Assembly: GCF_000166055.1 (NCBI RefSeq)
Contig: NC_014664.1
Coordinates: 2,114,001 to 2,178,000, forward strand
Source of the DNA: Rhodomicrobium vannielii ATCC 17100
GTDB lineage: Bacteria > Pseudomonadota > Alphaproteobacteria > Rhizobiales > Rhodomicrobiaceae
Direction: 5' to 3'
DNA length: 64,000 nucleotides
Position 1 is the first letter of the stretch, and each line of letters starts with the position of its first letter. The notes beneath the pieces were generated by a model. That model worked only from the letters and a program-made list of their open reading frames with translations. It did not search any database and was not told where the DNA came from. This document shows, one piece after another, positions 1-64,000 of this stretch. The position numbers were made by a program, and so were the translations under genes.

Positions 1-2
1 TG

Positions 3-200
3 CGGTGGACCGCGAACGGCCGTGACCATGAATGGATGGTAGACGCCGCCTATCTCGACCGCGCGCGCGCCGCCATCCTCGACACTGACCGCATGCCGCA
101 GACGGCGTTCGTGACCGGCATCCATCAGACGCCATACCGGGTCGTTCGTCTTCGGAGCGCCAGCCCAACTCCTGCACCTTTTCCCGCCCTTTCGGAATAG
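3..200 (+). CDS. C-terminal part of an unknown protein (5' end outside window)
   Basis: An open frame enters from the left edge and ends at TAG 198-200, giving about 65 residues. The readable part includes the stretches HEWMVDAAYLDRARAAI and GIHQTPYRVVRL and ends in a proline-rich tail. I do not recognise a family. It is called only because it is open from the edge to a stop, has ordinary amino-acid composition, and the other two plus-strand frames are closed within the first 45 bases. Confidence 0.4.
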   Translation, partial: RWTANGRDHEWMVDAAYLDRARAAILDTDRMPQTAFVTGIHQTPYRVVRLRSASPTPAPFPALSE

Positions 201-389
201 CCGCTCCCCGGGGTAGCTCAGGCTTGCGAGCCGCCACCTGCGCGGCAGAGCCATTTCCGTTCAGGTTGTGCTTTCCAGATCCGCCGCCTCCGCCTATTGT
301 GGAATGACAATGATTGCCTGCCCTCTGTCTCAGCAGCCGGGAGCCGGTGACACCGATTAAACCTGCCGCGAGACTTGGGTTGCGCCTTG

Positions 390-436
390 GAGCGTTTTCG
401 GGCGAAGTGCTAATCGGCTCGCGTGAAGAAAACGCG
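390..436. repeat. Dispersed palindromic intergenic repeat (Rhizobiales type)
   Basis: GCGTTTTC (392-399) is mirrored by GAAAACGC (428-435) around a central part containing GGCGAAGTG and GGCTCGCGTGAAG. From memory, this arrangement is typical of a short palindrome found in many intergenic regions of Rhizobiales genomes. No second full copy was seen in this window. The rest of the gene-free stretch 201-522 shows nothing I can name. Confidence 0.5.
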
Positions 437-522
437 CCAGATCAATACGCCTGAATCCGTTTTGCGACTCTGAACGCAAAAGCTCTGTGTGCATTCGCCT
501 TGGAAGGCCGGTGGTGGGGACC

Positions 523-2295
523 ATGAACGACCATTCCGCAGCGACCGTGGAACTGCCGCGGACAACTTATCTCGATCACACGCTGAGGCGCGCGCGCAGC
601 GCCGCCGAGCAGCGTTCGCATCGCTATGTCACGCTCGAACATCTCCTTTTCACGCTTCTGGACGACCCGGACGCGTCGCGGTTGTTGACGGCCGTCGGCG
701 CGGATGTGGCTTTGATCCGAGCGGCAATTACCGACACCGTGAATAACAGGATGAGTTCGCTCGCTGTGCCGGACGGGCGCCCGCCGAACTTCAGCTACAA
801 GTTCGACACGCTGTTCATTGCTGCGTCGCAGGACGCGGCGCGGGCCGGACGCCATGAAATCGACGGCGCGCTTGCCTTGCTCGCGGTGGCGCGGGAGCCG
901 GAAAGCAACGCGTCCGCGATCCTTGCCGCGAATGGCTTCAACCCGTCGGCCGCGCTTCATGCGATCGCCTCGTCCCGCGCCCCGCTGCGATCGCCGGATA
1001 GCGAATCTCCGCAGCAGCCGCCTCAGCCCGTGGCGCGCACCGAGGCCAAAAAACAGGCGCCTGTCGCGGCTACGCCTCAGAAGGCGAGCGCGCCCGCTGT
1101 CGACGACGATGACGACGGCATGGACGACATGCTGGCGAGCGTTCGCGACATCCTCGAAGCCGAACAGCGGAAGGAAGCGGCAAGCTCCGCTTCGCCAGCC
1201 TTCCCAACGCTCGCCGCACCCGCGCCACCCGCCGCGCCCGCGAAGGCCGTGCCCCAGCCGTCATCTCTCGGCCCGGCGCTTCCCGCGCAGACGCCGCCCC
1301 CCCTGCCGCAAAGCGGATATGTGCCGCCTCCATACCGCGATGCCCCACGCGTTGAGCCGGGCTTCGCCACCGCCATCGAGGGATACACCACAACGCCGCC
1401 CCCGCCTGGGCCTCGGCTCGGGATGGAACCGCCGCAACAGCCCGCGCACAACGACGCGGCATGGAGCTTCCCCGCGCCCGAAAGCCCGCGCGCCTCAGGC
1501 AACCATGGCGTCGGCGTGCCGGGCTTTGGCGAGCCCGAAGCGCCGAGGTTCGATCTCGATTACCCGACGCCTGTCGGCCGGGCTAGCTTCGCCGAACCCG
1601 CTCCCCCCTCTTTCGACCTGGAACGGCCGGTCGCGTCGCCGCCACCTTTTGACGCGCCGCCCCCGCGTTTACCGCCTGTCGTCGCCGAGCCAGCCCGCGC
1701 GCCTGCCGACGCGAAGGGCGACAAAAAAGGAAAGCGACGCCCCAGAAACGCCGATAGCGCCACCGGGCTTCTCGCGAAAATCCTCCAGCCTATCCCTCGC
1801 CGGACGCGCATCGCGGTGCCGGAAACGGTAGAGCTTCTCCTGCCCAGAGAGGAGGCGTGGGCCTTGTTTGCCCGCGCGCGTCCGCAAGGCGCAAGCGCCG
1901 AAGCAGCGGCGCATCCGCCAGTGCGGGCCATCACCGTGCGTCTTACGGCACCCGAAGGCGGCTTCTTCATCGAAGGACAATCGCCGGAAACGCAATGGCT
2001 TATGGATCGCCCCGCCTTTCTCGGCGAGGAGCATTTCGGCAGTTGGGTCTGGCTTGTCGTGCCGAACGACAAGGGGCCGTTCTCGCTGGTCGTCTCCCTT
2101 TCGGCCCGCGACATCGATGCGAACGGCGCGGCTTCCGACCTGCACATCCCCGATCAGCTCGTGAAGGTGCAGGTGCGCGGTAACTTCTGGCGCGGCTTCG
2201 GCAGTTTCGTGCGAACGGTACTTCTGCTCGCAGCAGGCGGTGGTCTCGGGGCTGCGGCTTATTATGGATTGAAATTGATGGGCAAGGTGCCGTAA
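523..2295 (+). CDS. Clp N-terminal-domain protein with proline-rich linker and C-terminal membrane anchor
   Basis: The 590-aa protein begins with a Clp-N repeat domain (about residues 10-150; HRYVTLEHLLFTLLDD is the usual Clp-N segment), the substrate or adaptor-binding module of ClpA/ClpB/ClpC. No AAA+ ATPase domain follows. Instead there is a long Pro/Ala-rich low-complexity linker (about 160-420), a basic patch (KGDKKGKRRPRN), a small folded region and one hydrophobic helix near the C-terminus (TVLLLAAGGGLGAAAYYGL). A GTG lies 36 bases upstream, but ATG 523 after GGTGGGGACC is the better start. Inference: a membrane-tethered cytoplasmic protein that may recruit Clp-type substrates or partners. 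Function is unproven. Confidence 0.7.
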   Translation: MNDHSAATVELPRTTYLDHTLRRARSAAEQRSHRYVTLEHLLFTLLDDPDASRLLTAVGADVALIRAAITDTVNNRMSSLAVPDGRPPNFSYKFDTLFIAASQDAARAGRHEIDGALALLAVAREPESNASAILAANGFNPSAALHAIASSRAPLRSPDSESPQQPPQPVARTEAKKQAPVAATPQKASAPAVDDDDDGMDDMLASVRDILEAEQRKEAASSASPAFPTLAAPAPPAAPAKAVPQPSSLGPALPAQTPPPLPQSGYVPPPYRDAPRVEPGFATAIEGYTTTPPPPGPRLGMEPPQQPAHNDAAWSFPAPESPRASGNHGVGVPGFGEPEAPRFDLDYPTPVGRASFAEPAPPSFDLERPVASPPPFDAPPPRLPPVVAEPARAPADAKGDKKGKRRPRNADSATGLLAKILQPIPRRTRIAVPETVELLLPREEAWALFARARPQGASAEAAAHPPVRAITVRLTAPEGGFFIEGQSPETQWLMDRPAFLGEEHFGSWVWLVVPNDKGPFSLVVSLSARDIDANGAASDLHIPDQLVKVQVRGNFWRGFGSFVRTVLLLAAGGGLGAAAYYGLKLMGKVP

Positions 2296-2474
2296 GGCAG
2301 ATTAGAATTCTTCCCGACACAGGCGAGGCAAAAGCGGCTTCGTCGCATCCGAAAAAAGGCCCAAGGCTCAAACGGGTAACCGAGGCGCGGCGTTTTGCCT
2401 AAGCGTCCTCACACCACTTGCAAGCCTTGTTCTTTTGAGTATCGTGCGGCCCGCGCAGCAGACAGGCGGTTTTG

Positions 2475-2729
2475 ATGGCGAAAATTGGAGTACCGCATTT
2501 CCATAACGACATCGGAGTCGAAAAAATCCATATCGGTGTGAAAGAGTTTCAGTGCGTGGGCGCGCGACCGCCCGTCGACCATCCTCACGTTTACCTCGAT
2601 ATGGGCGCGGACGATCAGATCGTGTGCCCCTACTGCTCCACCCTCTTCATCTACGATGCGAATTTGCGGCCCGATCAAACGGACCCACCCTATTGCCTAT
2701 TCGAGCCACAGGAGGCTGACGCGCGATGA
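2475..2729 (+). CDS. CHCC-type zinc-finger protein (zf-CHCC family)
   Basis: This 84-aa protein carries the short C...H...CxxC arrangement of the zf-CHCC family: Cys in FQCVGARP, His in DHPHVYLD, and the pair in IVCPYCSTLF. Relatives include the zinc-binding NDUFS6/13-kDa subunit of mitochondrial complex I, and free-standing copies are common in alphaproteobacteria. ATG 2475 is chosen over the TTG one codon earlier. Its TGA overlaps the ATG of the next gene by 4 bases (ATGA), so the two are probably translationally coupled. A link to complex I is only suggested by family membership. Confidence 0.75.
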   Translation: MAKIGVPHFHNDIGVEKIHIGVKEFQCVGARPPVDHPHVYLDMGADDQIVCPYCSTLFIYDANLRPDQTDPPYCLFEPQEADAR

Positions 2730-3892
2730 CGAACAGCGCACAAAAAGAAAAAATCGCGATTGCCGGCGCTGGCATCGCAGGTTTGAGCGCGGCCATCGCT
2801 CTCAGGCTCGCCGGTCACCCGGTCGACATCTTCGAGGCGGAACCGAAGCTTCAACCCTTCGGCGCTGGCATCCAGATCGGCCCGAACGCCACCCGCATCC
2901 TCGAAAGCTGGAATGTCGCGCTCCTCGGCACGGCCTGCGAGCCCGAGAACATCGAGATTCACAACGCCCGCACGGGATCGTTGCTCAACACGGTCCCGCT
3001 CCGTGAAGCGGCCCGCGCCCGCTATGGCGCGCCCTATGTGACGGTGCTGCGGAAGGATTTGCAGAACGCGCTCCTTTCCCGCGCCCGTGACCTCGGCGCG
3101 GTTCCGAAATATTCCTCGCCCGTGACGGGTGCCGAGATGACGAAGGACGGCTTCCAGGTCACCGCCGGCGGCCGACCCTACACGCTCGACGCTCTCATCG
3201 GCGCGGACGGCATCGGGTCAGCAGTGCGCAAATTCGCCTGGGGCAAGAAGCAGCCTGTCTCCGCGAACGCGGTGGCGTGGCGCGCGATCCTGCCCATCAC
3301 GGCTGTGCCTGAAGCGGCCCGCAAGAATATCGGCGTGTGGATGGCCACGGGCGGCCACTTCGTCCATTACCCGGTCTCGGGCGGCTCGTCGCTGAACGGC
3401 GTGCTCGTCCTCGACGACGATTATCGCAACGACGGCGAGCCGGATCGCAACGACCCGCTGCCCTACCTTTTGCACCGGCTCGAAGGCTGGGCGCCTCAGG
3501 TCCGCGAGACGGTGTCGTCAACCAAGGCCTGGCTCCCGTGGCAGTTGCGCGGCCTCGAAAAGTGGGACGGCGGTCATGGGCGCGTCCAGTGTATCGGCGA
3601 TGCATGGCATGCGATGCGGCCGTATCTCGCGTCCGGCGGCGTCATGGCTATTGAGGACGGAGCTGCACTGGCATCCGTTCTCTCGGGCAAAGGGTCCATC
3701 GAAGCGAAGCTCGCCCGCTTCCGCGAGAAGCGCGCGGCTCGGGTGTGGCAGGTGGCCGAACGATCGGCGCTTATCGGCCGTATCTATCATGTCGCGCAGC
3801 CGTTCGATGTCGTCCGCGATCTGGCCATCAAGAAGTCTTCGCCCGCGAAGCTGCTTGAGCGGAACGACTGGCTTTACAACACCCGCGTCTAG
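2726..3892 (+). CDS. FAD-dependent aromatic-ring-type monooxygenase
   Basis: A 388-aa flavoprotein of the UbiH/salicylate-hydroxylase class A monooxygenase family. Visible motifs are the N-terminal dinucleotide fold (AGAGIAGLSAAIAL, about residues 12-25), a DG motif (IGADGIGSAVR, about 160) and the FAD-ribityl GD motif (CIGDAWHAMRP, about 290). Such enzymes use NAD(P)H and O2 to hydroxylate an aromatic or related substrate, which cannot be identified here. It overlaps the zinc-finger gene by 4 bases. A UbiH-like ubiquinone role is possible, but the C-terminal half looks more like the salicylate/6-hydroxynicotinate group. Confidence 0.8.
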   Translation: MTNSAQKEKIAIAGAGIAGLSAAIALRLAGHPVDIFEAEPKLQPFGAGIQIGPNATRILESWNVALLGTACEPENIEIHNARTGSLLNTVPLREAARARYGAPYVTVLRKDLQNALLSRARDLGAVPKYSSPVTGAEMTKDGFQVTAGGRPYTLDALIGADGIGSAVRKFAWGKKQPVSANAVAWRAILPITAVPEAARKNIGVWMATGGHFVHYPVSGGSSLNGVLVLDDDYRNDGEPDRNDPLPYLLHRLEGWAPQVRETVSSTKAWLPWQLRGLEKWDGGHGRVQCIGDAWHAMRPYLASGGVMAIEDGAALASVLSGKGSIEAKLARFREKRAARVWQVAERSALIGRIYHVAQPFDVVRDLAIKKSSPAKLLERNDWLYNTRV

Positions 3893-3906
3893 CTTTGGCT
3901 CGGGAC

Positions 3907-3948
3907 AAAAAAAAGATCGGGATCGCCTCCAGGGGCGGTCCTCGATCT
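3907..3948 (-). terminator. Rho-independent terminator for the minus-strand small gene
   Basis: Read on the minus strand, a roughly 13-bp stem with one bulge (AGATCGAGGACCGCC pairing with GGCGATCCCGATCT) is followed by eight T (complement of A 3907-3914). It lies between two convergent stops at 3892 and 3982. The T-tract serves the minus-strand gene; the stem may also help end the plus-strand monooxygenase transcript. Confidence 0.7.
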
Positions 3949-3981
3949 TGATGAAAGGATCGTCCAAGCGTCGCTTGATTA

Positions 3982-4221
3982 TTACGTCAAGCTTTGCTCG
4001 ATCGATTGGAAGCTTGGACGCGCGGCCATGTGATCGCTCTGACCGCTCAGGCTCATGAGTCTTTCCTTGCCCTTGCGGCTGGTTAGCCAGCGAGCAGCGT
4101 CTTCCTCGGTGTGAAAGCAGTAGGGCAGGACGTGCACGCGATCGAACCCGGCGGGAACCAACAGTTCGAAAGTGCCGTCGTCAGCTTCTCTGAGATAAGG
4201 TTTCGGGGCCATCGTAGCCAT
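3982..4221 (-). CDS. Small conserved-looking hypothetical protein
   Basis: A 79-aa acidic protein (KPYLREADDGTFELLVP..., then HVLPYCFHTEEDAARWL) without membrane segment or signal peptide. The frame stays open further upstream, but that part is Arg-rich noise. ATG 4221 (or 4212) follows a weak GAGA ribosome site. The HTEEDAARWLTSRKGKERL segment looks like a small alpha/beta fold, but I do not recognise the family. A convincing terminator immediately downstream supports it being real. Confidence 0.5.
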   Translation of the reverse strand: MATMAPKPYLREADDGTFELLVPAGFDRVHVLPYCFHTEEDAARWLTSRKGKERLMSLSGQSDHMAARPSFQSIEQSLT

Positions 4222-4623
4222 CGTTTCTCGTTGCCTTAACTGATCAGGACATACTCCTGTAAACAAAGGGCAAACAAAGCGAACTCGCCGATGTTCCCGC
4301 CTGCGCCGATGTGTGCCACTTTTTTGCGCTCGTCGCCGAACTGCCAATAAACAAAGCACCGGCGCGGCCTTTCACAGCGAGACGCCCTCACGAAGGCGGC
4401 TCGAGAAGTTGCGGGGGATGCCACGCCTTCTATGGGGCGGACGGCGATGCGCGGCGGCGACCTCCAATCGCGAGACGACCATCTCGCCAGTAGCGAAATT
4501 CGCTTTTCGTTTCCCGCGGCGCCCGCTATCGATATTGGCGTTCGTCAACGACCGGATCGAGCTTGCGAGCTTGATCGCGTCTCAACCACGGCGCTCATCG
4601 CGCAAGAGCGAGTGCAGGCTTCC
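4222..4623. other. Intergenic stretch without a recognisable gene
   Basis: About 400 bases between two small genes. Short open frames exist on both strands but none has a ribosome site, recognisable composition or motif. It probably holds the divergent promoters of the flanking genes; no clear -35/-10 pair was identified. Confidence 0.4.
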
Positions 4624-4896
4624 ATGGAACGCTTTTTTGGCGGCAGCCCCGCAACCGTCATTCTGAAGCTCGCGATCGCTTCGCTCATCATCGGCATCAC
4701 GCTGTCGTTCTTCGGCCTCGATCCGGCGAACATCTACGATGCGATGCTGCGTCTTGGCGACTGGATCTCCTCGCTTGGCCTCGACACGCTGAAACAGGTT
4801 GTGCGTTACATCGCGCTCGGGGCGGTGATCGTGGTGCCGATCTGGATACTCGTGCGCGTGTTGAGCCTGCTCGGCTCGGATCGCCGGAGCAAATAG
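4624..4896 (+). CDS. Small two-helix membrane protein (DUF6460-like)
   Basis: A 90-aa protein starting at ATG 4624 with MERFFGGSPATVILKLAI, followed by two hydrophobic helices (about residues 9-30 and 60-82) and a short basic C-terminus. The FGGSP opening, LSFFGLDPANI and the two-helix layout match the alphaproteobacterial DUF6460 family as I remember it; the function is unknown. It ends 10 bases before the MATE exporter and is probably co-transcribed with it. Confidence 0.6.
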   Translation: MERFFGGSPATVILKLAIASLIIGITLSFFGLDPANIYDAMLRLGDWISSLGLDTLKQVVRYIALGAVIVVPIWILVRVLSLLGSDRRSK

Positions 4897-4906
4897 GACG
4901 ACCGCC

Positions 4907-6271
4907 GTGACGGCATCAAGCGCACCCGGCGGGGCGTTGAGCAATCGCGACGTGCTCAAGATCGCAATCCCGCTGATCCTCTCCAACGCAACCGTGCCGC
5001 TCGTCGGCATCGCCGACACCGCCGTGATGGGCCGCCTCGACAATCCGGCGCTCATCGGCGGCGTGGCGTTGGGCGCGACGCTTTTCGCGATGATGTTCTG
5101 GGCATTCGGCTTCCTGCGCATGGGCACGACGGGGCTGACCGCGCAGGCCGTCGGGGCGGGCGAGAGCCGGGAGGTGGCCGCCAATCTATGGCGCGCGCTC
5201 GTCATCGCGGGCGTGGCGGGATTGGCATTGTTCGCGCTGCATGGGCCCTTGATTGCGTTCATCCTGAAATTCGTGGGCGGCAGCGCGGCGGTCGAAACCG
5301 CCACCGCCGACTATTTCAGCGCGCGTATCCTCGCGGCACCCGCCACGCTCGCGAATTACGCTTTCGTCGGCTGGTTCATCGGCCTGTCGCGGGCGAACCT
5401 CGCGCTTGCGCTGCAATTGTTCCTCAACGCCGTGAACATCGCGCTCGCGGTCACGTTCGTGCTGTACTTCGGCATGGGCGTGAAAGGCGCGGGGCTTGCG
5501 GCTGCCTGCGCGGACTACGCCGCCGTGGCCGTGGGGCTCGTCATCGCGCGCCGCATACTCATTGCGCGGGGAAGCGCGAGCGCGCGGATTTTCGAGCGCC
5601 GCGCCTTCCGCAAGCTCCTCGCGGTGAACGGCGACATCATGATCCGCACCTTGTGCCTGATGTTCGCGCTCACTTTCTTCGCGGCGCAAGGGGCGCGGCT
5701 CGGCGATGTGGCGCTCGCAGCAAACGCTGTGCTTCGCGGGCTTATCGATCTGTCGGCCTATGTGCTCGACGGCTTCGCTTTCGCGGCGGAAGTGCTCGTG
5801 GGCCAAGCCATCGGCGCGGGCGATCCGGCGCGGTTCCGGCGAGGTGTCCGGCTGTCGAGCATATGGGCGGCTGCGCTTGCGGCATCCGTCAGCGCGATGT
5901 TCTTCGTCGGAGGCGGCGCGATGATCGACCTCATGACGACGACGCAGGCCGTGCGCGACGCCGCTTACGAATATCTGCCGTGGGCCGCCGCCGCGCCGCT
6001 GTTCGGCTTCGCGTGCTTCCAGCTCGACGGCATCTTCATCGGCGCGACCCGCACAGCCGACATGCGCAACATGATGATCGTCGCGCTGGCCATCTATCTC
6101 GCGGCGTGGGCTGTGCTAATGCCCGCTTACGGTAATCACGGGCTTTGGGCGTCGCTCATGGTCTTCTTCGCGGCACGCGCGCTGACGCTCGGCGCGCGGT
6201 TTCCAGCGCTGGCCCGTGCGGTCGCGTCGGATGAGCCGCGCGCTTCGTCGGAGGCAGCCGTCCGCGCCTGA
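4907..6271 (+). CDS. MATE family efflux transporter (DinF-like)
   Basis: A 454-aa polytopic inner-membrane protein of the DinF branch of MATE exporters. Near the N-terminus it has VPLVGIADTAVMGRL (the conserved helix-1 motif, about residues 29-43), and it has about twelve hydrophobic segments in two homologous halves. Members exchange Na+ or H+ for organic cations or toxic metabolites. The start is GTG 4907, preceded by AGGACG. It sits 10 bases after the small membrane protein. Substrate unknown. Confidence 0.85.
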   Translation: MTASSAPGGALSNRDVLKIAIPLILSNATVPLVGIADTAVMGRLDNPALIGGVALGATLFAMMFWAFGFLRMGTTGLTAQAVGAGESREVAANLWRALVIAGVAGLALFALHGPLIAFILKFVGGSAAVETATADYFSARILAAPATLANYAFVGWFIGLSRANLALALQLFLNAVNIALAVTFVLYFGMGVKGAGLAAACADYAAVAVGLVIARRILIARGSASARIFERRAFRKLLAVNGDIMIRTLCLMFALTFFAAQGARLGDVALAANAVLRGLIDLSAYVLDGFAFAAEVLVGQAIGAGDPARFRRGVRLSSIWAAALAASVSAMFFVGGGAMIDLMTTTQAVRDAAYEYLPWAAAAPLFGFACFQLDGIFIGATRTADMRNMMIVALAIYLAAWAVLMPAYGNHGLWASLMVFFAARALTLGARFPALARAVASDEPRASSEAAVRA

Positions 6272-6288
6272 TTGTGAATCCGTCTGCT

Positions 6289-9009
6289 CTACGGCCGCAG
6301 GAACGCCTTCGCCTGCTCGGTGAGATAGGCGAACGCCCGCGCGCGCTTCACGTCGTCCTGAAGCACGGACGGCAGCACGCCATAAAGCGCGATCTTGTCG
6401 GTGTGCGAGCCGGGCATGCGGCACACATAGACGCCTTCCGGGGCGCTGGGTGCGGGCCTGATGCGGGACACGTGGAGCATGCTGCGCGCGGCGTCTTCGC
6501 TCCAGATTTCCAGCGCGAACGTGCGCCTCGCGAGGCGCAGCCATTTTGGCGCGCCGAACGGGTCCGCGTCACGGCTCACCGGCTCCTGGCAGAAATAGCT
6601 GCCCTTCTCGTCCTTTACATCGCCGGTGACGACCAGCAGCGTTTCCTGCTTCACGCCGGAGCGGGTGACGACCCCGGCCTGCGCGCGGATGACGTCGAGC
6701 GCGGTGTCGAGATAATATCGCTCAAGCGAACCCGGCTCGAAAATCGCTTCGGGTGCGGGGTTGACGTGCGAGGCAGCAATCAACTCACGCAGGAAGTCGT
6801 TGCGCGCGCTCCCATCGGCCAGCGGTGTCGCGCCGTCTTTGACCTCAACTTTCTTGGTGTCGAGGTTCACGCCCGCCTGCGCGCGCGCCAGCACCTTCTT
6901 TTCATAGCGCGCCGACGACACGGTGCGCACCAGATCGAAAACATCCGTCCACGTTGCTTCCACCGCGACCGCGCCGATGGACTCGGCAAGCTTCGAGTCG
7001 GCCGATAGCACCGTGATGAACGTGGACCCGACACGCTGCAACGATCGCGTGATCGTGCCGTCGCGGATTTCCTGCGCGGTGACGAGGGGCCGCGCTTCGA
7101 GTTCGCACATGGGTGCGCTCGGCCCGTTCAGGATGATGGCGGCGGCGCCCGCTTCGGCCGTGCTGATGAGAAGCTCGCCCGCATCGACGGCGGGAGGCAG
7201 GCGCAGGCGGTAGGCGCTGCCGTCGCTGACGGTGAAGGGCAGTCCGCGCGGGCGCTGCTGCGGCTGAAATTTGGGCCAGCCCTCGCCGATGCGTCGGTTC
7301 ATGGATACGTCGAGCGCGAGATCGCAGCCGCGAACCGGTTCGCCCGTCGCGCCCGTGATCCTTATGGCAAGGTCGGCGGCGCGCACGAAGAGCGGCTCGA
7401 CCGTCACCACAACGCGCTGTCCCTCGGTCTTCACGTCGCCGATGCGGAAGTGCGGCATCTGCATTTCCAGATAGGCGGGGTCTTGCACGCGCTTGAAGGA
7501 GGCTTCCGGCAGGTCGGCGACGAGGCCGACAGGCGTCGGCGTCAGGATCTTGCCGTCGATGCTGATGCTTCCCTCGGCGCGAAGCACGTCTTCCGCCGGG
7601 AACAACTCGCCCGACTGACGCCGGAACACCAGCGTGAGGCGGCGCGCAGTTGCGGCGGCTTGGGGCGTCGGCGCGGGGACGTCGGCGGGAGGTGCGGCGG
7701 ACGGTGGTGAGCTTTCGGTTGGCTTGTCATCGGAAGCAGGCGGCGGCGCTTCATGCTGTTGCGGCGCAGGCAGAGCGGGCGGCGCAGGCGTGGGAGCAGC
7801 GGGAGCCTGCGGAGCGGCTTGAGGTGTTTGCGGCGCAGCGGTGGCGCGCTCTTCCTCGCCGTAGGGAGACGACTGCGGCGCAGGCAGCGCCTCGGGTGGC
7901 GCGGCTTTTTCGGCCTCGGCTGAAGGCGCGGGTGTGTCTTGAGGCGCGGGCTTGCCAACCTCCGGCGGAGCAACAGGCTCGGGCGCGGGCTTCGTGTCAG
8001 CGGGTTTGGCGTCGGCAGGCGAAGACGGTGCGGGCGTCGGGCGCGCGGTGTCGGCCTTCGGCGCGGGCGCTTGCTGTTGTGGCGCGGGCGGCGTCTTAGG
8101 CGGCGGTATGATGAGCGACGGCGTCGGCGGCGGGGCGACCGGCGCTGGCTGGGAAAGCGCGGGCGGCAGTTCGCGACGCGGCTCCTCCGTTGGCGCGGGC
8201 GGCAGCGAAGGCGCGGGCTTATCCTTCGCTTCGGGCTGCCTCTTCGGTTCCGGCTTCGGTTCTGGCTTCGGCTCGACCGGCTTTTCAGGCTTGGAAGGCG
8301 TGTTGATCGGCGGCGGCGCTTTCAGCGGCTTTTCCGGCTCGACGGTTCGAGGCTGCTCGACGCGCGCCGTCGCGGTCTGTCTCGACAGCACGAGGTCGTT
8401 CACAAGCGACGCGCCAAGCGTCACCGAGTCGGGCGGGCAAGAACTCTGGCAGACGAGCAGCGCCGGCACTCCGCACAGGAAGAAGGGGCGGATCTCGTCG
8501 AACCGCGAGCCGCCACGCTTCAGGCGGAAGCTTACATCGGCGAAACTCGTGTCGAAGTCGAGGAGCTTCGACGGCGCGAACGCGACCATCTCCGCGTCCT
8601 CCTTCAGATCCTCCAGCGACGCGCCCTGGCGTCCCACGAAGAAGACCGGCACCTTCATCGGCGATTGCTGGGCGCCGTCGCGCGCGAGAACGCAGGTGCG
8701 CGGAGCCCGGCTTGTGAAAACGCCGATGCGATCCGATACGTCGAGATAGAGAGCGAACGGTTTGTGATAGGTGCTCCGTCCGGCGGACGACGGGAAAAAC
8801 GGCATTGCCTCCGCAGGCTCGCCGAAAGGTTCGAGAAGGAAGCGGCGCGATTGGAGGTCGTGGCCGATGATAAGCGTGTTTTGCGGCCACTTCGTGCAGG
8901 CATTCGAAAGCCAGTCCGCAGCCGCCGGGGCAGAGCAGATTGCAGGCGCGAGACCGGCCAGAAGGGCCAGCGCGCTGAAAACGCGTCGATAAACGGGCGG
9001 TGCGGGCAT
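6289..9009 (-). CDS. Large secreted proline-rich protein of unknown function
   Basis: A 906-aa protein with a clear signal peptide (FSALALLAGLAPAICSAPAAA, cleavage near residue 31). The N-terminal globular region (about 32-215) contains several cysteines (NACTKW, TCVLARD, FFLCGVPALLVCQSSCPP). A Pro/Ala/Lys/Glu low-complexity linker spans about 215-450, and a second folded region runs to the end with further cysteines (GCDLALD, SYFCQEP, VYVCRMP). Even Cys use suggests periplasmic disulphides. I do not recognise the family. It is convergent with the MATE gene (17-base gap) and divergent from cbpA. Confidence 0.6.
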   Translation of the reverse strand: MPAPPVYRRVFSALALLAGLAPAICSAPAAADWLSNACTKWPQNTLIIGHDLQSRRFLLEPFGEPAEAMPFFPSSAGRSTYHKPFALYLDVSDRIGVFTSRAPRTCVLARDGAQQSPMKVPVFFVGRQGASLEDLKEDAEMVAFAPSKLLDFDTSFADVSFRLKRGGSRFDEIRPFFLCGVPALLVCQSSCPPDSVTLGASLVNDLVLSRQTATARVEQPRTVEPEKPLKAPPPINTPSKPEKPVEPKPEPKPEPKRQPEAKDKPAPSLPPAPTEEPRRELPPALSQPAPVAPPPTPSLIIPPPKTPPAPQQQAPAPKADTARPTPAPSSPADAKPADTKPAPEPVAPPEVGKPAPQDTPAPSAEAEKAAPPEALPAPQSSPYGEEERATAAPQTPQAAPQAPAAPTPAPPALPAPQQHEAPPPASDDKPTESSPPSAAPPADVPAPTPQAAATARRLTLVFRRQSGELFPAEDVLRAEGSISIDGKILTPTPVGLVADLPEASFKRVQDPAYLEMQMPHFRIGDVKTEGQRVVVTVEPLFVRAADLAIRITGATGEPVRGCDLALDVSMNRRIGEGWPKFQPQQRPRGLPFTVSDGSAYRLRLPPAVDAGELLISTAEAGAAAIILNGPSAPMCELEARPLVTAQEIRDGTITRSLQRVGSTFITVLSADSKLAESIGAVAVEATWTDVFDLVRTVSSARYEKKVLARAQAGVNLDTKKVEVKDGATPLADGSARNDFLRELIAASHVNPAPEAIFEPGSLERYYLDTALDVIRAQAGVVTRSGVKQETLLVVTGDVKDEKGSYFCQEPVSRDADPFGAPKWLRLARRTFALEIWSEDAARSMLHVSRIRPAPSAPEGVYVCRMPGSHTDKIALYGVLPSVLQDDVKRARAFAYLTEQAKAFLRP

Positions 9010-9215
9010 GCAGTGGAAGCGGGCCGGATGGTTGATGCGCGCAATTTACCTCGAATTGCACAGTTTCGCAAAAGCACGCGCTCCGCATCGTTAATTGAGT
9101 GTCTCTTTCCACTCGGGCGGGGACAAGAACCTTCGCAGCCGTGGAAACGAAGTCTTGTCTTGGCGCATGTTACGGCTAAATGAATGGCGAGGTTTTAGGA
9201 CATCCCACAGCGATC

Positions 9216-10160
9216 ATGGCTGACCCATATACAATTCTCGGCGTCTCCAAAACGGCGACCGACGACGAAATCCGCAAGGCATATAAATCCCTCGCGAAGA
9301 AGAACCATCCGGACCTGAACCCGGGCGACAAGGAAGCGGAGGCGCGCTTCAAGGATATTTCCGCCGCGCACACATTCCTCAGCGACAAGGAAAAGCGCCG
9401 CGCCTATGACGCGGGCGAAATCGACGAGCAGGGCCAGGAAAAGCCGCAGCGGCGCTATTACCGCGACTACGCGGATACGGGCGCGGGCGAACGCTATTAC
9501 ACGAGCCCCGAAGGCGGGTTCGAGGGCTTCGGCGGTTCGGGCGACTTCAGCGATCTTTTCGGCGACATCCTGCGCCGCCGTGACGCGGGCACCGGAACGG
9601 GCGCGGGTACCGGACCGGGCGGCGCTCAGTTCCGCATGCGCGGCGGCGACGCCCATTACGCGCTGCCGGTCGACTTCCTCGAAGCGGTCAACGGCGCGAA
9701 AAAGCGCGTCGACATGCCCGACGGCAAGACGCTCGACATCACCATCCCGGCAGGCGTGGAGGAAGGCCAGACGCTGCGCCTGAAAGGGCAGGGTATGCCC
9801 GGCATCGGCGGCGGCCCCGCTGGCGATGCGCTCATCACCGTGAGCGTTTTGCCGCACCCCGTTTTCCGGCGCGAAGGTCAGGACATCAAATCCGTGCTGC
9901 CGGTTACGCTGGGCGAAGCGCTGGCGGGCGGTTCCGTCCCGGTCGAGACCGTCACCGGGCCGGTGAACGTCAAGATCCCGAAAAACTCGAACACCGGGCG
10001 CGTGCTGCGTCTGCGTGGCAAGGGCGTGCAGGGCAAGGCGAAGGGCGACCATCTCGTGGAGCTTCAGGTGGTGTTGCCGCCCGAGCCGGACGCGGCGCTC
10101 GAAGACTTCGTGACGGCTTGGGAGCGCGACCATCCCTATAATCCGAGGCAGGGAGGCTAA
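9216..10160 (+). CDS. cbpA: DnaJ-type co-chaperone CbpA (type II J protein)
   Basis: A 314-aa J protein: N-terminal J domain (YTILGVSKTATDDEIRKAY, with the HPD motif in KKNHPDLNPGD at about residues 32-42), a Gly-rich linker (about 75-145) and two beta-rich substrate-binding domains. The central CxxCxGxG zinc fingers of DnaJ are absent, which puts it in the CbpA class that stimulates DnaK ATPase. An in-frame ATG lies 36 bases upstream, but MADPYTILG at 9216 matches the family N-terminus. The cbpM partner follows 1 base later. Confidence 0.9.
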   Translation: MADPYTILGVSKTATDDEIRKAYKSLAKKNHPDLNPGDKEAEARFKDISAAHTFLSDKEKRRAYDAGEIDEQGQEKPQRRYYRDYADTGAGERYYTSPEGGFEGFGGSGDFSDLFGDILRRRDAGTGTGAGTGPGGAQFRMRGGDAHYALPVDFLEAVNGAKKRVDMPDGKTLDITIPAGVEEGQTLRLKGQGMPGIGGGPAGDALITVSVLPHPVFRREGQDIKSVLPVTLGEALAGGSVPVETVTGPVNVKIPKNSNTGRVLRLRGKGVQGKAKGDHLVELQVVLPPEPDAALEDFVTAWERDHPYNPRQGG

Positions 10161-10161
10161 C

Positions 10162-10497
10162 ATGATGATCGGCGAAACCGAGATTGTCGCCCGCTTCAGG
10201 CTCGACGAAAAGGTTCTCCAACGGTGGATCGCCGCCGGCTGGGTGAAGCCGAGGCGCGGCCCGGAGGGCTTCCTGTTCGACGAAACCGACGTCGCGCGCA
10301 CGCATTTTCTGTGCGACCTCAGCTACGACATGGACCTCGGCGACGAGGAGATGACCATGGTGCTGTCGCTGGTCGATCAGCTTCACGGCGCGCGCGCGCT
10401 GCTTCGAGCGATGACCGAGGCCGTCCACCGCCAACCCGACCCCGTCCGCGAAGCGATCCTGACACACGTCCGCGTCGTCGTGACCCCGCGCGATTGA
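10162..10497 (+). CDS. cbpM: Chaperone modulator CbpM (MerR-like)
   Basis: A 111-aa protein with an N-terminal MerR-type winged-helix segment (FRLDEKVLQRWIAAGWVKPRR and FDETDVAR) and a C-terminal helical part (EEMTMVLSLVDQLHGAR), as in CbpM, the specific inhibitor of CbpA. A strong GGGAGG site sits 6 bases before ATG 10162. The adjacency to cbpA is the standard arrangement and strengthens the call. In E. coli CbpM binds the CbpA J domain and blocks DnaK interaction. Confidence 0.85.
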   Translation: MMIGETEIVARFRLDEKVLQRWIAAGWVKPRRGPEGFLFDETDVARTHFLCDLSYDMDLGDEEMTMVLSLVDQLHGARALLRAMTEAVHRQPDPVREAILTHVRVVVTPRD

Positions 10498-10609
10498 TCG
10501 CGGCAACGCGCCGCCTCGCAAGACGGCGATCCGCGTTCATTTTCTTGACGCGCAGCAAAGCGCTCGCTTTATGCTCGGCGCGAGCAGAAGCAAGTAGCAG
10601 GGTGAGCGC

Positions 10610-11782
10610 GTGGCGCCGACAATGAAGGACATCGTGCTGGTCGGGGCTGGCCTCGCGCACGCCAATACGTTGCGCGCGATCTGCAAGAGCGTGCATGACC
10701 ATGCCCGTCTCACCGTCGTCACCCGTCACCCGCGAACGCCCTATTCCGCGATGTTGCCCGGCCTCATGGCAGGCATCTATTCGAGCGACGATATCCATAT
10801 CGACGTCGCCGCGCTGTGCCGGTTCGCGGGCGCGAAGCTCGTCGTTGGCGAGGTGTCCGGTATCGACCTCGACGCACGCCGCGTGTTCTGCGAAGGCCGC
10901 GATCCGATCCCGTTCGACATCCTGTCCATCGACACCGGCTCGACACCGAACACGCACGACGTGCCCGGCGCGGGCGCGCACGCCGTCGCGATCAAGCCGG
11001 TGGACAAGTTTCTCGCGGGCTTCGAGGCGGCGCGGGCGCGGCTTCTGCAACGAGGCGCGGCGAAGTTCGTGGTGGTGGGCGGCGGCGCGAGCGGCGTGGA
11101 ACTCATCTGCACCATGGAGCGCGTGCTCCGCGCCGATCTGCAACGCGAGGGGCGCGACCCCGCAGCCGTCACCTTCACGCTGCTGACGCGCAAGGCGGCG
11201 ATCCTCGACATGTTCTCGCGCGGGCTTGGTGCGCGCTTCGAGAAAATCCTGGCGGCGCGCGGCATCGAAGTCATCACCGGCAAGAATGCGCGCCGGGTTG
11301 AGGCGAACGCGGTTATCACGGATTGCGCGGCGGTCGTGCCCTATGACGAGCTGTTCTGGACGGTCGAAGCCTCCGCCGCGTCTTGGCTCGGCGATACCGG
11401 CCTCGCGCTGGACGAGCGCGGCTTTATCGAGGTTCAGCCCACCATGGAAAGCACGTCGCATGCCGACGTCTTTGCGGCGGGGGACGTGGCGTCGTTCATC
11501 GGCCGCACTGTTCCGAAGGCGGGTATCTATGCCGTGCGCCAAAGCGTGGTGCTGGCCGAAAACCTTCGCGCAGCAGCCGAGCGAGCGCCGCTCAAACCCT
11601 TCATTCCGCAAAAGCACTATCTTCAGCTCATCACCGCAGGCGAACACTACGCGGTCGGCGCGCGCGGGGGCCTCAGCTTCGAGGGCCGTTGGGTCTGGCA
11701 CCTCAAGGTCCGCATCGACCGGGGCTTCGTCGCCGGGTTCAAAAAACTTGCTCCAATGGCGGAAATGGTCAAGTCGGCGTGA
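10610..11782 (+). CDS. FAD-dependent pyridine nucleotide-disulphide oxidoreductase (NDH-2 / SelD-fusion-like)
   Basis: A 390-aa flavoprotein with an N-terminal FAD fold (IVLVGAGLAHANTLRAI), a second nucleotide-binding fold for NAD(P)H (FVVVGGGASGVEL, about 155-167) and the C-terminal FAD motif (ADVFAAGDVAS, about 285). It resembles the NADH-dehydrogenase-like half fused to selenophosphate synthetase in some bacteria and the NDH-2 family, but no SelD domain follows. There is no membrane helix. Start is GTG 10610, or possibly ATG 10622. The next gene, a radical SAM protein, follows after about 60 bases. Confidence 0.75.
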   Translation: MAPTMKDIVLVGAGLAHANTLRAICKSVHDHARLTVVTRHPRTPYSAMLPGLMAGIYSSDDIHIDVAALCRFAGAKLVVGEVSGIDLDARRVFCEGRDPIPFDILSIDTGSTPNTHDVPGAGAHAVAIKPVDKFLAGFEAARARLLQRGAAKFVVVGGGASGVELICTMERVLRADLQREGRDPAAVTFTLLTRKAAILDMFSRGLGARFEKILAARGIEVITGKNARRVEANAVITDCAAVVPYDELFWTVEASAASWLGDTGLALDERGFIEVQPTMESTSHADVFAAGDVASFIGRTVPKAGIYAVRQSVVLAENLRAAAERAPLKPFIPQKHYLQLITAGEHYAVGARGGLSFEGRWVWHLKVRIDRGFVAGFKKLAPMAEMVKSA

Positions 11783-11842
11783 AATCGCTTGGCGGGGCGT
11801 CCGCCGCATCCCTTATCCGCATGTGAATCATACGGAGCCCCA

Positions 11843-12820
11843 ATGCATCAGGCCGCATCCGCATCGAACAGCCGACAATCGAGCGCGACGGAGAAGTTCG
11901 CCGATCCCGTCTGGACCGCGAAGGGCGAGCGGCGTGCCTCGGTGCCGCTGACGCGCCTCGATACGGTGTGGTTCAACACCGGGACGCTGTGCAACATCGC
12001 CTGCGAGCATTGCTACATCGAAAGCTCGCCCAAGAACGACCGGCTCGCCTGGCTGACCCTTGCCGACGCGGTGCCCTTTCTCGAAGAGATGGCGCGCCTG
12101 CCGCTTCCGGTTTCGCTCGTCGGATTCACTGGCGGCGAACCGTTCATGAATGCAGACTTCATCGCCATCCTTGAGGAGACGCTCGCGCGCGGCTTTGAAA
12201 CGCTGACACTCACCAACGCGCTGAAGCCCATGGAACACCACAAGGCCGACATCGCGCGCCTCGCGGCGGTCCACGGTCCGCGCCTTCGCATGCGCGTGTC
12301 GCTCGACGATTTCCGCGACGGCGTGCACGACCGCGAGCGCGGCGGCGCGACCTTCGCCCGCGCGCTCGACTGGCTGGAATGGCTGTGGAACGCGGGCGTT
12401 CGCGTGGAGATCGCTGCGCGGTCGCTTCAGGGCGACGACGAGCATTCGCTCCGGCGCGGCTTCGCGGCGCTGTTCGCTAAGCGCCGCATCGTGCTCGACT
12501 GCGACGACCCGCAGGTGCTCGTGCTCTTGCCCGAAATGCGCACCGATGTTTCGCCGCCCGAAATCACCGAAGCCTGCTGGGGCATCCTTCGCAAGACACC
12601 AGACGACGTAATGTGCTCGAACGCGCGCATGATCGTGAAGCGCAAAGGCGCGGCGCGGCCCGCTGTCGTCGCGTGCACGCTGCTGCCGTATGACGAGCGA
12701 TTTGAACTCGGCGCAACGCTCGACGAAGCGGCCCGCGCGGTACCGCTCGTGCATCCGTGGTGCGCGACGTTCTGCGTGCTCGGCGGCGGCTCCTGCGGCT
12801 CGGCGCGGGCCGCTGGCTGA
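11843..12820 (+). CDS. Radical SAM protein
   Basis: A 325-aa protein with a canonical radical SAM cluster motif CxxxCxxC (C50, C54, C57 in TLCNIACEHCYIES) and a GGEP motif at residues 97-100 for S-adenosylmethionine binding. A short Cys-containing tail (HPWCATFCVLGGGSC) could hold an auxiliary cluster but lacks the full SPASM pattern. ATG 11843 is preceded by CGGAG. The gene lies between an NDH-2-like flavoprotein and a TVP38 protein and overlaps the latter by one base (TGATG). The substrate is unknown. The trio recalls, without matching closely, arsenosugar-type clusters that combine the same three families. Confidence 0.8.
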   Translation: MHQAASASNSRQSSATEKFADPVWTAKGERRASVPLTRLDTVWFNTGTLCNIACEHCYIESSPKNDRLAWLTLADAVPFLEEMARLPLPVSLVGFTGGEPFMNADFIAILEETLARGFETLTLTNALKPMEHHKADIARLAAVHGPRLRMRVSLDDFRDGVHDRERGGATFARALDWLEWLWNAGVRVEIAARSLQGDDEHSLRRGFAALFAKRRIVLDCDDPQVLVLLPEMRTDVSPPEITEACWGILRKTPDDVMCSNARMIVKRKGAARPAVVACTLLPYDERFELGATLDEAARAVPLVHPWCATFCVLGGGSCGSARAAG

Positions 12821-13584
12821 TGCGCGCTCGACTGAAAAACCCGCTGTTCTGGCTCGCACTCGTGGCAATCGGCCTTGCGATCACGGTGCATGTCATCGGC
12901 TGGCCGAGCTTTCTTACCTTCTCGCATCTGAAAGCGCACCGGCAGGAGATACTGGCCTTCGTCGCAGAGCATTACGCGCTATCCGCCGCCGCGTATGTCG
13001 CGCTTTACATTTTCGTGGTGGCGATGTCGCTGCCGTCTGCCGTGCTGCTGACACTCACCGGCGGCTTCCTGTTCGGCGCGGTTGCGGGCACGATCCTGAC
13101 CGTGGTCGGAGCGACGGCGGGCGCGGCGCTCGTCTTTCTTCTGGCGCGGGCGCTGGCGGGCGACACGCTCATCGATCGCTTCGGCGCGACGGGCCAAAAG
13201 CTCGTGCGCGAGATCCGCGCGAACGCCTGGTCCTATCTGCTCGTGCTGCGCCTCGTGCCGCTGTTCCCGTTTTTCCTCGTGAATATCGTGCCTGCCTTTG
13301 CGGGCGTGCGCTTATCCACCTTCGTGCTGACGACGTTCTTCGGCATCATGCCGGGCACGGCGGTTTATTCGATGTCCGGCGCGGGTCTCGGCTCGATCCT
13401 CGACCGGGGCGAAACGATCTCGTTCAGCGCCATCATGACGCCCGAAATCCTCGGCGCGCTCATCGGACTTGCTGGCCTGAGCCTCGCCATGATCCCGATA
13501 AGGCGCAGATTTTCAAGGGCAGCCGAAGACAAGCAGGCACGGGAGGCGGGTGAAACACAGCCCGTTCGCGAGCATTCTCATTGA
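12820..13584 (+). CDS. TVP38/TMEM64 (SNARE-associated, DedA-like) membrane protein
   Basis: A 254-aa inner-membrane protein starting at ATG 12820 inside the TGA of the radical SAM gene. It has an N-terminal helix (FWLALVAIGLAITVHVI), several further helices and the conserved family segment around LLTLTGGFLFGAVAGTIL, then LRLVPLFPFFLVNIVPAF (typical of the VTT domain). VTT proteins act in lipid scrambling or transport and some travel with metal or metalloid resistance genes. Tight coupling to the radical SAM gene implies a shared process. Confidence 0.85.
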   Translation: MRARLKNPLFWLALVAIGLAITVHVIGWPSFLTFSHLKAHRQEILAFVAEHYALSAAAYVALYIFVVAMSLPSAVLLTLTGGFLFGAVAGTILTVVGATAGAALVFLLARALAGDTLIDRFGATGQKLVREIRANAWSYLLVLRLVPLFPFFLVNIVPAFAGVRLSTFVLTTFFGIMPGTAVYSMSGAGLGSILDRGETISFSAIMTPEILGALIGLAGLSLAMIPIRRRFSRAAEDKQAREAGETQPVREHSH

Positions 13585-13660
13585 CGTGGGCGTGCCTTTG
13601 CCGCACATCTAGCCCCAAATCTCGCATTGCAACACGACGGAAAGAAAGGCGCGGCTCGGC

Positions 13661-15490
<1,830 letters not shown>

Positions 15491-15518
15491 CCTTTCTTAT
15501 CAGCTGCTAGACCCATGG

Positions 15519-15545
15519 AAGCGCCGCACGAGCGGCGCTTTTTTT
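15519..15545 (+). terminator. Rho-independent terminator after typA
   Basis: Perfect 9-bp stem AAGCGCCGC (15519-15527) / GCGGCGCTT (15532-15540), 4-base loop, followed by a run of T. It lies about 30 bases after the typA stop. Confidence 0.9.
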
Positions 15546-15696
15546 GCGCGCCGCGCGATGATCGAACGAGCGCCAAGCCTCGCCCAAGACAATGTGATTT
15601 TTCCGTGTGCGGCATGATGCGCCACTGTCTCGGAGGGGCGCGCCGCGTCGTGCGTTGGCGACCACGGTGGCGAATCGCATCGCAAGGGGCAAGCGC

Positions 15697-16335
15697 ATGA
15701 AAATCCTTTCCGGTCTGGCAGTCGGAGCGCTTGGCCTCGTGTCCCTCGTCCTCGCGGCGACCTTCATCCTGCCGTGGGCGGCGGGCTACGGCTATTCCGC
15801 GACGTTCTTTTACGCCTACGACTATGCTTGCCCCGGCAAAAGCGCACCACTGACGGAAGACAACTACCGCGTTTTTCTGCTGAATCGCGGATGCTCGCTC
15901 GATGATGCGGCGCAGGATCTCGCGCGCGAATATCGCAAGACGCCGGAGCGCGTGGTGGCGCTCTATCGCGGCGAAGCGCAGCCGCAAAGCGCGGACGAGG
16001 TGATGATGACCGACGCGATCCGCGCCGAGTTGAAACGCTCCTTCAAGCCGTTCGCTCCGGCCGCCAACTGCAAGCCGGGCGAGATTTGCAACGACGGCCT
16101 GTCGCCATTCTGGGGCGATGACGCGATCAGCCGCCTTTTCGCGAAAGCCGGAGACCTCTATCTCGGCAATGCGGTTCCGATGTTTTACGACGGCCTTGGA
16201 ACGGGCGCGCAGCATATCGCAGCGGTGCTTGCCAGCGGGCCGCTTGCCAAGGGGCTGTTGTTTGTCGTCTACGCCATCGGCGCAGCGTTCCTGCTAAATT
16301 TTGTATGGGGGCTGTTGCGCAAGGCGATATCGTAA
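15697..16335 (+). CDS. Membrane-anchored hypothetical protein
   Basis: A 212-aa protein from ATG 15697 (MKILSGLAVGALGLVSLVL). It has one hydrophobic helix at each end (about residues 5-26 and 185-207) and a roughly 150-residue soluble region between them with three or four cysteines (DYACPGKSAP, NRGCSLDDA, NCKPGEICNDG). The layout suggests a periplasmic loop held by two helices, possibly with disulphides. I do not recognise the family. It is transcribed convergently with the nif-associated minus-strand operon. Confidence 0.55.
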   Translation: MKILSGLAVGALGLVSLVLAATFILPWAAGYGYSATFFYAYDYACPGKSAPLTEDNYRVFLLNRGCSLDDAAQDLAREYRKTPERVVALYRGEAQPQSADEVMMTDAIRAELKRSFKPFAPAANCKPGEICNDGLSPFWGDDAISRLFAKAGDLYLGNAVPMFYDGLGTGAQHIAAVLASGPLAKGLLFVVYAIGAAFLLNFVWGLLRKAIS

Positions 16336-16366
16336 AACGATTGCCAGCCCGGCGTTGGGGCATGCG

Positions 16367-16807
16367 TCAATCGGGTGTCGAGCAATCGGGCTCGGGCTTG
16401 CCAGCAGCACGCGCCGTTTCCTGCACGCAGGTATCGGTGACGGGCGCCGCGGTGTAGATAAGCCCAATCCACGCGCGCACGCGCTCCGCGTCGAAACCCG
16501 CTTCGCGGCGGCCGTCCACTTCCATCAGCGGGCGCCGGATCAAAAGATGATCGGCGAGCATGAGCGCGATGGCTTCCTCGGGTTCAAGCGTCGCGGGCAC
16601 GATCTCGCCGGACTTCACGCGCGGCGAAGACACGTTGAACCACTCCGCCACGGGGCGCGCGCCGAAAAAGCTCCTGATCCGCTCGCCGTCCCACGCTTCG
16701 TCGAGGATGCTGCGCACGTCGAGCGTATGGCCGCTTGCCTTGAGCAGCGCCTTCTGCCTCGCGTTGCCCGCGCAGCCGGGCTTCTCCCAGAAGATGACAC
16801 GCGCCAT
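16367..16807 (-). CDS. ArsC/Spx-like nitrogenase-associated protein (NifO-like)
   Basis: A 146-aa thioredoxin-fold protein of the arsenate-reductase/Spx superfamily. The opening MARVIFWEKPGCAGNARQKA with Cys12 matches the nitrogenase-associated (NifO-type) subfamily, followed by RSILDEAWDG and VKSGEIVP segments. NifO of Azotobacter affects nitrate tolerance of nitrogenase; molecular function is unsettled. Here it is the last gene of an operon with a NifA/sigma-54 promoter, starting 5 bases after the preceding TAG. The C-terminal extension with two Cys (DTCVQETA, EPDCSTPD) is longer than in classic ArsC. Confidence 0.75.
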   Translation of the reverse strand: MARVIFWEKPGCAGNARQKALLKASGHTLDVRSILDEAWDGERIRSFFGARPVAEWFNVSSPRVKSGEIVPATLEPEEAIALMLADHLLIRRPLMEVDGRREAGFDAERVRAWIGLIYTAAPVTDTCVQETARAAGKPEPDCSTPD

Positions 16808-16812
16808 GTTGC

Positions 16813-17742
16813 CTAGCCCGATTGCCGCGCGGAAAGCCGCTTCGCCGCATCGGTCTTCGCGGGGCGCGGCTGCCCGTAGGTCAGCGCCGTGATGATTGCC
16901 TGCGCGATGTCGCGCCCGCCTTTGTCGATGCCCTCCCAAGAGGCGCAACGGCCACGCGGATCGATTTCGAGAATTTTCGTGCCGGTAAGCACCTCCGTGC
17001 CGTCGCGGACGATGCCGCGCACGATGCCGTCGATCGGTGCCGTCACCGCCTCGCCGTTCAGGACGCCGACCGGAAAATTCTTGAAGACGCGCGTGCCGAT
17101 TTCCACGGCGCAATGCCAGCGCCCCGCAGACCTCGCGAAGGCGAAGCGCTCCGTTCCGACGCCGCCGAGACGACGCTCCTTCGAGGCGGGCGCAGCGGTG
17201 CGGCCCGCAAAAAGTGTGATGCCGTTCTTCGTCGGCTGCGTCTCGATGGCGATGTCGCAATTCTCGCCGACGCTGAAGCCGGGGCCAACGCCAACGGTGA
17301 TGCCGGCAAGATGGCGGATATCCGGCACGACGGCGCGATCCTGCATGCGGGCGTCGACAAGGAGATGCACGGTCGCCATGGGAATAAGATCGAGCAAGCC
17401 AAGCCGCGTGACGGCCACGCAATCGCCGCTGCCCAGCAGCATCGCGGTTGCAAGCGTCGTTTCAGCGTATTTGGCTTTGACGCCATCGAGTTCGGCGCAA
17501 TCTCCAAACAGGGCGTCGTGAAAGGCCATCTGCCGCCTGATCACGGGCGGGTGCGAATCGTGAGAAAGGACGGCGCTCCAGCCTGCGCGATAAAGATCGA
17601 CGGCGATGGCCGAGGCGATCTCGTTCGTACCGAGGATCACCGCGAAGGCCGAGCGGAAGCTGCGGGGCGATTGAGGGGGACGCGGCATTATGGTCATGAT
17701 GGACCCCATGGCAGGGACCGGAGACGCAGCCTTCTCGGCCAC
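16813..17742 (-). CDS. YqeB-like molybdoenzyme maturation protein (XdhC/EF2563-type)
   Basis: A 309-aa protein (shorter if it starts at ATG 17709 or 17697) resembling the YqeB/EF2563 family associated with maturation of selenium-dependent molybdenum hydroxylases. Family segments in order: a Rossmann-like start (FAVILGTNEIASAIAVDLY), VIRRQMAFHDALFGD, VHLLVDARM, VGVGPGFSVGENCDIAIET and APIDGIVRGIVRDGTEV, then a C-terminal EIDPRG. No molybdenum hydroxylase gene is in the window. Third gene of the haemoglobin operon. Inference: handles molybdenum or a cofactor for nitrogenase rather than for a hydroxylase. Confidence 0.7.
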   Translation of the reverse strand: MAEKAASPVPAMGSIMTIMPRPPQSPRSFRSAFAVILGTNEIASAIAVDLYRAGWSAVLSHDSHPPVIRRQMAFHDALFGDCAELDGVKAKYAETTLATAMLLGSGDCVAVTRLGLLDLIPMATVHLLVDARMQDRAVVPDIRHLAGITVGVGPGFSVGENCDIAIETQPTKNGITLFAGRTAAPASKERRLGGVGTERFAFARSAGRWHCAVEIGTRVFKNFPVGVLNGEAVTAPIDGIVRGIVRDGTEVLTGTKILEIDPRGRCASWEGIDKGGRDIAQAIITALTYGQPRPAKTDAAKRLSARQSG

Positions 17743-17770
17743 GCTCTCCGGCGCACCTCTATGCCGCTTG

Positions 17771-18361
17771 TTAGACCGGACGGTGCTCGTACTTGTTGCG
17801 GACCGGCAGCATGATGCCGAGCCCTTCCTCGTATGTGATCTCCGGGTAGCTCTCGTCGAAGGAGGCGGCGGCGTCGGCGATCGAATCGAGCTTGCCGGCG
17901 GTGTCCTTCTTCTTCAGCGTCTGCTTGTCGAGATAGAGCAGGTCGAGGATCTCGGCGTAAACGCCCGCTTCGTCGATCGGCAGGATGTAGAACGTGATGC
18001 CGTTATAAGACGCGCGGAACTTTTTCGAGATGTCGATATTGTTGCAGTACAGGAAGTACTTGCCCGAGGGCGTGAACGCATCGCCCAGCGCGTCGGCGAC
18101 GTCCTTCAGATACTCGAAAGAATGCAGGTATGTGGTGAAGAACGAGAGGGTCGTTTCGCCTTCCTGCGAGACAGCCATCACCTGATCGATCTTCAGCTCC
18201 GGCGGACGTGCTTCGTCGGCGAGCTTCGGCGCAAACTTCAGCGCGATGTCGCCGCGAAAACCGAAGCGGCCAGCCTTGTGGGTCGGCGCCTTCAGAATCG
18301 GGTTCATCAAACGCCCTTCGGCTTCAAGCTTCGCGAATCCCGTGTTGGTGATGTCCGTCAT
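17771..18361 (-). CDS. Unknown 196-aa protein in a NifA-type operon
   Basis: A 196-aa soluble protein with no signal peptide, no membrane helix and a single Cys (FLYCNNIDI). The sequence has a regular alpha/beta character (TLSFFTTYLHSFEYLKD, GITFYILPIDEAGVYAEIL) and a charged C-terminus. I do not recognise any family. It starts 2 bases after the truncated-haemoglobin stop and is followed by the YqeB-like gene, all under a sigma-54 promoter with two NifA sites. The context argues for a role in nitrogen fixation, such as oxygen or redox protection or nitrogenase maturation; the sequence itself gives no activity. Confidence 0.7.
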   Translation of the reverse strand: MTDITNTGFAKLEAEGRLMNPILKAPTHKAGRFGFRGDIALKFAPKLADEARPPELKIDQVMAVSQEGETTLSFFTTYLHSFEYLKDVADALGDAFTPSGKYFLYCNNIDISKKFRASYNGITFYILPIDEAGVYAEILDLLYLDKQTLKKKDTAGKLDSIADAAASFDESYPEITYEEGLGIMLPVRNKYEHRPV

Positions 18362-18363
18362 TC

Positions 18364-18744
18364 TTATTTTTCCTCGTCGTTGCGGAGATGATCCGCGAGT
18401 TGATAAAGCCGTTCTTCCAGTTCCGAGCGGATCTGTTCGTCAGTCACCACCGCGTGCAAGGCTTCCCGCATGCACTGCATCCAGGCGTCGCGCTCGGTCG
18501 CGCCGATGGGCATGGTGGCGTGGCGCGAAGCCAGGCCGGACTGCCCGAGCGGTGTTGCGATTCCCGCAGGCCGGTTGAGCCACTCGCTGAAGTAGCGTTT
18601 CATGACGCCCTTCGTTTGCGCGAGGTCTTCCCGATGCAGGTCGCGAACCGCGCGTGCCTCTGGCAACGCGTCCATCCGCTTGAAAAACTCTTCGATGATA
18701 CGGTCAACGGTTTGAGAACCGCCGATCTTGTTCAAATAAGTCAT
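18364..18744 (-). CDS. Group 2 truncated haemoglobin (trHbO type)
   Basis: A 126-aa 2-over-2 globin. Group 2 hallmarks are IIEEFFKRMDALPEA (B helix), the proximal His75 in LASRHATMPIG, and Trp88 (G8) in ERDAWMQCM. Position B10, usually Tyr, appears to be Phe (F20 or F21), which could alter ligand binding. Group 2 globins bind O2 tightly and some act on NO or peroxide. As first gene of an operon with sigma-54 and NifA elements, it is likely made only when nitrogenase is made, suggesting oxygen scavenging or delivery, or NO detoxification. Confidence 0.88.
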   Translation of the reverse strand: MTYLNKIGGSQTVDRIIEEFFKRMDALPEARAVRDLHREDLAQTKGVMKRYFSEWLNRPAGIATPLGQSGLASRHATMPIGATERDAWMQCMREALHAVVTDEQIRSELEERLYQLADHLRNDEEK

Positions 18745-18774
18745 AGTCAGGCCCGTCTATGTGTGGCGGAGGAT

Positions 18775-18791
18775 AAGCAACCTTCATACCA
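18775..18791 (-). promoter_or_regulatory. Sigma-54 (-24/-12) promoter of the truncated-haemoglobin operon
   Basis: On the minus strand the element reads TGGTAT-GAAGG-TTGCTT, with the invariant GG and GC separated by ten bases. It lies 31 bases upstream of ATG 18744, giving a predicted 5' leader of about 20 bases. An inverted repeat CCAAAT/ATTTGG (18789-18802) overlaps the -24 end. Two NifA-type sites lie 62-98 bases further upstream. Confidence 0.8.
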
Positions 18792-18852
18792 AATCAATTT
18801 GGCAGGAGCATGGGTCACTTTTCAATGACTTATGTCACTTGCCATGGAGACA

Positions 18853-18868
18853 TGTCGCAAGAACGACA
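18853..18868. promoter_or_regulatory. NifA upstream activator site (TGT-N10-ACA)
   Basis: Exact TGT (18853-18855), ten bases, ACA (18866-18868). It is about 62 bases upstream of the -24 element of the minus-strand haemoglobin operon, a normal distance for NifA enhancers. It lies in the short space after the receiver gene's 3' end. Confidence 0.75.
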
Positions 18869-18873
18869 GCGCG

Positions 18874-18889
18874 TGTCAGACTTCACACA
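18874..18889. promoter_or_regulatory. NifA upstream activator site (TGT-N10-ACA), second copy
   Basis: Exact TGT (18874-18876), ten bases, ACA (18887-18889), centred 21 bases (two helical turns) from the first site, so both would face the same side of the DNA. It overlaps the 3' end of the receiver-domain gene. Confidence 0.75.
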
Positions 18890-19332
18890 CCGGAACCAGT
18901 CCTTGGTATGCGCGGAAAGAGCTGCACCTTCGGCTTCGTGCTGAGGCGGCCGAGCAGGATGTCGGTCTGTCGCCGGACGGCCTCGATGGTCAGCGGATGA
19001 GCAATGATCGCGTGCGCTCCCGCACCCACCCAGGTTTTGGCGTCGCCGCTGTCCTTCTCTTCCACGACTATGGCGACTTTGGCGCCGGGCAAGCGATAGG
19101 CGATATCCTGAAGAACGGACAGCCCCTGCGCCTTCACAAGAGCGGCATCGACGAGCAGCAGATCCGGCTTCCATTCCGCACCCTTCTCGAAGGCCGCCTC
19201 GATGTCGCGCAACTCGTGCGTCTCGTTCCCGTCGGTCAGCATGAATGTCAGGATCGCACTCGTCACCTCGTCGCCCGATACGACGAAGACGCGCTTGTTA
19301 TCCGTTCGCGATGTGTCGACGCCGATACGCAT
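18883..19332 (-). CDS. Degenerate response-regulator receiver-domain protein
   Basis: A 149-aa single-domain CheY-like protein. The beta/alpha pattern is clear: KRVFVVSGDEVTS (acidic pair D21/E22), PDLLLVDAAL with phosphoacceptor-type D62, VAIVVEE, and GAHAIIAHPL. At the last position His112 replaces the conserved Lys, and the Thr/Ser site after the fourth strand is Glu, so normal phosphorylation switching is doubtful. It has no output domain. It is divergent from nifH with 378 bases between starts and shares that regulatory region. Inference: a nif-associated signalling or adaptor protein of unknown partner. Confidence 0.7.
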   Translation of the reverse strand: MRIGVDTSRTDNKRVFVVSGDEVTSAILTFMLTDGNETHELRDIEAAFEKGAEWKPDLLLVDAALVKAQGLSVLQDIAYRLPGAKVAIVVEEKDSGDAKTWVGAGAHAIIAHPLTIEAVRRQTDILLGRLSTKPKVQLFPRIPRTGSGV

Positions 19333-19380
19333 CGTGTCTTCTCCCTGCTGATGGCCGATGACGATAATCTATCGCAATCC

Positions 19381-19396
19381 TGCAATTTCCGCGCCC
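19381..19396 (-). promoter_or_regulatory. Possible sigma-54 promoter of the receiver gene
   Basis: On the minus strand GGGCGC-GGAAA-TTGCA keeps the GG-N10-GC core with two departures from TGGCAC. It points toward the receiver gene (start 19332). The NifA-type site at 19442-19457 lies about 46 bases upstream; the one at 19413 is only about 17 bases away. Confidence 0.4.
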
Positions 19397-19412
19397 GTTC
19401 GCTTTCGGTGCC

Positions 19413-19428
19413 TGTCCGTTTTCATACA
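19413..19428. promoter_or_regulatory. NifA upstream activator site 1 (nifH promoter)
   Basis: Exact TGT (19413-19415), ten bases, ACA (19426-19428), about 95 bases upstream of the nifH -24 element. Being palindromic, it could serve both nifH and the divergent receiver gene. Confidence 0.75.
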
Positions 19429-19441
19429 CGCAGGCGCGGCG

Positions 19442-19457
19442 TGTCGGCTTTGAAACA
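19442..19457. promoter_or_regulatory. NifA upstream activator site 2 (nifH promoter)
   Basis: Exact TGT (19442-19444), ten bases, ACA (19455-19457), about 66 bases upstream of the nifH -24 element and 29 bases from site 1. Confidence 0.8.
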
Positions 19458-19523
19458 CGTCCGCGGAGCCGCCTTTTGCGACATTCTAACGTTAAGTCCT
19501 TTTTAGAACGGTTCTTTCGGGAT

Positions 19524-19539
19524 TGGCACGCCGCTTGCT
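19524..19539 (+). promoter_or_regulatory. Sigma-54 (-24/-12) promoter of nifH
   Basis: TGGCAC (19524-19529), five bases, TTGCT (19535-19539), an exact match to the sigma-54 consensus. The predicted start near 19550 gives a leader of about 160 bases before ATG 19711. No gene was seen in that leader. Confidence 0.92.
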
Positions 19540-19698
19540 CTTAATGGGCTGCGGGCGAGGAACTGCCAGATGCTCCGCCCTTTCGAGGAGCAAAAGCCCC
19601 GCACCTGAGCTGTTGGCGACGGCGCTCGTTGGGCGTTTCGATCACTGGCGATGAATACGCTTCCGGCCGACTGGCCGGTTGCGACACGTACGGACTGA

Positions 19699-20589
<891 letters not shown>

Positions 20590-20594
20590 CCCTC

Positions 20595-20651
20595 GGGCCG
20601 CAAGGCCCATTCGCTAAGCGTCCCCGTCAGCCCCTGCCAGAGGGCTGACGG
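20595..20651 (+). other. nifH-nifD intergenic stem-loops
   Basis: A small GGGCC/GGCCC hairpin (20595-20608) is followed by a perfect 10-bp stem, CCGTCAGCCC (20624-20633) / GGGCTGACGG (20642-20651), with an 8-base loop and no T-run. Structures here in other diazotrophs stabilise or enrich the nifH transcript; that role is inferred. Confidence 0.65.
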
Positions 20652-20686
20652 TAGGAACGCAAAACCCAGTTTGAAAGGCTAGCGGC

Positions 20687-22144
20687 ATGAGCCTGGGACT
20701 CGCAGAATCAGAAGATCTGAAGGCTAAGAACAAGGCACTTGTTGAAGAAGTGCTGAAGGTTTATCCGGACAAGACGGCAAAGCGTCGTGCGAAGCATCTT
20801 GGTGTTTACCAGAACGGCAAACCCGACTGCGGCGTGAAGTCCAACATCAAGTCGATCCCCGGCGTCATGACAATCCGCGGCTGCGCTTACGCAGGCTCGA
20901 AGGGCGTGGTGTGGGGTCCGATCAAGGACATGATTCATATCAGCCACGGCCCGGTGGGCTGCGGTCAGTATTCCTGGGGTTCGCGCCGCAACTATTACGT
21001 CGGCACGACGGGCATCGACAGCTTCGGCACGATGCAGTTTACTTCGGACTTCCAGGAAAATGACATCGTCTTCGGCGGCGACAAGAAGCTCTCCAAGCTG
21101 ATGGACGAAGTTCAGGAGCTTTTCCCGCTCAATAAGGGCCTTTCGGTGCAGTCCGAATGTCCGATCGGTCTTATCGGCGACGACATCGAAGCTGTCTCGA
21201 AGAAGAAGTCGAAGGAATATGGCGGCAAGCCGATCGTTCCGGTCCGCTGCGAAGGATTCCGCGGCGTGTCTCAGTCGCTCGGTCACCATATCGCGAACGA
21301 CGCGGTTCGGGACTGGGTCTTCGACAAGGCTGAAGGCAAGCCCGCGCGCTTCGAAGCCACGGAATACGACATCGCCATCCTCGCCGACTACAACATCGGC
21401 GGCGACGCCTGGGCCTCGCGCATTCTGCTCGAAGAAATGGGCCTCCGCGTTGTTGCGCAGTGGTCGGGCGACGGCACGATTGCCGAGCTTGAAGCCACGC
21501 CCCGCGCGAAGCTGAACGTGCTGCACTGCTACCGTTCGATGAACTATGTGGCGCGCCACATGGAAGAAAAGTACGGGGTGCCGTGGGTTGAGTACAACTT
21601 CTTTGGTCCGACGAAGATCCTTGAGTCGCTGCGCAAGATCGCCGCTCAGTTCGACGACAAGATCAAGGAAAACGCCGAGAAGGTCATCGCGAAGTACCAG
21701 CCGCTTATGGATGCGGTCGTCGCGAAGTATCGCCCGCGCCTCGAAGGCAAGAAGGTGATGCTGTACGTCGGCGGCCTGCGTCCTCGTCACGTCATCGGCG
21801 CTTACGAAGATCTCGGCATGGAAGTGGTCGGCACGGGCTACGAGTTCGCGCACAACGACGACTACCAGCGCACGACGCACTATATCAAGGACGGCACGCT
21901 CGTTTACGACGACGTCACTGCCTACGAGCTTGAGAAGTTCGTCGAAGCGATCAAGCCGGACCTCGTCGGCTCGGGCATCAAGGAAAAGTATGTCTTCCAG
22001 AAGATGGGCATTCCCTTCCGCCAGATGCACTCGTGGGACTACTCGGGTCCGTATCACGGCTACGACGGCTTCGCGATCTTCGCTCGCGACATGGATATGG
22101 CGATCAACTCGCCGGTCTGGAACCTGACAAAGGCGCCGTTCTAA
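20687..22144 (+). CDS. nifD: Nitrogenase MoFe protein alpha chain
   Basis: A 485-aa subunit carrying FeMo-co. P-cluster ligands Cys66 (RGCAYAG), Cys92 (PVGCGQY) and Cys158 (QSECPIG), the FeMo-co ligand Cys281 (LHCYRSM), the substrate-pocket His200 (SLGHH) and the homocitrate-side His in [13 protein letters not shown] are all in place. Family-typical length. Stem-loops on both sides of the gene suggest transcript processing between nifH, nifD and nifK. Confidence 0.98.
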
Positions 22145-22171
22145 GCCGGAACGAACGATTCACACGCGAAA

Positions 22172-22202
22172 GCGGTCCGCCCTCGCTGAGGGCGGAGACC
22201 GC
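22172..22202 (+). other. nifD-nifK intergenic hairpin
   Basis: GCGGT-CCGCCCTC pairs with GAGGGCGG-AG-ACCGC with a 2-base bulge; no T-run follows. It lies in a 105-base spacer before nifK. A likely transcript-stability element. Confidence 0.55.
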
Positions 22203-22249
22203 GAACCGGAGCGGCTTGCCCGCGAGCTGAGAGATTCAAGGATCACACA

Positions 22250-23809
22250 ATGGTTCAGAATGCAGAAAACGTCGTTGACCATTTCCAACTATTCCGTGGA
22301 CCGGAATACCGGGAAATGTTCAAGAACAAGCGCGACAACTTCGAAAACGGCACTCCCGATGAGGAAGTGAATCGCGTTGCCGAATGGACGAAGACGGTTG
22401 AATACCAGGAGAAGAACTTCGCTCGCGAAGCTCTGACGATCAACCCGGCGAAGGCCTGCCAGCCTCTCGGCGCGGTGTTCGCGGCGGTCGGCTTCGAGGG
22501 CACGCTGCCCTTCGTCCACGGTTCGCAGGGCTGCGTGGCGTACTATCGCTCGCACTTCTCCCGCCACTTCAAGGAGCCGACCTCTGCGGTTTCCTCGTCG
22601 ATGACGGAAGACGCGGCGGTGTTCGGCGGTCTTACCAACATGGTGGACGGCCTTTCCAACGCCTACAACATGTACAAGCCGAAGATGATCGCGGTTTCCA
22701 CCACCTGCATGGCGGAAGTCATCGGCGACGACCTGAACGCCTTCATCAAGACGTCGCGCGAAAAAGGGTCCATCCCGATGGACTACGACGTGACGTTCGC
22801 TCATACGCCTGCGTTCGTCGGCAGCCACATCACCGGCTACGACAACACCATGAAGGGCGTGGTCGAATATTTCTGGGGCGGCAAGGCCGGTCTCGCGCCG
22901 AAGCTTGAGCGCACCCCGAACGAGTCGATCAACTTCTTCGGCGGCTTCGACGGCTACACGGTCGGAAACCTCCGCGAAGTGAAGCGCATCTTCGACCTGA
23001 TCGGCGCCGATTACACCATCATCGGCGATAACAGCGATGTGTGGGATACGCCGGCTGATGGCGAATACCGCATGTATGACGGCGGCACGAAGCTTGAAGA
23101 CGTCGCCAACGCGGTGAACGCCAAGGCCACGATCTCCATGCAGCAATACTGCACGGAAAAGACGCTCGACTACATCAAGACGTGGGGCCAGGAAACCGTT
23201 GCGCTCAATCATCCGATTGGCGTGGCTGGCACCGACAAGTTCCTGATGGAAGTTTCGCGCCTCACCGGCAAGCCGATCCCGGATGCGCTGAAGAAGGAGC
23301 GCGGCCGCCTCGTCGACGCGATCGCCGACTCGCACAACCACATCCACGGCAAGAAGTTCGCGATTTACGGCGATCCGGATCTCTGCCTTGGCGTCGCTGC
23401 GTTCCTGCTCGAACTCGGTGCGGAGCCGACCACGATCCTGTCCACCAACGGCGGCAAGTCGTGGGAAAAGAAGGTTCGCGAACTCCTCGCCTCCTCGCCC
23501 TACGGCAAGGATTGCGAAGTGTATGCGGGCAAGGATCTCTGGCACATGCGCTCGCTGCTCTTCACGCGCCCGGTCGATTTCCTCATCGGAAACACCTATG
23601 GCAAGTACCTTGAGCGCGACACCGGCACGCCGCTGATCCGTCTCGGCTTCCCGATCTTCGATCGCCACCATCTGCACCGCTACCCGGTGTGGGGCTATCA
23701 GGGCGCGCTGAACGTCCTCGTCTGGATCCTCGACAAGGTCTTCAGCGAGATGGACGCTCACTCGAACGTGGCCGGCAAGACCGACATCAGCTTCGACATC
23801 ATCCGCTAA
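22250..23809 (+). CDS. nifK: Nitrogenase MoFe protein beta chain
   Basis: A 519-aa partner of NifD forming the alpha2-beta2 MoFe protein. P-cluster ligands Cys70 (AKACQPLG), Cys95 (GSQGCVAY) and Cys153 (STTCMAE) are present, as is the N-terminal extension typical of Mo-type beta chains (about 50 residues before the cluster region). Ends in SFDIIR with TAA 23807-23809, followed by a stem-loop before nifE. Confidence 0.98.
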
Positions 23810-23818
23810 GCGATATGC

Positions 23819-23843
23819 GATGGCCCGCTTCCCGCGGGCCATC
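23819..23843 (+). other. nifK-nifE intergenic hairpin
   Basis: A perfect 10-bp stem, GATGGCCCGC (23819-23828) / GCGGGCCATC (23834-23843), with a 5-base loop and no T-run. Its position suggests attenuation between the structural genes and the cofactor-assembly genes nifEN. Confidence 0.6.
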
Positions 23844-23885
23844 GCCGGAATACGCGGTTTCGGCCGCAAGCCTTCGGAGATTTGC

Positions 23886-25562
23886 ATGAGCACGGTGGCG
23901 AACAAGATCCAGGACGTTTTCAACGAACCCGGCTGCGACATCAATCAGGGCAAATCCCAGAAGGAGCGCAAGAAGGGTTGCTCGAAAGCGTTGCAGCCCG
24001 GCGGAGCCGCTGGCGGATGCGCGTTTGACGGCGCAAAGATCGCGCTTCAGCCCATCACCGACGTCGCCCACCTCGTGCACGGCCCCATCGCCTGCGAGGG
24101 CAATTCCTGGGACAACAGACATTCCTCTTCATCGGGCTCGCAGCTCTACCGCATGAGCTTCACCACCGACATGAGCGAGCAGGATGTGATTTTCGGCGGC
24201 GAAAAGCGTCTCTGGAAATCCATCAAGGAAATCGTCGAGAAATACGCACCCCCTGCCGTCTTCGTGTACCAGACCTGCGTGCCCGCCATGATTGGCGACG
24301 ACATCGACGCGGTCTGCAAGAAGGCGAGCGAGAAATTCGGCACGCCGTGCATTCCGGTGCAGGCCCCCGGCTTCGTCGGCTCGAAGAGCCTCGGCAACAA
24401 GCTCGGCGGCGAAGCGCTTCTCGATCACGTCATCGGCACGCAGGAGCCGGACTACACGACGCCCTACGACATCAACATCATCGGCGAATACAATCTCGTC
24501 GGCGAATTGTGGCAGGTGAAGCCGCTCCTCGACGAACTCGGCATCCGCATCCTCGCCTCCATCTCCGGCGACGCGAAATATCATGAAGTCGCCCGCTCGC
24601 ACCGCGCCAAGGCCGCGATGATGGTGTGCAGCCGCGCCATGATCAACGTCGCGCGCAAGATGGAAGAGCGCTACGGCATTCCGTTCTTCGAGGGATCGTT
24701 CTACGGCATCGGCGACATGAGCGACACGCTCCGCCAGATGGCCGCGCTTCTCGTGAAGCAGGGCGCACCCGACGACATCCTCGCCCGCACCGAAGCGGTG
24801 ATCGAGCGCGAGGAAAAGAAGGCCTGGGCCAGCATCGCGACCTTCCGTGAGCGGCTTCTCGGCAAGCGCGTTCTCCTCATCACGGGCGGCGTGAAAAGCT
24901 GGTCGATGGTCGCCGCACTTCAGGAAGGCGGCATGGAGATCGCTGGCACCAGCGTGAAGAAGTCCACGAAAGAGGACAAGGAAAAGATCAAGGAGATCAT
25001 GGGCCAGGACGCGCACATGATCGAAGACATGAAGCCGCGCGAGATGTACGCGATGCTGAAGGAAGCGAAGGCCGACATCATGCTGTCGGGCGGCCGCTCC
25101 CAGTTCGTCGCGCTGAAGGCGAAGATGCCGTGGCTCGACATCAATCAGGAGCGCCACTACGCCTATGCGGGCTATGTCGGCATGGTGGAACTCGTCCGCC
25201 AGATCGACAAGGCGCTGTCCAATCCCGTCTGGCAGCAGGTCCGCACAGCCGCGCCGTGGGATGAGGTGAGTTGGGAGACGCGCGCCGATGAGGCGAACGC
25301 CGCCGAAGCCGCCGCGCTTGCGGCCAACGCCGAGGCGAAGGCCAAGGCGGACCGCGCGAAGATCCTCTGCAACTGCAACGGCGTCGAAACCGGCTTCGTC
25401 GAAGACATCATCCGCGCGAACAAGCTGACGCGCGCCGAGGATGTCGCCGCCTATGTGAAGATCGGCACCGGCTGCAAATCCTGCGCCCCGCATCTCGACG
25501 CGCTTCTCAAACGCATCAACGACACGGACGTCGTCCCCGCCAACACCAACAAGGCTGCGTGA
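23886..25562 (+). CDS. nifE: FeMo-cofactor scaffold NifE with C-terminal BFD-like [2Fe-2S] domain
   Basis: A 558-aa NifD paralogue that with NifN receives NifB-co for FeMo-co maturation. Cluster-site cysteines are in KGCSKAL, PIACEGN and YQTCVPAMIGDD. The usual NifE core ends near residue 460. After an Ala-rich linker comes a bacterioferritin-associated-ferredoxin-like domain (about 493-548) with C495-x-C497 and C530-xx-C533 (ILCNCNG, TGCKSCAPH). Similar tails occur in several alphaproteobacterial NifE. ATG 23886 follows CGGAG; the frame is open further upstream, but that part encodes the hairpin. nifN starts 7 bases after the stop. Confidence 0.95.
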   Translation: MSTVANKIQDVFNEPGCDINQGKSQKERKKGCSKALQPGGAAGGCAFDGAKIALQPITDVAHLVHGPIACEGNSWDNRHSSSSGSQLYRMSFTTDMSEQDVIFGGEKRLWKSIKEIVEKYAPPAVFVYQTCVPAMIGDDIDAVCKKASEKFGTPCIPVQAPGFVGSKSLGNKLGGEALLDHVIGTQEPDYTTPYDINIIGEYNLVGELWQVKPLLDELGIRILASISGDAKYHEVARSHRAKAAMMVCSRAMINVARKMEERYGIPFFEGSFYGIGDMSDTLRQMAALLVKQGAPDDILARTEAVIEREEKKAWASIATFRERLLGKRVLLITGGVKSWSMVAALQEGGMEIAGTSVKKSTKEDKEKIKEIMGQDAHMIEDMKPREMYAMLKEAKADIMLSGGRSQFVALKAKMPWLDINQERHYAYAGYVGMVELVRQIDKALSNPVWQQVRTAAPWDEVSWETRADEANAAEAAALAANAEAKAKADRAKILCNCNGVETGFVEDIIRANKLTRAEDVAAYVKIGTGCKSCAPHLDALLKRINDTDVVPANTNKAA

Positions 25563-25569
25563 GGACACA

Positions 25570-26952
25570 ATGGCGCGCATTGAACTCTCGAAGAAAGCCT
25601 GCTCTGTCAATCCGCTGAAGATGAGCCAGCCCGTTGGCGGTGCGCTTGCCTTCCTCGGCCTCAACAAATGCATGCCGCTTCTGCACGGTAGCCAGGGCTG
25701 CACGTCATTCGGGCTTGTGCTGTTCGTGCGCCATTTCCGCGAGGCGATCCCGATGCAGACGACCGCCATGAGCGAGGTTTCGACCGTGCTCGGCGGCTTC
25801 GAGAACGTCGAACAGGCCATCGTCACCATCGCGACCCGCACGAAGCCGGAGGTCATCGGCATCTGCTCGACGGGCGTTACCGAGATCAAGGGCGACGACG
25901 TCGACGGCTTCCTGAAGCTCGTGCGGCAGAACCATCCCGAACTCGACCACGTCAAGCTCGTCTACGTCTCCACGCCCGACTTCGAGGGCGCGTTTGAGGA
26001 CGGCTGGCGTAAGGCCGTCACGCGCATGGTGGAGCAGCTTGTCGATACGCCGCCGCCGGGCGTCGCGCGCGAGGCGAACCGCGTGAACATCCTGCCCGGC
26101 TCGCATCTGACGCCGGGCGACCTCGACGAACTGCGCGACATCTGCGAGGCTTTCGGCCTCGAACCGACCTTCCTGCCGGACCTGTCCGGCTCGCTCGACG
26201 GCCATATGCCCGAGGAATTCTCTCCGACCACCATCGGCGGCGCGAGCGTAAACGACATCGCACGCATGGGCCGCGCGGCCTTCACCATCGCCGTCGGTGA
26301 GCAGATGCGCGACGCCGCCGTTGCGCTCGAAGCGAAGACGGGCGTGCCGTTCCGCGTGTTCGACCGCCTGACCGGGCTCGCACCGAACGACGCGCTCATG
26401 GCGCTGCTGATGAAGATCAGCGGCCGCCCCGCGCCGAACAAGATCAAGCGCCAGCGCTCGCAGCTTCTCGACGCCATGCTCGACGGGCATTTCTCCTTCG
26501 GCGGCAAGACCGTCGCGGTTGGCGCGGAGCCGGACCTGCTCTTCAGCATCGCGAGCTTCCTAACCGAGATGGGCGCGACCGTGGGCGCGGCAGTCACTTC
26601 GACGCAATCGCCGATCCTTCACAAGGTGCCGGCTGAGGAAGTGCTCGTCGGAGACCTTGAGGATTTCGAGCACCGCGCGAAGGGCATGGACCTTCTCGTA
26701 ACGCACAGCCACGGGCGACAGGCCTCGGAGCGCTTGCGTATACCGCTGTTCCGCTACGGCCTGCCGACCTTCGACCGGCTCGGCGCGGCGCATCGCGTCT
26801 CCGTCGGCTATCGCGGCACGCGTTCGCTGATCTTCGATATCGGGAACGTCTTCATGAGTGAAATTCACGAAGCGACGCCCGACACCTGGGCTGATAAGTT
26901 GGCATCGCACGGCGAGGGTAGCCATGATGATACGCAGACTGCGGCTCATTGA
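25570..26952 (+). CDS. nifN: FeMo-cofactor scaffold NifN
   Basis: A 460-aa NifK paralogue, partner of NifE. It keeps the cluster-site Cys in HGSQGCTSFG and begins with ARIELSKKACSVNPLKMSQPV, the usual NifN N-terminus without the NifK extension. The third P-cluster-type Cys of NifK is replaced (ICSTGVTEIKGDD), as expected for a scaffold. GAGGACACA precedes ATG 25570. The last 29 bases overlap nifX in another frame. Confidence 0.95.
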   Translation: MARIELSKKACSVNPLKMSQPVGGALAFLGLNKCMPLLHGSQGCTSFGLVLFVRHFREAIPMQTTAMSEVSTVLGGFENVEQAIVTIATRTKPEVIGICSTGVTEIKGDDVDGFLKLVRQNHPELDHVKLVYVSTPDFEGAFEDGWRKAVTRMVEQLVDTPPPGVAREANRVNILPGSHLTPGDLDELRDICEAFGLEPTFLPDLSGSLDGHMPEEFSPTTIGGASVNDIARMGRAAFTIAVGEQMRDAAVALEAKTGVPFRVFDRLTGLAPNDALMALLMKISGRPAPNKIKRQRSQLLDAMLDGHFSFGGKTVAVGAEPDLLFSIASFLTEMGATVGAAVTSTQSPILHKVPAEEVLVGDLEDFEHRAKGMDLLVTHSHGRQASERLRIPLFRYGLPTFDRLGAAHRVSVGYRGTRSLIFDIGNVFMSEIHEATPDTWADKLASHGEGSHDDTQTAAH

Positions 26953-27412
26953 TCCCGATGCCAGCGAAGAAAAGACGATCAAGGAAAGGCCGGGCGCTAT
27001 GAAAGTAGCTTTTGCAACCCAAGACTTGAAGCGCGTGGATTCACATTTCGGGTGGTCGCCGAACATAGCGGTGTATGAGATTTCCGCCGAGGACTCGAAG
27101 CTCGCGGAAGTGTTCGTGTTCGAGCCGACCGGGCAGGACGGCAACGACGACAAGCTCGCGCCGAAGATCGAGGCGATCAAGGATTGCGCGATCCTCTACG
27201 TCACGTCGATCGGCGGCTCAGGCGCTGCGCGCGCGGTACAGGCGGGCCTGCATCCGATCAAGCTCCAGCAGCCGGAAGCCATCGAAGACCTCATCGCCAA
27301 GCTTCAGACCGTTCTGAAGGGCAACCCGCCCCCGTGGCTGCGCAAGGCGCTGCTCAAGGGCAAGGAACGCAAGCTCGATTTCGAAGACGAGGAGGAAGCG
27401 ATTCATGGCTGA
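26924..27412 (+). CDS. nifX: FeMo-cofactor carrier NifX
   Basis: A 162-aa member of the NifX/NafY/NifB-C superfamily that binds NifB-co or VK-cluster between NifB, NifEN and apo-nitrogenase. The family core starts at [20 protein letters not shown] and continues through [19 protein letters not shown] to [14 protein letters not shown]. The start is placed at ATG 26924 (after GCGAGGGTAG, inside nifN) because the MIRRLRLI opening is typical of alphaproteobacterial NifX. It ends 8 bases into the next gene. Confidence 0.9.
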
Positions 27413-27869
27413 CGCAGCGACGGTCGAAAAGGATCTCACGAAATCGGTGTTCTTCACCGAACTGGTGAAGCAGTGGCGCGCGCAGGACTCCTACGGCGCG
27501 TGGGACAAGAAGACTGATCTCGAATTGCTTGAGCCGTACATTCTCGACAAGGAGAAGCGCAAGCAGGTTCCGATCATGGGCGACCCCGATCCGGAGACGA
27601 TCTGGCGGCTCGAAATCTTCTATAACGCCGTGGGCCTTTCGATCGAACGCGCGACCGGCATCATGGTCTCGCCCATCATGAAGATGCATCACGAGGGCTT
27701 CGGCCGCATGGTGCTGACCGCGGGCCGCCTTGTCGTCGTCAACAAGCATCTGCGCGACGTGCATCGCTTCGGCTTCGACAACTACGAGAAGCTCGTTTCG
27801 GACGGCGAGAAGCTCGTCGCGTCCGCCGTCGAGATGATCGAGAAGTTTCCCGAAGTGGCGAAGTACTGA
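27405..27869 (+). CDS. NifX-associated nitrogen fixation protein (DUF269)
   Basis: A 154-aa protein of the DUF269 family found directly after nifX in most Mo-nitrogenase operons. Typical segments are [42 protein letters not shown] and [25 protein letters not shown]. Biochemical role unknown. It overlaps nifX by 8 bases with a good GAGGAGGAAG site inside nifX. Confidence 0.92.
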
Positions 27870-27882
27870 GGAGACACGCGGC

Positions 27883-28083
27883 ATGAGCACTATCGAAGAG
27901 TTGAAGGCGGAGCTGAAGAAGCTTTCGGCCAAGGCCACGCAGTCAAAGATGGACCTGCATGACCTTTCGGAAGAATTGCCGATCAACTGGCAGCAGATCA
28001 TGGACGTGGCGCAGAAGGCTCATGACGCTTATGCGATCCTCGAAAAGAAGCGCGCGGAGCTGAAGCAGCTCGAAGCCGCGTAA
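27883..28083 (+). CDS. Small nif-associated helical protein (DUF683, CCE_0567 family)
   Basis: A 66-aa all-helical, Lys/Glu-rich protein. The sequence IEELKAELKKLSAKATQSKMDLHDLSEELPINW followed by a long second helix matches the DUF683 family, whose cyanobacterial member CCE_0567 is a metal-binding helical hairpin in the nif cluster. It follows the DUF269 gene by 13 bases after a GAGGAGACACG ribosome site. Confidence 0.9.
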   Translation: MSTIEELKAELKKLSAKATQSKMDLHDLSEELPINWQQIMDVAQKAHDAYAILEKKRAELKQLEAA

Positions 28084-28094
28084 GCAACAATACC

Positions 28095-28121
28095 GAAGCG
28101 GGCGCGCGTTACGCCCGCTTC
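28095..28121 (+). other. Strong stem-loop after the nifHDKENX transcription unit
   Basis: Perfect 10-bp stem GAAGCGGGCG (28095-28104) / CGCCCGCTTC (28112-28121), 7-base loop, 12 bases after the DUF683 stop. No T-run, so it is either an attenuator, a 3'-end stabiliser or a rho-assisted end. Confidence 0.55.
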
Positions 28122-28209
28122 AAAGCCGAAAGGCAAACAATCGCGGACAGGTTCGCAAGGCCGGCAGAAAGGCCGGTCCTGCGATTTGCCATGTCCAAAT
28201 TCAAATTTA

Positions 28210-28240
28210 GAGCGCCTCTAATTCCAGTTCCAAGGCGCTC
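28210..28240 (+). other. Inverted repeat upstream of fdxB
   Basis: GAGCGCCT (28210-28217) / AGGCGCTC (28233-28240) with a 15-base A/T-rich loop, 34 bases before fdxB. No sigma-54 or TGT-N10-ACA element was found in 28084-28273. The repeat could be an operator or part of a leader. Confidence 0.4.
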
Positions 28241-28273
28241 GGCGAAACTCTCTAGACTGAAGGAAAAGCGCAC

Positions 28274-28582
28274 ATGGCAAACTTGACACGCGACGGCCGC
28301 GAGTGGGACCCGCAATTTCTTATCGAAATCAATCCAGAAACCTGTATCGGCTGCGGCCGCTGCTTCAAGGTGTGCGACCGCAGTGTCATGACGCTGAAGG
28401 GCGTCACGGACGAAGGCGAACTCGTCACCCTCAACGGCGATGACGACGAGGATTGCGACGACGAATTCGAGCGCAAGATCATGGTCCTGTCGGACGCCGG
28501 CAACTGCATCGGTTGCAGCGCATGCCATCGCGTCTGCCCGCGCGCCTGCCAGACGTTCTCGACGACCCCGCCGGCGCTTTGA
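28274..28582 (+). CDS. fdxB: Nif-specific ferredoxin III (2[4Fe-4S])
   Basis: A 102-aa ferredoxin with two cluster motifs: ETCIGCGRCFKVCDR (residues about 23-37) and GNCIGCSACHRVCPRAC (about 77-93). The acidic insert between them (NGDDDEDCDDEFE) is characteristic of FdxB/FdxN-like nif ferredoxins. It probably supplies electrons to nitrogenase or to cofactor biosynthesis enzymes. The ribosome site GAAGGAAAAG is strong. It lies between the DUF683 gene and nifQ, the usual alphaproteobacterial order. Confidence 0.92.
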   Translation: MANLTRDGREWDPQFLIEINPETCIGCGRCFKVCDRSVMTLKGVTDEGELVTLNGDDDEDCDDEFERKIMVLSDAGNCIGCSACHRVCPRACQTFSTTPPAL

Positions 28583-28635
28583 TCCATGACCGGGCGGCGG
28601 CAGCGTCTTGACCGTCCGGCACATTCCTCACGATC

Positions 28636-28651
28636 AGGCATGCTCCTTGCA
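28636..28651 (+). promoter_or_regulatory. Sigma-54-like element upstream of nifQ
   Basis: AGGCAT-GCTCC-TTGCA keeps GG-N10-GC and TTGC, with two departures in the -24 half. It lies about 90 bases before ATG 28742. No TGT-N10-ACA site was found upstream, so NifA dependence is uncertain. Confidence 0.4.
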
Positions 28652-28741
28652 TTGTAATATGCGAACCGGGCCGCGTCGTCTTCGCGACAACACGCCGGAA
28701 AGCGATGCGAGGAGTGCCCGCAAGACGCGGGTAAATCGACG

Positions 28742-29410
28742 ATGTCAGTGCAGAATCCCTCCGAGAGCTTCACCGTTTCTTCCGCGCGGGACGTCTATTC
28801 CATGCTGATGGAGGCGAAAGCTCCGGCCGCCGATGCCTTCGATGCGCATGTGATTGCCTGTATTCTCGCGCTGTCCTTTGCGGAGGCGAAAGCCGAGCAC
28901 ATCCCGCTGCCGGACGCCGTCGGCCTCGATGGAGACGATCTGCTCGATCTTGTCGGTTCGAGCTTCCCGGATGCGCTCGCGTGGCTCGGGCGCGACATCG
29001 GCCACCGCGCCATCGTGCGCAGCCCCGATGAAATCTGCCTCCTCGATCTCCTGAAGAGCGGCGCCACGGGGCAAACCCCCTTCGCGCACCGGCTCGCCGC
29101 TCTCGTGGCGCGCCGCGCGCAGCGCCCGAATCACCTCTGGCAGGATCTCGGCCTTCGCCATCGCGGCGACCTTTCCGAGTTGATGAAGCGCCATTTCGCG
29201 CCGCTCGCCCGCCGCAACAAGCACGACATGAAGTGGAAGAAATTCCTCTATCGCATGATCTGCGCCGACGCCGCCTTTTCGCTTTGCACCGCGCCAAGTT
29301 GCGCGGAATGCGACGACTTCGAAACATGCTTCGGGGACGAGACGGGCGAGTCGCTCCTTGCGCGCGGCCGCCGCGCCGCCGATCTGCATGGCAGCCGTTC
29401 CGCCGCTTGA
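28742..29410 (+). CDS. nifQ: Molybdenum-handling nitrogen fixation protein NifQ
   Basis: A 222-aa protein with the NifQ C-terminal cysteine signature C-x4-C-x2-C-x5-C (CTAPSCAECDDFETCFG, about residues 184-200), ligand of a Mo-Fe-S cluster that donates molybdenum to FeMo-co synthesis on NifEN/NifH. The mid region DLSELMKRHFAPLARRNKHDMKWKKF is also typical of the family. Last gene of the main nif stretch; the next gene is an unrelated dehydrogenase. Confidence 0.92.
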   Translation: MSVQNPSESFTVSSARDVYSMLMEAKAPAADAFDAHVIACILALSFAEAKAEHIPLPDAVGLDGDDLLDLVGSSFPDALAWLGRDIGHRAIVRSPDEICLLDLLKSGATGQTPFAHRLAALVARRAQRPNHLWQDLGLRHRGDLSELMKRHFAPLARRNKHDMKWKKFLYRMICADAAFSLCTAPSCAECDDFETCFGDETGESLLARGRRAADLHGSRSAA

Positions 29411-29530
29411 TTTGGACGAGGGCGCTTACGACTTTAGTCTAAGTTGCGTCATACTCCCGATAAGGTCCGCGTGGAGAGTGTGTTCGACGCACATTGGCGT
29501 GGCGACAACCTCGAACGGGACGGAATATTA

Positions 29531-30574
29531 ATGAGAATTGCCTTCTTCAGCGAACATGCCTTCCAGACGCCATTCCTGATCGAAGCGAACCGCGAGTACG
29601 GGCACGAACTTGTGTTCTTCAAGGAGCAGCTCTCGCGGCGCACCGCACAGCTCGCCGCAGGTTTCGTCGCAGTCTGCCCCTTCGTCACCGACAAGCTCGA
29701 TGCCGAAACGCTTCGAATCCTGGCGGACGGCGGCACAAAGCTCATCGCGCTACGTTCAGCGGGCTTCAACAATCTAGACCTCGCCGCCGCCGAGAGGCTT
29801 GGGCTTTGCGTGATGCGTGTTCCGGCCTACGCGCCGACCGCCATCGCGGAGCATGCCGTGGCGCTGATGCTCGCGCTCAACCGGCGCATCAATCACGCCT
29901 ATAACCGCGTGCGAGAGGGCAATTTCTCGCTCGACCACCTGGTAGGCTTCAATATGGAGGGCCGCACGGTCGGCATCGTCGGCACCGGCAAGATCGGCGA
30001 GTCACTCGCCCGCATCATGCACGGTTTCGGCTGCCACATCCTCGGCTACGACATCTATCAGAACCCGGCCTGCATCGCGCTTGGCATGAAATATGTCGAC
30101 CTTCCGACATTGCTCTCGGAATCCGACATCGTCTCTCTGCATTGCCCGCTGACGCCCGAGACGAAGCATCTCATCAACGAGGAGACGCTGAAGCTCATGA
30201 AGCCGGGCTCGATGCTCATCAACACGGCGCGCGGCGGCCTCGTGAACGCGGAAGCCGTGATCGAAGCGCTGAAGCGCAAGGACGGCCTCGCCTATGTCGG
30301 CATGGACGTCTACGAGCGCGAGGAGGGGCTGTTCTTCTCGGATCACTCCTCGTCCATCATTCAGGACGACGTGTTCGAATTGCTCACCACCATGCGCAAT
30401 GTGATCGTCACTGGGCATCAGGCGTTCCTCACGCGCGAGGCGCTGGCGGAAATCGCGCATACGACGCTCGGCAACGTGGCCGATTACGAGCTCGGCACGC
30501 CGAACCCGAAAAACGTGCTGAGCGCGGGTGTCGAAGGCCCCGGCGGCCCGCTGCATCAAAGCCCGCGCGAATAG
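29531..30574 (+). CDS. D-2-hydroxyacid dehydrogenase (D-lactate dehydrogenase-like)
   Basis: A 347-aa NAD-dependent enzyme of the LdhA group. NAD fold GIVGTGKIGE (about residue 150); catalytic Arg in NTARGGLVN, Glu in DVYEREEGLFF and His in VTGHQAFLT. The YEREEGLFFSDHS segment is diagnostic of D-lactate dehydrogenases. ATG 29531 is preferred because the open frame upstream of it lacks the family N-terminus (MRIAFFSEHAFQ). Probably reduces pyruvate to D-lactate in fermentative metabolism. Confidence 0.88.
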   Translation: MRIAFFSEHAFQTPFLIEANREYGHELVFFKEQLSRRTAQLAAGFVAVCPFVTDKLDAETLRILADGGTKLIALRSAGFNNLDLAAAERLGLCVMRVPAYAPTAIAEHAVALMLALNRRINHAYNRVREGNFSLDHLVGFNMEGRTVGIVGTGKIGESLARIMHGFGCHILGYDIYQNPACIALGMKYVDLPTLLSESDIVSLHCPLTPETKHLINEETLKLMKPGSMLINTARGGLVNAEAVIEALKRKDGLAYVGMDVYEREEGLFFSDHSSSIIQDDVFELLTTMRNVIVTGHQAFLTREALAEIAHTTLGNVADYELGTPNPKNVLSAGVEGPGGPLHQSPRE

Positions 30575-30621
30575 TTTGCCGGGGCGGCCGGTTCACACCA
30601 CCCGGATTCGGCCGCCCTGCC

Positions 30622-31275
30622 TTACCCGCCGATGCGCGGCTGCGTGCGATTGCGGAAGAACAACGTCAGCGCCATGCCGACGAAAAACCCGCCGATATGC
30701 GCCATGTAGGCGACGCCGCCCTGCTCGCCAGACTTGCCGAGTTCGCCCGCGAAGCTCAGAAGCTGCAGCCCGATCCAGAAGCCGATAGCGATGATCGACG
30801 GCACAAGGATGATGCCCGCCTGCGTCAGAAGCCGCACGCGCCCGCCCGGAAACATCACCACATACGCGCCGAGGACGCCGGCTATCGCGCCCGACGCGCC
30901 GAGGTTCGGCACGCTTGAGCCGGGGATCAGGAACGCCTGCGCCGCCATCGCCGCTATACCGGACAGCAGGTAGAAGATGATGAACGGCACATGGCCGAAA
31001 TTGTCTTCCACATTGTCGCCGAAGGTCCAGAGATAGACCATGTTGCCGATGAGATGCATCCAGCCCCCATGCATGAACATGGAGGTCAGTATCGTCGCGG
31101 CCTCGGAGACCGGCGCGGCGAAGAATTCCTTTGGCGTGAACGCCCACTGCTTGATGAAAGGCTCACCCTGGCTCAGTTCGAGGCCGAAAACCGCGATGTT
31201 TATCAGGATCAGCGCATAGGTCACGAAAGGCGTGGAGGCATCGCCGGTTTCGTCGTCGCCGATGGGAAAAACCAT
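30622..31275 (-). CDS. Rhomboid family intramembrane serine protease
   Basis: A 217-aa six-helix membrane protease. Catalytic Ser lies in NLGASGAIAGVLG and the His in MAHIGGFFVG; the HGGWMHLIGNM loop is also conserved. ATG 31275 is chosen because the upstream extension is basic and unlike the family. It lies 134 bases downstream of the ribbon-helix-helix gene on the same strand. Confidence 0.88.
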   Translation of the reverse strand: MVFPIGDDETGDASTPFVTYALILINIAVFGLELSQGEPFIKQWAFTPKEFFAAPVSEAATILTSMFMHGGWMHLIGNMVYLWTFGDNVEDNFGHVPFIIFYLLSGIAAMAAQAFLIPGSSVPNLGASGAIAGVLGAYVVMFPGGRVRLLTQAGIILVPSIIAIGFWIGLQLLSFAGELGKSGEQGGVAYMAHIGGFFVGMALTLFFRNRTQPRIGG

Positions 31276-31409
31276 GATGCGCGTCCTCTTCGCTCGCGGC
31301 AGATGCACGCTGATGCTCTGCCGTTCGATCAGTAAACGCACGAACGTGGCGCGAAGCTATCCGCGCGCCGATCAATTCGCGGCGAGGTTTTCGAGAGGGC
31401 CGAGTCGCA

Positions 31410-31748
31410 TCAGTACGCTTCGGGGGGCGAAGCCACGGCGCGTGCTTTTTTGCCAAGCAGATAGACCCGAATGGCGGCCGAAAGGCCCGCCGGTCCGCGG
31501 GCCGCGTCGATCTCCGCGACGAGCGCTGCGACGGTGCGACCCTGCTCCTCGGCCGTTGCCTTGAGTTCCCGCCAGAACGCGTCCTCCAGCGTGATCGACG
31601 TGCGATGTCCGGCAATGGCGAGCGAGCGCTTTTTTGGCAACGCAAGCGCCGGGTCGAAAGCCGCATCCCCGGAGCCGGTTTCCGGGCCGCCGCCGGGGGC
31701 CGGCCCTGCGCCGCCGGTCCTTCTGCTATGCGCGATCACTTTCCGCAT
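31410..31748 (-). CDS. Ribbon-helix-helix domain protein
   Basis: A 112-aa protein whose central part SLAIAGHRTSITLEDAFWRELKATAEEQGRTVAALVAEI is the alphaproteobacterial RHH_4-type ribbon-helix-helix, usually a dimeric DNA-binding fold. The first 35 residues are disordered and Gly/Pro-rich, so a shorter start is possible. It is between fumC and the rhomboid gene. Target unknown. Confidence 0.75.
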   Translation of the reverse strand: MRKVIAHSRRTGGAGPAPGGGPETGSGDAAFDPALALPKKRSLAIAGHRTSITLEDAFWRELKATAEEQGRTVAALVAEIDAARGPAGLSAAIRVYLLGKKARAVASPPEAY

Positions 31749-31810
31749 CGGCCCACCGGCTCAAGATCTGGCGGGCTCCGCCGCCTTATCGGACTTTCCT
31801 GCCGGACTAT

Positions 31811-31838
31811 AACAAGAAGGCCGGGGAAATCCCGGCCT
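31811..31838 (-). terminator. Terminator after fumC
   Basis: 8-bp stem AGGCCGGG (31818-31825) / CCCGGCCT (31831-31838), 5-base loop. On the minus strand it is followed by a T-rich TTCTTGTT stretch. About 20 bases after the fumC stop. Confidence 0.75.
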
Positions 31839-31856
31839 CCATACAGTCGCCGCTCG

Positions 31857-33269
31857 TCACACGCCCGGCTTGATCATCAGTTCCGGCTTCATCAGCGCGT
31901 TGAAGTCTTCCTCGGAGACATAGCCGAGCGCCAGCGCTTCCTCGCGCAGCGTTGTGCCATGCTTGTGCGCCGTCTTCGCGATCTTGGCGGCCTTGTCGTA
32001 GCCGATCTTCGGCGCGAGCGCGGTCACGAGCATGAGCGAGCGCTCAAGCAGGTCTTCGATGCGCGCGCGGTTCGCCACGATGCCAACGACGCAATGGTCG
32101 GTGAAGCTCACCGCCGCGTCGGAGATGAGCCGGATCGACTGCAACAGGTTGTAGATGATGACGGGCTTGTAGACGTTCAGCTCGAAGTGGCCCTGGCTGC
32201 CCGCAACCGTGATCGCGACGTTGTTGCCCATCACCTGCGCGCAAACCATCGTCAGCGCTTCGCACTGCGTCGGGTTCACCTTGCCCGGCATGATGGACGA
32301 GCCGGGTTCGTTCTCGGGAAGCGAGATTTCCGCGATGCCGGAGCGCGGGCCGGAACCCATCAGGCGGATGTCGTTCGCGATCTTGAACAGGCTCGTCGCG
32401 AGCACGTTAAGCGCGCCGGAAAGCTCCACCTCGGCGTCGTTCGACGCCAGCGCCTCGAACTTGTTCGGCGCGGTGACGAATGGCAGGCCCGTTTCCTTCT
32501 CCACTTCGTCGGCAAACTTCTCCGCGAAGCCGATGGGCGTGTTGAGGCCGGTGCCGACAGCGGTGCCGCCCTGCGCCAGCAGATAGAGGCGCGGCAGCGT
32601 AGCCTTCACGCGTTCGATGCCGAAGCGCAACTGCGCGGCGTAACCGGAGAATTCCTGCCCGAGCGTAACCGGCGTCGCGTCCTGAAGATGCGTGCGGCCG
32701 ATCTTGATGATGTCCTTGAACTCCTCCGCCTTCGCCTCGATGGCGCTGGCCAGATGGTCGAGCGCGGGCAGCAGCGCCTTGTTAACCTCGACGGCGGCGG
32801 CGATACGCATCGCGGTCGGGAAGGTGTCGTTCGACGACTGCGAGCGGTTCACATGATCGTTCGGATGAACGGGCTTCTTCGAGCCTTTCTCGCCGCCGAG
32901 CATTTCAATCGCGCGGTTCGAGATCACCTCGTTCGCGTTCATGTTCGACTGCGTGCCGGAGCCGGTCTGCCAGACGACGAGCGGGAATTCCGCATCGAGC
33001 TTGCCCGCGATCACCTCTTCCGCCGCCGCGACGATCGCGTCATGCAGGGGCTGCTCCAGATTGCCGAGCGCGAGGTTCGTCTTCGCCGCCGCCTTCTTCA
33101 CGATGCCGAGCGCGTGCACCAGCGGAATGGGCATGCGCTCGCCGCCGATCTTGAAATTGCCGAGGCTGCGCTGTGTCTGCGCGCCCCAATAGTGGTTGGC
33201 GGGCACATCGATGGGGCCGAAAGTGTCGGTTTCGGTGCGCGTGGCGGACGGGGAGACGTCTTCTGTCAT
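31857..33269 (-). CDS. fumC: Class II fumarate hydratase
   Basis: A 470-aa oxygen-stable fumarase interconverting fumarate and malate. Family signature [11 protein letters not shown] is present, as are [13 protein letters not shown] and [14 protein letters not shown]. Full length. It has its own terminator. No neighbouring TCA gene; acnB and icd lie 25 kb away. Confidence 0.96.
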
Positions 33270-33378
33270 GGCCGGTCTCTGCTGATTTGCGTGGAAAGGT
33301 TGAGGTTGATGGTTGGTCTATCATGCCCGCGCATCTTGCGCCAACCCGCGCCGTCTGTCGCAAAAACGCACGCTTGCG

Positions 33379-33834
33379 TTACAGCGGGAAGCGGCCCGAC
33401 GCGACGAGCGGGCGGGAGGCGACCTTTCCCGCGTAGGGGTAAACCCACACCGCCAGCGCGCCGCCGCGATGAAGCCGCACCTCGATCGCTGTGCGATAGA
33501 ACAGGTCGGGCTTGGTGCCGACGCCGCCGCAGCCCTCATAGGCGTCGAGTGCCGCAAGCACCGCCGGGCCGTTCAGCTGGAACACCTCGCCGAAAACGCG
33601 GGTCCGCGCCGCCTCGTCGAACACCGCGCCCGGAAACCGCCCGAGATTATAAAGCCGGCCCCGCGCGCATGCTTCGCCGACGAAACGCGCGCGCGTTTCG
33701 AGCAGCCGTGCATAGGGGCTGCGGCTCGCGCGCATCAACGTGCCGTAGACGAAGATATGCTTCGGCTCGGTATCCGGGCGGCTCGCCTCGCCCGCCCTGC
33801 GATCTCTGTCTTCTTTCAATGGCCCGTCCCTCAC
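33379..33834 (-). CDS. Gamma-glutamylcyclotransferase (AIG2-like) family protein
   Basis: A 151-aa protein with the YGTLMRASRS glycine loop at about residues 30-39 and DAYEGCG with the likely catalytic Glu. The fold is shared by gamma-glutamylcyclotransferases and gamma-glutamylamine cyclotransferases; substrate unknown. Its ATG overlaps the stop of the upstream oxidoreductase by 4 bases, so the pair is co-translated. The first 25 residues look disordered. Confidence 0.75.
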   Translation of the reverse strand: MRDGPLKEDRDRRAGEASRPDTEPKHIFVYGTLMRASRSPYARLLETRARFVGEACARGRLYNLGRFPGAVFDEAARTRVFGEVFQLNGPAVLAALDAYEGCGGVGTKPDLFYRTAIEVRLHRGGALAVWVYPYAGKVASRPLVASGRFPL

Positions 33835-34805
33835 GGCTTGACGACGATCTTGCCCTTGATCGTCCGCGCATCCAGCGACTTGATTGCGTCCTTCGTCTCA
33901 TCGAGGCTGAACATGCGGTCGATATGCGGGCGGATTTTGCCCTCCGCACACCAGTCGAGCAGCTTGGTCATCTGTGCCCGGAACGCGGCCGGGTCGGTGT
34001 CCACGTGGCGGCCGAAGAACACGCCGCAAATATCGCATCCCTTAAGCAGCACGAGGTTGAGCGGAATTTTCGGGATATCGCCCGCCGCGAAGCCGATCAC
34101 CAGATAGCGCCCGCCCCACGCGATGCCGCGCAGCGCCGGCTCGGCATATGGCCCGCCGATGCAGTCATAGATGACGTCCGGCCCCTTGCCGCCGCGAATG
34201 GCTCGCACGGCTTCTTTCACGTCAGCGCCGGTGAGGTTCAGGAGATGCGCCGCGCCGCGATCCGCGCACAGCTTGAGCTTTTCGTCCGACGTGCCCGCCG
34301 CGATTACCTCCGCGCCGAGCGCCGCCGCCACCTCCACCGCCGCAAGCCCCGCGCCCCCCGTCGCGCCGAGCACGAGCACTGCGTCACCCGCCCGCACGTG
34401 TCCGCGATCTTCGAGGCCGTAAAGCGCCGTGCCGTATGCGATGGGAATGGACGCCGCCGCCTCGTCCGCGATGCCGTCCGGCACGACCACCGTGCGCTCG
34501 GCCGGTGCAATGGCCTGCTCGCGACAACCGCCATAGCCGATATAGGCGAGCACGCGCTGGCCTTGCGCGAAATCCTCGACGCCCGCACCCGTCGCGATCA
34601 CGCGCCCCACCACCTCCCCGCCGGGCGAGAACGGCAGCGTCGGCTTCGTCTGATATTTTCCACGCGTGATCAGCGTATCGAAAAAATTAAGCGCAACCGT
34701 TGTAACTTGAATTGCGACCTCGCCCGGACCCGGTATCGCGTCGGGCAGGTCTGCCATCTCAAGTGCGTCCGGTCCTTCGAGAGACTTGCACAGCACAGCC
34801 TTCAT
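33831..34805 (-). CDS. NADPH:quinone oxidoreductase-type medium-chain dehydrogenase
   Basis: A 324-aa zinc-independent MDR protein. It has the family N-terminal pattern (GPGEVAIQVTTVALNFFDTLITRGKY), the nucleotide-binding segment [21 protein letters not shown] (about 141-161) and KCTS-type catalytic Cys/His positions missing, as in quinone reductases. Probably reduces quinones or enones with NADPH. It overlaps the cyclotransferase-like gene by 4 bases. Upstream lies a transposase remnant rather than a gene. Confidence 0.85.
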   Translation of the reverse strand: MKAVLCKSLEGPDALEMADLPDAIPGPGEVAIQVTTVALNFFDTLITRGKYQTKPTLPFSPGGEVVGRVIATGAGVEDFAQGQRVLAYIGYGGCREQAIAPAERTVVVPDGIADEAAASIPIAYGTALYGLEDRGHVRAGDAVLVLGATGGAGLAAVEVAAALGAEVIAAGTSDEKLKLCADRGAAHLLNLTGADVKEAVRAIRGGKGPDVIYDCIGGPYAEPALRGIAWGGRYLVIGFAAGDIPKIPLNLVLLKGCDICGVFFGRHVDTDPAAFRAQMTKLLDWCAEGKIRPHIDRMFSLDETKDAIKSLDARTIKGKIVVKP

Positions 34806-34952
34806 CGCCTACCTCATCGCATGCCATTCCCCGAACGAAGCTATAGCATGCGCGGATATTTCGCTATCGGAGCCGAACGGATCTCGAAGCCGATGAACCT
34901 CGGCGCGTTGATGCGATCCGCCCATGGGCGCTAATTGAGAGAGTTTGCCCCG

Positions 34953-35098
34953 CCGTCGGTAAGAGGTCGATGGACGCACTTTCTGATGAAGAGGCTGCCC
35001 AAGGTCGCCGCCGAAATGGCGTTGCATCTGCTCGCCTACAATTTCACGCGGGTCATAATATCATCGGCATCAAACCGCTGATGGCGATCGCCGCCTGA
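34953..35098 (+). pseudogene. Transposase C-terminal remnant (IS1182/IS5-like), frameshifted
   Basis: Reading from 34971, WTHFLMKRLPKVAAEMALHL and LAYNFTRV match the usual C-terminus of IS1182/IS5-type transposases (HFL...P.V..EM.LHVLAYN..RV). After RV a one-base deletion shifts the frame: the other frame restores IIGIKPLMAIAA followed by TGA 35096-35098. Nothing recognisable of the rest of the element remains, so it is a decayed fragment. It lies between the oxidoreductase start and tRNA-Lys. Confidence 0.7.
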
Positions 35099-35498
35099 CT
35101 GGGGCGCAGTCACCGCTTTTTGCTGCCAGGAGGCAGGTAAAATCCTCCGATGTGGCATCAGGCTTGCCCAAAGCCCGCCCACGAAAAAAAATGCGCTCGA
35201 AACCGCCATTCTAATGAGTTCGCCACGACAAGATCCGTCCAAGACTCCTACCGAACGTTTTCACGCGGCCTGGAAGCCGAAGCTATTATTGCGACCGATT
35301 CATGGAGCGAGCCAAGAGTCACATGTCCCCTTGCTCGTATCACCGGAGGTTGGACAAGCGCCGAGATTTTTCATGCGATCGACAAATGGGCGAAGGGTGA
35401 TGTCGAAGGAGTTACGGAAAACGAGGCGATTTTTACCCTCGCTGTTACCCCGACGCTTTACCTTGCCGGGGATCGAGGGAGTAACCTCTTGATTTAAA
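35099..35498. other. Gene-poor stretch between IS remnant and tRNA-Lys
   Basis: About 400 bases with lower GC than the neighbours. Two overlapping short plus-strand frames exist here, but neither has a convincing ribosome site or a recognisable family. Likely debris of past insertion next to the tRNA 3' end. Confidence 0.4.
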
Positions 35499-35574
35499 TG
35501 GTGAGCCCAGATGGATTCGAACCATCGACCCTCTGATTAAAAGTCAGATGCTCTACCGGCTGAGCTATGGGCTC
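35499..35574 (-). tRNA. tRNA-Lys (anticodon TTT)
   Basis: On the minus strand the acceptor GAGCCCA pairs with TGGGCTC, discriminator A and encoded CCA follow. Anticodon stem TCTGA/TCAGA encloses loop CTTTTAA with anticodon TTT; the T-arm GGTTCGAATCC is canonical. Its 3' end faces the IS remnant region. Confidence 0.97.
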
Positions 35575-35746
35575 ACTTAAGACAAGACGGCCGTGCGGAA
35601 AACGTCCGCGCGCGCCTTAGGACCATAGGTGCGCGGGCGCTCCCGGTCAATAGCAGATCGCCCGTTCCCCTCGGCAAATGCGGTGCGCGAGGCGGCTCTA
35701 TTCGCCGTCACTGGCTCCCCGTTTTCTGCGCGCGCTCTCAACGGCG

Positions 35747-37045
35747 CTACTTCCCACCGAAAGCCGCAAGCGCCGCCTTCAACTCCGCATGCTCCGCCGC
35801 CGCACTCGCCACGGGCACGCCCGCAGAGATTGCATCCCAAGCCTGACGCAGGCTAGCCGCCCCGCCCTGCGGCCCCATCGGGTGGCCGAACACGCCGCGC
35901 CCCGGTACGAAGCCGAAATCCACGGTGCCGAGCTTGCGATACACGCCTTCGAGCGTCGCCGCGCTGTCGCTGCCGCCGGGCACGGGAAGCGCGGGCTTGA
36001 TCGACCCCATCGGTTCGAGGCAGGCGCGCACGCAGTCGAGCACCTCGCTTTCGGGCATCATCATGCGCGCGCCGAAACCTGGCATGATGACCACGTCGAA
36101 GCCCGCGAGCCGTTGCAAGCGCGTGAACACGCGACTGTGCACGCCGTATTGCGGCAGGCGCGCGAAGGCGGCGATGAACGGGAAATGCGCGATTAGCGGC
36201 ACGCGCGCGTGCTTGCGCAGCATGCGGACGCCGGAGAGGCCGACCGGCAGGGCGTTCACGAGCAGCGTGTTCGCGCCGCGCGCAACTGCGAGGTCGTGCA
36301 GATCCACGAGCCGGTCCACCTCGTCGGTGATGTTGGCGAGATACATCTTGGGCACGCCGGTCTCTCGCTCGGCCTTCTCGCGCGCCGCACCAAGCAGCGC
36401 TGCCCGGTCGGCGAGCGGACACCAGTCCACATCAGCCAGCATCTCGTCGTCTTTTGCGATGTCGAGGCCGCCAAGCCACGCCTGATAGGCGAGTTCCGCG
36501 AATGGCTCGGGCGGTAGCCCGATGTTCGGCTTGATGACGCCGAAGAAGATCGGGCGCCCGAACGCCTGCAATTTCTCGCGCAGCCCCGCGATGCCGAATT
36601 GCGGCCCCTGAAACGCCGCGAGATAGCTCGCCGGAAAGCGGATGTCTTCAAGCCGGATCAGCGGAATGCCGGGCGAGAAGAACACGCCCTCGCCGAGCAC
36701 GGCGGAGATGAGGTTCGGGATCTTCGGGCCGAAATTGCCGTGCGGATGCGCGATGGTGGCGCGGCAGGCGAAAACGTCGCCCTTCGGTGCGTGCTCGATC
36801 TGGACGGAAAAGCCGCTGGGGCGCGGCGTCGCGTCAAGCTCGAGCACCTTCGCGGCGAAGCGCGGGCGGAAGTCCTCGTCCACCCCGACGCGCCGCCATT
36901 GCGCGGTCGATTGCTCGGAGCACAGATGCGCCGCCGCCTCGCGCGGGTCGCCCGCACATTCGAAGGTGAAGTCGAGTTCGATATAGGCTTCCGCGTCAAG
37001 CTCGCCGCGACGCGCGTAAAAGCCCTGAATGTCGTCCGGCGTCAC
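35747..37045 (-). CDS. RuBisCO-like protein (form IV)
   Basis: A 432-aa RuBisCO large-subunit homologue. Retained features are Lys172 in VIKPNIGL (Lys175 of spinach), the metal-site segment [11 protein letters not shown] with Lys198, Asp200 and Glu201, and His in LIAHFPF and YGVHSRVF. Loop 6 and the phosphate-site SGG differ (LPVPGGSDS), so carboxylation is unlikely; form IV proteins act as enolases or isomerases in methionine-salvage-type or other sulphur chemistry. Start is GTG 37045, overlapping the YjbQ stop by 4 bases; frames upstream of it are YjbQ. Confidence 0.88.
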
Positions 37046-37473
37046 GCCGCATCTCCCATGAATTGCAGGTGGATCGTGCGCTTCTCGCGCGGGCCGTCGA
37101 GTTCGACGAAGAAGATCGACTGCCACTGCCCGAAGACGAGCGCGCCGTCAGCCACCGGCACCGTTTCCGTCTCGGTCATGAACAGGCCGAGGAGATGCGA
37201 ATGCGCGTTGTCGCGGCCGTCGACAGCGACATCGTTGTGGCGGTAGTTGCCGTCGCGCGCCACGAACCGCTTGAGGAACGTAATCATGTCGAGCTGAAGC
37301 TGCGGCTCGCTCTCGTTCACGTTCACGCGCGCGGTCGTGTGCAACGAGGTGATCGAGACGATGCCGCTCCTTGCGCCGATGGCAGCGACCCATTTGCGGA
37401 TCTCGTCGGTGATGTCGATAAACTCGATCGGGTCGATCGTTGAGAGTTCGATCCGGTGCGTCAGGATTTTCAT
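37042..37473 (-). CDS. yjbQ: YjbQ / UPF0047 family protein
   Basis: A 143-aa protein of the UPF0047 family (weak thiamine-phosphate synthase activity reported for members). Signature residues: [12 protein letters not shown], with the His/Glu of the putative metal site, and NAHSHLLG plus [15 protein letters not shown]. It is translationally coupled to the RuBisCO-like gene (GTGA overlap), an unusual partner. Divergent from the SOUL gene. Confidence 0.9.
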
Positions 37474-37620
37474 GAAGCCTCGCGGGACGGGTGCGCGCGG
37501 ATGTTAGCTCGCGCGCACGTGCGAGGCAACGTGCCAAGGAAGCGCGACGGAACACATCGGGGTGTGCGGGATTCTCAATCGAGGCGGCAGAACCGGTGAC
37601 CGCCAGCACGAGAGGGTGTC

Positions 37621-38280
37621 ATGCACAGAGCGATCCTGTTGGCGGCGTTTGGCCTGGGCGCGGTGGCGGTCGCGGCCGTTGTCGCCGGCCCGGCCATGAG
37701 CCGCGTGGAGCAGCCCGACTTTCGCATCGAAAAGCAGGACGGCGACGTCGAAGTGCGCGCCTACGGCCCGTTGATCGCAGCGGAAGCGGAGGTCAAAGGC
37801 CAGCGCCGGGAAGCCATAAACGAAGGTTTCCGGCTGATCGCGGCTTACATTTTCGGCGCCAACCAGCCCAAGGCGAAGATCGAAATGACGGCCCCGGTTG
37901 AGCAGCAGAAGCAGAAGATTGCCATGACCGCGCCGGTTACGCAGCAAGGCGGCGGCGCGCGCGGCGAGGGGGGGGAGAGCTGGACCGTGCGCTTCATCAT
38001 GCCGAAAGCATGGACGATGGAGACGCTGCCCACGCCGTCCGATTCGCGCGTGCGGCTGGAGCCGATCCCGCCGCGACGTTTTCTCGCGATCCGGTTTTCG
38101 GGCTTCGCGGGTGACGACGCCATCCGGGAGAGGACCGACGAACTTCGCCGCTATGCGGAGACGCATGGCCTCGCGATCAAGGGCGAGCCGGTGCTGGCGT
38201 TTTACGATCCGCCGTGGACGCTGCCCTTCATGCGCCGCAACGAGGTGATGTTCGAACTTGCTGATGGGACGACCGGGTAG
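37621..38280 (+). CDS. SOUL-family haem-binding protein
   Basis: A 219-aa protein with an N-terminal hydrophobic signal or anchor (LLAAFGLGAVAVAAVVAGPAM) followed by a SOUL/HBP domain (IEKQDGDVEVRAYGPLIAAEAEV, KIEMTAPVEQQ repeated as KIAMTAPVTQQ, and a C-terminal FYDPPWTLPFMRRNEVMFEL, all family hallmarks). Members bind haem or tetrapyrroles loosely. Likely periplasmic. Role unknown. Confidence 0.85.
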   Translation: MHRAILLAAFGLGAVAVAAVVAGPAMSRVEQPDFRIEKQDGDVEVRAYGPLIAAEAEVKGQRREAINEGFRLIAAYIFGANQPKAKIEMTAPVEQQKQKIAMTAPVTQQGGGARGEGGESWTVRFIMPKAWTMETLPTPSDSRVRLEPIPPRRFLAIRFSGFAGDDAIRERTDELRRYAETHGLAIKGEPVLAFYDPPWTLPFMRRNEVMFELADGTTG

Positions 38281-38745
38281 ACGAGGAAGCTTCTCCGCGC
38301 CCGCCCTGGGCGATAGGGGTTGGCCGGGCCGAGGGTCGATGTGCGAGATCCTCAAGGGATCAATGAAGGGCTCGTCACGCGTGCGCCGATTAGGGCGAGC
38401 CGGGAGTTAGCCGAGTGGTAAGGCACTGCGGGCTGCCGCGCTTGGGCGGACAGGGTTGAAGAGCGGATCGAGGAGTTGGAAAGCGACTTGGCCCGCCACG
38501 CGTGCGCCGACCAGGGGCCTCCCCGATTGGCGGCGTCGGATTTGCAAGACAATTGTCCGCCACCATGAAGGCGCGCCGCATTCCAAACGCCAAATCGAAA
38601 AAAGGGCGGTTACCCGACCCTTGTTCATTTGAAGTGGTGTGATGCGATGGACGACCGTGGCAACGCGTCAAATCTCAATCCGATCCGATCTTGAAGCTGT
38701 CCACCACCGATCGGATCGCGATGGAATCCGATCGGAACTGGGCCG
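38281..38745. other. Gene-free stretch with short repeats
   Basis: No convincing gene. It holds a 14-base direct repeat CACGCGTGCGCCGA at 38376-38389 and 38497-38510, and a cluster of GATCGGAT-type words (38684-38735) described separately. A tRNA D-arm-like word near 38405 is not part of a tRNA. Confidence 0.45.
38707..38735 (-). repeat. Perfect inverted repeat downstream of dxs
   Basis: CCGATCGGAT (38707-38716) / ATCCGATCGG (38726-38735), 9-base loop, ending 11 bases after the dxs stop. A further ATCCGATCCGATC word lies at about 38685-38697. No T-run. It may act as the 3' end of the dxs transcript. Confidence 0.55.
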
Positions 38746-40677
38746 CTAAGCCCGCTCGTCCACGATGATCGCCGAGGACGTGCCGAGCGCCGCAACGACC
38801 GCGCCCACGATGCCGCTGGCATTCAGTCCCGCTGCCTCGTACATCGCTTCCGGCTTGCCGTGGTCGATATACGTGTCGGGAAGGGTCAGTGGGCGCACCT
38901 TGAGGCCATGATCGAGCAGGCCGTCGCGCGCGAGGAATTCCAGCACCTGCGAGCCGAACCCGCCGCATGAGCCTTCCTCGACGGTGACGAGCACCTCGTG
39001 GTGGCGCGCAAGCTGGCGGATGAGATCGAGGTCGAGCGGCTTTGCGAAGCGCGCATCGGCGACCGTGGTCGACAGACCCATCGCGGCGAGCTTGTCCGCA
39101 GCCTTCAGGCTTTCGTGCAGGCGTGTGCCGAGCGAGAGGATCGCAACCGTCGAGCCTTCGCGCACCACGCGGCCCTTGCCGAGCGGCAACACCGAGCCTT
39201 GCGCCGGCATTTCGACGCCGTAGCCTTCGCCGCGCGGATAGCGGATCGCGCTCGGACGGTCGTTTATGGCGACGGAGGTCGTGACCATGTGCTTGAGTTC
39301 CGCCTCGTCCGACGGCGCCATGACCACGAAGTCGGGCAGGCAGCAGAGGAAGGCGAGGTCGAACGTGCCCGCATGCGTCGCGCCATCGGCGCCGACGAGG
39401 CCCGCGCGGTCGAGCGCGAAGCGCACAGGCAGATGCTGCACGGAAACGTCGTGGATAAGCTGGTCGTAGCCGCGCTGAAGGAAGGTGGAGTAGATCGCGC
39501 AGAACGGCTTCATCCCTTCGGTCGCCATGCCCGCCGCGAAAGTCACGGCGTGCTGTTCGGCGATGCCTACGTCGAACGTGCGCTCGGGGAACTCGCTCTC
39601 GAACAGGTCGAGGCCGGTGCCGCCCGGCATGGCGGCGGAGATCGCCACGATGGTATCGTCCTTGCGCGCCTCATCGAGCAGGCTCTGGGCGAAAACCTTC
39701 GTGTAGCTCGGCGCGCTCGCCTTCACCTTGTCCTGAGCGCCGGTGATGACGTTGAACTTCGTCACGCCGTGATACTTGTCTGGCGCCTTCTCGGCTGGCT
39801 CGTAGCCCTTGCCCTTCTGCGTCACACAATGGATCAGCACGGGCCCCTTATGCGCGGAGTCGCGGACGTTGCGCAGTACAGGCAGCAGAATGTCGAGGTC
39901 GTGGCCGTCGATCGGGCCGACATAATAGATGCCGAGTTCCTCGAACAGCGAGCCGCCCGTGAACAGGTGGCGCGTGAATTCCTCGGCACGGGCCGCGCGG
40001 CGCTCCCAGATCTTCGGCAGGCGCTGGGCCATGTTCTTGGCGATGTCGCGCACCTTGAGGAAGGTTTCGGACGAGTGCATCCGCGCGAGGTAGTTCGACA
40101 GCGCGCCGACCGGCGGCGCAATCGACATGTCGTTGTCGTTCAGGATGATGATGAGCCGCGCGTCCATCGCGCCCGCGTTGTTCATGGCTTCATAGGCCAT
40201 GCCCGCGCTCATGGAGCCGTCGCCGATGACGGCGATGACGTTGCGGCCGCCATCTTCGCCCTTCAGGTCGCTCGCAACCGCCATGCCGAGACCGGCCGAG
40301 ATGGAGGTGGAGGAATGCCCGGCGCCGAAGGGATCGTATTCGCTTTCGGAGCGCTTGGTGAAGCCCGAGAGGCCGCCCGGCTGGCGAAGCGTGCGGATGC
40401 GGTCGCGGCGGCCGGTCAGGATCTTGTGCGGATAGGCTTGATGACCGACGTCCCAGATGACGCGATCATGCGGCGTATCGAATAGATAATGAATAGCAAC
40501 CGTAAGCTCGACAACACCAAGTCCAGCGCCCAGATGTCCGCCCGTCACGGAAACAGCGTCAATCAACTCAGTGCGGAGTTCGTCTGCGACCTGCTGAAGT
40601 TGATCGGCTTCCAGTTGACGAAGGTCTTGGGGAAACTTGATCTTGTCAAGGAGCGGGGTACGGTTGCTGATTGTCAC
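38746..40677 (-). CDS. dxs: 1-Deoxy-D-xylulose-5-phosphate synthase
   Basis: A 643-aa thiamine-diphosphate enzyme making DXP from pyruvate and glyceraldehyde 3-phosphate, the first step of MEP isoprenoid synthesis. ThDP motif [17 protein letters not shown] and the LNDNDMSIA segment are present, as are [14 protein letters not shown] and the transketolase C-terminal domain. Start is GTG 40677 with AAGGAAG upstream. In the common alphaproteobacterial order, xseB and the deacetylase-like gene lie directly upstream. Confidence 0.96.
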
Positions 40678-40933
40678 TTAAACACTTCCTTCAGAGTCCT
40701 CGGCGGGTAACGTATGCCGTTTGGGACGTAAAGCCACGCAATTTTTCGTCGCAATCATGGAAGCTGGCGCCACATTTGCTCCGATGCAACACGGCAACGG
40801 AATTGCGCATCCATTATGCCGGGGTGCATTTTGCTCATTTCTTTAAATGAGGGCAGCTCACGCGAAAAATTTGCCAGCTGAGGCCAACCATAGCGAAAAG
40901 CTGTTTTCAGACCAGCCTAATGTCTCTGCGGCA

Positions 40934-41221
40934 TTAAACCTCGGAATCCAAAGGCGTCGTGCCGGTGGGCTGGCCCTGCGCGCCAAGCGTGATGCGCTCC
41001 ACCTTCATCTCGGCGCGTCTCAGAAGCTGGTCGCAGTGAGCGCGCAACGCCTCACCTCGTTCGTAGATGTCGATCGATTGCTCGAGTTCGACATCGCCGC
41101 GCTCAAGACGGGTCACGATCTGTTCAAGTTCCTTCAAGGCCGCCTCGAAGCTCATCGCCTTGATGTCTGCGAAGGCGGGGCGGGGTGCCGCTGTCTGAGC
41201 CGAAGCCGGATCACCTGGCAT
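40934..41221 (-). CDS. xseB: Exodeoxyribonuclease VII small subunit
   Basis: A 95-aa protein with the XseB core [20 protein letters not shown] and [20 protein letters not shown]. It pairs with XseA (not in the window) to degrade single-stranded DNA. Nine bases separate it from the deacetylase-like gene; 256 bases separate it from dxs. Confidence 0.93.
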
Positions 41222-41230
41222 TGCTATTCC

Positions 41231-42166
41231 TCAAAACGATTCCAGCAGTATCTTGACATGCGCCGCCGCCGACTGGCCGAGCGCCGAGAGATCGTATCCC
41301 CCTTCCAGAACCGAAACGACCCGTCCGCCGCACCGTTCCCGCGCCACATCCACAAGTTTGCGCGTTACCCAGGCGTAATCGGGCTCCGAGAGGTTCAGGT
41401 TCGCGAGCGGATCGCTTCGATGCGCGTCGAAGCCCGCCGAAATGATGACGAGGTCGGGAGAGAACCGGCGCAGCGACGGCAACACGACGGACTCGAACGC
41501 CTCGCGGAATTCATCGCTGCCGTCGCCGGCGCGAAGCGGCGCGTTGCAGATATTTTCCGCCTCGCCGCGCTCGGTGATGCCGCCCGTACCCGGAAACAGC
41601 GGCATCTGGTGCGTCGAGGCATAGAACATGTCGGCATGGTTCCAGAAGATCGCCTGCGTGCCATTGCCGTGATGGACGTCGAAATCGACCACCGCGACGC
41701 GCTCGGCCCCATGCACGGCCTTCGCATGGAAAGCCGCCACCGCCGCGTTGTTGAAAAGGCAGAACCCCATCGCCTTGGCAATTTCGGCGTGATGGCCAGG
41801 CGGTCGTGCGAGGCAAAACGCGTTCGTGGCGCGCTTCTGCATCACCTCGTCCACCGCATACACTGCCGCGCCCGCCGAGCGAAGCGCCGCCTCCCAGCTT
41901 CCCGGCGAAAGCATCGTGTCGCCGTCATCGAGCGGCACGAGTTCCGTTTTCGGCTGATGCGTTTCGAGGAAATCGAAATAGGCGCGCGGATGGCAACGCA
42001 CGATCTGCTCGGGCGTGGCAAGCGGTGCCTCGACCGTCAAGAGATCCTGAAAGGAGGGATGCGAAAGCGCGCGCTCGATGGCGCGGATGCGATCGGGTCG
42101 CTCCGGGTGCCACTCCCCCGTGTCGTGATGGAGGAACGAGCTATGCGTGACGAGAAGAGTGGACAT
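41231..42166 (-). CDS. Histone deacetylase family (acetylpolyamine/AcuC-like) protein
   Basis: A 311-aa zinc amidohydrolase. Active-site motifs: ARPPGHHAEI with tandem His, VDFDVHHGNGTQ with the zinc Asp/His, and SAGFDAHRSDPL. Bacterial members remove acetyl groups from polyamines or proteins such as acetyl-CoA synthetase. First gene of the run with xseB. Speculatively it could act on acetylpolyamines, since speH/speE lie 5 kb away, but there is no direct link. Confidence 0.88.
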   Translation of the reverse strand: MSTLLVTHSSFLHHDTGEWHPERPDRIRAIERALSHPSFQDLLTVEAPLATPEQIVRCHPRAYFDFLETHQPKTELVPLDDGDTMLSPGSWEAALRSAGAAVYAVDEVMQKRATNAFCLARPPGHHAEIAKAMGFCLFNNAAVAAFHAKAVHGAERVAVVDFDVHHGNGTQAIFWNHADMFYASTHQMPLFPGTGGITERGEAENICNAPLRAGDGSDEFREAFESVVLPSLRRFSPDLVIISAGFDAHRSDPLANLNLSEPDYAWVTRKLVDVARERCGGRVVSVLEGGYDLSALGQSAAAHVKILLESF

Positions 42167-42176
42167 GGGCTTCGGC

Positions 42177-43055
42177 TTAACCGGGTTTCTTGCCGACCAG
42201 CGCCTTCAGCGAGACAGGTGGCACGCTGTCTTCGGGGATAAAGAAGTCTGGCGCAAGGTCTTCGCTTGGGTCGATACGATAATGATCGAATTCTCGCCTG
42301 CCGTTCTCCCACAACAGTGTGTCATCGATGCAGAATTTTCCGGTGAACTCGCGTGAGGGCTTCGTCAGCATGAGATAGGCAGCATCGGCGAGAATGTCAG
42401 CCTTGCGGCTGGCGCGGATGAGGCTATCCCCGCCGAGAAGATTGGCCACGGCGGCGGTGGCGATGGTGGTTCGCGGCCATAGCGCGTTGACGGCGATCCC
42501 ATCGCGCTTCAGTTCCTCGGCAAGACCCAGCACGTAAAGGCTCATGTTGTACTTGGCGACGGTGTAGGCCACGTGGCCGCCGAACCAGCGCGGGTTCAGG
42601 TCGAGCGGCGGCGACAGCATCAGGATGTGCGGGTTCTCGGCCTGCTTCAGATAGGGAAGGGCGGTCTTCGAGACGAGAAACGTCCCGCGCCCGTTGATCT
42701 GATGCATGAGGTCGTAGCGCTTCATGTCCGTCTGCTCGGTGGGCGTCAGGCTGATGGCGCTTGCGTTGTTGATGACGATGTCGATGCCGCCGAAATGTTG
42801 CGCGGCCTGATCGATGGCGGCCTGCACCTGATCTTCATGACGGATGTCGCACTGGATCGGCAGCGCCTTGCCGCCCGCCTGCTCGATCTCGGCGGCGGCG
42901 GTGAAGATCGTGCCGGGCAGCTTCGGATGCGGATCGGAGGTCTTGGCCGCGATGGCGATGTTCGCGCCGTCCTTCGCCGCGCGAAGCGCAATCGCGAGGC
43001 CGATGCCGCGGCTGCCTCCGGTGATGAAGAGGGTTTTCCTGGTGAGCGTTCCCAT
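42177..43055 (-). CDS. Short-chain dehydrogenase (HSDL2-like)
   Basis: A 292-aa SDR with the NAD(P) motif TGGSRGIGLAIA, the NNAS motif (VINNASAIS) and a YxxxK catalytic pair in AYTVAKYN. The unusually long C-terminus and HPKLPGTIFTAAAEIEQAGG resemble hydroxysteroid-dehydrogenase-like 2 proteins linked to fatty-acid metabolism. ATG 43055 follows AGGGGC and is preferred over GTG 43061. Confidence 0.85.
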   Translation of the reverse strand: MGTLTRKTLFITGGSRGIGLAIALRAAKDGANIAIAAKTSDPHPKLPGTIFTAAAEIEQAGGKALPIQCDIRHEDQVQAAIDQAAQHFGGIDIVINNASAISLTPTEQTDMKRYDLMHQINGRGTFLVSKTALPYLKQAENPHILMLSPPLDLNPRWFGGHVAYTVAKYNMSLYVLGLAEELKRDGIAVNALWPRTTIATAAVANLLGGDSLIRASRKADILADAAYLMLTKPSREFTGKFCIDDTLLWENGRREFDHYRIDPSEDLAPDFFIPEDSVPPVSLKALVGKKPG

Positions 43056-43154
43056 AACCACTGCCCCTGCTTAGCGTTCTTGTATCATCTTTTTTATTGG
43101 TCCGCCCCGTTTAGGCGGTCTTCGCGAAGACAATTATCTGGCCTTCCGGCCCGG

Positions 43155-43904
43155 TCACCGTGCGCTTTTCTGTAGAAACGCCATAAACGCCTGTCTGGCC
43201 TCGTCCGATCGCACGCGCTCAAGAAAAAGCGCACCTTCCTCCTGCATGCGTGCCTTGAGCGGAGCTGGATCGCCGCGAAGCAGGCGCTTTGCCATGCGCA
43301 CGGCCTCGCGCGGCTTCTTCGCGATTGCTTCGGCGGATGCGCGCACGGCGGCTTCAAGCTCTTCCGATGCGACGATGTGATTGACGATGCCCGCCTCTTT
43401 CGCTCGCTCCGCGCCGAACGGCGCGCTTGCGACGAGCAGTTCAAAAGCGCGCGCGTGTCCCATGGTGCGCGGACCGAGCAGGCTCGACCCCGCCTCGGGA
43501 AGAAGGCCGAGATCGGTGAACGGTGTGTGGAATGTTGCCCGCTCGCTCGCAAAGACGAGATCGCAATGGAACATCAGCGTCGTGCCGATGCCGATGGCGG
43601 GGCCGTCCACGGCTGCGAGGAGCGGCTTGTCGTGTTCGGCGAGCGCTTCGATCAGCGAGTAGGCGGCGAGCATGCCGCCGCCCTGCGATGCGGCGAGGAA
43701 ATCGGCCATGTCGTTGCCCGCGCAGAAGATGCCGGGGTGGCCGAGCACGAGTGTCGCGCCGATGTCCGCGTCCTCGCGCGCCGCCTTGAGCGCGTCGCCG
43801 AGTGCGGCATACATCGCTGCCGTGAGCGCATTTTTCTTTTCCGGGCGGTTCAAGCGGACGATCTGCACCGCGCCTTCGCGTGCGACAGTCACATGCTCTG
43901 CCAT
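43155..43904 (-). CDS. Enoyl-CoA hydratase/isomerase family protein
   Basis: A 249-aa crotonase-fold protein. Oxyanion-hole segments GIFCAGNDMADF and DGPAIGIGTTL are present; LGLLPEAGSSLLGPRTMG includes the usual catalytic Glu position. Might be an enoyl-CoA hydratase or an isomerase. ATG 43904 is chosen because an ATG seven codons earlier lies inside a palindromic repeat. Confidence 0.85.
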   Translation of the reverse strand: MAEHVTVAREGAVQIVRLNRPEKKNALTAAMYAALGDALKAAREDADIGATLVLGHPGIFCAGNDMADFLAASQGGGMLAAYSLIEALAEHDKPLLAAVDGPAIGIGTTLMFHCDLVFASERATFHTPFTDLGLLPEAGSSLLGPRTMGHARAFELLVASAPFGAERAKEAGIVNHIVASEELEAAVRASAEAIAKKPREAVRMAKRLLRGDPAPLKARMQEEGALFLERVRSDEARQAFMAFLQKSAR

Positions 43905-43910
43905 CGGACT

Positions 43911-43982
43911 AGTGCTCTGGCGCATACGTTTGATCCACCTTGCTGCATCCTCTCAGGCAAACGTATGCGCCTCAAGAGCACT
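43911..43982. repeat. Long imperfect palindrome with dispersed GGCGCATACGTTTG word
   Basis: Left arm AGTGCTCT (43911-43918) plus GGCGCATACGTTTG (43919-43932) mirrors CAAACGTATGCGCC (43958-43971) and AGAGCACT (43975-43982), with a 3-base bulge and a 25-base loop. The same 21-base arm recurs with two changes at 53191-53211. It looks like a mobile intergenic palindrome (REP/MITE type). Confidence 0.7.
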
Positions 43983-44011
43983 ATCAAGACATTGAACCTT
44001 AGTGCAGTTTA

Positions 44012-44068
44012 TGACAGCAGGCACGTTATTGGGTGCATGCAGCAACGTTTATCAAGTGTCTGCTGTCA
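44012..44068 (-). other. Inverted repeat just after the acyl-CoA dehydrogenase gene
   Basis: TGACAGCAGGCAC (44012-44024) pairs with GTGTCTGCTGTCA (44056-44068) with one mismatch over 13 bases, 5 bases past the stop at 44074. No T-run. A candidate 3'-end structure. Confidence 0.5.
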
Positions 44069-44073
44069 CTACA

Positions 44074-45867
44074 CTAGCGCTCCCCAAGCACTGCGCCGCC
44101 GCGCTCTACCGTTTCGTGTGCGTGGGTGACAGCATGTTTCAATCCACTTGTTTCGCCCATCAGACTTTCGGCGAAGTGCCGCGCTTCGAGGACGACAGCC
44201 TCCGCGTTGCGGCCATAGCTCTCGCCGCCCCGCGTTGCAGCAAGCGCGCCCTTGGCGAGTAGCGCGCCACCCGCCGCGAAGCCGAACAGTCGCTGGAACG
44301 GCGTCGCGCCGGCAAGCGCGGCGGCCCGGTTCTCCGCGAGTTGCCGCGTCAGCCAGCCGCCCGTTTCTTCGAGCGCGGTGATGCTCTCCCAGAGACATTC
44401 GCCCGTGTGGCCCAGCCCGTCGTCGTTAGATGAGGCAACCTCGCGCGCGGTTTCTTTCAATCCGGCGAGGAATTCGCGGAAGGTTTCGCCCCCCGCGAGC
44501 GGCAGTTTGCGCGTGACGAGGTCGATGGCCTGAATGCCGTTCGTGCCTTCGTAGATCGGCGCGATGCGGGCGTCGCGGTAGTGCTGCGCCGCGCCGGTCT
44601 CCTCGATGAAGCCCATGCCGCCATGCACCTGAATGCCTTCTGACGCCGTTTCGACGCCGAAATCCGTGGAAACGGCTTTCGCGATGGGCGTCAGCAGCGC
44701 CGCTTCGTTCGCCGCGCGCTTCCTCTCGCTCGCGTCCGCCGCACGGTGGCTGATGTCGATGGCAACCGAGGTCGTGTAGGCGATGGCGCGGGCTGCGGAG
44801 GTCTTCGACTTCATGTTGAGCAGCATGCGCACGACGTCCGGGTGCTCGATGATGGCGACGGACGCATCCGCCGCGCCGCCGCTCTCGGGCGCGCCCTGCC
44901 TGCGGTCGCGCGCATAGTCGAGCGCCTGCTGGAACGCGCGCTCGCCGATGCCGACACCCTGGATGCCGACGCCGAGCCGGGCCTCGTTCATCATCGTGAA
45001 CATGGCTTTCAGGCCGCCATTCGGCTCACCGACGAGCCAGCCCGTAGCGCCGCCCCGATCGCCGAAATTCATGACGCAGGTGGGGCTGCCGTGGATGCCG
45101 AGCTTGTGTTCGAGTTTCGCGGCCATGACATCGTTGCGCTCGCCAAGCGATCCGTCCGCGTTCGGGATGAACTTCGGCACGACGAAAAGGGAGATGCCCT
45201 TGGTGCCGAAAGGCGCGTCCGGCATGCGCGCGAGCACGAGATGGATAATATTATCCGTCATTGGATGCTCGCCATAGGTGATGAAGATCTTCGTGCCGGT
45301 GAGCTTGTAGGTGCCGTCGCCGACGGGTGTGGCGCGCGTCTTGAGAAAGCGCAGATCGGACCCCGCCTGCGGCTCCGTGAGCTGCATCGAGCCGGTCCAC
45401 TCGCCCGAGATAAGCTTTGGCAAATATTGCGTCTGAAGGGGTTCGGAGCCGTGGGCGATGAGCGCGTGAACGCCCGCCTGCGTCAGCAGCGGATTGAGGC
45501 CGAATGCCATGTTCGCGCCGTGCCACATCTCGGCGACGGCCATGCCGAGCGAGACAGGCAAGCCTTGGCCGCCGTGCTCCTTCGGCGCGGTGAAGCTGCC
45601 CCAGCCCGCCTCGACCCATTTCCGGTAGGCTTCAGTGAAACCTTCGGGCATCACGACCTTGCCATCGACGAGCCGCGCGCCCTGCGTGTCGCCCGCGCGG
45701 TTGATCGGCGCAAGTTCCTCGTTCGCGAACCGCGCGGCCTCTTCGAGAATGGCCCGCGCCGTGTCCATGTCGAGGTCTTCGAAAAGGCCGCCATCGATCA
45801 GCCGGGAGAAGCCCGCGATGTGGTCGAGCGTGAATGCGATGTCCGCGACAGGGACGCGATAAGTCAT
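44074..45867 (-). CDS. Acyl-CoA dehydrogenase (DmdC-like long form)
   Basis: A 597-aa flavoenzyme. Segments typical of the family: MQLTEPQAGSDL, VPKFIPN, GIHGSPTCVM and YEGTNGIQAIDLVTRKL near the active-site region. The length and C-terminal extra domain match the 3-methylmercaptopropionyl-CoA-dehydrogenase-like group rather than 380-aa enzymes. ATG 45867 follows GGAGGAGCC. With the enoyl-CoA hydratase and SDR genes downstream on the same strand it suggests a small acyl-CoA degradation set; substrate unknown. Confidence 0.88.
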   Translation of the reverse strand: MTYRVPVADIAFTLDHIAGFSRLIDGGLFEDLDMDTARAILEEAARFANEELAPINRAGDTQGARLVDGKVVMPEGFTEAYRKWVEAGWGSFTAPKEHGGQGLPVSLGMAVAEMWHGANMAFGLNPLLTQAGVHALIAHGSEPLQTQYLPKLISGEWTGSMQLTEPQAGSDLRFLKTRATPVGDGTYKLTGTKIFITYGEHPMTDNIIHLVLARMPDAPFGTKGISLFVVPKFIPNADGSLGERNDVMAAKLEHKLGIHGSPTCVMNFGDRGGATGWLVGEPNGGLKAMFTMMNEARLGVGIQGVGIGERAFQQALDYARDRRQGAPESGGAADASVAIIEHPDVVRMLLNMKSKTSAARAIAYTTSVAIDISHRAADASERKRAANEAALLTPIAKAVSTDFGVETASEGIQVHGGMGFIEETGAAQHYRDARIAPIYEGTNGIQAIDLVTRKLPLAGGETFREFLAGLKETAREVASSNDDGLGHTGECLWESITALEETGGWLTRQLAENRAAALAGATPFQRLFGFAAGGALLAKGALAATRGGESYGRNAEAVVLEARHFAESLMGETSGLKHAVTHAHETVERGGAVLGER

Positions 45868-46000
45868 GGCTCCTCCAGGCTGGAAAGTCGGGGTCGGCAC
45901 GCCCATTCGTTTTTGCTGTTTTCCGCAGGGCGCAAGATGAATACCTTAATCTGAAACGTACTCCCGTTAAACAGAATTGCTCCAGAACAAGGTAACACTG

Positions 46001-46963
46001 ATGATCGAGAACGCCGATGGAACGGCGATCGAGAGGGCCGCGCACATCCTGCGTTCGGGGGGCCTCGTGGCCTTCCCCACGGAGACGGTTTACGGCCTCG
46101 GCGCGGACGCGACCAACGGTGTGGCAGTCGCGCGCATCTTCGAGGCAAAGGGCCGCCCGCGCTTCAATCCGCTGATCGTGCATGTGCCGGACGCCGACGC
46201 CGCACGGCGCTTCGCGGTGTTCGACGCTGAAGCCGACGCGTTGGCCGCGCGCTTCTGGCCGGGGCCGCTGACGCTGGTGCTGCCGTTGAGGCGCGATGTC
46301 GAACAGCCGTTGAGCGATCTCGTGACGGCGGGGCTCGATACGGTGGCGATTCGCGTGCCGCATCATCCGGTGGCGCGCGCGCTCCTCGAAGCGGCGGGCG
46401 TGCCCGTTGCCGCGCCGAGTGCAAATATCTCCGGGCGCATCAGCCCGACTCGCGCGGCTCACGTCGCCGAAGACATTGGCGCGCGCGTGAACATGATCCT
46501 CGACGGCGGCGCGGCGGACGCGGGCCTCGAATCGACCATCGTCGCGCTGAAGCCGCGCCCGACGATGCTGCGGCCCGGTGCCGTCGCGCGAGAGGATGTG
46601 GAAGCCGCGCTCGGTGCGCCGCTCGCGGATCGCGGCGAGGGGGACGGCGTCACCGCGCCGGGGCAGCTCGCGAGCCATTACGCGCCGAATGCGAGCGTGC
46701 GCCTCCATGCGTCCGAGGCTCGGCCGGGGGAAACCCTGCTGGGGTTTGGCCCTGCCGCGCCGAAAAACGCGATGAACCTCAGCCGCGCGGGCGATCTCCG
46801 TGAAGCTGCCGCGAACCTTTTCGCCTGCCTGCGCGCACTCGACGCCGAGAAGCCCGGGCGCATCGCAGTCATGCCGATCCCCGACAAAGGGCTGGGCGAG
46901 GCGATCAACGATCGTCTTCGCCGTGCCGCCGCCACGAAACCCACAACCAGTTCGGGTGATTAG
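46001..46963 (+). CDS. L-threonylcarbamoyladenylate synthase (Sua5/YrdC family)
   Basis: A 320-aa two-domain Sua5-type enzyme for tRNA t6A37 synthesis. YrdC-domain segments: GGLVAFPTETVYGLGADA, KGRPRFNPLIVHV, FWPGPLTLVLP and PVAAPSANISGRISPT. The C-terminal Sua5 domain (about 210-320) follows APGQLASHYAPNA. ATG 46001 is used (AAGGT upstream); an upstream TTG is less likely. Confidence 0.92.
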   Translation: MIENADGTAIERAAHILRSGGLVAFPTETVYGLGADATNGVAVARIFEAKGRPRFNPLIVHVPDADAARRFAVFDAEADALAARFWPGPLTLVLPLRRDVEQPLSDLVTAGLDTVAIRVPHHPVARALLEAAGVPVAAPSANISGRISPTRAAHVAEDIGARVNMILDGGAADAGLESTIVALKPRPTMLRPGAVAREDVEAALGAPLADRGEGDGVTAPGQLASHYAPNASVRLHASEARPGETLLGFGPAAPKNAMNLSRAGDLREAAANLFACLRALDAEKPGRIAVMPIPDKGLGEAINDRLRRAAATKPTTSSGD

Positions 46964-47266
46964 AATATTGCCGTTCGAAAGCGGAGTTATTGAGAAATAT
47001 TTTTCGGATGTTGCGGGCGCGGCCCCTCAAAAGAACCCGTCGCCTCCGCTCAAGGCCGCTCCAAAAGAGGCCCCAAAAAAGCTTTAGCAATATTAGAGTG
47101 TTAGCGAAAATGGCCGGACGACGTGCCTTTCGAGGCATCCCCCAAAAACATCTGCGGCAAATATTTTGGGGCCGAATGCAATTTTTCTCTTGAATTGGGG
47201 GGCAATGCGATGCAAATACCCCCCCTGTTCACATCTGGACATCTACTGGTTGGGGAGGACGCCATC
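46964..47266 (+). promoter_or_regulatory. Structured leader upstream of speH
   Basis: Gene-free. Two stems with equal 16-base loops occur: CCCCAAAA (47140-47147) / TTTTGGGG (47164-47171) and GGGGGG (47197-47202) / CCCCCC (47219-47224). The GGGGAGG ribosome site (47252-47258) lies beyond them. The arrangement could be a regulatory leader; no known riboswitch class was recognised. Confidence 0.35.
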
Positions 47267-47779
47267 ATGGCATTCCATGACGCCCTCTTCCAATTGGGGA
47301 TGGACTTGGATCGAGGTTCAAGCACCGCCCAAACGGAAGAAAAGCATGCCCTTGTCGTCACGCATACGGACGGCGAGGATCGTAAAGACTATTTCTGTGA
47401 GCGCAACGGCGTGAGATTCGCCGGAACGCACCTCTTGGTCGACGTGCTGAATGGCACTCGGCTGGACGATATCGACCACATCGAACAAACCTTCAGGCGG
47501 TGCATCGAGGTGTCGGGAGCTACGCTCCTGCATATCCACCTGCATCATTTTACGCCCAATGGCGGCGTGTCTGGGGTGGCGGTGCTGTCCGAATCGCATA
47601 TTTCGATCCACAGTTGGCCGGAATACGGCTATGCGGCACTTGATCTTTTCATGTGCGGCCATGCCAAGCCCCAATTGGCGGTCGAAGTGATCCGGGAAGC
47701 GTTCGAACCGGACGAGATCATCGTCAAGGAGATCCTGCGCGGCCAGGAAGCTGCCACGCAGATGAAACTCGCCGCGTAA
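47267..47779 (+). CDS. speH: S-Adenosylmethionine decarboxylase proenzyme
   Basis: A 170-aa pyruvoyl enzyme producing the aminopropyl donor for spermidine. The self-cleavage site is Glu-Ser in LSESHISIHSWPE; GTHLLVDVLNG, HIHLHHFTPNGGVSGVAV and GYAALDLFMCG are conserved. Compared with the short bacterial type it has about 50 extra N-terminal residues (MAFHDALFQLGMDLDRGSS), which I associate with alphaproteobacterial members. ATG 47267 has the best ribosome site (GGGGAGG); ATG 47210 is an alternative. speE follows after a MaoC gene. Confidence 0.92.
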   Translation: MAFHDALFQLGMDLDRGSSTAQTEEKHALVVTHTDGEDRKDYFCERNGVRFAGTHLLVDVLNGTRLDDIDHIEQTFRRCIEVSGATLLHIHLHHFTPNGGVSGVAVLSESHISIHSWPEYGYAALDLFMCGHAKPQLAVEVIREAFEPDEIIVKEILRGQEAATQMKLAA

Positions 47780-47827
47780 GCGCGGCCGCGGAGCCTCGCC
47801 TCGTGCGAGGCAATTCCGCCTTCCAGG

Positions 47828-47856
47828 CGCCCCGCACGACGGGGCGTTTCCTTTTT
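47828..47856 (+). terminator. Terminator after speH
   Basis: 7-bp stem CGCCCCG (47828-47834) / CGGGGCG (47840-47846), 5-base loop, followed by TTTCCTTTTT. It separates speH from the maoC-speE pair. Confidence 0.85.
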
Positions 47857-47990
47857 CCGCAACGAACCGTTGCCACACATCTGTGACCGCGCTTTCCGGC
47901 GCGGTCCACAAGTCGATGCGTCGCGCCAGTTGTAGCGCGCGCATCGCCAGTCTATTTTCCAGAGCAAACGAGGGGCGGGAGCGATTGTCG

Positions 47991-48461
47991 ATGCCTGAGA
48001 CTTTGCTTTATCTGGAAGACTTTCACATCGGAAGGCGGTTCGCCGCAGGGCCAATCCCGGTGTCCGAGGAGGCGATCATCGCCTTCGCGAAAGAATTCGA
48101 TCCGCAGCCGTTCCACACGGACCCGGAAGCGGCGAAGCATAGCATTTTTAAAGGCCTGGCCGCCAGCGGATGGCACACGCTGGGCCTGACGATGCGCCTG
48201 CTGGTCGAGAATGGTCCGGCGATGGCGGGCGGCTGGGTAGGCTTCGGCGCGGAGGTTTCGTGGACGAGGCCGGTGCGTCCCGGCGACGAACTGTCCGTTG
48301 AATGCGAAGTGATCGACGTCACGCCCTCGGCTTCGAAGCCGAACCAGGCGATCATCACCTTCCGCATGGAAACGACAAATCAGAAAAGTGAAACCGTTCA
48401 GGTTCTGACGACCAAGAACCTGGCTTTCAAGCGCGGGTACGCGCCGGGAGACAAGACATGA
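47991..48461 (+). CDS. MaoC-like hot-dog dehydratase
   Basis: A 156-aa hot-dog fold protein. The MaoC hydratase signature is readable: EFDPQPFHTDPEAA (catalytic Asp/His) and GLAASGWHT. ATG 47991 follows GGGAG; upstream in-frame codons overlap the terminator region. It overlaps speE by 4 bases (ATGA), so it is co-translated with spermidine synthase although its family handles (R)-enoyl-CoAs. Confidence 0.85.
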   Translation: MPETLLYLEDFHIGRRFAAGPIPVSEEAIIAFAKEFDPQPFHTDPEAAKHSIFKGLAASGWHTLGLTMRLLVENGPAMAGGWVGFGAEVSWTRPVRPGDELSVECEVIDVTPSASKPNQAIITFRMETTNQKSETVQVLTTKNLAFKRGYAPGDKT

Positions 48462-49312
48462 CGCGCTGGGTCGAAGAAACACTACATCCGAATTTTCGCT
48501 GTGCGCTCAAGGCGGATCGCGTGCTGTACGAGAACCAGACAGAGCACCAGCATCTGATCATCTTCGACAACGAGACTTTCGGGCGCGTCATGATGCTCGA
48601 TGGCGTCGTGCAACTCAGCACGACGGATGAATTCATCTATCACGAGATGATGTCCCATGTGCCGCTGTTCTCGCTCGGCGCGGAGCGTGCGAAGCGCGTG
48701 CTCATCATTGGCGGCGGCGACGGCGGCGTCATGCGCGAGGTGCTGAAGCACAAGAGCGTGGAGCGCTGCGTGCTGGTCGACATCGACCGCACTGTGGTCG
48801 ACCTGTCGAAGGAGCACCTGCCCGAAGTGTCGCAAGGCGCGTTCGACGATCCGCGCGCGGAGGTGATCATCGCCGACGGCGTGAAGTATGTTGCGGAGAC
48901 GGACGAGCGCTTCGACGCCATCATCGTGGACTCGACCGAGCCGGTCGGCCCTGCGGCCGTGCTGTTCACGCGCGGGTTTTTCGAGGGGTGCGCGCGGGCG
49001 CTGAACAAGCCGGGCGTGCTCATCACGCAGAACGGCCTGCCATTCATGCACCCGGACCATCTGCGCGGCACGATGGAACTGTTCAGCACGATCTTCGCCG
49101 ACCGTGCGACGTATCTCGTGGACCAGCCGACCTATTTCGGCGGGCCGTTCGCGCTGGCCTGGGCTTCGAACGACACGAGCCTGCGCGACACGCCGCTGGA
49201 GGAGATCGCGAAGCGGCATGCGGCTTCGGGGATTCCCACGCGATACTACACGCCGGACGTTCACAAGGCGGCGTTCGCGCTTCCGGGGTATGTGGCGAAG
49301 CTTTCGGTGTAA
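48458..49312 (+). CDS. speE: Spermidine synthase
   Basis: A 284-aa aminopropyltransferase. S-adenosyl motif VLIIGGGDGGVMREVLKH (about residues 78-95), conserved DDPRAEVIIADGVKYV, DSTEPVGPA and FYEGCARAL-type region. Transfers aminopropyl from decarboxylated SAM to putrescine, continuing from speH. The overlap with the MaoC gene suggests one transcript. Confidence 0.94.
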   Translation: MTRWVEETLHPNFRCALKADRVLYENQTEHQHLIIFDNETFGRVMMLDGVVQLSTTDEFIYHEMMSHVPLFSLGAERAKRVLIIGGGDGGVMREVLKHKSVERCVLVDIDRTVVDLSKEHLPEVSQGAFDDPRAEVIIADGVKYVAETDERFDAIIVDSTEPVGPAAVLFTRGFFEGCARALNKPGVLITQNGLPFMHPDHLRGTMELFSTIFADRATYLVDQPTYFGGPFALAWASNDTSLRDTPLEEIAKRHAASGIPTRYYTPDVHKAAFALPGYVAKLSV

Positions 49313-49578
49313 GGCATGCCTCGAGCGGCGGTTCTCGTAACGGGAACCGTCAGAGCGCAGGTGGGGCTTCATTTGGACCGAGCAGGCTAGGCGCAACCTG
49401 TTCGGTAAATTGGCGGTCGAATTTACATTTTGATAGGGGCCGACCGCGCCGCGAGCAGAAAGCTCGCACCCCACTATGTGGAATAGCCCTCGGCTTCGAG
49501 GAGGCGATGGTGAGCGCGCCTTCAAAAACGAATGCGGGAGCTTTACCGCATTGCCGCGCGCTGCCAGCAACAGCGCCG

Positions 49579-52500
49579 TTACCCCACCTGCAACACGCCC
49601 GGCAGCGTCTTCAGCGTGGCGAGCTGGCGCGCGGTAATCGAAAAATTATCGCCAAGCTTGAACTCCACGGCCTTCTGCGCCTCGGGGATTTGCACCACGA
49701 GATTGACCTGAATGCCGCCCTCGCGCCCGAGATGCTTCACGAGTTCGGCCACCTGCAAGCGCTCTGTCGCGGTGATGGACACCTGCTTCGTAATCTTGCC
49801 GAGCACCTCGTCGAGCGCCTGAACGGCCTGCACGCGCACCTTGATCGCCTCGCCGTCGGCCTCGCCCTCCACATGGACGAGCACATTCTTGCCCGCTTCG
49901 AGCTTGTCGCCCGCGACGTTCAGCGTGTCGGAGAAGATGACGGCCTCGAACTGCCCCGTCGGATCGGAAAAGCCCGCGAACGCGAAGCGGTTGCCGGACT
50001 TGGCCTTGCGGTCCTGCCGGTAGGTGACGGTGGCCGCGAGGCGCGATTCGGCGCGGCCATGCGCCTGCACGCGCGCCGAAAAGTCGCTCCATTTCAGCAC
50101 ATTCATGCGCGCGAGTTGGTCGGTGAAGTCGTCGAGCGGGTGCCCTGAAAGATAGAAGCCCGCCGCGCCAAGCTCGTTTTCGAGCGTTTCGACGAGGCTC
50201 CATTCCGGCGCATCCGCGAGGTCGAGGCGCGGTGCGGGGCTGCCCGCGATCCCGCCCCCGAACATGTCCTCTTGACCGCGCGCGCGGTCCTCGGCGGCCT
50301 TCGAGCCGAACTCCACCAGCCTGTCGAGGTTCTTCGCCACCTTCGCGCGGTTCGTCTCCATGTCCTCGAATGCGCCCGCCGCGTTAAGCGTCTCGATGCC
50401 GCGCTTGTTCAACGCCTTCGGGTTGATGCGAAGCATGAAGTCGGCGAGATCGCGATAAGGCTTGTCGCCACGTGCCTCCACGATATGCGCTGCGGCTGCG
50501 TGCCCCATATTCTTGAGGGCTGCAAGGGCGTAGCGAATGGCATTGTCGCCCTCGGGCTCAAACTCGACCGCCGACTTGTTGACCGAGGGCGGCAGTATCG
50601 CGAGGCCATTGCGCTTCGCTTCACGCGTGAAGGCGTAGAGCTTGTCGGTATTCGCCATGTCGAGGGTCATCGACGCCGCGATGAATTCCTGCGCGTGGTT
50701 CGCCTTCAGGTAGGCCGTCTGATAGGCGATCAGCGCATAAGCCGCTGCGTGGCTCTTGTTGAAGCCGTAGCCTGCGAACTTCGCCACAAGCTCGAAGATG
50801 TAGCGCGCGCGGGCTTCTGGAATGTCCTTCTCAAGCGCACCCTTCACGAAGCGCGCGCCCTGCGCGTCCATCTCCGCCTTGATTTTCTTGCCCATGGCGC
50901 GGCGGAGCAGGTCGGCTTCGCCGAGGCTGTAGCCCGACAGCACCTGCGCGAGCTGCATCACCTGTTCCTGATAGATGATGACGCCGTAGGTTTCTTCGAG
51001 GATCGGCTTCGCGAGCGGATGCAGATAGTCCGGCACCTCAATGCCGTGCTTGCGGTTGACGTATGTCTCGATGTTGTCCATCGGGCCGGGGCGATACAGC
51101 GCTACCATGGCGATGATGTCGCCGAAGCGGTCTGGCTTCAGCTTGCGCAGCGCCTCCCGCATGCCCGTACTTTCGAGCTGGAACACGCCGCCCGTGTCGC
51201 CCTTCGCCAGCATTTCGTAAGTGGGCCGGTCGTCGAGCGGCAGATGACCGAGGTCGATGGGCCTGCCCGCCTTTTCGAGCAGCGCGCACGCCTTCTGCAG
51301 AACGGTCAGCGTCTTCAGGCCGAGGAAGTCGAACTTCACAAGGCCCGCCTGCTCCACCCACTTCATGTTGAACTGGGTGACGAGCATGTCGGATTTCGGA
51401 TCGCGGTAGAGCGGCACAAGCTCCACGAGGTCACGGTCGCCGATCACCACACCCGCCGCGTGCGTCGAAGCGTGACGATACAGCCCTTCGAGCTTCTGCG
51501 CCGTGTCGAGAAGCTGCGCCACGATCTCTTCGCGGTCGCGCGCCTCCTGAAGCTGCGGCTCGCCCTCGATCGCTTCCGCGAGCGTCACCGGGTTCGCCGG
51601 ATTGTTCGGCACGAGCTTGCAGAGGCGGTCCACCTGCCCGTAGGGCATTTGCAGCACGCGCCCCACGTCGCGCAGCACCGCGCGCGCCTGAAGCTTACCG
51701 TAGGTAATGATCTGCGCGACGCGGTTCGAGCCATATTTCGCGCGCACGTACTGGATCACCTCGTCGCGACGATCCTGGCAGAAGTCGATGTCGAAGTCTG
51801 GCATCGACACGCGTTCCGGGTTGAGGAAGCGCTCGAACAGCAGACCGAAGCGGATCGGGTCGAGGTCGGTGATGGTGAGCGACCACGCGACGACCGAGCC
51901 AGCGCCCGAGCCGCGCCCTGGTCCCACCGGAATGCCCTGCGCCTTCGCCCATTTGATGAAGTCCGACACGATCAGGAAGTATCCGGGGAACTTCATGCGC
52001 GTGATGACGTCGAGTTCGAATTCGAGACGCTTGAAATATTCGTCTTTGCTGGCGGCGTGGAAATGGGCCGGGATCGTTGCGAGCCTGTGTTCCAGTCCAG
52101 CGATTGCCTGCCGACGAAGCTCCGCCGCTTCAGCCTCGTGCGTGTCCTCGCTGCCGGCCACGAATTGCGGCAGGATCGGCTTGCGCGGGCGCGGGCGGAA
52201 CGCGCAGCGCTGCGCGATCTCGATGGTGTTCGCGACCGCCTCGGGCAAATCCGCAAACAGCTTCACCATGTCGGCTTGCGGCTTCAGCCAATGATCGGGC
52301 GAGAGGCGGCGGCGGTCGTCTTCGGCAACGTAGCGACCCTCGGCGATGCAAAGCAGCGCGTCATGCGCCTCGAAGACGGCGCGCTTCGGGAAATAGGCTT
52401 CGTTGGTGGCGACGAGCGGCACGCCATTATCGTAGGCCCAGCGCAGAAGCTGCGGCTCCACCGCGCGCTCGCGGGCAAGCCCGTGGCGCTGGATTTCGAC

Positions 52501-53034
52501 ATAGAAGCGGTTGCCGAACGCCTCCGCCAGCGTGGCGAGGCGCGCTTCGGCTATGGCGGCGTTTCCGGCAGCGAAGGCGCGATCCGCCGGCCCGTCCGGC
52601 CCGCCCGAAAGCGCGATCAGGCCGCCCGCGTGCTCCACCAGAAACTCGACCTCGACATGCGGGTTCGAGCCGTCGCCCGAGTCGAGAAACGCCCGGCTCG
52701 ACAACCGCATCAGGTTGCCATAGCCCTCCGCGTCCTTCGCCAGAAGCACGATCGTTCCCGAATGCGCGTCGGGCCGCTGGCCTGGGCGCGGCGTCTCGTC
52801 GGCGGGTGCGGGGAACGCAAGCGTCAAGGCACAGCCGATGATCGGCTGGATGCCCTCGCCCGACAGGTATTCGGAGAATTCGAGCGCGCCGAACAAATTG
52901 TTGCGGTCGGTGATGGCGAGCGCGGGTTGGCCATCGGCGGCGGCGGCCTTGATGAGCGCCTTGACCGGCAACGCGCCTTCAAGCAGCGAATAGGCGGAAT
53001 GAACGTGGAGGTGGATGAAGCCCGGTTTCGTCAT
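49579..53034 (-). CDS. dnaE: DNA polymerase III alpha subunit
   Basis: A 1151-aa replicative polymerase. N-terminal PHP domain (FIHLHVHSAYSLLEGALPVK), polymerase core with the catalytic-Asp segment MPDFDIDFCQDRRDEVIQYV, GPGRGSGAGSVVAW, fingers (FQLESTGMREALRKL), helix-hairpin-helix region (GYGFNKSHAAAYALIAYQTAYLK is just before it) and a C-terminal OB fold. ATG 53034 follows GGGAGGCGAG. The gene stands alone. It looks like the housekeeping DnaE1 rather than the imuC/dnaE2 mutagenesis form, judged by length and lack of imuAB neighbours. Confidence 0.96.
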   Translation of the reverse strand: MTKPGFIHLHVHSAYSLLEGALPVKALIKAAAADGQPALAITDRNNLFGALEFSEYLSGEGIQPIIGCALTLAFPAPADETPRPGQRPDAHSGTIVLLAKDAEGYGNLMRLSSRAFLDSGDGSNPHVEVEFLVEHAGGLIALSGGPDGPADRAFAAGNAAIAEARLATLAEAFGNRFYVEIQRHGLARERAVEPQLLRWAYDNGVPLVATNEAYFPKRAVFEAHDALLCIAEGRYVAEDDRRRLSPDHWLKPQADMVKLFADLPEAVANTIEIAQRCAFRPRPRKPILPQFVAGSEDTHEAEAAELRRQAIAGLEHRLATIPAHFHAASKDEYFKRLEFELDVITRMKFPGYFLIVSDFIKWAKAQGIPVGPGRGSGAGSVVAWSLTITDLDPIRFGLLFERFLNPERVSMPDFDIDFCQDRRDEVIQYVRAKYGSNRVAQIITYGKLQARAVLRDVGRVLQMPYGQVDRLCKLVPNNPANPVTLAEAIEGEPQLQEARDREEIVAQLLDTAQKLEGLYRHASTHAAGVVIGDRDLVELVPLYRDPKSDMLVTQFNMKWVEQAGLVKFDFLGLKTLTVLQKACALLEKAGRPIDLGHLPLDDRPTYEMLAKGDTGGVFQLESTGMREALRKLKPDRFGDIIAMVALYRPGPMDNIETYVNRKHGIEVPDYLHPLAKPILEETYGVIIYQEQVMQLAQVLSGYSLGEADLLRRAMGKKIKAEMDAQGARFVKGALEKDIPEARARYIFELVAKFAGYGFNKSHAAAYALIAYQTAYLKANHAQEFIAASMTLDMANTDKLYAFTREAKRNGLAILPPSVNKSAVEFEPEGDNAIRYALAALKNMGHAAAAHIVEARGDKPYRDLADFMLRINPKALNKRGIETLNAAGAFEDMETNRAKVAKNLDRLVEFGSKAAEDRARGQEDMFGGGIAGSPAPRLDLADAPEWSLVETLENELGAAGFYLSGHPLDDFTDQLARMNVLKWSDFSARVQAHGRAESRLAATVTYRQDRKAKSGNRFAFAGFSDPTGQFEAVIFSDTLNVAGDKLEAGKNVLVHVEGEADGEAIKVRVQAVQALDEVLGKITKQVSITATERLQVAELVKHLGREGGIQVNLVVQIPEAQKAVEFKLGDNFSITARQLATLKTLPGVLQVG

Positions 53035-53190
53035 AAGCTCGCCTCCCTCCCGCTTCTGCGCGACCACTCCGCGCTCAATCAGTCAGAGCGGAACTGTACC
53101 CCGCGCACGGTGCGGAGTCGAAAATGGAAATGAAGAGCGTGGGGGAAAAGCTGTGAACGCCGAGAGGGCGATACCGCGCGCCGCCTCCTG

Positions 53191-53211
53191 GCGCTCCGGC
53201 GCATACGTTTG
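53191..53211. repeat. Second copy of the GGCGCATACGTTTG repeat arm
   Basis: GCGCTCCGGCGCATACGTTTG differs at two positions from the left arm of the palindrome at 43912-43932. Only one arm is present here, in the 225-base space between dnaE and purD. Confidence 0.6.
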
Positions 53212-53258
53212 GTGCGGTTACGCGCGCTCAATCACCCCGTCGAGATTCGCCGCATTGT

Positions 53259-54518
53259 TTATCGCAGCCCGATGTCGCGGCGATAGAACCCCTCGGGCCA
53301 GTCGATGGCCGCCGCCGCAGCATAGGCGCGCGCGCGTGCCTCCGTCGCATCGCGGCCCAGCGCGCTCACATTCAGCACGCGCCCGCCATTGGCCAGAACC
53401 ACGCCGTCCGCGCCGCGTTTCGTTCCGGCATGGAACACGGTCACGCCCGGAAGCGCGCCCGCTGCGTTCAGCCCACGAATGACGCTGCCCTTCTCGTAAT
53501 CGCCGGGATAGCCTTCCGCCGCCAGCACCACAGTGATCGCGGTTTCGTCGCTCCACTCGGGCGCCACGCCAGAAAGATCGCCTTTGGCTGCCGCGTATAG
53601 GATCGGCAGAAGGTCGGACTTCAGGCGAAGCATCAGCACCTGACATTCAGGGTCGCCGAAGCGCACATTGTATTCGATGAGTTTCGGACCATCGGCGGTA
53701 ATCATCAGCCCGGCATAGAGCACGCCCTGAAACGGCGTTCCGCGCGCGGCCATGGCGTCGAGCGTCGGCGTCACGATCTCGCGCATCACGCATTCTGAAA
53801 GCGCGGGCGTCATCTGCGGCGCGGGCGAAATGACGCCCATGCCGCCGGTATTCGGGCCCTCGTCGCCGTCGAACGCGCGCTTGTGGTCCTTGCCGCTCCC
53901 GAACGGCACGGCTCGCGTACCGTCGCAGATCGCAAAGAAGCTCGCTTCCTCGCCGATGAGCTTTTCCTCGATCACGACGGAGGAACCGCCCTCGCCAAAC
54001 GCGCCATCGAAACAGGACGCCACGGCGGCTTCAGCCTCGGCAAGCGTCTCGCACACGGTCACGCCCTTGCCGGCTGCGAGGCCGTCCGCCTTCACGACGA
54101 GCGGCGCACCCTTTGCTCGCGCGTAGGCCATCGCTTCCTCGCGGCTCACGAAATGGCCGTAGGCGGCGGTAGGAATGGCGCGCTCGTCGCAGACGGCCTT
54201 CGTGAAGGACTTCGACGCCTCAAGCTGCGCGGCGGCGGCCGATGGGCCAAAAACCGCAAGCCCGGCGGCGCGGAGATAATCCGCAAGACCTGCCACCAGC
54301 GGCGCTTCGGGGCCGACAACCACGAGGTCGATTGCCGCCTCGCGGCAGAATTCGGCCACCTGCGCGAAATCGTCAGGGTTGGTCGGCCCGGGGGCCGCAA
54401 TTTGCGCGATGCCCGCATTGCCGGGCGAGCAATAAAAGGTGCCAAGCGCCGGGCTCTGCGTGAGCTTCCAAGCGAGCGCATGTTCGCGACCACCGCCGCC
54501 GATGAGAAGAACGTTCAT
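53259..54518 (-). CDS. purD: Phosphoribosylamine-glycine ligase
   Basis: A 419-aa ATP-grasp enzyme of de novo purine synthesis. Opening [21 protein letters not shown]-grasp segments [15 protein letters not shown] and [14 protein letters not shown], the [12 protein letters not shown] motif and [13 protein letters not shown] are all canonical. Full length. Stands alone on its strand. Confidence 0.95.
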
Positions 54519-54655
54519 GCATGCTTCTTAGCAAGAAACCACCGCGCGTTGACACCGAAAAACCGCGTTATCAAAGGGATTGAGCGCGAATGCGTTCGAG
54601 TTCTTCTGTAAATATAGTTGAAAACATCGACAGCATAAGGCCACGCTCAAGAAGC

Positions 54656-54733
54656 TTAAAGCCAGCCGAAGATATAGCCAAGTATGATAAGCGGAATCGG
54701 CAGCCCTATTGCCCAAAGCATAACACCCTTCAT
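54656..54733 (-). CDS. 25-aa single-helix membrane peptide
   Basis: ATG 54733 is preceded by AGGAGTAAGACG, a near-perfect ribosome site with 7-base spacing, and the frame ends at TAA 54658-54656. The peptide is one hydrophobic helix (MLWAIGLPIPLIILGYIFGWL region) opened by MKGV. From memory, tiny proteins with a W-x2-G-hydrophobic-PIP-hydrophobic pattern recur in alphaproteobacteria, usually unannotated. It lies divergently from the PRC-barrel gene (stress-type neighbours) and behind purD. Confidence 0.6.
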   Translation of the reverse strand: MKGVMLWAIGLPIPLIILGYIFGWL

Positions 54734-54864
54734 CGTCTTACTCCTGTTGTTGGAAACGCCAGTAGAACACGGCGCGATGAGGCCCGTTCCTGTTTCGGAC
54801 GCAGGAACTTCACGGGCTCTTGAGCGTTCGTGAAGGACCATCCATCAAAACGGAGAACCCGACC

Positions 54865-55488
54865 ATGAAGTGTATTACCACGGCGGCGGCAGTGCTGTTG
54901 CTCGCGACGGCGGCTCAGGCTGAGCAGGCTTCCCCGCAGGTGCAGCAATCCTCGCCCCCCGGCAACGCGGGGTCCAGCCTCGGAACGCGCGGTCCCGGCG
55001 ATCCCGGCGCGATGCGCGCAGAAGAGTCGAACCGCGCCAGCCGCGATCGAACGGCGCAGACGACGCAGGGCCAGATGGGCACACAGGGCACACAGGGCCA
55101 GAAAGGCACAGAGGGCCAGATGCGAGATAGCGATCGCATGGGCTCGTCCGAGCGCTTCCGTCAGACGCAAGGCCCCGATCAATGGCTTGTCGCCAATCTC
55201 TGGAACAAGAATGTCTATAATTCCAGTGGCGAGTCCATTGGCAACCTGAACGACCTCGTGATCGATAAGGACGGTCGCATTGCCGCAGTCGTGGTCGGTG
55301 TCGGAGGCTTTCTCGGCCTCGGCGAGAAGAACGTCGCGGTGGACTACAATCATCTCAAACAAAACGGCGGCATCTCACCGGATCGCGTCACTCTCAACAT
55401 GAGCAAGGAAGACCTCAGCAACGCGCCGAGCTTCCAGCGCCATGGGTCGAGCAGCGGAGGCATCATGGGCGGCAACACCAGTCGCTAA
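54865..55488 (+). CDS. Secreted PRC-barrel domain protein
   Basis: A 207-aa protein with a signal peptide (TTAAAVLLLATAAQA), a Gly/Gln/Thr-rich linker with the short repeat TQGQ (about 75-100) and a PRC barrel (about 120-185: NVYNSSGESIGNLNDLVID, VGGFLGLGEKNVAVDYN). PRC-barrel proteins of this type are common in envelope-stress settings of Rhizobiales. CGGAGAA precedes ATG 54865. The YciF-like gene follows after 74 bases. Confidence 0.85.
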   Translation: MKCITTAAAVLLLATAAQAEQASPQVQQSSPPGNAGSSLGTRGPGDPGAMRAEESNRASRDRTAQTTQGQMGTQGTQGQKGTEGQMRDSDRMGSSERFRQTQGPDQWLVANLWNKNVYNSSGESIGNLNDLVIDKDGRIAAVVVGVGGFLGLGEKNVAVDYNHLKQNGGISPDRVTLNMSKEDLSNAPSFQRHGSSSGGIMGGNTSR

Positions 55489-55562
55489 TATCGACTTGGG
55501 AGAGGGCCTTGCGCCCTCTCTTTCACGGCGTTAGCCCGCAAGCAAAAGGAAGGAAACCCGTC

Positions 55563-56054
55563 ATGCCAACTGCAAAAAACCTGAACGAATTGTTCTACGC
55601 GACGCTACAGGACATCTATCACGGCGAAAAGCAGATCCTTAAAGCGCTTCCCAGAATGGCGAAACACGCCACCACGCCCGAACTGAAAAAGGCTTTCCAG
55701 CTTCACGTCGATCAGACGGAAGGCCAGGTCGAGCGGCTCCAGCAGGTGTTTGAAATGCTCGACAAGTCGGCCCGCGGCAAGACCTGCGAGGCTATCGAAG
55801 GCTTGGTCGAGGAGGGCAAGGAAGTCATGAGCGAGACGGAGCCGGGCGAGGTGATGGACGCCGGTCTGATCGCGGCCGCCCAAGCCGTCGAGCATTACGA
55901 AATTGCGCGATACGGCACCTTGTGTGCGTGGGCGCAGCAGCTTGGCATGCCCGAGGCCGCGAAGCTTCTCCAGCAGACGCTGAAAGAGGAGAAGGAAACG
56001 GATGCTCTTCTGAACAAGATGGCGATGGGCGGGATCAACAGAAGCGCAGCCTGA
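55563..56054 (+). CDS. YciE/YciF family (DUF892) ferritin-like protein
   Basis: A 163-aa four-helix protein with the DUF892 pattern LNELFYATLQDIYHGEKQILKAL, HVDQTEGQVERLQQVFEM and AAQAVEHYEIARYGTL, i.e. repeated E-x2-H-type metal ligands of a di-iron site. Family members are stress induced. ATG 55563 follows AAGGAAGGAAA. Co-transcribed with the PRC-barrel gene judging by spacing and the shared downstream terminator. Confidence 0.9.
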   Translation: MPTAKNLNELFYATLQDIYHGEKQILKALPRMAKHATTPELKKAFQLHVDQTEGQVERLQQVFEMLDKSARGKTCEAIEGLVEEGKEVMSETEPGEVMDAGLIAAAQAVEHYEIARYGTLCAWAQQLGMPEAAKLLQQTLKEEKETDALLNKMAMGGINRSAA

Positions 56055-56081
56055 AGCCAAGCCCGAGCTAAATTTTGTCGC

Positions 56082-56117
56082 AAGGCGGGTTCTGCCATGG
56101 ACCCGCCTTACTTTTTG
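56082..56117 (+). terminator. Terminator after the YciF-like gene
   Basis: 9-bp stem AAGGCGGGT (56082-56090) / ACCCGCCTT (56101-56109), 10-base loop, then ACTTTTTG. Confidence 0.8.
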
Positions 56118-56232
56118 TGGAGGTGGCGCGTAGCGGGCAGAAAGCGCGTTCGGCGGCGGAGACGGCAGTGTACGGATTTTGGACAGACGTAGGGGCGGCG
56201 GAGTGCGCGGCGTTTGCAATCCGGGGGACCGC

Positions 56233-56697
56233 ATGACCGAAGCTCCGCGACAAGGCACGAACTGGCCCGATCTTTCGGGCCGCGTCGGCGAAGCAGGCCA
56301 CGTTCTACCCGTGCGCGTCTATTTCGAGGACACCGATTTCTCCGGCAGCTGCTACCACGCGACCTACCTGCGTTGGTGCGAGCGCGGGCGCTCCGATTTC
56401 CTGCGCCTTCTCGGCGTGCATCATAACAAACTGGCGGATGGATCGCTGACGGGCGAGCCCTCGGTGTTCGCCGTGCGTCGCCTCAAGGCTGAATTTCTGC
56501 GCGCCGCCCGCATCGACGAGGAACTTGAGGTGCACACGGACTACGGCACCTTCACCAAGGCGACGATCATCCTCACGCAGCATATCCTGCGCGGCGGCGA
56601 GCGTGTGTTCGAGCTTGAGGTGCAATGCGTGCTGCTGTCGCTGTCGGGGCGCGTGCTACGCCTGCCGCCCGCGCTGGCGGCGCAGCTGACGCGTTAA
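56233..56697 (+). CDS. YbgC/4-hydroxybenzoyl-CoA thioesterase family protein
   Basis: A 154-aa hot-dog thioesterase. The YbgC signature is VYFEDTDFSGSCYHATYLRWCERGRS with the catalytic Asp in EDTD; the usual Val-Val after the Gly is Ser-Cys here. Members hydrolyse acyl-CoAs and are often linked with tol-pal, which is not seen in this window. ATG 56233 is chosen over an upstream in-frame ATG at 56179. Confidence 0.88.
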   Translation: MTEAPRQGTNWPDLSGRVGEAGHVLPVRVYFEDTDFSGSCYHATYLRWCERGRSDFLRLLGVHHNKLADGSLTGEPSVFAVRRLKAEFLRAARIDEELEVHTDYGTFTKATIILTQHILRGGERVFELEVQCVLLSLSGRVLRLPPALAAQLTR

Positions 56698-56700
56698 TGC

Positions 56701-56728
56701 GAAAAAAAAGCCCCGCGGATGCGGGGCT
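56701..56728 (-). terminator. Terminator after acnB
   Basis: 8-bp stem AGCCCCGC (56709-56716) / GCGGGGCT (56721-56728), 4-base loop; on the minus strand it is followed by eight T. The stem could also end the plus-strand thioesterase transcript. Confidence 0.9.
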
Positions 56729-56755
56729 CTCCAGCGACGTAAAGTTGGGCTGCCG

Positions 56756-59329
56756 TCAGGCCGCCGCGTCCGCGAATTCCGGGATCTGATCGAAATTCAT
56801 GTAGCGGTAGACGTCGCCCGAGGCTTTGTTCACGGCTTCGACATGCTCCATGTATTCCGCCATGGTCGGGATGCGGCCGAGCAACGCGCCGACTGCCGCC
56901 AGTTCCGCCGACGAGAGATAAACCCGCGTGTCGATGCCGAGCCGGTTCGGGAAGTTGCGCGTCGAGGTCGAAAGCGCCGTCGAGCCTTTGCGGATCTGCG
57001 CCTGATTGCCCATGCAGAGCGAGCAGCCGGGCATTTCCATGCGCGCGCCCGACTTGCCGAGCACGGAATAATAGCCCTCTTCCGTCAGGATGCGCGCGTC
57101 CATCTTGGTCGGCGGCGCGATCCACAGCCGCGTCGGGATGTCGGACTTGCCGGCGAGGATCTTGCCCGCCGCGCGGAAGTGGCCGATGTTCGTCATGCAG
57201 GAGCCGATGAACACCTCGTCGATCTTGTCGCCCGCCACTTCGGACAGCGTCTTCACGTCGTCCGGGTCATTCGGGCAGGCGAGGATCGGCTCCTTGATGT
57301 CGGCAAGGTCGATCTCGAACACGGCGGCATAGTCCGCGTCGGCGGCCGGCTCGATCAGGCTCGGCGCGGCGATCCACGCTTCCATCGCGGCGATGCGGCG
57401 CGCGAGGCTCCTCGCGTCCTCATAGCCGTTCGCGATCATCCACCGCATGAGCGCGATGTTCGAGCGCATATATTCGATGATCGGCTCCTTGTTGAGCCGC
57501 ACGGTACATGCCGCCGCCGAGCGCTCAGCCGACGCGTCGGAGAGTTCGAACGCTTGCTCCACCTTCAAATCAGGCAGTCCCTCGATTTCGAGGATGCGGC
57601 CGTTGAAGACGTTCTTCTTGCCCTTTTTCTCGACGGTGAGCGCGCCCGCCTTGATCGCCGCGAGCGGGATCGCGTTCACGAGGTCGCGCAACGTGATGCC
57701 TGGCTGCATCTTGCCCTTGAAGCGCACGAGCACGCTTTCCGGCATGTCGAGCGGCATGACGCCGGTCGCCGCCGCAAACGCCACGAGGCCGGATCCCGCC
57801 GGGAACGAGATGCCGATGGGGAAGCGCGTGTGGCTGTCGCCGCCGGTGCCGACCGTGTCGGGCAGAAGCAGGCGGTTCAGCCACGAATGGATGACGCCGT
57901 CGCCGGGGCGCAGGGATACGCCGCCGCGCGTGGCAATGAAGCCCGGCAGGTCGCGATGCGTCGTCACATCGACCGGCTTCGGATAGGCCGCCGTGTGGCA
58001 GAAGGACTGCATCACGAGATCGGCGGAGAAGCCGAGGCAGGCGAGGTCCTTCAACTCGTCGCGCGTCATCGGGCCGGTGGTGTCCTGGCTGCCGACGGTC
58101 GTCATCTTCGGCTCGCAATACGTGCCTGGACGAATGCCGGTGCCTTCCGGCAGTCCGCAGGCGCGGCCGACGATCTTCTGCGCGAGCGTATAACCCTTGC
58201 CGGTGTCGTGCGGCACGGCGGGCAGGCGGAACAGCGTCGAGGCCGGAAGCCCCAGCGCCTCGCGCGCCTTCGCGGTCAGCCCGCGCCCGATGATGAGCGG
58301 GATGCGGCCGCCCGCGCGCACCTCGTCGAAGATCACCTCGGACTTCACCTTGAATTCCGCGATGACTTCGCCGTTCTTAAGCGCCTTGCCCTCGTAGGGG
58401 CGAAGCTCGACCACGTCGCCCATGTCCATCTTCGAGGCGTCGAGTTCGATCGGCAGCGCGCCTGCGTCTTCCATGGTGTTGTAGAAGATCGGCGCGATCT
58501 TGGAGCCGAGGCAGACGCCACCGAAGCGCTTGTTCGGCACGTAGGGGATGTCTTCGCCCGTGAACCAGAGAACCGAGTTCGTCGCCGATTTGCGCGAGGA
58601 GCCGGTGCCGACCACGTCGCCGACATAAGCGACGGGGTTGCCCTTGGCGACCAGCGCTTCGAGCTGCTTCACCGGGCCGCGTGCGCCGGGTTCGTCCGGC
58701 TCGATGCCTGGGCGCGCGTTCTTCAGCATGGCGAGTGCGTGGAGCGGGATGTCGGGGCGCGTGGACGCGTCGGGCGCGGGCGACAGATCGTCCGTGTTGG
58801 TTTCGCCGTTCACCTTGAACACGGTGACGGTGAGCGAGGCTGGCACTTCGGGGCGCGCCGTGAACCATTCGGCATCGGCCCAGCTTTGCATGATGGCCTT
58901 CGCGTTGGCGTTGCCGCGTTCGGCGCGCTCCTTCACGTCATGGAAATAGTCGAACACGAGCAGCGTCTTTTTCAGAGCGTCGGCGGCGACCGCGCCGACT
59001 TCGGCATCGTCGAGAAGTTCGATCAGCGGCTTGACGTTGAAGCCGCCGAGCATGGTTCCGAGAAGCTCCGTGGCCCGCGCCCGCGAAATGAGCGCGTTCG
59101 CTTCGTCGCCCGTCGCGACGGCGGAGAGAAATGCCGCCTTCACCTTCGCCGCGTCGTCCACGCCCGCCGGGACGCGATACGTGATGAGATCGAGGAGAAA
59201 CGCCTCCTCGCCCGCAGGCGGGTTGCGCAACAGCGCGACGAGGTCTTCCGTCTGCTGGCGACTGAGCGGCAGAGCGGGAATGCCGAGCGCGGCGCGTTCG
59301 GCGGCGTGGGCACGGTAAGCTTCAAGCAT
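56756..59329 (-). CDS. acnB: Bifunctional aconitate hydratase 2 / 2-methylisocitrate dehydratase
   Basis: An 857-aa AcnB-type aconitase: N-terminal HEAT-like domain ([22 protein letters not shown]), swivel domain placed before the catalytic domains (the AcnB order), then cluster-ligand motifs [19 protein letters not shown] and [17 protein letters not shown] 59329 follows AAGGA; an upstream extension is less likely. Most alphaproteobacteria rely on AcnA, so AcnB next to icd is notable. The adjacent icd lies upstream on the same strand. Confidence 0.95.
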
Positions 59330-59408
59330 GGTGTAGTCCTTGGAGGTCGGCGGCGGCGCATTGTCTTTGTGAGCCAAGCGGCGTCATGAGGCAAGCAACA
59401 CTGGAATT

Positions 59409-59443
59409 GTTTCAGGGAAGCCGAACCTCGCCTTCCCTGAAAC
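59409..59443 (-). other. Perfect 12-bp stem-loop between icd and acnB
   Basis: GTTTCAGGGAAG (59409-59420) / CTTCCCTGAAAC (59432-59443), 11-base loop, about 45 bases after the icd stop. It has no strong T-run, so may be a processing or partial-termination structure between the two genes. Confidence 0.6.
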
Positions 59444-59487
59444 TCGCGTGAAAACAGACGGACTGCGCAGTTTCGTGGTGCCGCTTC

Positions 59488-62101
<2,614 letters not shown>

Positions 62102-62117
62102 TGTCGGAAATCCGACA
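62102..62117. promoter_or_regulatory. NifA upstream activator site of the hesB-nifU-nifS unit
   Basis: Exact TGT (62102-62104), ten bases, ACA (62115-62117); the core TGTCGG...CCGACA is also fully palindromic. It is 62 bases upstream of the -24 element, the same spacing as at the haemoglobin operon. Confidence 0.85.
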
Positions 62118-62179
62118 AACGGCATCTTCGACCCACTTCATATTTGACATTTATCAAGCATCGCAGCCACTTGTCGCGT

Positions 62180-62195
62180 TGGCACGGGCGTTGCT
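62180..62195 (+). promoter_or_regulatory. Sigma-54 (-24/-12) promoter of the hesB-nifU-nifS unit
   Basis: TGGCAC (62180-62185), GGGCG, TTGCT (62191-62195), a full consensus match. Predicted start near 62206, which leaves about 34 bases before ATG 62240. Confidence 0.92.
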
Positions 62196-62239
62196 ACTGC
62201 CTTGAGCGAATGCAGGTTACAGCAGAAAGGCTCCGCCGC

Positions 62240-62560
62240 ATGATCTACCTAACGGAAGCCGCAGCAAACGCCGTTCGTACCGCCATAAAGGGCGCGAACA
62301 CGCCCATCGAAGGGTTGCGCCTCGCCGTGGACGCGGGGGGATGCGCGGGCTTCAAATACCTGATGGGGCTCGTGGCCGACCCGAACCCCGAGGACATCGT
62401 CGTCGAAGAGCGCGGCGTGAAAGTCTTCGTGGATCGCGACAGTGTCCAGATGCTCGAAGGCACCACCGTGGACTTCGTGATCGGCCTGCAAAGCTCGGGC
62501 TTCACCTTCGATAATCCGCAAGCGACGGCGAGCTGTTCTTGCGGCAAATCGTTCGGCTGA
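62240..62560 (+). CDS. IscA/HesB-type Fe-S assembly protein (nif-associated)
   Basis: A 106-aa A-type carrier with the three cluster cysteines Cys35 (DAGGCAGFKY), Cys99 and Cys101 (ASCSCGKSFG). It probably accepts clusters for delivery to nitrogenase components (IscA-nif or HesB). ATG 62240 is used, with AGAAAGG 10 bases upstream and just after the predicted sigma-54 start; longer upstream frames would begin before the promoter. First gene of a NifA-controlled unit. Confidence 0.92.
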   Translation: MIYLTEAAANAVRTAIKGANTPIEGLRLAVDAGGCAGFKYLMGLVADPNPEDIVVEERGVKVFVDRDSVQMLEGTTVDFVIGLQSSGFTFDNPQATASCSCGKSFG

Positions 62561-62576
62561 CAAAAGGAATTAATCA

Positions 62577-62873
62577 ATGTTCGAAGTCATGGAACGCGCC
62601 GAAACTGTTGTGTGCGACGCTCCGGTCGAAACGGCCGAAGAAACGAAACTGCGCATCATCCGCGAAACCATCGAAGAACTGCGTCCGCATCTAAAGCGTG
62701 ACGGCGGCGATTGCGAACTGCTTGAGGTCGAGGGCAACTTCGTGAAGGTGCGGATGACGGGCGCTTGCGTCGGCTGTCAGCTTGCGTCAGTCACTGTGCA
62801 CGGCATTCAGGCCAAGATCATCGCGAAGCTCGGCTATCCGGTGCGGCTCATCCCCGCGATGGGCGGCCACTAG
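62577..62873 (+). CDS. nifU: NifU C-terminal (Nfu-type) domain protein
   Basis: A 98-aa protein consisting only of the Nfu-like C-terminal domain of NifU, with the CxxC motif Cys64/Cys67 (TGACVGCQLAS) that binds a [4Fe-4S] cluster. The N-terminal IscU-like scaffold and the central [2Fe-2S] domain of full NifU are absent. AAAAGGAA precedes ATG 62577. It is 16 bases after the HesB-type gene and 20 bases before nifS. Confidence 0.88.
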   Translation: MFEVMERAETVVCDAPVETAEETKLRIIRETIEELRPHLKRDGGDCELLEVEGNFVKVRMTGACVGCQLASVTVHGIQAKIIAKLGYPVRLIPAMGGH

Positions 62874-62893
62874 CTTTAGAAAGAAGGGGCAAA

Positions 62894-64000
62894 TGCATCC
62901 GGTCTATCTGGACAACAACGCCACCACGCGGCTCGATCCGGCCGTTCTGGCGGAGATGCTCCCCTTCTTCACCCAGCATTTTGGCAACGCGTCGTCGATC
63001 CACGGCTTCGGCAAGGAAGTGGGCGCGGCCATCCATCAGGCGCGCGACCAGGTGCGGGCGCTGATCGGCGCGTCGCAAAGCCACGAGATCGTCTTTACTT
63101 CGGGCGGTACCGAGTCCGACAACACGGCGCTTCTGTCGGCGCTCGAAACGCAGACCGGCCGCAACGAGATCGTGACCTCCGCCGTGGAGCACCCGGCGAT
63201 CCTCGCGCTCGTGCAGCATCTCCAGCGCCATCGCGGCATTACGGTGCATGTCATCGGCGTGGACGGCAAGGGTCGCCTCGACATCGACGCCTATCGCGCC
63301 GCGCTCGGACCGAAGACCGCCATCACCTCGATCATGTGGGCGAACAACGAAACCGGCACGATCTTCCCGGTGGCGGAGCTTGCGCGACTTGCGCATGAGG
63401 TAGGCGCGCTGTTCCACACCGACGCGGTTCAGGCTGTCGGGCGCATCCCGATCGACGTCAAGGCCGCCGATATCGACATGCTGTCGCTCTCGTCGCACAA
63501 GTTTCACGGCCCGAAAGGGATCGGCGCACTATATATAAAGAAGGGCGTGCCCTTCCATCAGCTCGTTCGCGGCGGCAAACAGGAGCGCGGACGCCGCGCG
63601 GGCACCGAGAATGCGCCCGGCATCGTCGGGCTCGGCAAGGCCGCTGAACTCGCGCTGAGGCGCCTGCAAGGCGGCGGCTGCGAGCGCGTGCGACAGATTC
63701 GCGACGCTTTCGAGGCTGCGTCACTCGGTCGCATAGGGGGCGCGTTTATTGCCGGCGACATCGAGAACCGGCTTCCGAATACGTCGAATATCGTGTTTGA
63801 CCGCGCCGAGGGTGAAGTGATCCTGCTGGAACTGGATAAGGCTGGTATTGCAGCGTCCTCCGGTTCCGCTTGTGCTGCGGGTTCGACAGAGCCATCTCAT
63901 GTTCTGCGGGCCATGAAGGTGCCCTATGCCGCCGCTTTGGGGGCGATACGCTTCTCGTTCGCACATACCAGCACAGATGAGGATTTGGGGCGTGTTCTTG
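62894..64000 (+). CDS. nifS: Cysteine desulphurase NifS (3' end outside window)
   Basis: 369 codons are visible. PLP-dependent class V aminotransferase fold: VYLDNNATTRLDP opening, His100 (SAVEHPAI), PLP Lys203 (SSHKFHGPKG) and the catalytic Cys327 in SSGSACAAGSTEPSHVL. The RRAGTENAPGIVG segment is typical of NifS/IscS. It supplies sulphur for nitrogenase clusters. AAGAAGGGG precedes ATG 62894. The frame is still open at 64000, so 20-40 C-terminal residues are missing from view. Confidence 0.95.

Follow-up and report, generated by a model that had tools for sequence, protein, structure and literature searches.

What the four genes that run away from nifH in Rhodomicrobium vannielii ATCC 17100 are doing beside the structural genes of nitrogenase is the question raised by this locus, which lies in a window of 64,000 nucleotides (NC_014664.1, positions 2,114,001 to 2,178,000), the whole stretch of DNA that was analysed. 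How aerobic and microaerobic bacteria sustain nitrogenase is only partly known, and the transfer of nif into plants requires a complete list of helpers. The reading preferred here, with a probability of roughly 0.6, is that NifA and sigma-54 drive an operon of genes accessory to nitrogenase, transcribed divergently from nifHDK, in which a protein termed N196 would act on nitrogenase and a YqeB-like and a NifO-like protein would steer molybdenum. Its observed basis consists of gene content, the anatomy and rarity of the promoter, linkage to nif across genomes, and modular gene neighbourhoods. The open-access collection searched, outside which most subscription papers fall, contains no report of a truncated haemoglobin with nifO in a nif cluster, nor of a nif cluster that pairs nifH, a globin, a Rieske protein and a hypothetical protein, and it does not connect YqeB with nitrogen fixation and molybdenum. 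Within the portions of open-access papers available, draT and truncated hemoglobin are not linked, those consulted on truncated hemoglobin and nifHDK describe no such operon, and the word "globin" is absent from the main texts of papers about the NifA regulons of Azoarcus BH72, P. stutzeri and Rhodobacter capsulatus.

The operon and its predicted promoter

The features of the locus, in window coordinates, are as follows.

16367..16807, minus strand: NifO/DraB-like nitrogenase-associated protein (ArsC family), 146 aa (TIGR01616)
16813..17742, minus strand: YqeB-like protein (TIGR03309), 309 aa, from a subfamily linked to diazotrophs that scores under the YqeB equivalog cut-off
17771..18361, minus strand: N196, 196 aa, of an uncatalogued nitrogen-fixation-linked family (ORF and family search)
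18364..18744, minus strand: truncated (2-on-2) haemoglobin, nearest to group II type, 126 aa (Pfam Bac_globin)
18776..18791, minus strand: sigma-54-type -24/-12 promoter TGGTATGAAGGTTGCT, 31 bases upstream of the globin ATG (motif search)
18853..18868, unstranded: NifA upstream activator-like site TGTCGCAAGAACGACA (TGT-N10-ACA)
18874..18889, unstranded: another upstream activator-like site TGTCAGACTTCACACA (TGT-N10-ACA), which shares bases with the receiver gene at that gene's 3' end
18883..19332, minus strand: protein of 149 aa with a receiver domain only, its gene lying between the globin promoter and nifH (Pfam and ORF)
19413-19428 and 19442-19457, unstranded: two TGT-N10-ACA sites before the nifH promoter (motif search)
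19524..19539, plus strand: nifH -24/-12 promoter (motif search)
19711..20589, plus strand: nifH, divergent from the operon and followed by nifD, nifK, nifE and nifN ORFs
62102..62195, plus strand: upstream site and -24/-12 promoter before Fe-S_biosyn (hesB/iscA-type) and NifU-domain genes (combination search)

The four minus-strand reading frames recognized in the initial annotation are all present, with gaps of 2, 28 and 5 bases in the order from globin to NifO-like gene; the ATG at 16807 is taken as the NifO-like start, upstream of which the frame in the mechanical ORF list begins. The genes nifH, nifD, nifK and nifE were named by sequence and position, nifD by a family match, and nifN and nifX were identified too. 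The receiver-domain gene, which the initial annotation had omitted, is found at the same position in loci L015, L018, L021 and L033 and on the Methylococcus EFPC2 plasmid.

The -24/-12 element before the globin carries GG and GC at the right spacing, and both of the previously described TGT-N10-ACA sites were recovered, their ends 61 and 82 bases upstream of the -24 element, a placement that suits a NifA-activated promoter. Such sites are expected about 80-150 bases upstream of the start. It is conceivable, if very improbable, that these promoter-like sites arose by chance and that transcription of the genes begins at a different promoter, such as one of the upstream receiver gene. One of the two sites does overlap that gene, and TGT-N10-ACA is not clearly enriched in the window (7 occurrences against 3.9 expected, a number reached by 11 of 100 shuffles), so that taken alone it is weak evidence; the promoter motif TGGYRYR-N4-TTGCW occurs 3 times against 0.24 expected, and none of 100 shuffles reaches 3. 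Against chance stands the rarity of the combination: a strict search for a site, 60-90 bases and a promoter over the 4,014,469-base genome returned four instances and none in the reversed control. Two of them are the promoters of the globin and of nifH; the third serves the hesB/nifU-type genes, and the fourth precedes a TPR gene elsewhere. Against it, too, the strict pair recurs upstream of homologous operons, in 40 of 81 N196 loci drawn from the best 80 of 316 relatives and in none of 50 shuffles, being absent from the other 41 loci. Behind the promoter at 62102-62195, inspection by eye also finds a nifS-type gene after the Fe-S_biosyn and NifU-domain genes.

NifA itself is encoded in the Rhodomicrobium genome (C1:1232651-1234426; 690 bits, cut-off 529). 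In a relative, Paraburkholderia phymatum, two N196 homologues are strongly NifA-dependent according to published data: in nodules of a nifA mutant they change by log2FC -11.11 and -11.54, the steepest finite decreases that the table for that mutant gives for genes of the symbiotic plasmid (PMC8305402). Because the mutant nodules are Fix-minus (PMC8305402), the effect may be partly indirect. A -24/-12 element precedes one of the two homologues; the P. phymatum N196 operons have no exact TGT-N10-ACA near the -24/-12 element and no annotated globin adjoining N196. The earlier reading of the promoter as NifA/sigma-54-type is strengthened by the genomic combinations, by the presence of NifA and by the P. 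phymatum homologues, and the predicted promoter probably drives all four genes in Rhodomicrobium. At low levels of fixed nitrogen and O2, NifA would bind the two upstream sites and sigma-54 polymerase would start at the -24/-12 element, whereupon the four proteins would be made together with nitrogenase.

N196 is the constant part of the operon

N196 recurs in many nitrogen-fixing bacteria and is a protein without a family name. The window protein has no Pfam or NCBIfam match at E <= 1, eight relatives give nothing above the Pfam or NCBIfam cut-offs and only weak matches (E 0.04 or worse), and comparison of a structure model with the PDB returned no clear or usable fold match. The initial annotation had named occurrence of the genes in equal measure in genomes lacking nifHDK as evidence against its proposal; for N196 the opposite was found, as the 13 of 398 sampled phylum genomes that encode it all fall among the 41 with nifD, seven of the 13 matches being distant (E 1e-15 to 3e-11), and hypergeometric values for such co-occurrence ignore shared ancestry. 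Of 28 N196 genomes, chosen out of 90 first listed mainly because nif was incomplete beside N196, the nifD model is matched at E <= 0.001 by 24 and above its cut-off by 18. Six have nifD fragments or lower-scoring matches only (G297, G298, G303, G308, G311, G316), and four have no nifD match, namely three MAGs (G302, G306, G315) and the draft genome of a cultured isolate, Methylosinus sporium (G312, locus L080).

Gene neighbourhoods were compared for 81 N196 loci, a set made of the best 80 of 316 relatives, and so not representative of the whole family in its proportions, in which some loci end early at contig ends. Within this best-80 set, a divergent nifH lies no more than about 4 kb away in 55 of 81 loci; a globin is present in 44 (38 upstream and six downstream of N196) and has no match in 37, some of them cut by contig ends. 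Among the 59 loci of the same best-80 set with at least 2.5 kb upstream and at least 3 kb downstream, 34 have the globin. The constant operon part is N196 and not the globin, and the earlier description of an operon built around a truncated haemoglobin is not supported; because 37 of the 81 best-80 loci lack a globin match, N196 can probably work without one. In one locus, L025, globin and N196 share a single open frame. Derxia gummosa and a Methyloversatilis carry the pair, whereas Rubrivivax has N196 alone.

Downstream of N196, draT and draG follow in 33 of the 81 loci from the best 80 of 316 relatives, in 31 of them without NifO between, and 20 of the 33 also have the globin; NifO is within range in 34 of the 81. 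Together, the divergent nifH and the draT/draG neighbours point to NifH. A kindred arrangement is the draTGB operon of Azospirillum brasilense, which regulates nitrogenase and whose last gene, draB, is NifO-like in the available part of its description (PMC5249018); in N196 loci the draT, draG and NifO genes lie on the side divergent from nifH. Judged by gene order, the Rhodomicrobium operon occupies the slot where relatives often carry draT-draG-NifO. It differs from draTGB in that draT and draG give no match in the genome, with globin, N196 and YqeB-like genes there instead: draT has no match in Rhodomicrobium (G000) or in G030, G073 and G167, in a search that G190 and four betaproteobacterial genomes did match, and draG has no match in G000, in a search that gave below-cut-off signals in 5 of 14 control genomes. 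These facts accord with a less probable alternative, in which the operon is a relative of draTGB whose globin and N196 serve as signal or adaptor parts of a post-translational NifH switch-off; the two, or else the receiver protein, would in Rhodomicrobium act without draT/draG or have replaced them. Against it, N196 stands without draT in its locus in 48 of the 81 cases from the best 80 of 316 relatives, though several of these loci are truncated at contig ends.

Under the preferred reading of an accessory operon, N196, with its globin partner where present, would most likely act on the nitrogenase protein itself; it might, for example, shield or silence the Fe protein once the globin haem encounters O2 or NO. 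A more specific version, offered tentatively and considerably less probable than the accessory operon as such, makes N196 a diazotroph-specific protein of new fold on the Fe protein which, with the globin as gas sensor, would bring about an O2/NO-triggered protection or switch-off beside DraT/DraG or in their place. Among possible overlooked nitrogenase helpers N196 is a strong candidate, because it is uncatalogued, is encoded by 13 of the 41 phylum-sample genomes that have nifD, is so often divergent from nifH in the best-80 set and shows the largest finite drops in the nifA mutant; and since its operons often include globin and DraT/DraG, direct knock-out tests are possible. Another divergent gene is pnfA of Pseudomonas stutzeri A1501, which in the available text has a -24/-12 element and TGT-N10-ACA, depends on NifA and RpoN, is transcribed away from nifHDK, gives low nitrogenase activity under microaerobic conditions when mutated, and encodes a 31.7 kDa product described as partly similar to UspA/EtfA (PMC2820453). 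It resembles the N196 operon in its divergence from nifHDK and in both promoter elements.

A globin that has lost Tyr at B10 and the EW-x-GG motif

The window globin is the sole match to Bac_globin (PF01152) in the genome (75.8 bits, cut-off 21), and its best PDB match is 2xyk (E 4.7e-17), from Agrobacterium. With group II truncated haemoglobins such as 2xyk and 1ngk, the latter HbO, it shares PF01152, HisF8 and TrpG8, both residues being kept in all 44 globins compared. It differs from them in its nif-operon location and in having Phe for Tyr at B10 and no EW-x-GG motif: among the 44, Tyr stands at B10 in 41 and Phe in the three Rhodomicrobium globins, which have also lost EW-x-GG. Tyr at B10 is usual in group II truncated haemoglobins, though not strictly defining. 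Because both features are lost, an O2/NO-binding role is uncertain, and the O2/NO protection suggested earlier is still a guess, unproven in its ordinary form and weakened by the Phe at B10.

Truncated haemoglobins are known from other nitrogen fixers, among them that encoded by cyanobacterial glbN, which lies among nif genes with partners other than those seen here. Frankia, a nitrogen fixer with truncated haemoglobins (hboO and hboN), has globin locus tags far from its nif tags, and in the available part of the report these globins respond to O2 rather than nitrogen status (PMC4058466). A survey of rhizobial globins, as far as its available text goes, places nif/fix genes near only one and suggests no direct role in N2 fixation (PMC4648194), whereas the N196 loci show a globin often adjoining nifH in other proteobacteria.

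The YqeB-like and NifO-like genes

The NifO-like protein matches the nitrogenase-associated protein model TIGR01616 well above cut-off (167 bits against 109). The YqeB-like protein aligns with nearly the full length of TIGR03309, but its 135 bits fall short of the equivalog cut-off of 220, and its subfamily tracks nifD in the order sample: it occurs in 14 of 297 genomes, 13 of these among the 46 with nifD, one of the 14 matches (G171) being a 58-residue piece with a stop. Since N196 and the YqeB-like subfamily both track nifD, the nitrogenase accessory set proposed earlier gains support. Elsewhere the YqeB-like gene stands beside DUF2478, Mop and a short NifO-like ORF (L130), beside QRPTase (modD-like), a sigma-54 activator and a nifB-type gene (L131), or beside Mop and an SBP_bac_11 (modA-like) gene (L132). 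By these neighbours, the YqeB-NifO pair looks like a separate molybdenum module.

The same neighbours and the link to nifD could be taken to mean that the operon is mainly one for molybdenum handling, globin and N196 being passengers on a shared promoter. This is improbable, since globin and N196 stand first behind the promoter, and the NifA-type promoter is kept in many N196 loci without YqeB, which is present in only six of the 81 loci from the best 80 of 316 relatives and adjoins N196 in four. In the accessory operon favoured here, YqeB-like and NifO-like proteins would instead form a second module, most likely steering molybdenum to the nitrogenase cofactor. Two modules that stand apart elsewhere are combined in the Rhodomicrobium operon: one is globin-N196(-draT-draG-NifO), and in the other YqeB goes with genes for molybdenum. 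No genus other than Rhodomicrobium was seen to have the exact four-gene order; four of the five genomes grouped in this genus have it, and the fifth lacks the globin.

For NifO a role in molybdenum distribution has been proposed, and the NifO-like protein corresponds to DraB of A. brasilense, both according to the available part of the same report (PMC5249018). The NifO of Azotobacter vinelandii belongs to the TIGR01616 family in common with the window protein, and differs in its operon: there the order is nifB-fdxN-nifO-nifQ, whereas the Rhodomicrobium NifO-like gene adjoins the YqeB-like gene.

The predicted globin operon and its promoter

Four minus-strand genes transcribed opposite to nifH, on the single contig of 4,014,469 bases that contains the window (at 2114001-2178000), very likely represent a predicted NifA/sigma-54 set of nitrogenase accessory genes.

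16367-18744, minus strand: operon of truncated globin, N196, YqeB-like and NifO-like genes
17771-18361, minus strand: second gene of the operon, encoding N196, a 196-aa protein
18883-19332: receiver-domain-only gene, between the globin promoter and nifH
19711, plus strand: start of nifH, followed by the remaining structural and cofactor nif genes

Checking the sequence bore out the four gene calls, the coordinates and the short intergenic gaps claimed in the initial annotation. A domain search assigned the globin product to Bac_globin and placed the NifO-like protein above the TIGR01616 cut-off (167 bits, cut-off 109) and the YqeB-like protein below that of TIGR03309 YqeB (135 bits, cut-off 220); the same search gave no match for N196, whose counterpart in R. 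udaipurense is 99% identical. By eye, the receiver protein is without the acidic pair and the lysine usual in active receivers, and a receiver gene also lies upstream of N196 in four other loci (L015, L018, L021 and L033, the last that of R. udaipurense) and on the Methylococcus EFPC2 plasmid.

The -24/-12 pattern TGGYRYR-N4-TTGCW has three matches in the window against 0.24 expected, well above chance. Pairing of this pattern with TGT-N10-ACA 60-90 bases upstream occurs four times in the genome (reversed control, 0), and three of the four pairs are in the window, preceding the globin operon, nifH, and Fe-S_biosyn and NifU-domain genes with, by eye, a nifS-type gene behind them. NifA itself is encoded at C1:1232651 of the same genome. 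The fourth pair (C1:655043-655137; locus L104:1172-1669) lies outside the window, remote from the nif cluster and ~33 bases upstream of a TPR gene that is a candidate further NifA target. Among 81 N196 loci (the window plus the best 80 of 316 relatives found in a scan of GTDB species genomes), the strict pair, 40-160 bases apart, was present on the N196 side in 40, versus none in any of 50 dinucleotide shuffles, and the -24/-12 element alone in 42 (shuffle mean 0.3).

N196 and nitrogen fixation

In a phylum sample of 398 genomes, with the same genome handles for both searches, N196 was found in 13 and nifD in 41, and all 13 N196 genomes were among those with nifD (hypergeometric P 2e-14; 2e-13 when the window genome is excluded; neither value corrects for shared ancestry). 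Of these 13 members, seven are distantly related (E 1e-15 to 3e-11), and every one of them comes from a nifD genome; six of the seven were scanned, and no Pfam or NCBIfam match exceeded the cut-off. An order sample of 297 genomes contained N196 in 12 and nifD in 46, with 11 of the 12 in the nifD list; the twelfth, the fen_921 MAG, has nifH beside N196 and a nifD fragment. Outside the genus, 7/7 N196 genomes of this sample possess nifD (P ~8e-7, ignoring shared ancestry). A separate set of 28 N196 genomes, picked mainly for incomplete nif beside N196, had nifD above cut-off in 18 and only a partial or lower-scoring match in 6; the 4 without it are three MAGs and one isolate draft. That draft, of Methylosinus sporium DSM 17706 (L080), has a globin-N196 pair, and its lack of a nifD match reflects either a gap in the assembly or an N196 that occurs without that nitrogenase.

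Neighbouring genes in the 81 loci were counted by iterative profile searches, with draT, draG, NifO, zinc-ribbon and Rieske identities assigned from example proteins. Divergent nifH lies within ~4 kb of N196 in 55 loci, and a globin is near N196 in 44, upstream in 38 and downstream in six (Thiobacillus, Sulfuriferula and related MAGs). NifO is within range in 34 loci, on the other strand in two of them; draT and draG follow N196 in 33, without NifO between in 31 and after NifO in two; and globin and draT are both present in 20. The globin-N196 pair is divergent from nifH in Burkholderiales, Methylophilaceae, Methyloversatilis and Derxia. The annotated order on the Methylococcus EFPC2 plasmid is response regulator, group II truncated haemoglobin, N196, Rieske, hypothetical, ArsC/Spx-family and nitroreductase, and several Bradyrhizobium, Nitrospirillum and Xanthobacter loci have hesB/nifU/nifS-type genes near N196 on one side and a Rieske gene on the opposite side. 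Genes of SIR2-like type (PF13289) are repeatedly found close to nifH and N196, with 35 ORFs hit across the loci (for example L067:3689-4558 and L131:12559-13479).

Published expression and known operons

Two N196 homologues of Paraburkholderia phymatum, BPHY_RS38505 (found by tblastn) and BPHY_RS38250 (54% identity), are each divergent from a nifH copy. Table 1 of PMC8305402, covering 142 symbiotic-plasmid genes with NA for no reads in the mutant, labels these homologues, listed as Bphy_7807 and Bphy_7752, hypothetical proteins and places them at the end of its sorted list with the largest finite drops in nifA-mutant nodules (log2 fold change -11.11 and -11.54; nifD, -10.05). These nodules are Fix-minus, and indirect effects on expression are therefore possible. 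A -24/-12 element directly precedes BPHY_RS38250; no exact TGT-N10-ACA was found near it.

Because DraB of Azospirillum brasilense is identified as NifO-like in PMC5249018, the Rhodomicrobium operon has the last gene of the draTGB operon type, beside nifH. No draT match was obtained in four Rhodomicrobium genomes, nor a draG match in the window genome; a MAG relative and four betaproteobacteria do match draT. In pnfA there is an earlier example of a new NifA-dependent gene at this position; its product is described in PMC2820453 as a different kind of protein. A reasonable reading is that N196 would act on the Fe protein, with the globin as a gas sensor.

Globin residues and the YqeB-like subfamily

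The solved structure nearest to the window globin is the 2-on-2 haemoglobin 2xyk. HisF8, TrpG8 and HisCD1 are conserved in 44/44 globins of N196 loci; three, from Rhodomicrobium only, have Phe for Tyr at B10 and have lost the EW-x-GG motif kept in the other 41. Since bound O2 is usually held by TyrB10, the Rhodomicrobium globin may, judging from these residues, bind or release ligands differently.

The YqeB-like gene adjoins N196 in 4/81 loci, all from Rhodomicrobium or the related fen_921 MAG, where the globin is missing, and lies 7-9 kb away in two (L042, L045). Eight YqeB-like neighbourhoods were compared, three in detail. Downstream of the YqeB-like gene in L130 lie a short ORF that resembles NifO (66 bits, sub-threshold), DUF2478, an HTH gene of LysR type (also sub-threshold) and Mop; in L132, Mop and an SBP_bac_11 protein that looks by domain like ModA; and in L131, ~9 kb from nifD, a QRPTase family gene, a sigma-54 activator and a radical-SAM gene that carries a FeMo-co domain, whose domains resemble those of modD, nifA and nifB, respectively. 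The conserved-ORF comparison revealed no such genes in the other neighbourhoods except L136, a relative of L130. It is possible that the subfamily, with these Mop, DUF2478, modA-, modD- and nifA/nifB-like genes, belongs to a diazotroph molybdenum-delivery set. The protein occurs in 14/297 order genomes, of which 13 belong to the 46 that have nifD (P 7e-11), and outside the genus nifD accompanies it in 9/9 (P 1e-8), where one of the nine matches is a 58-residue fragment containing a stop; neither P value corrects for shared ancestry.
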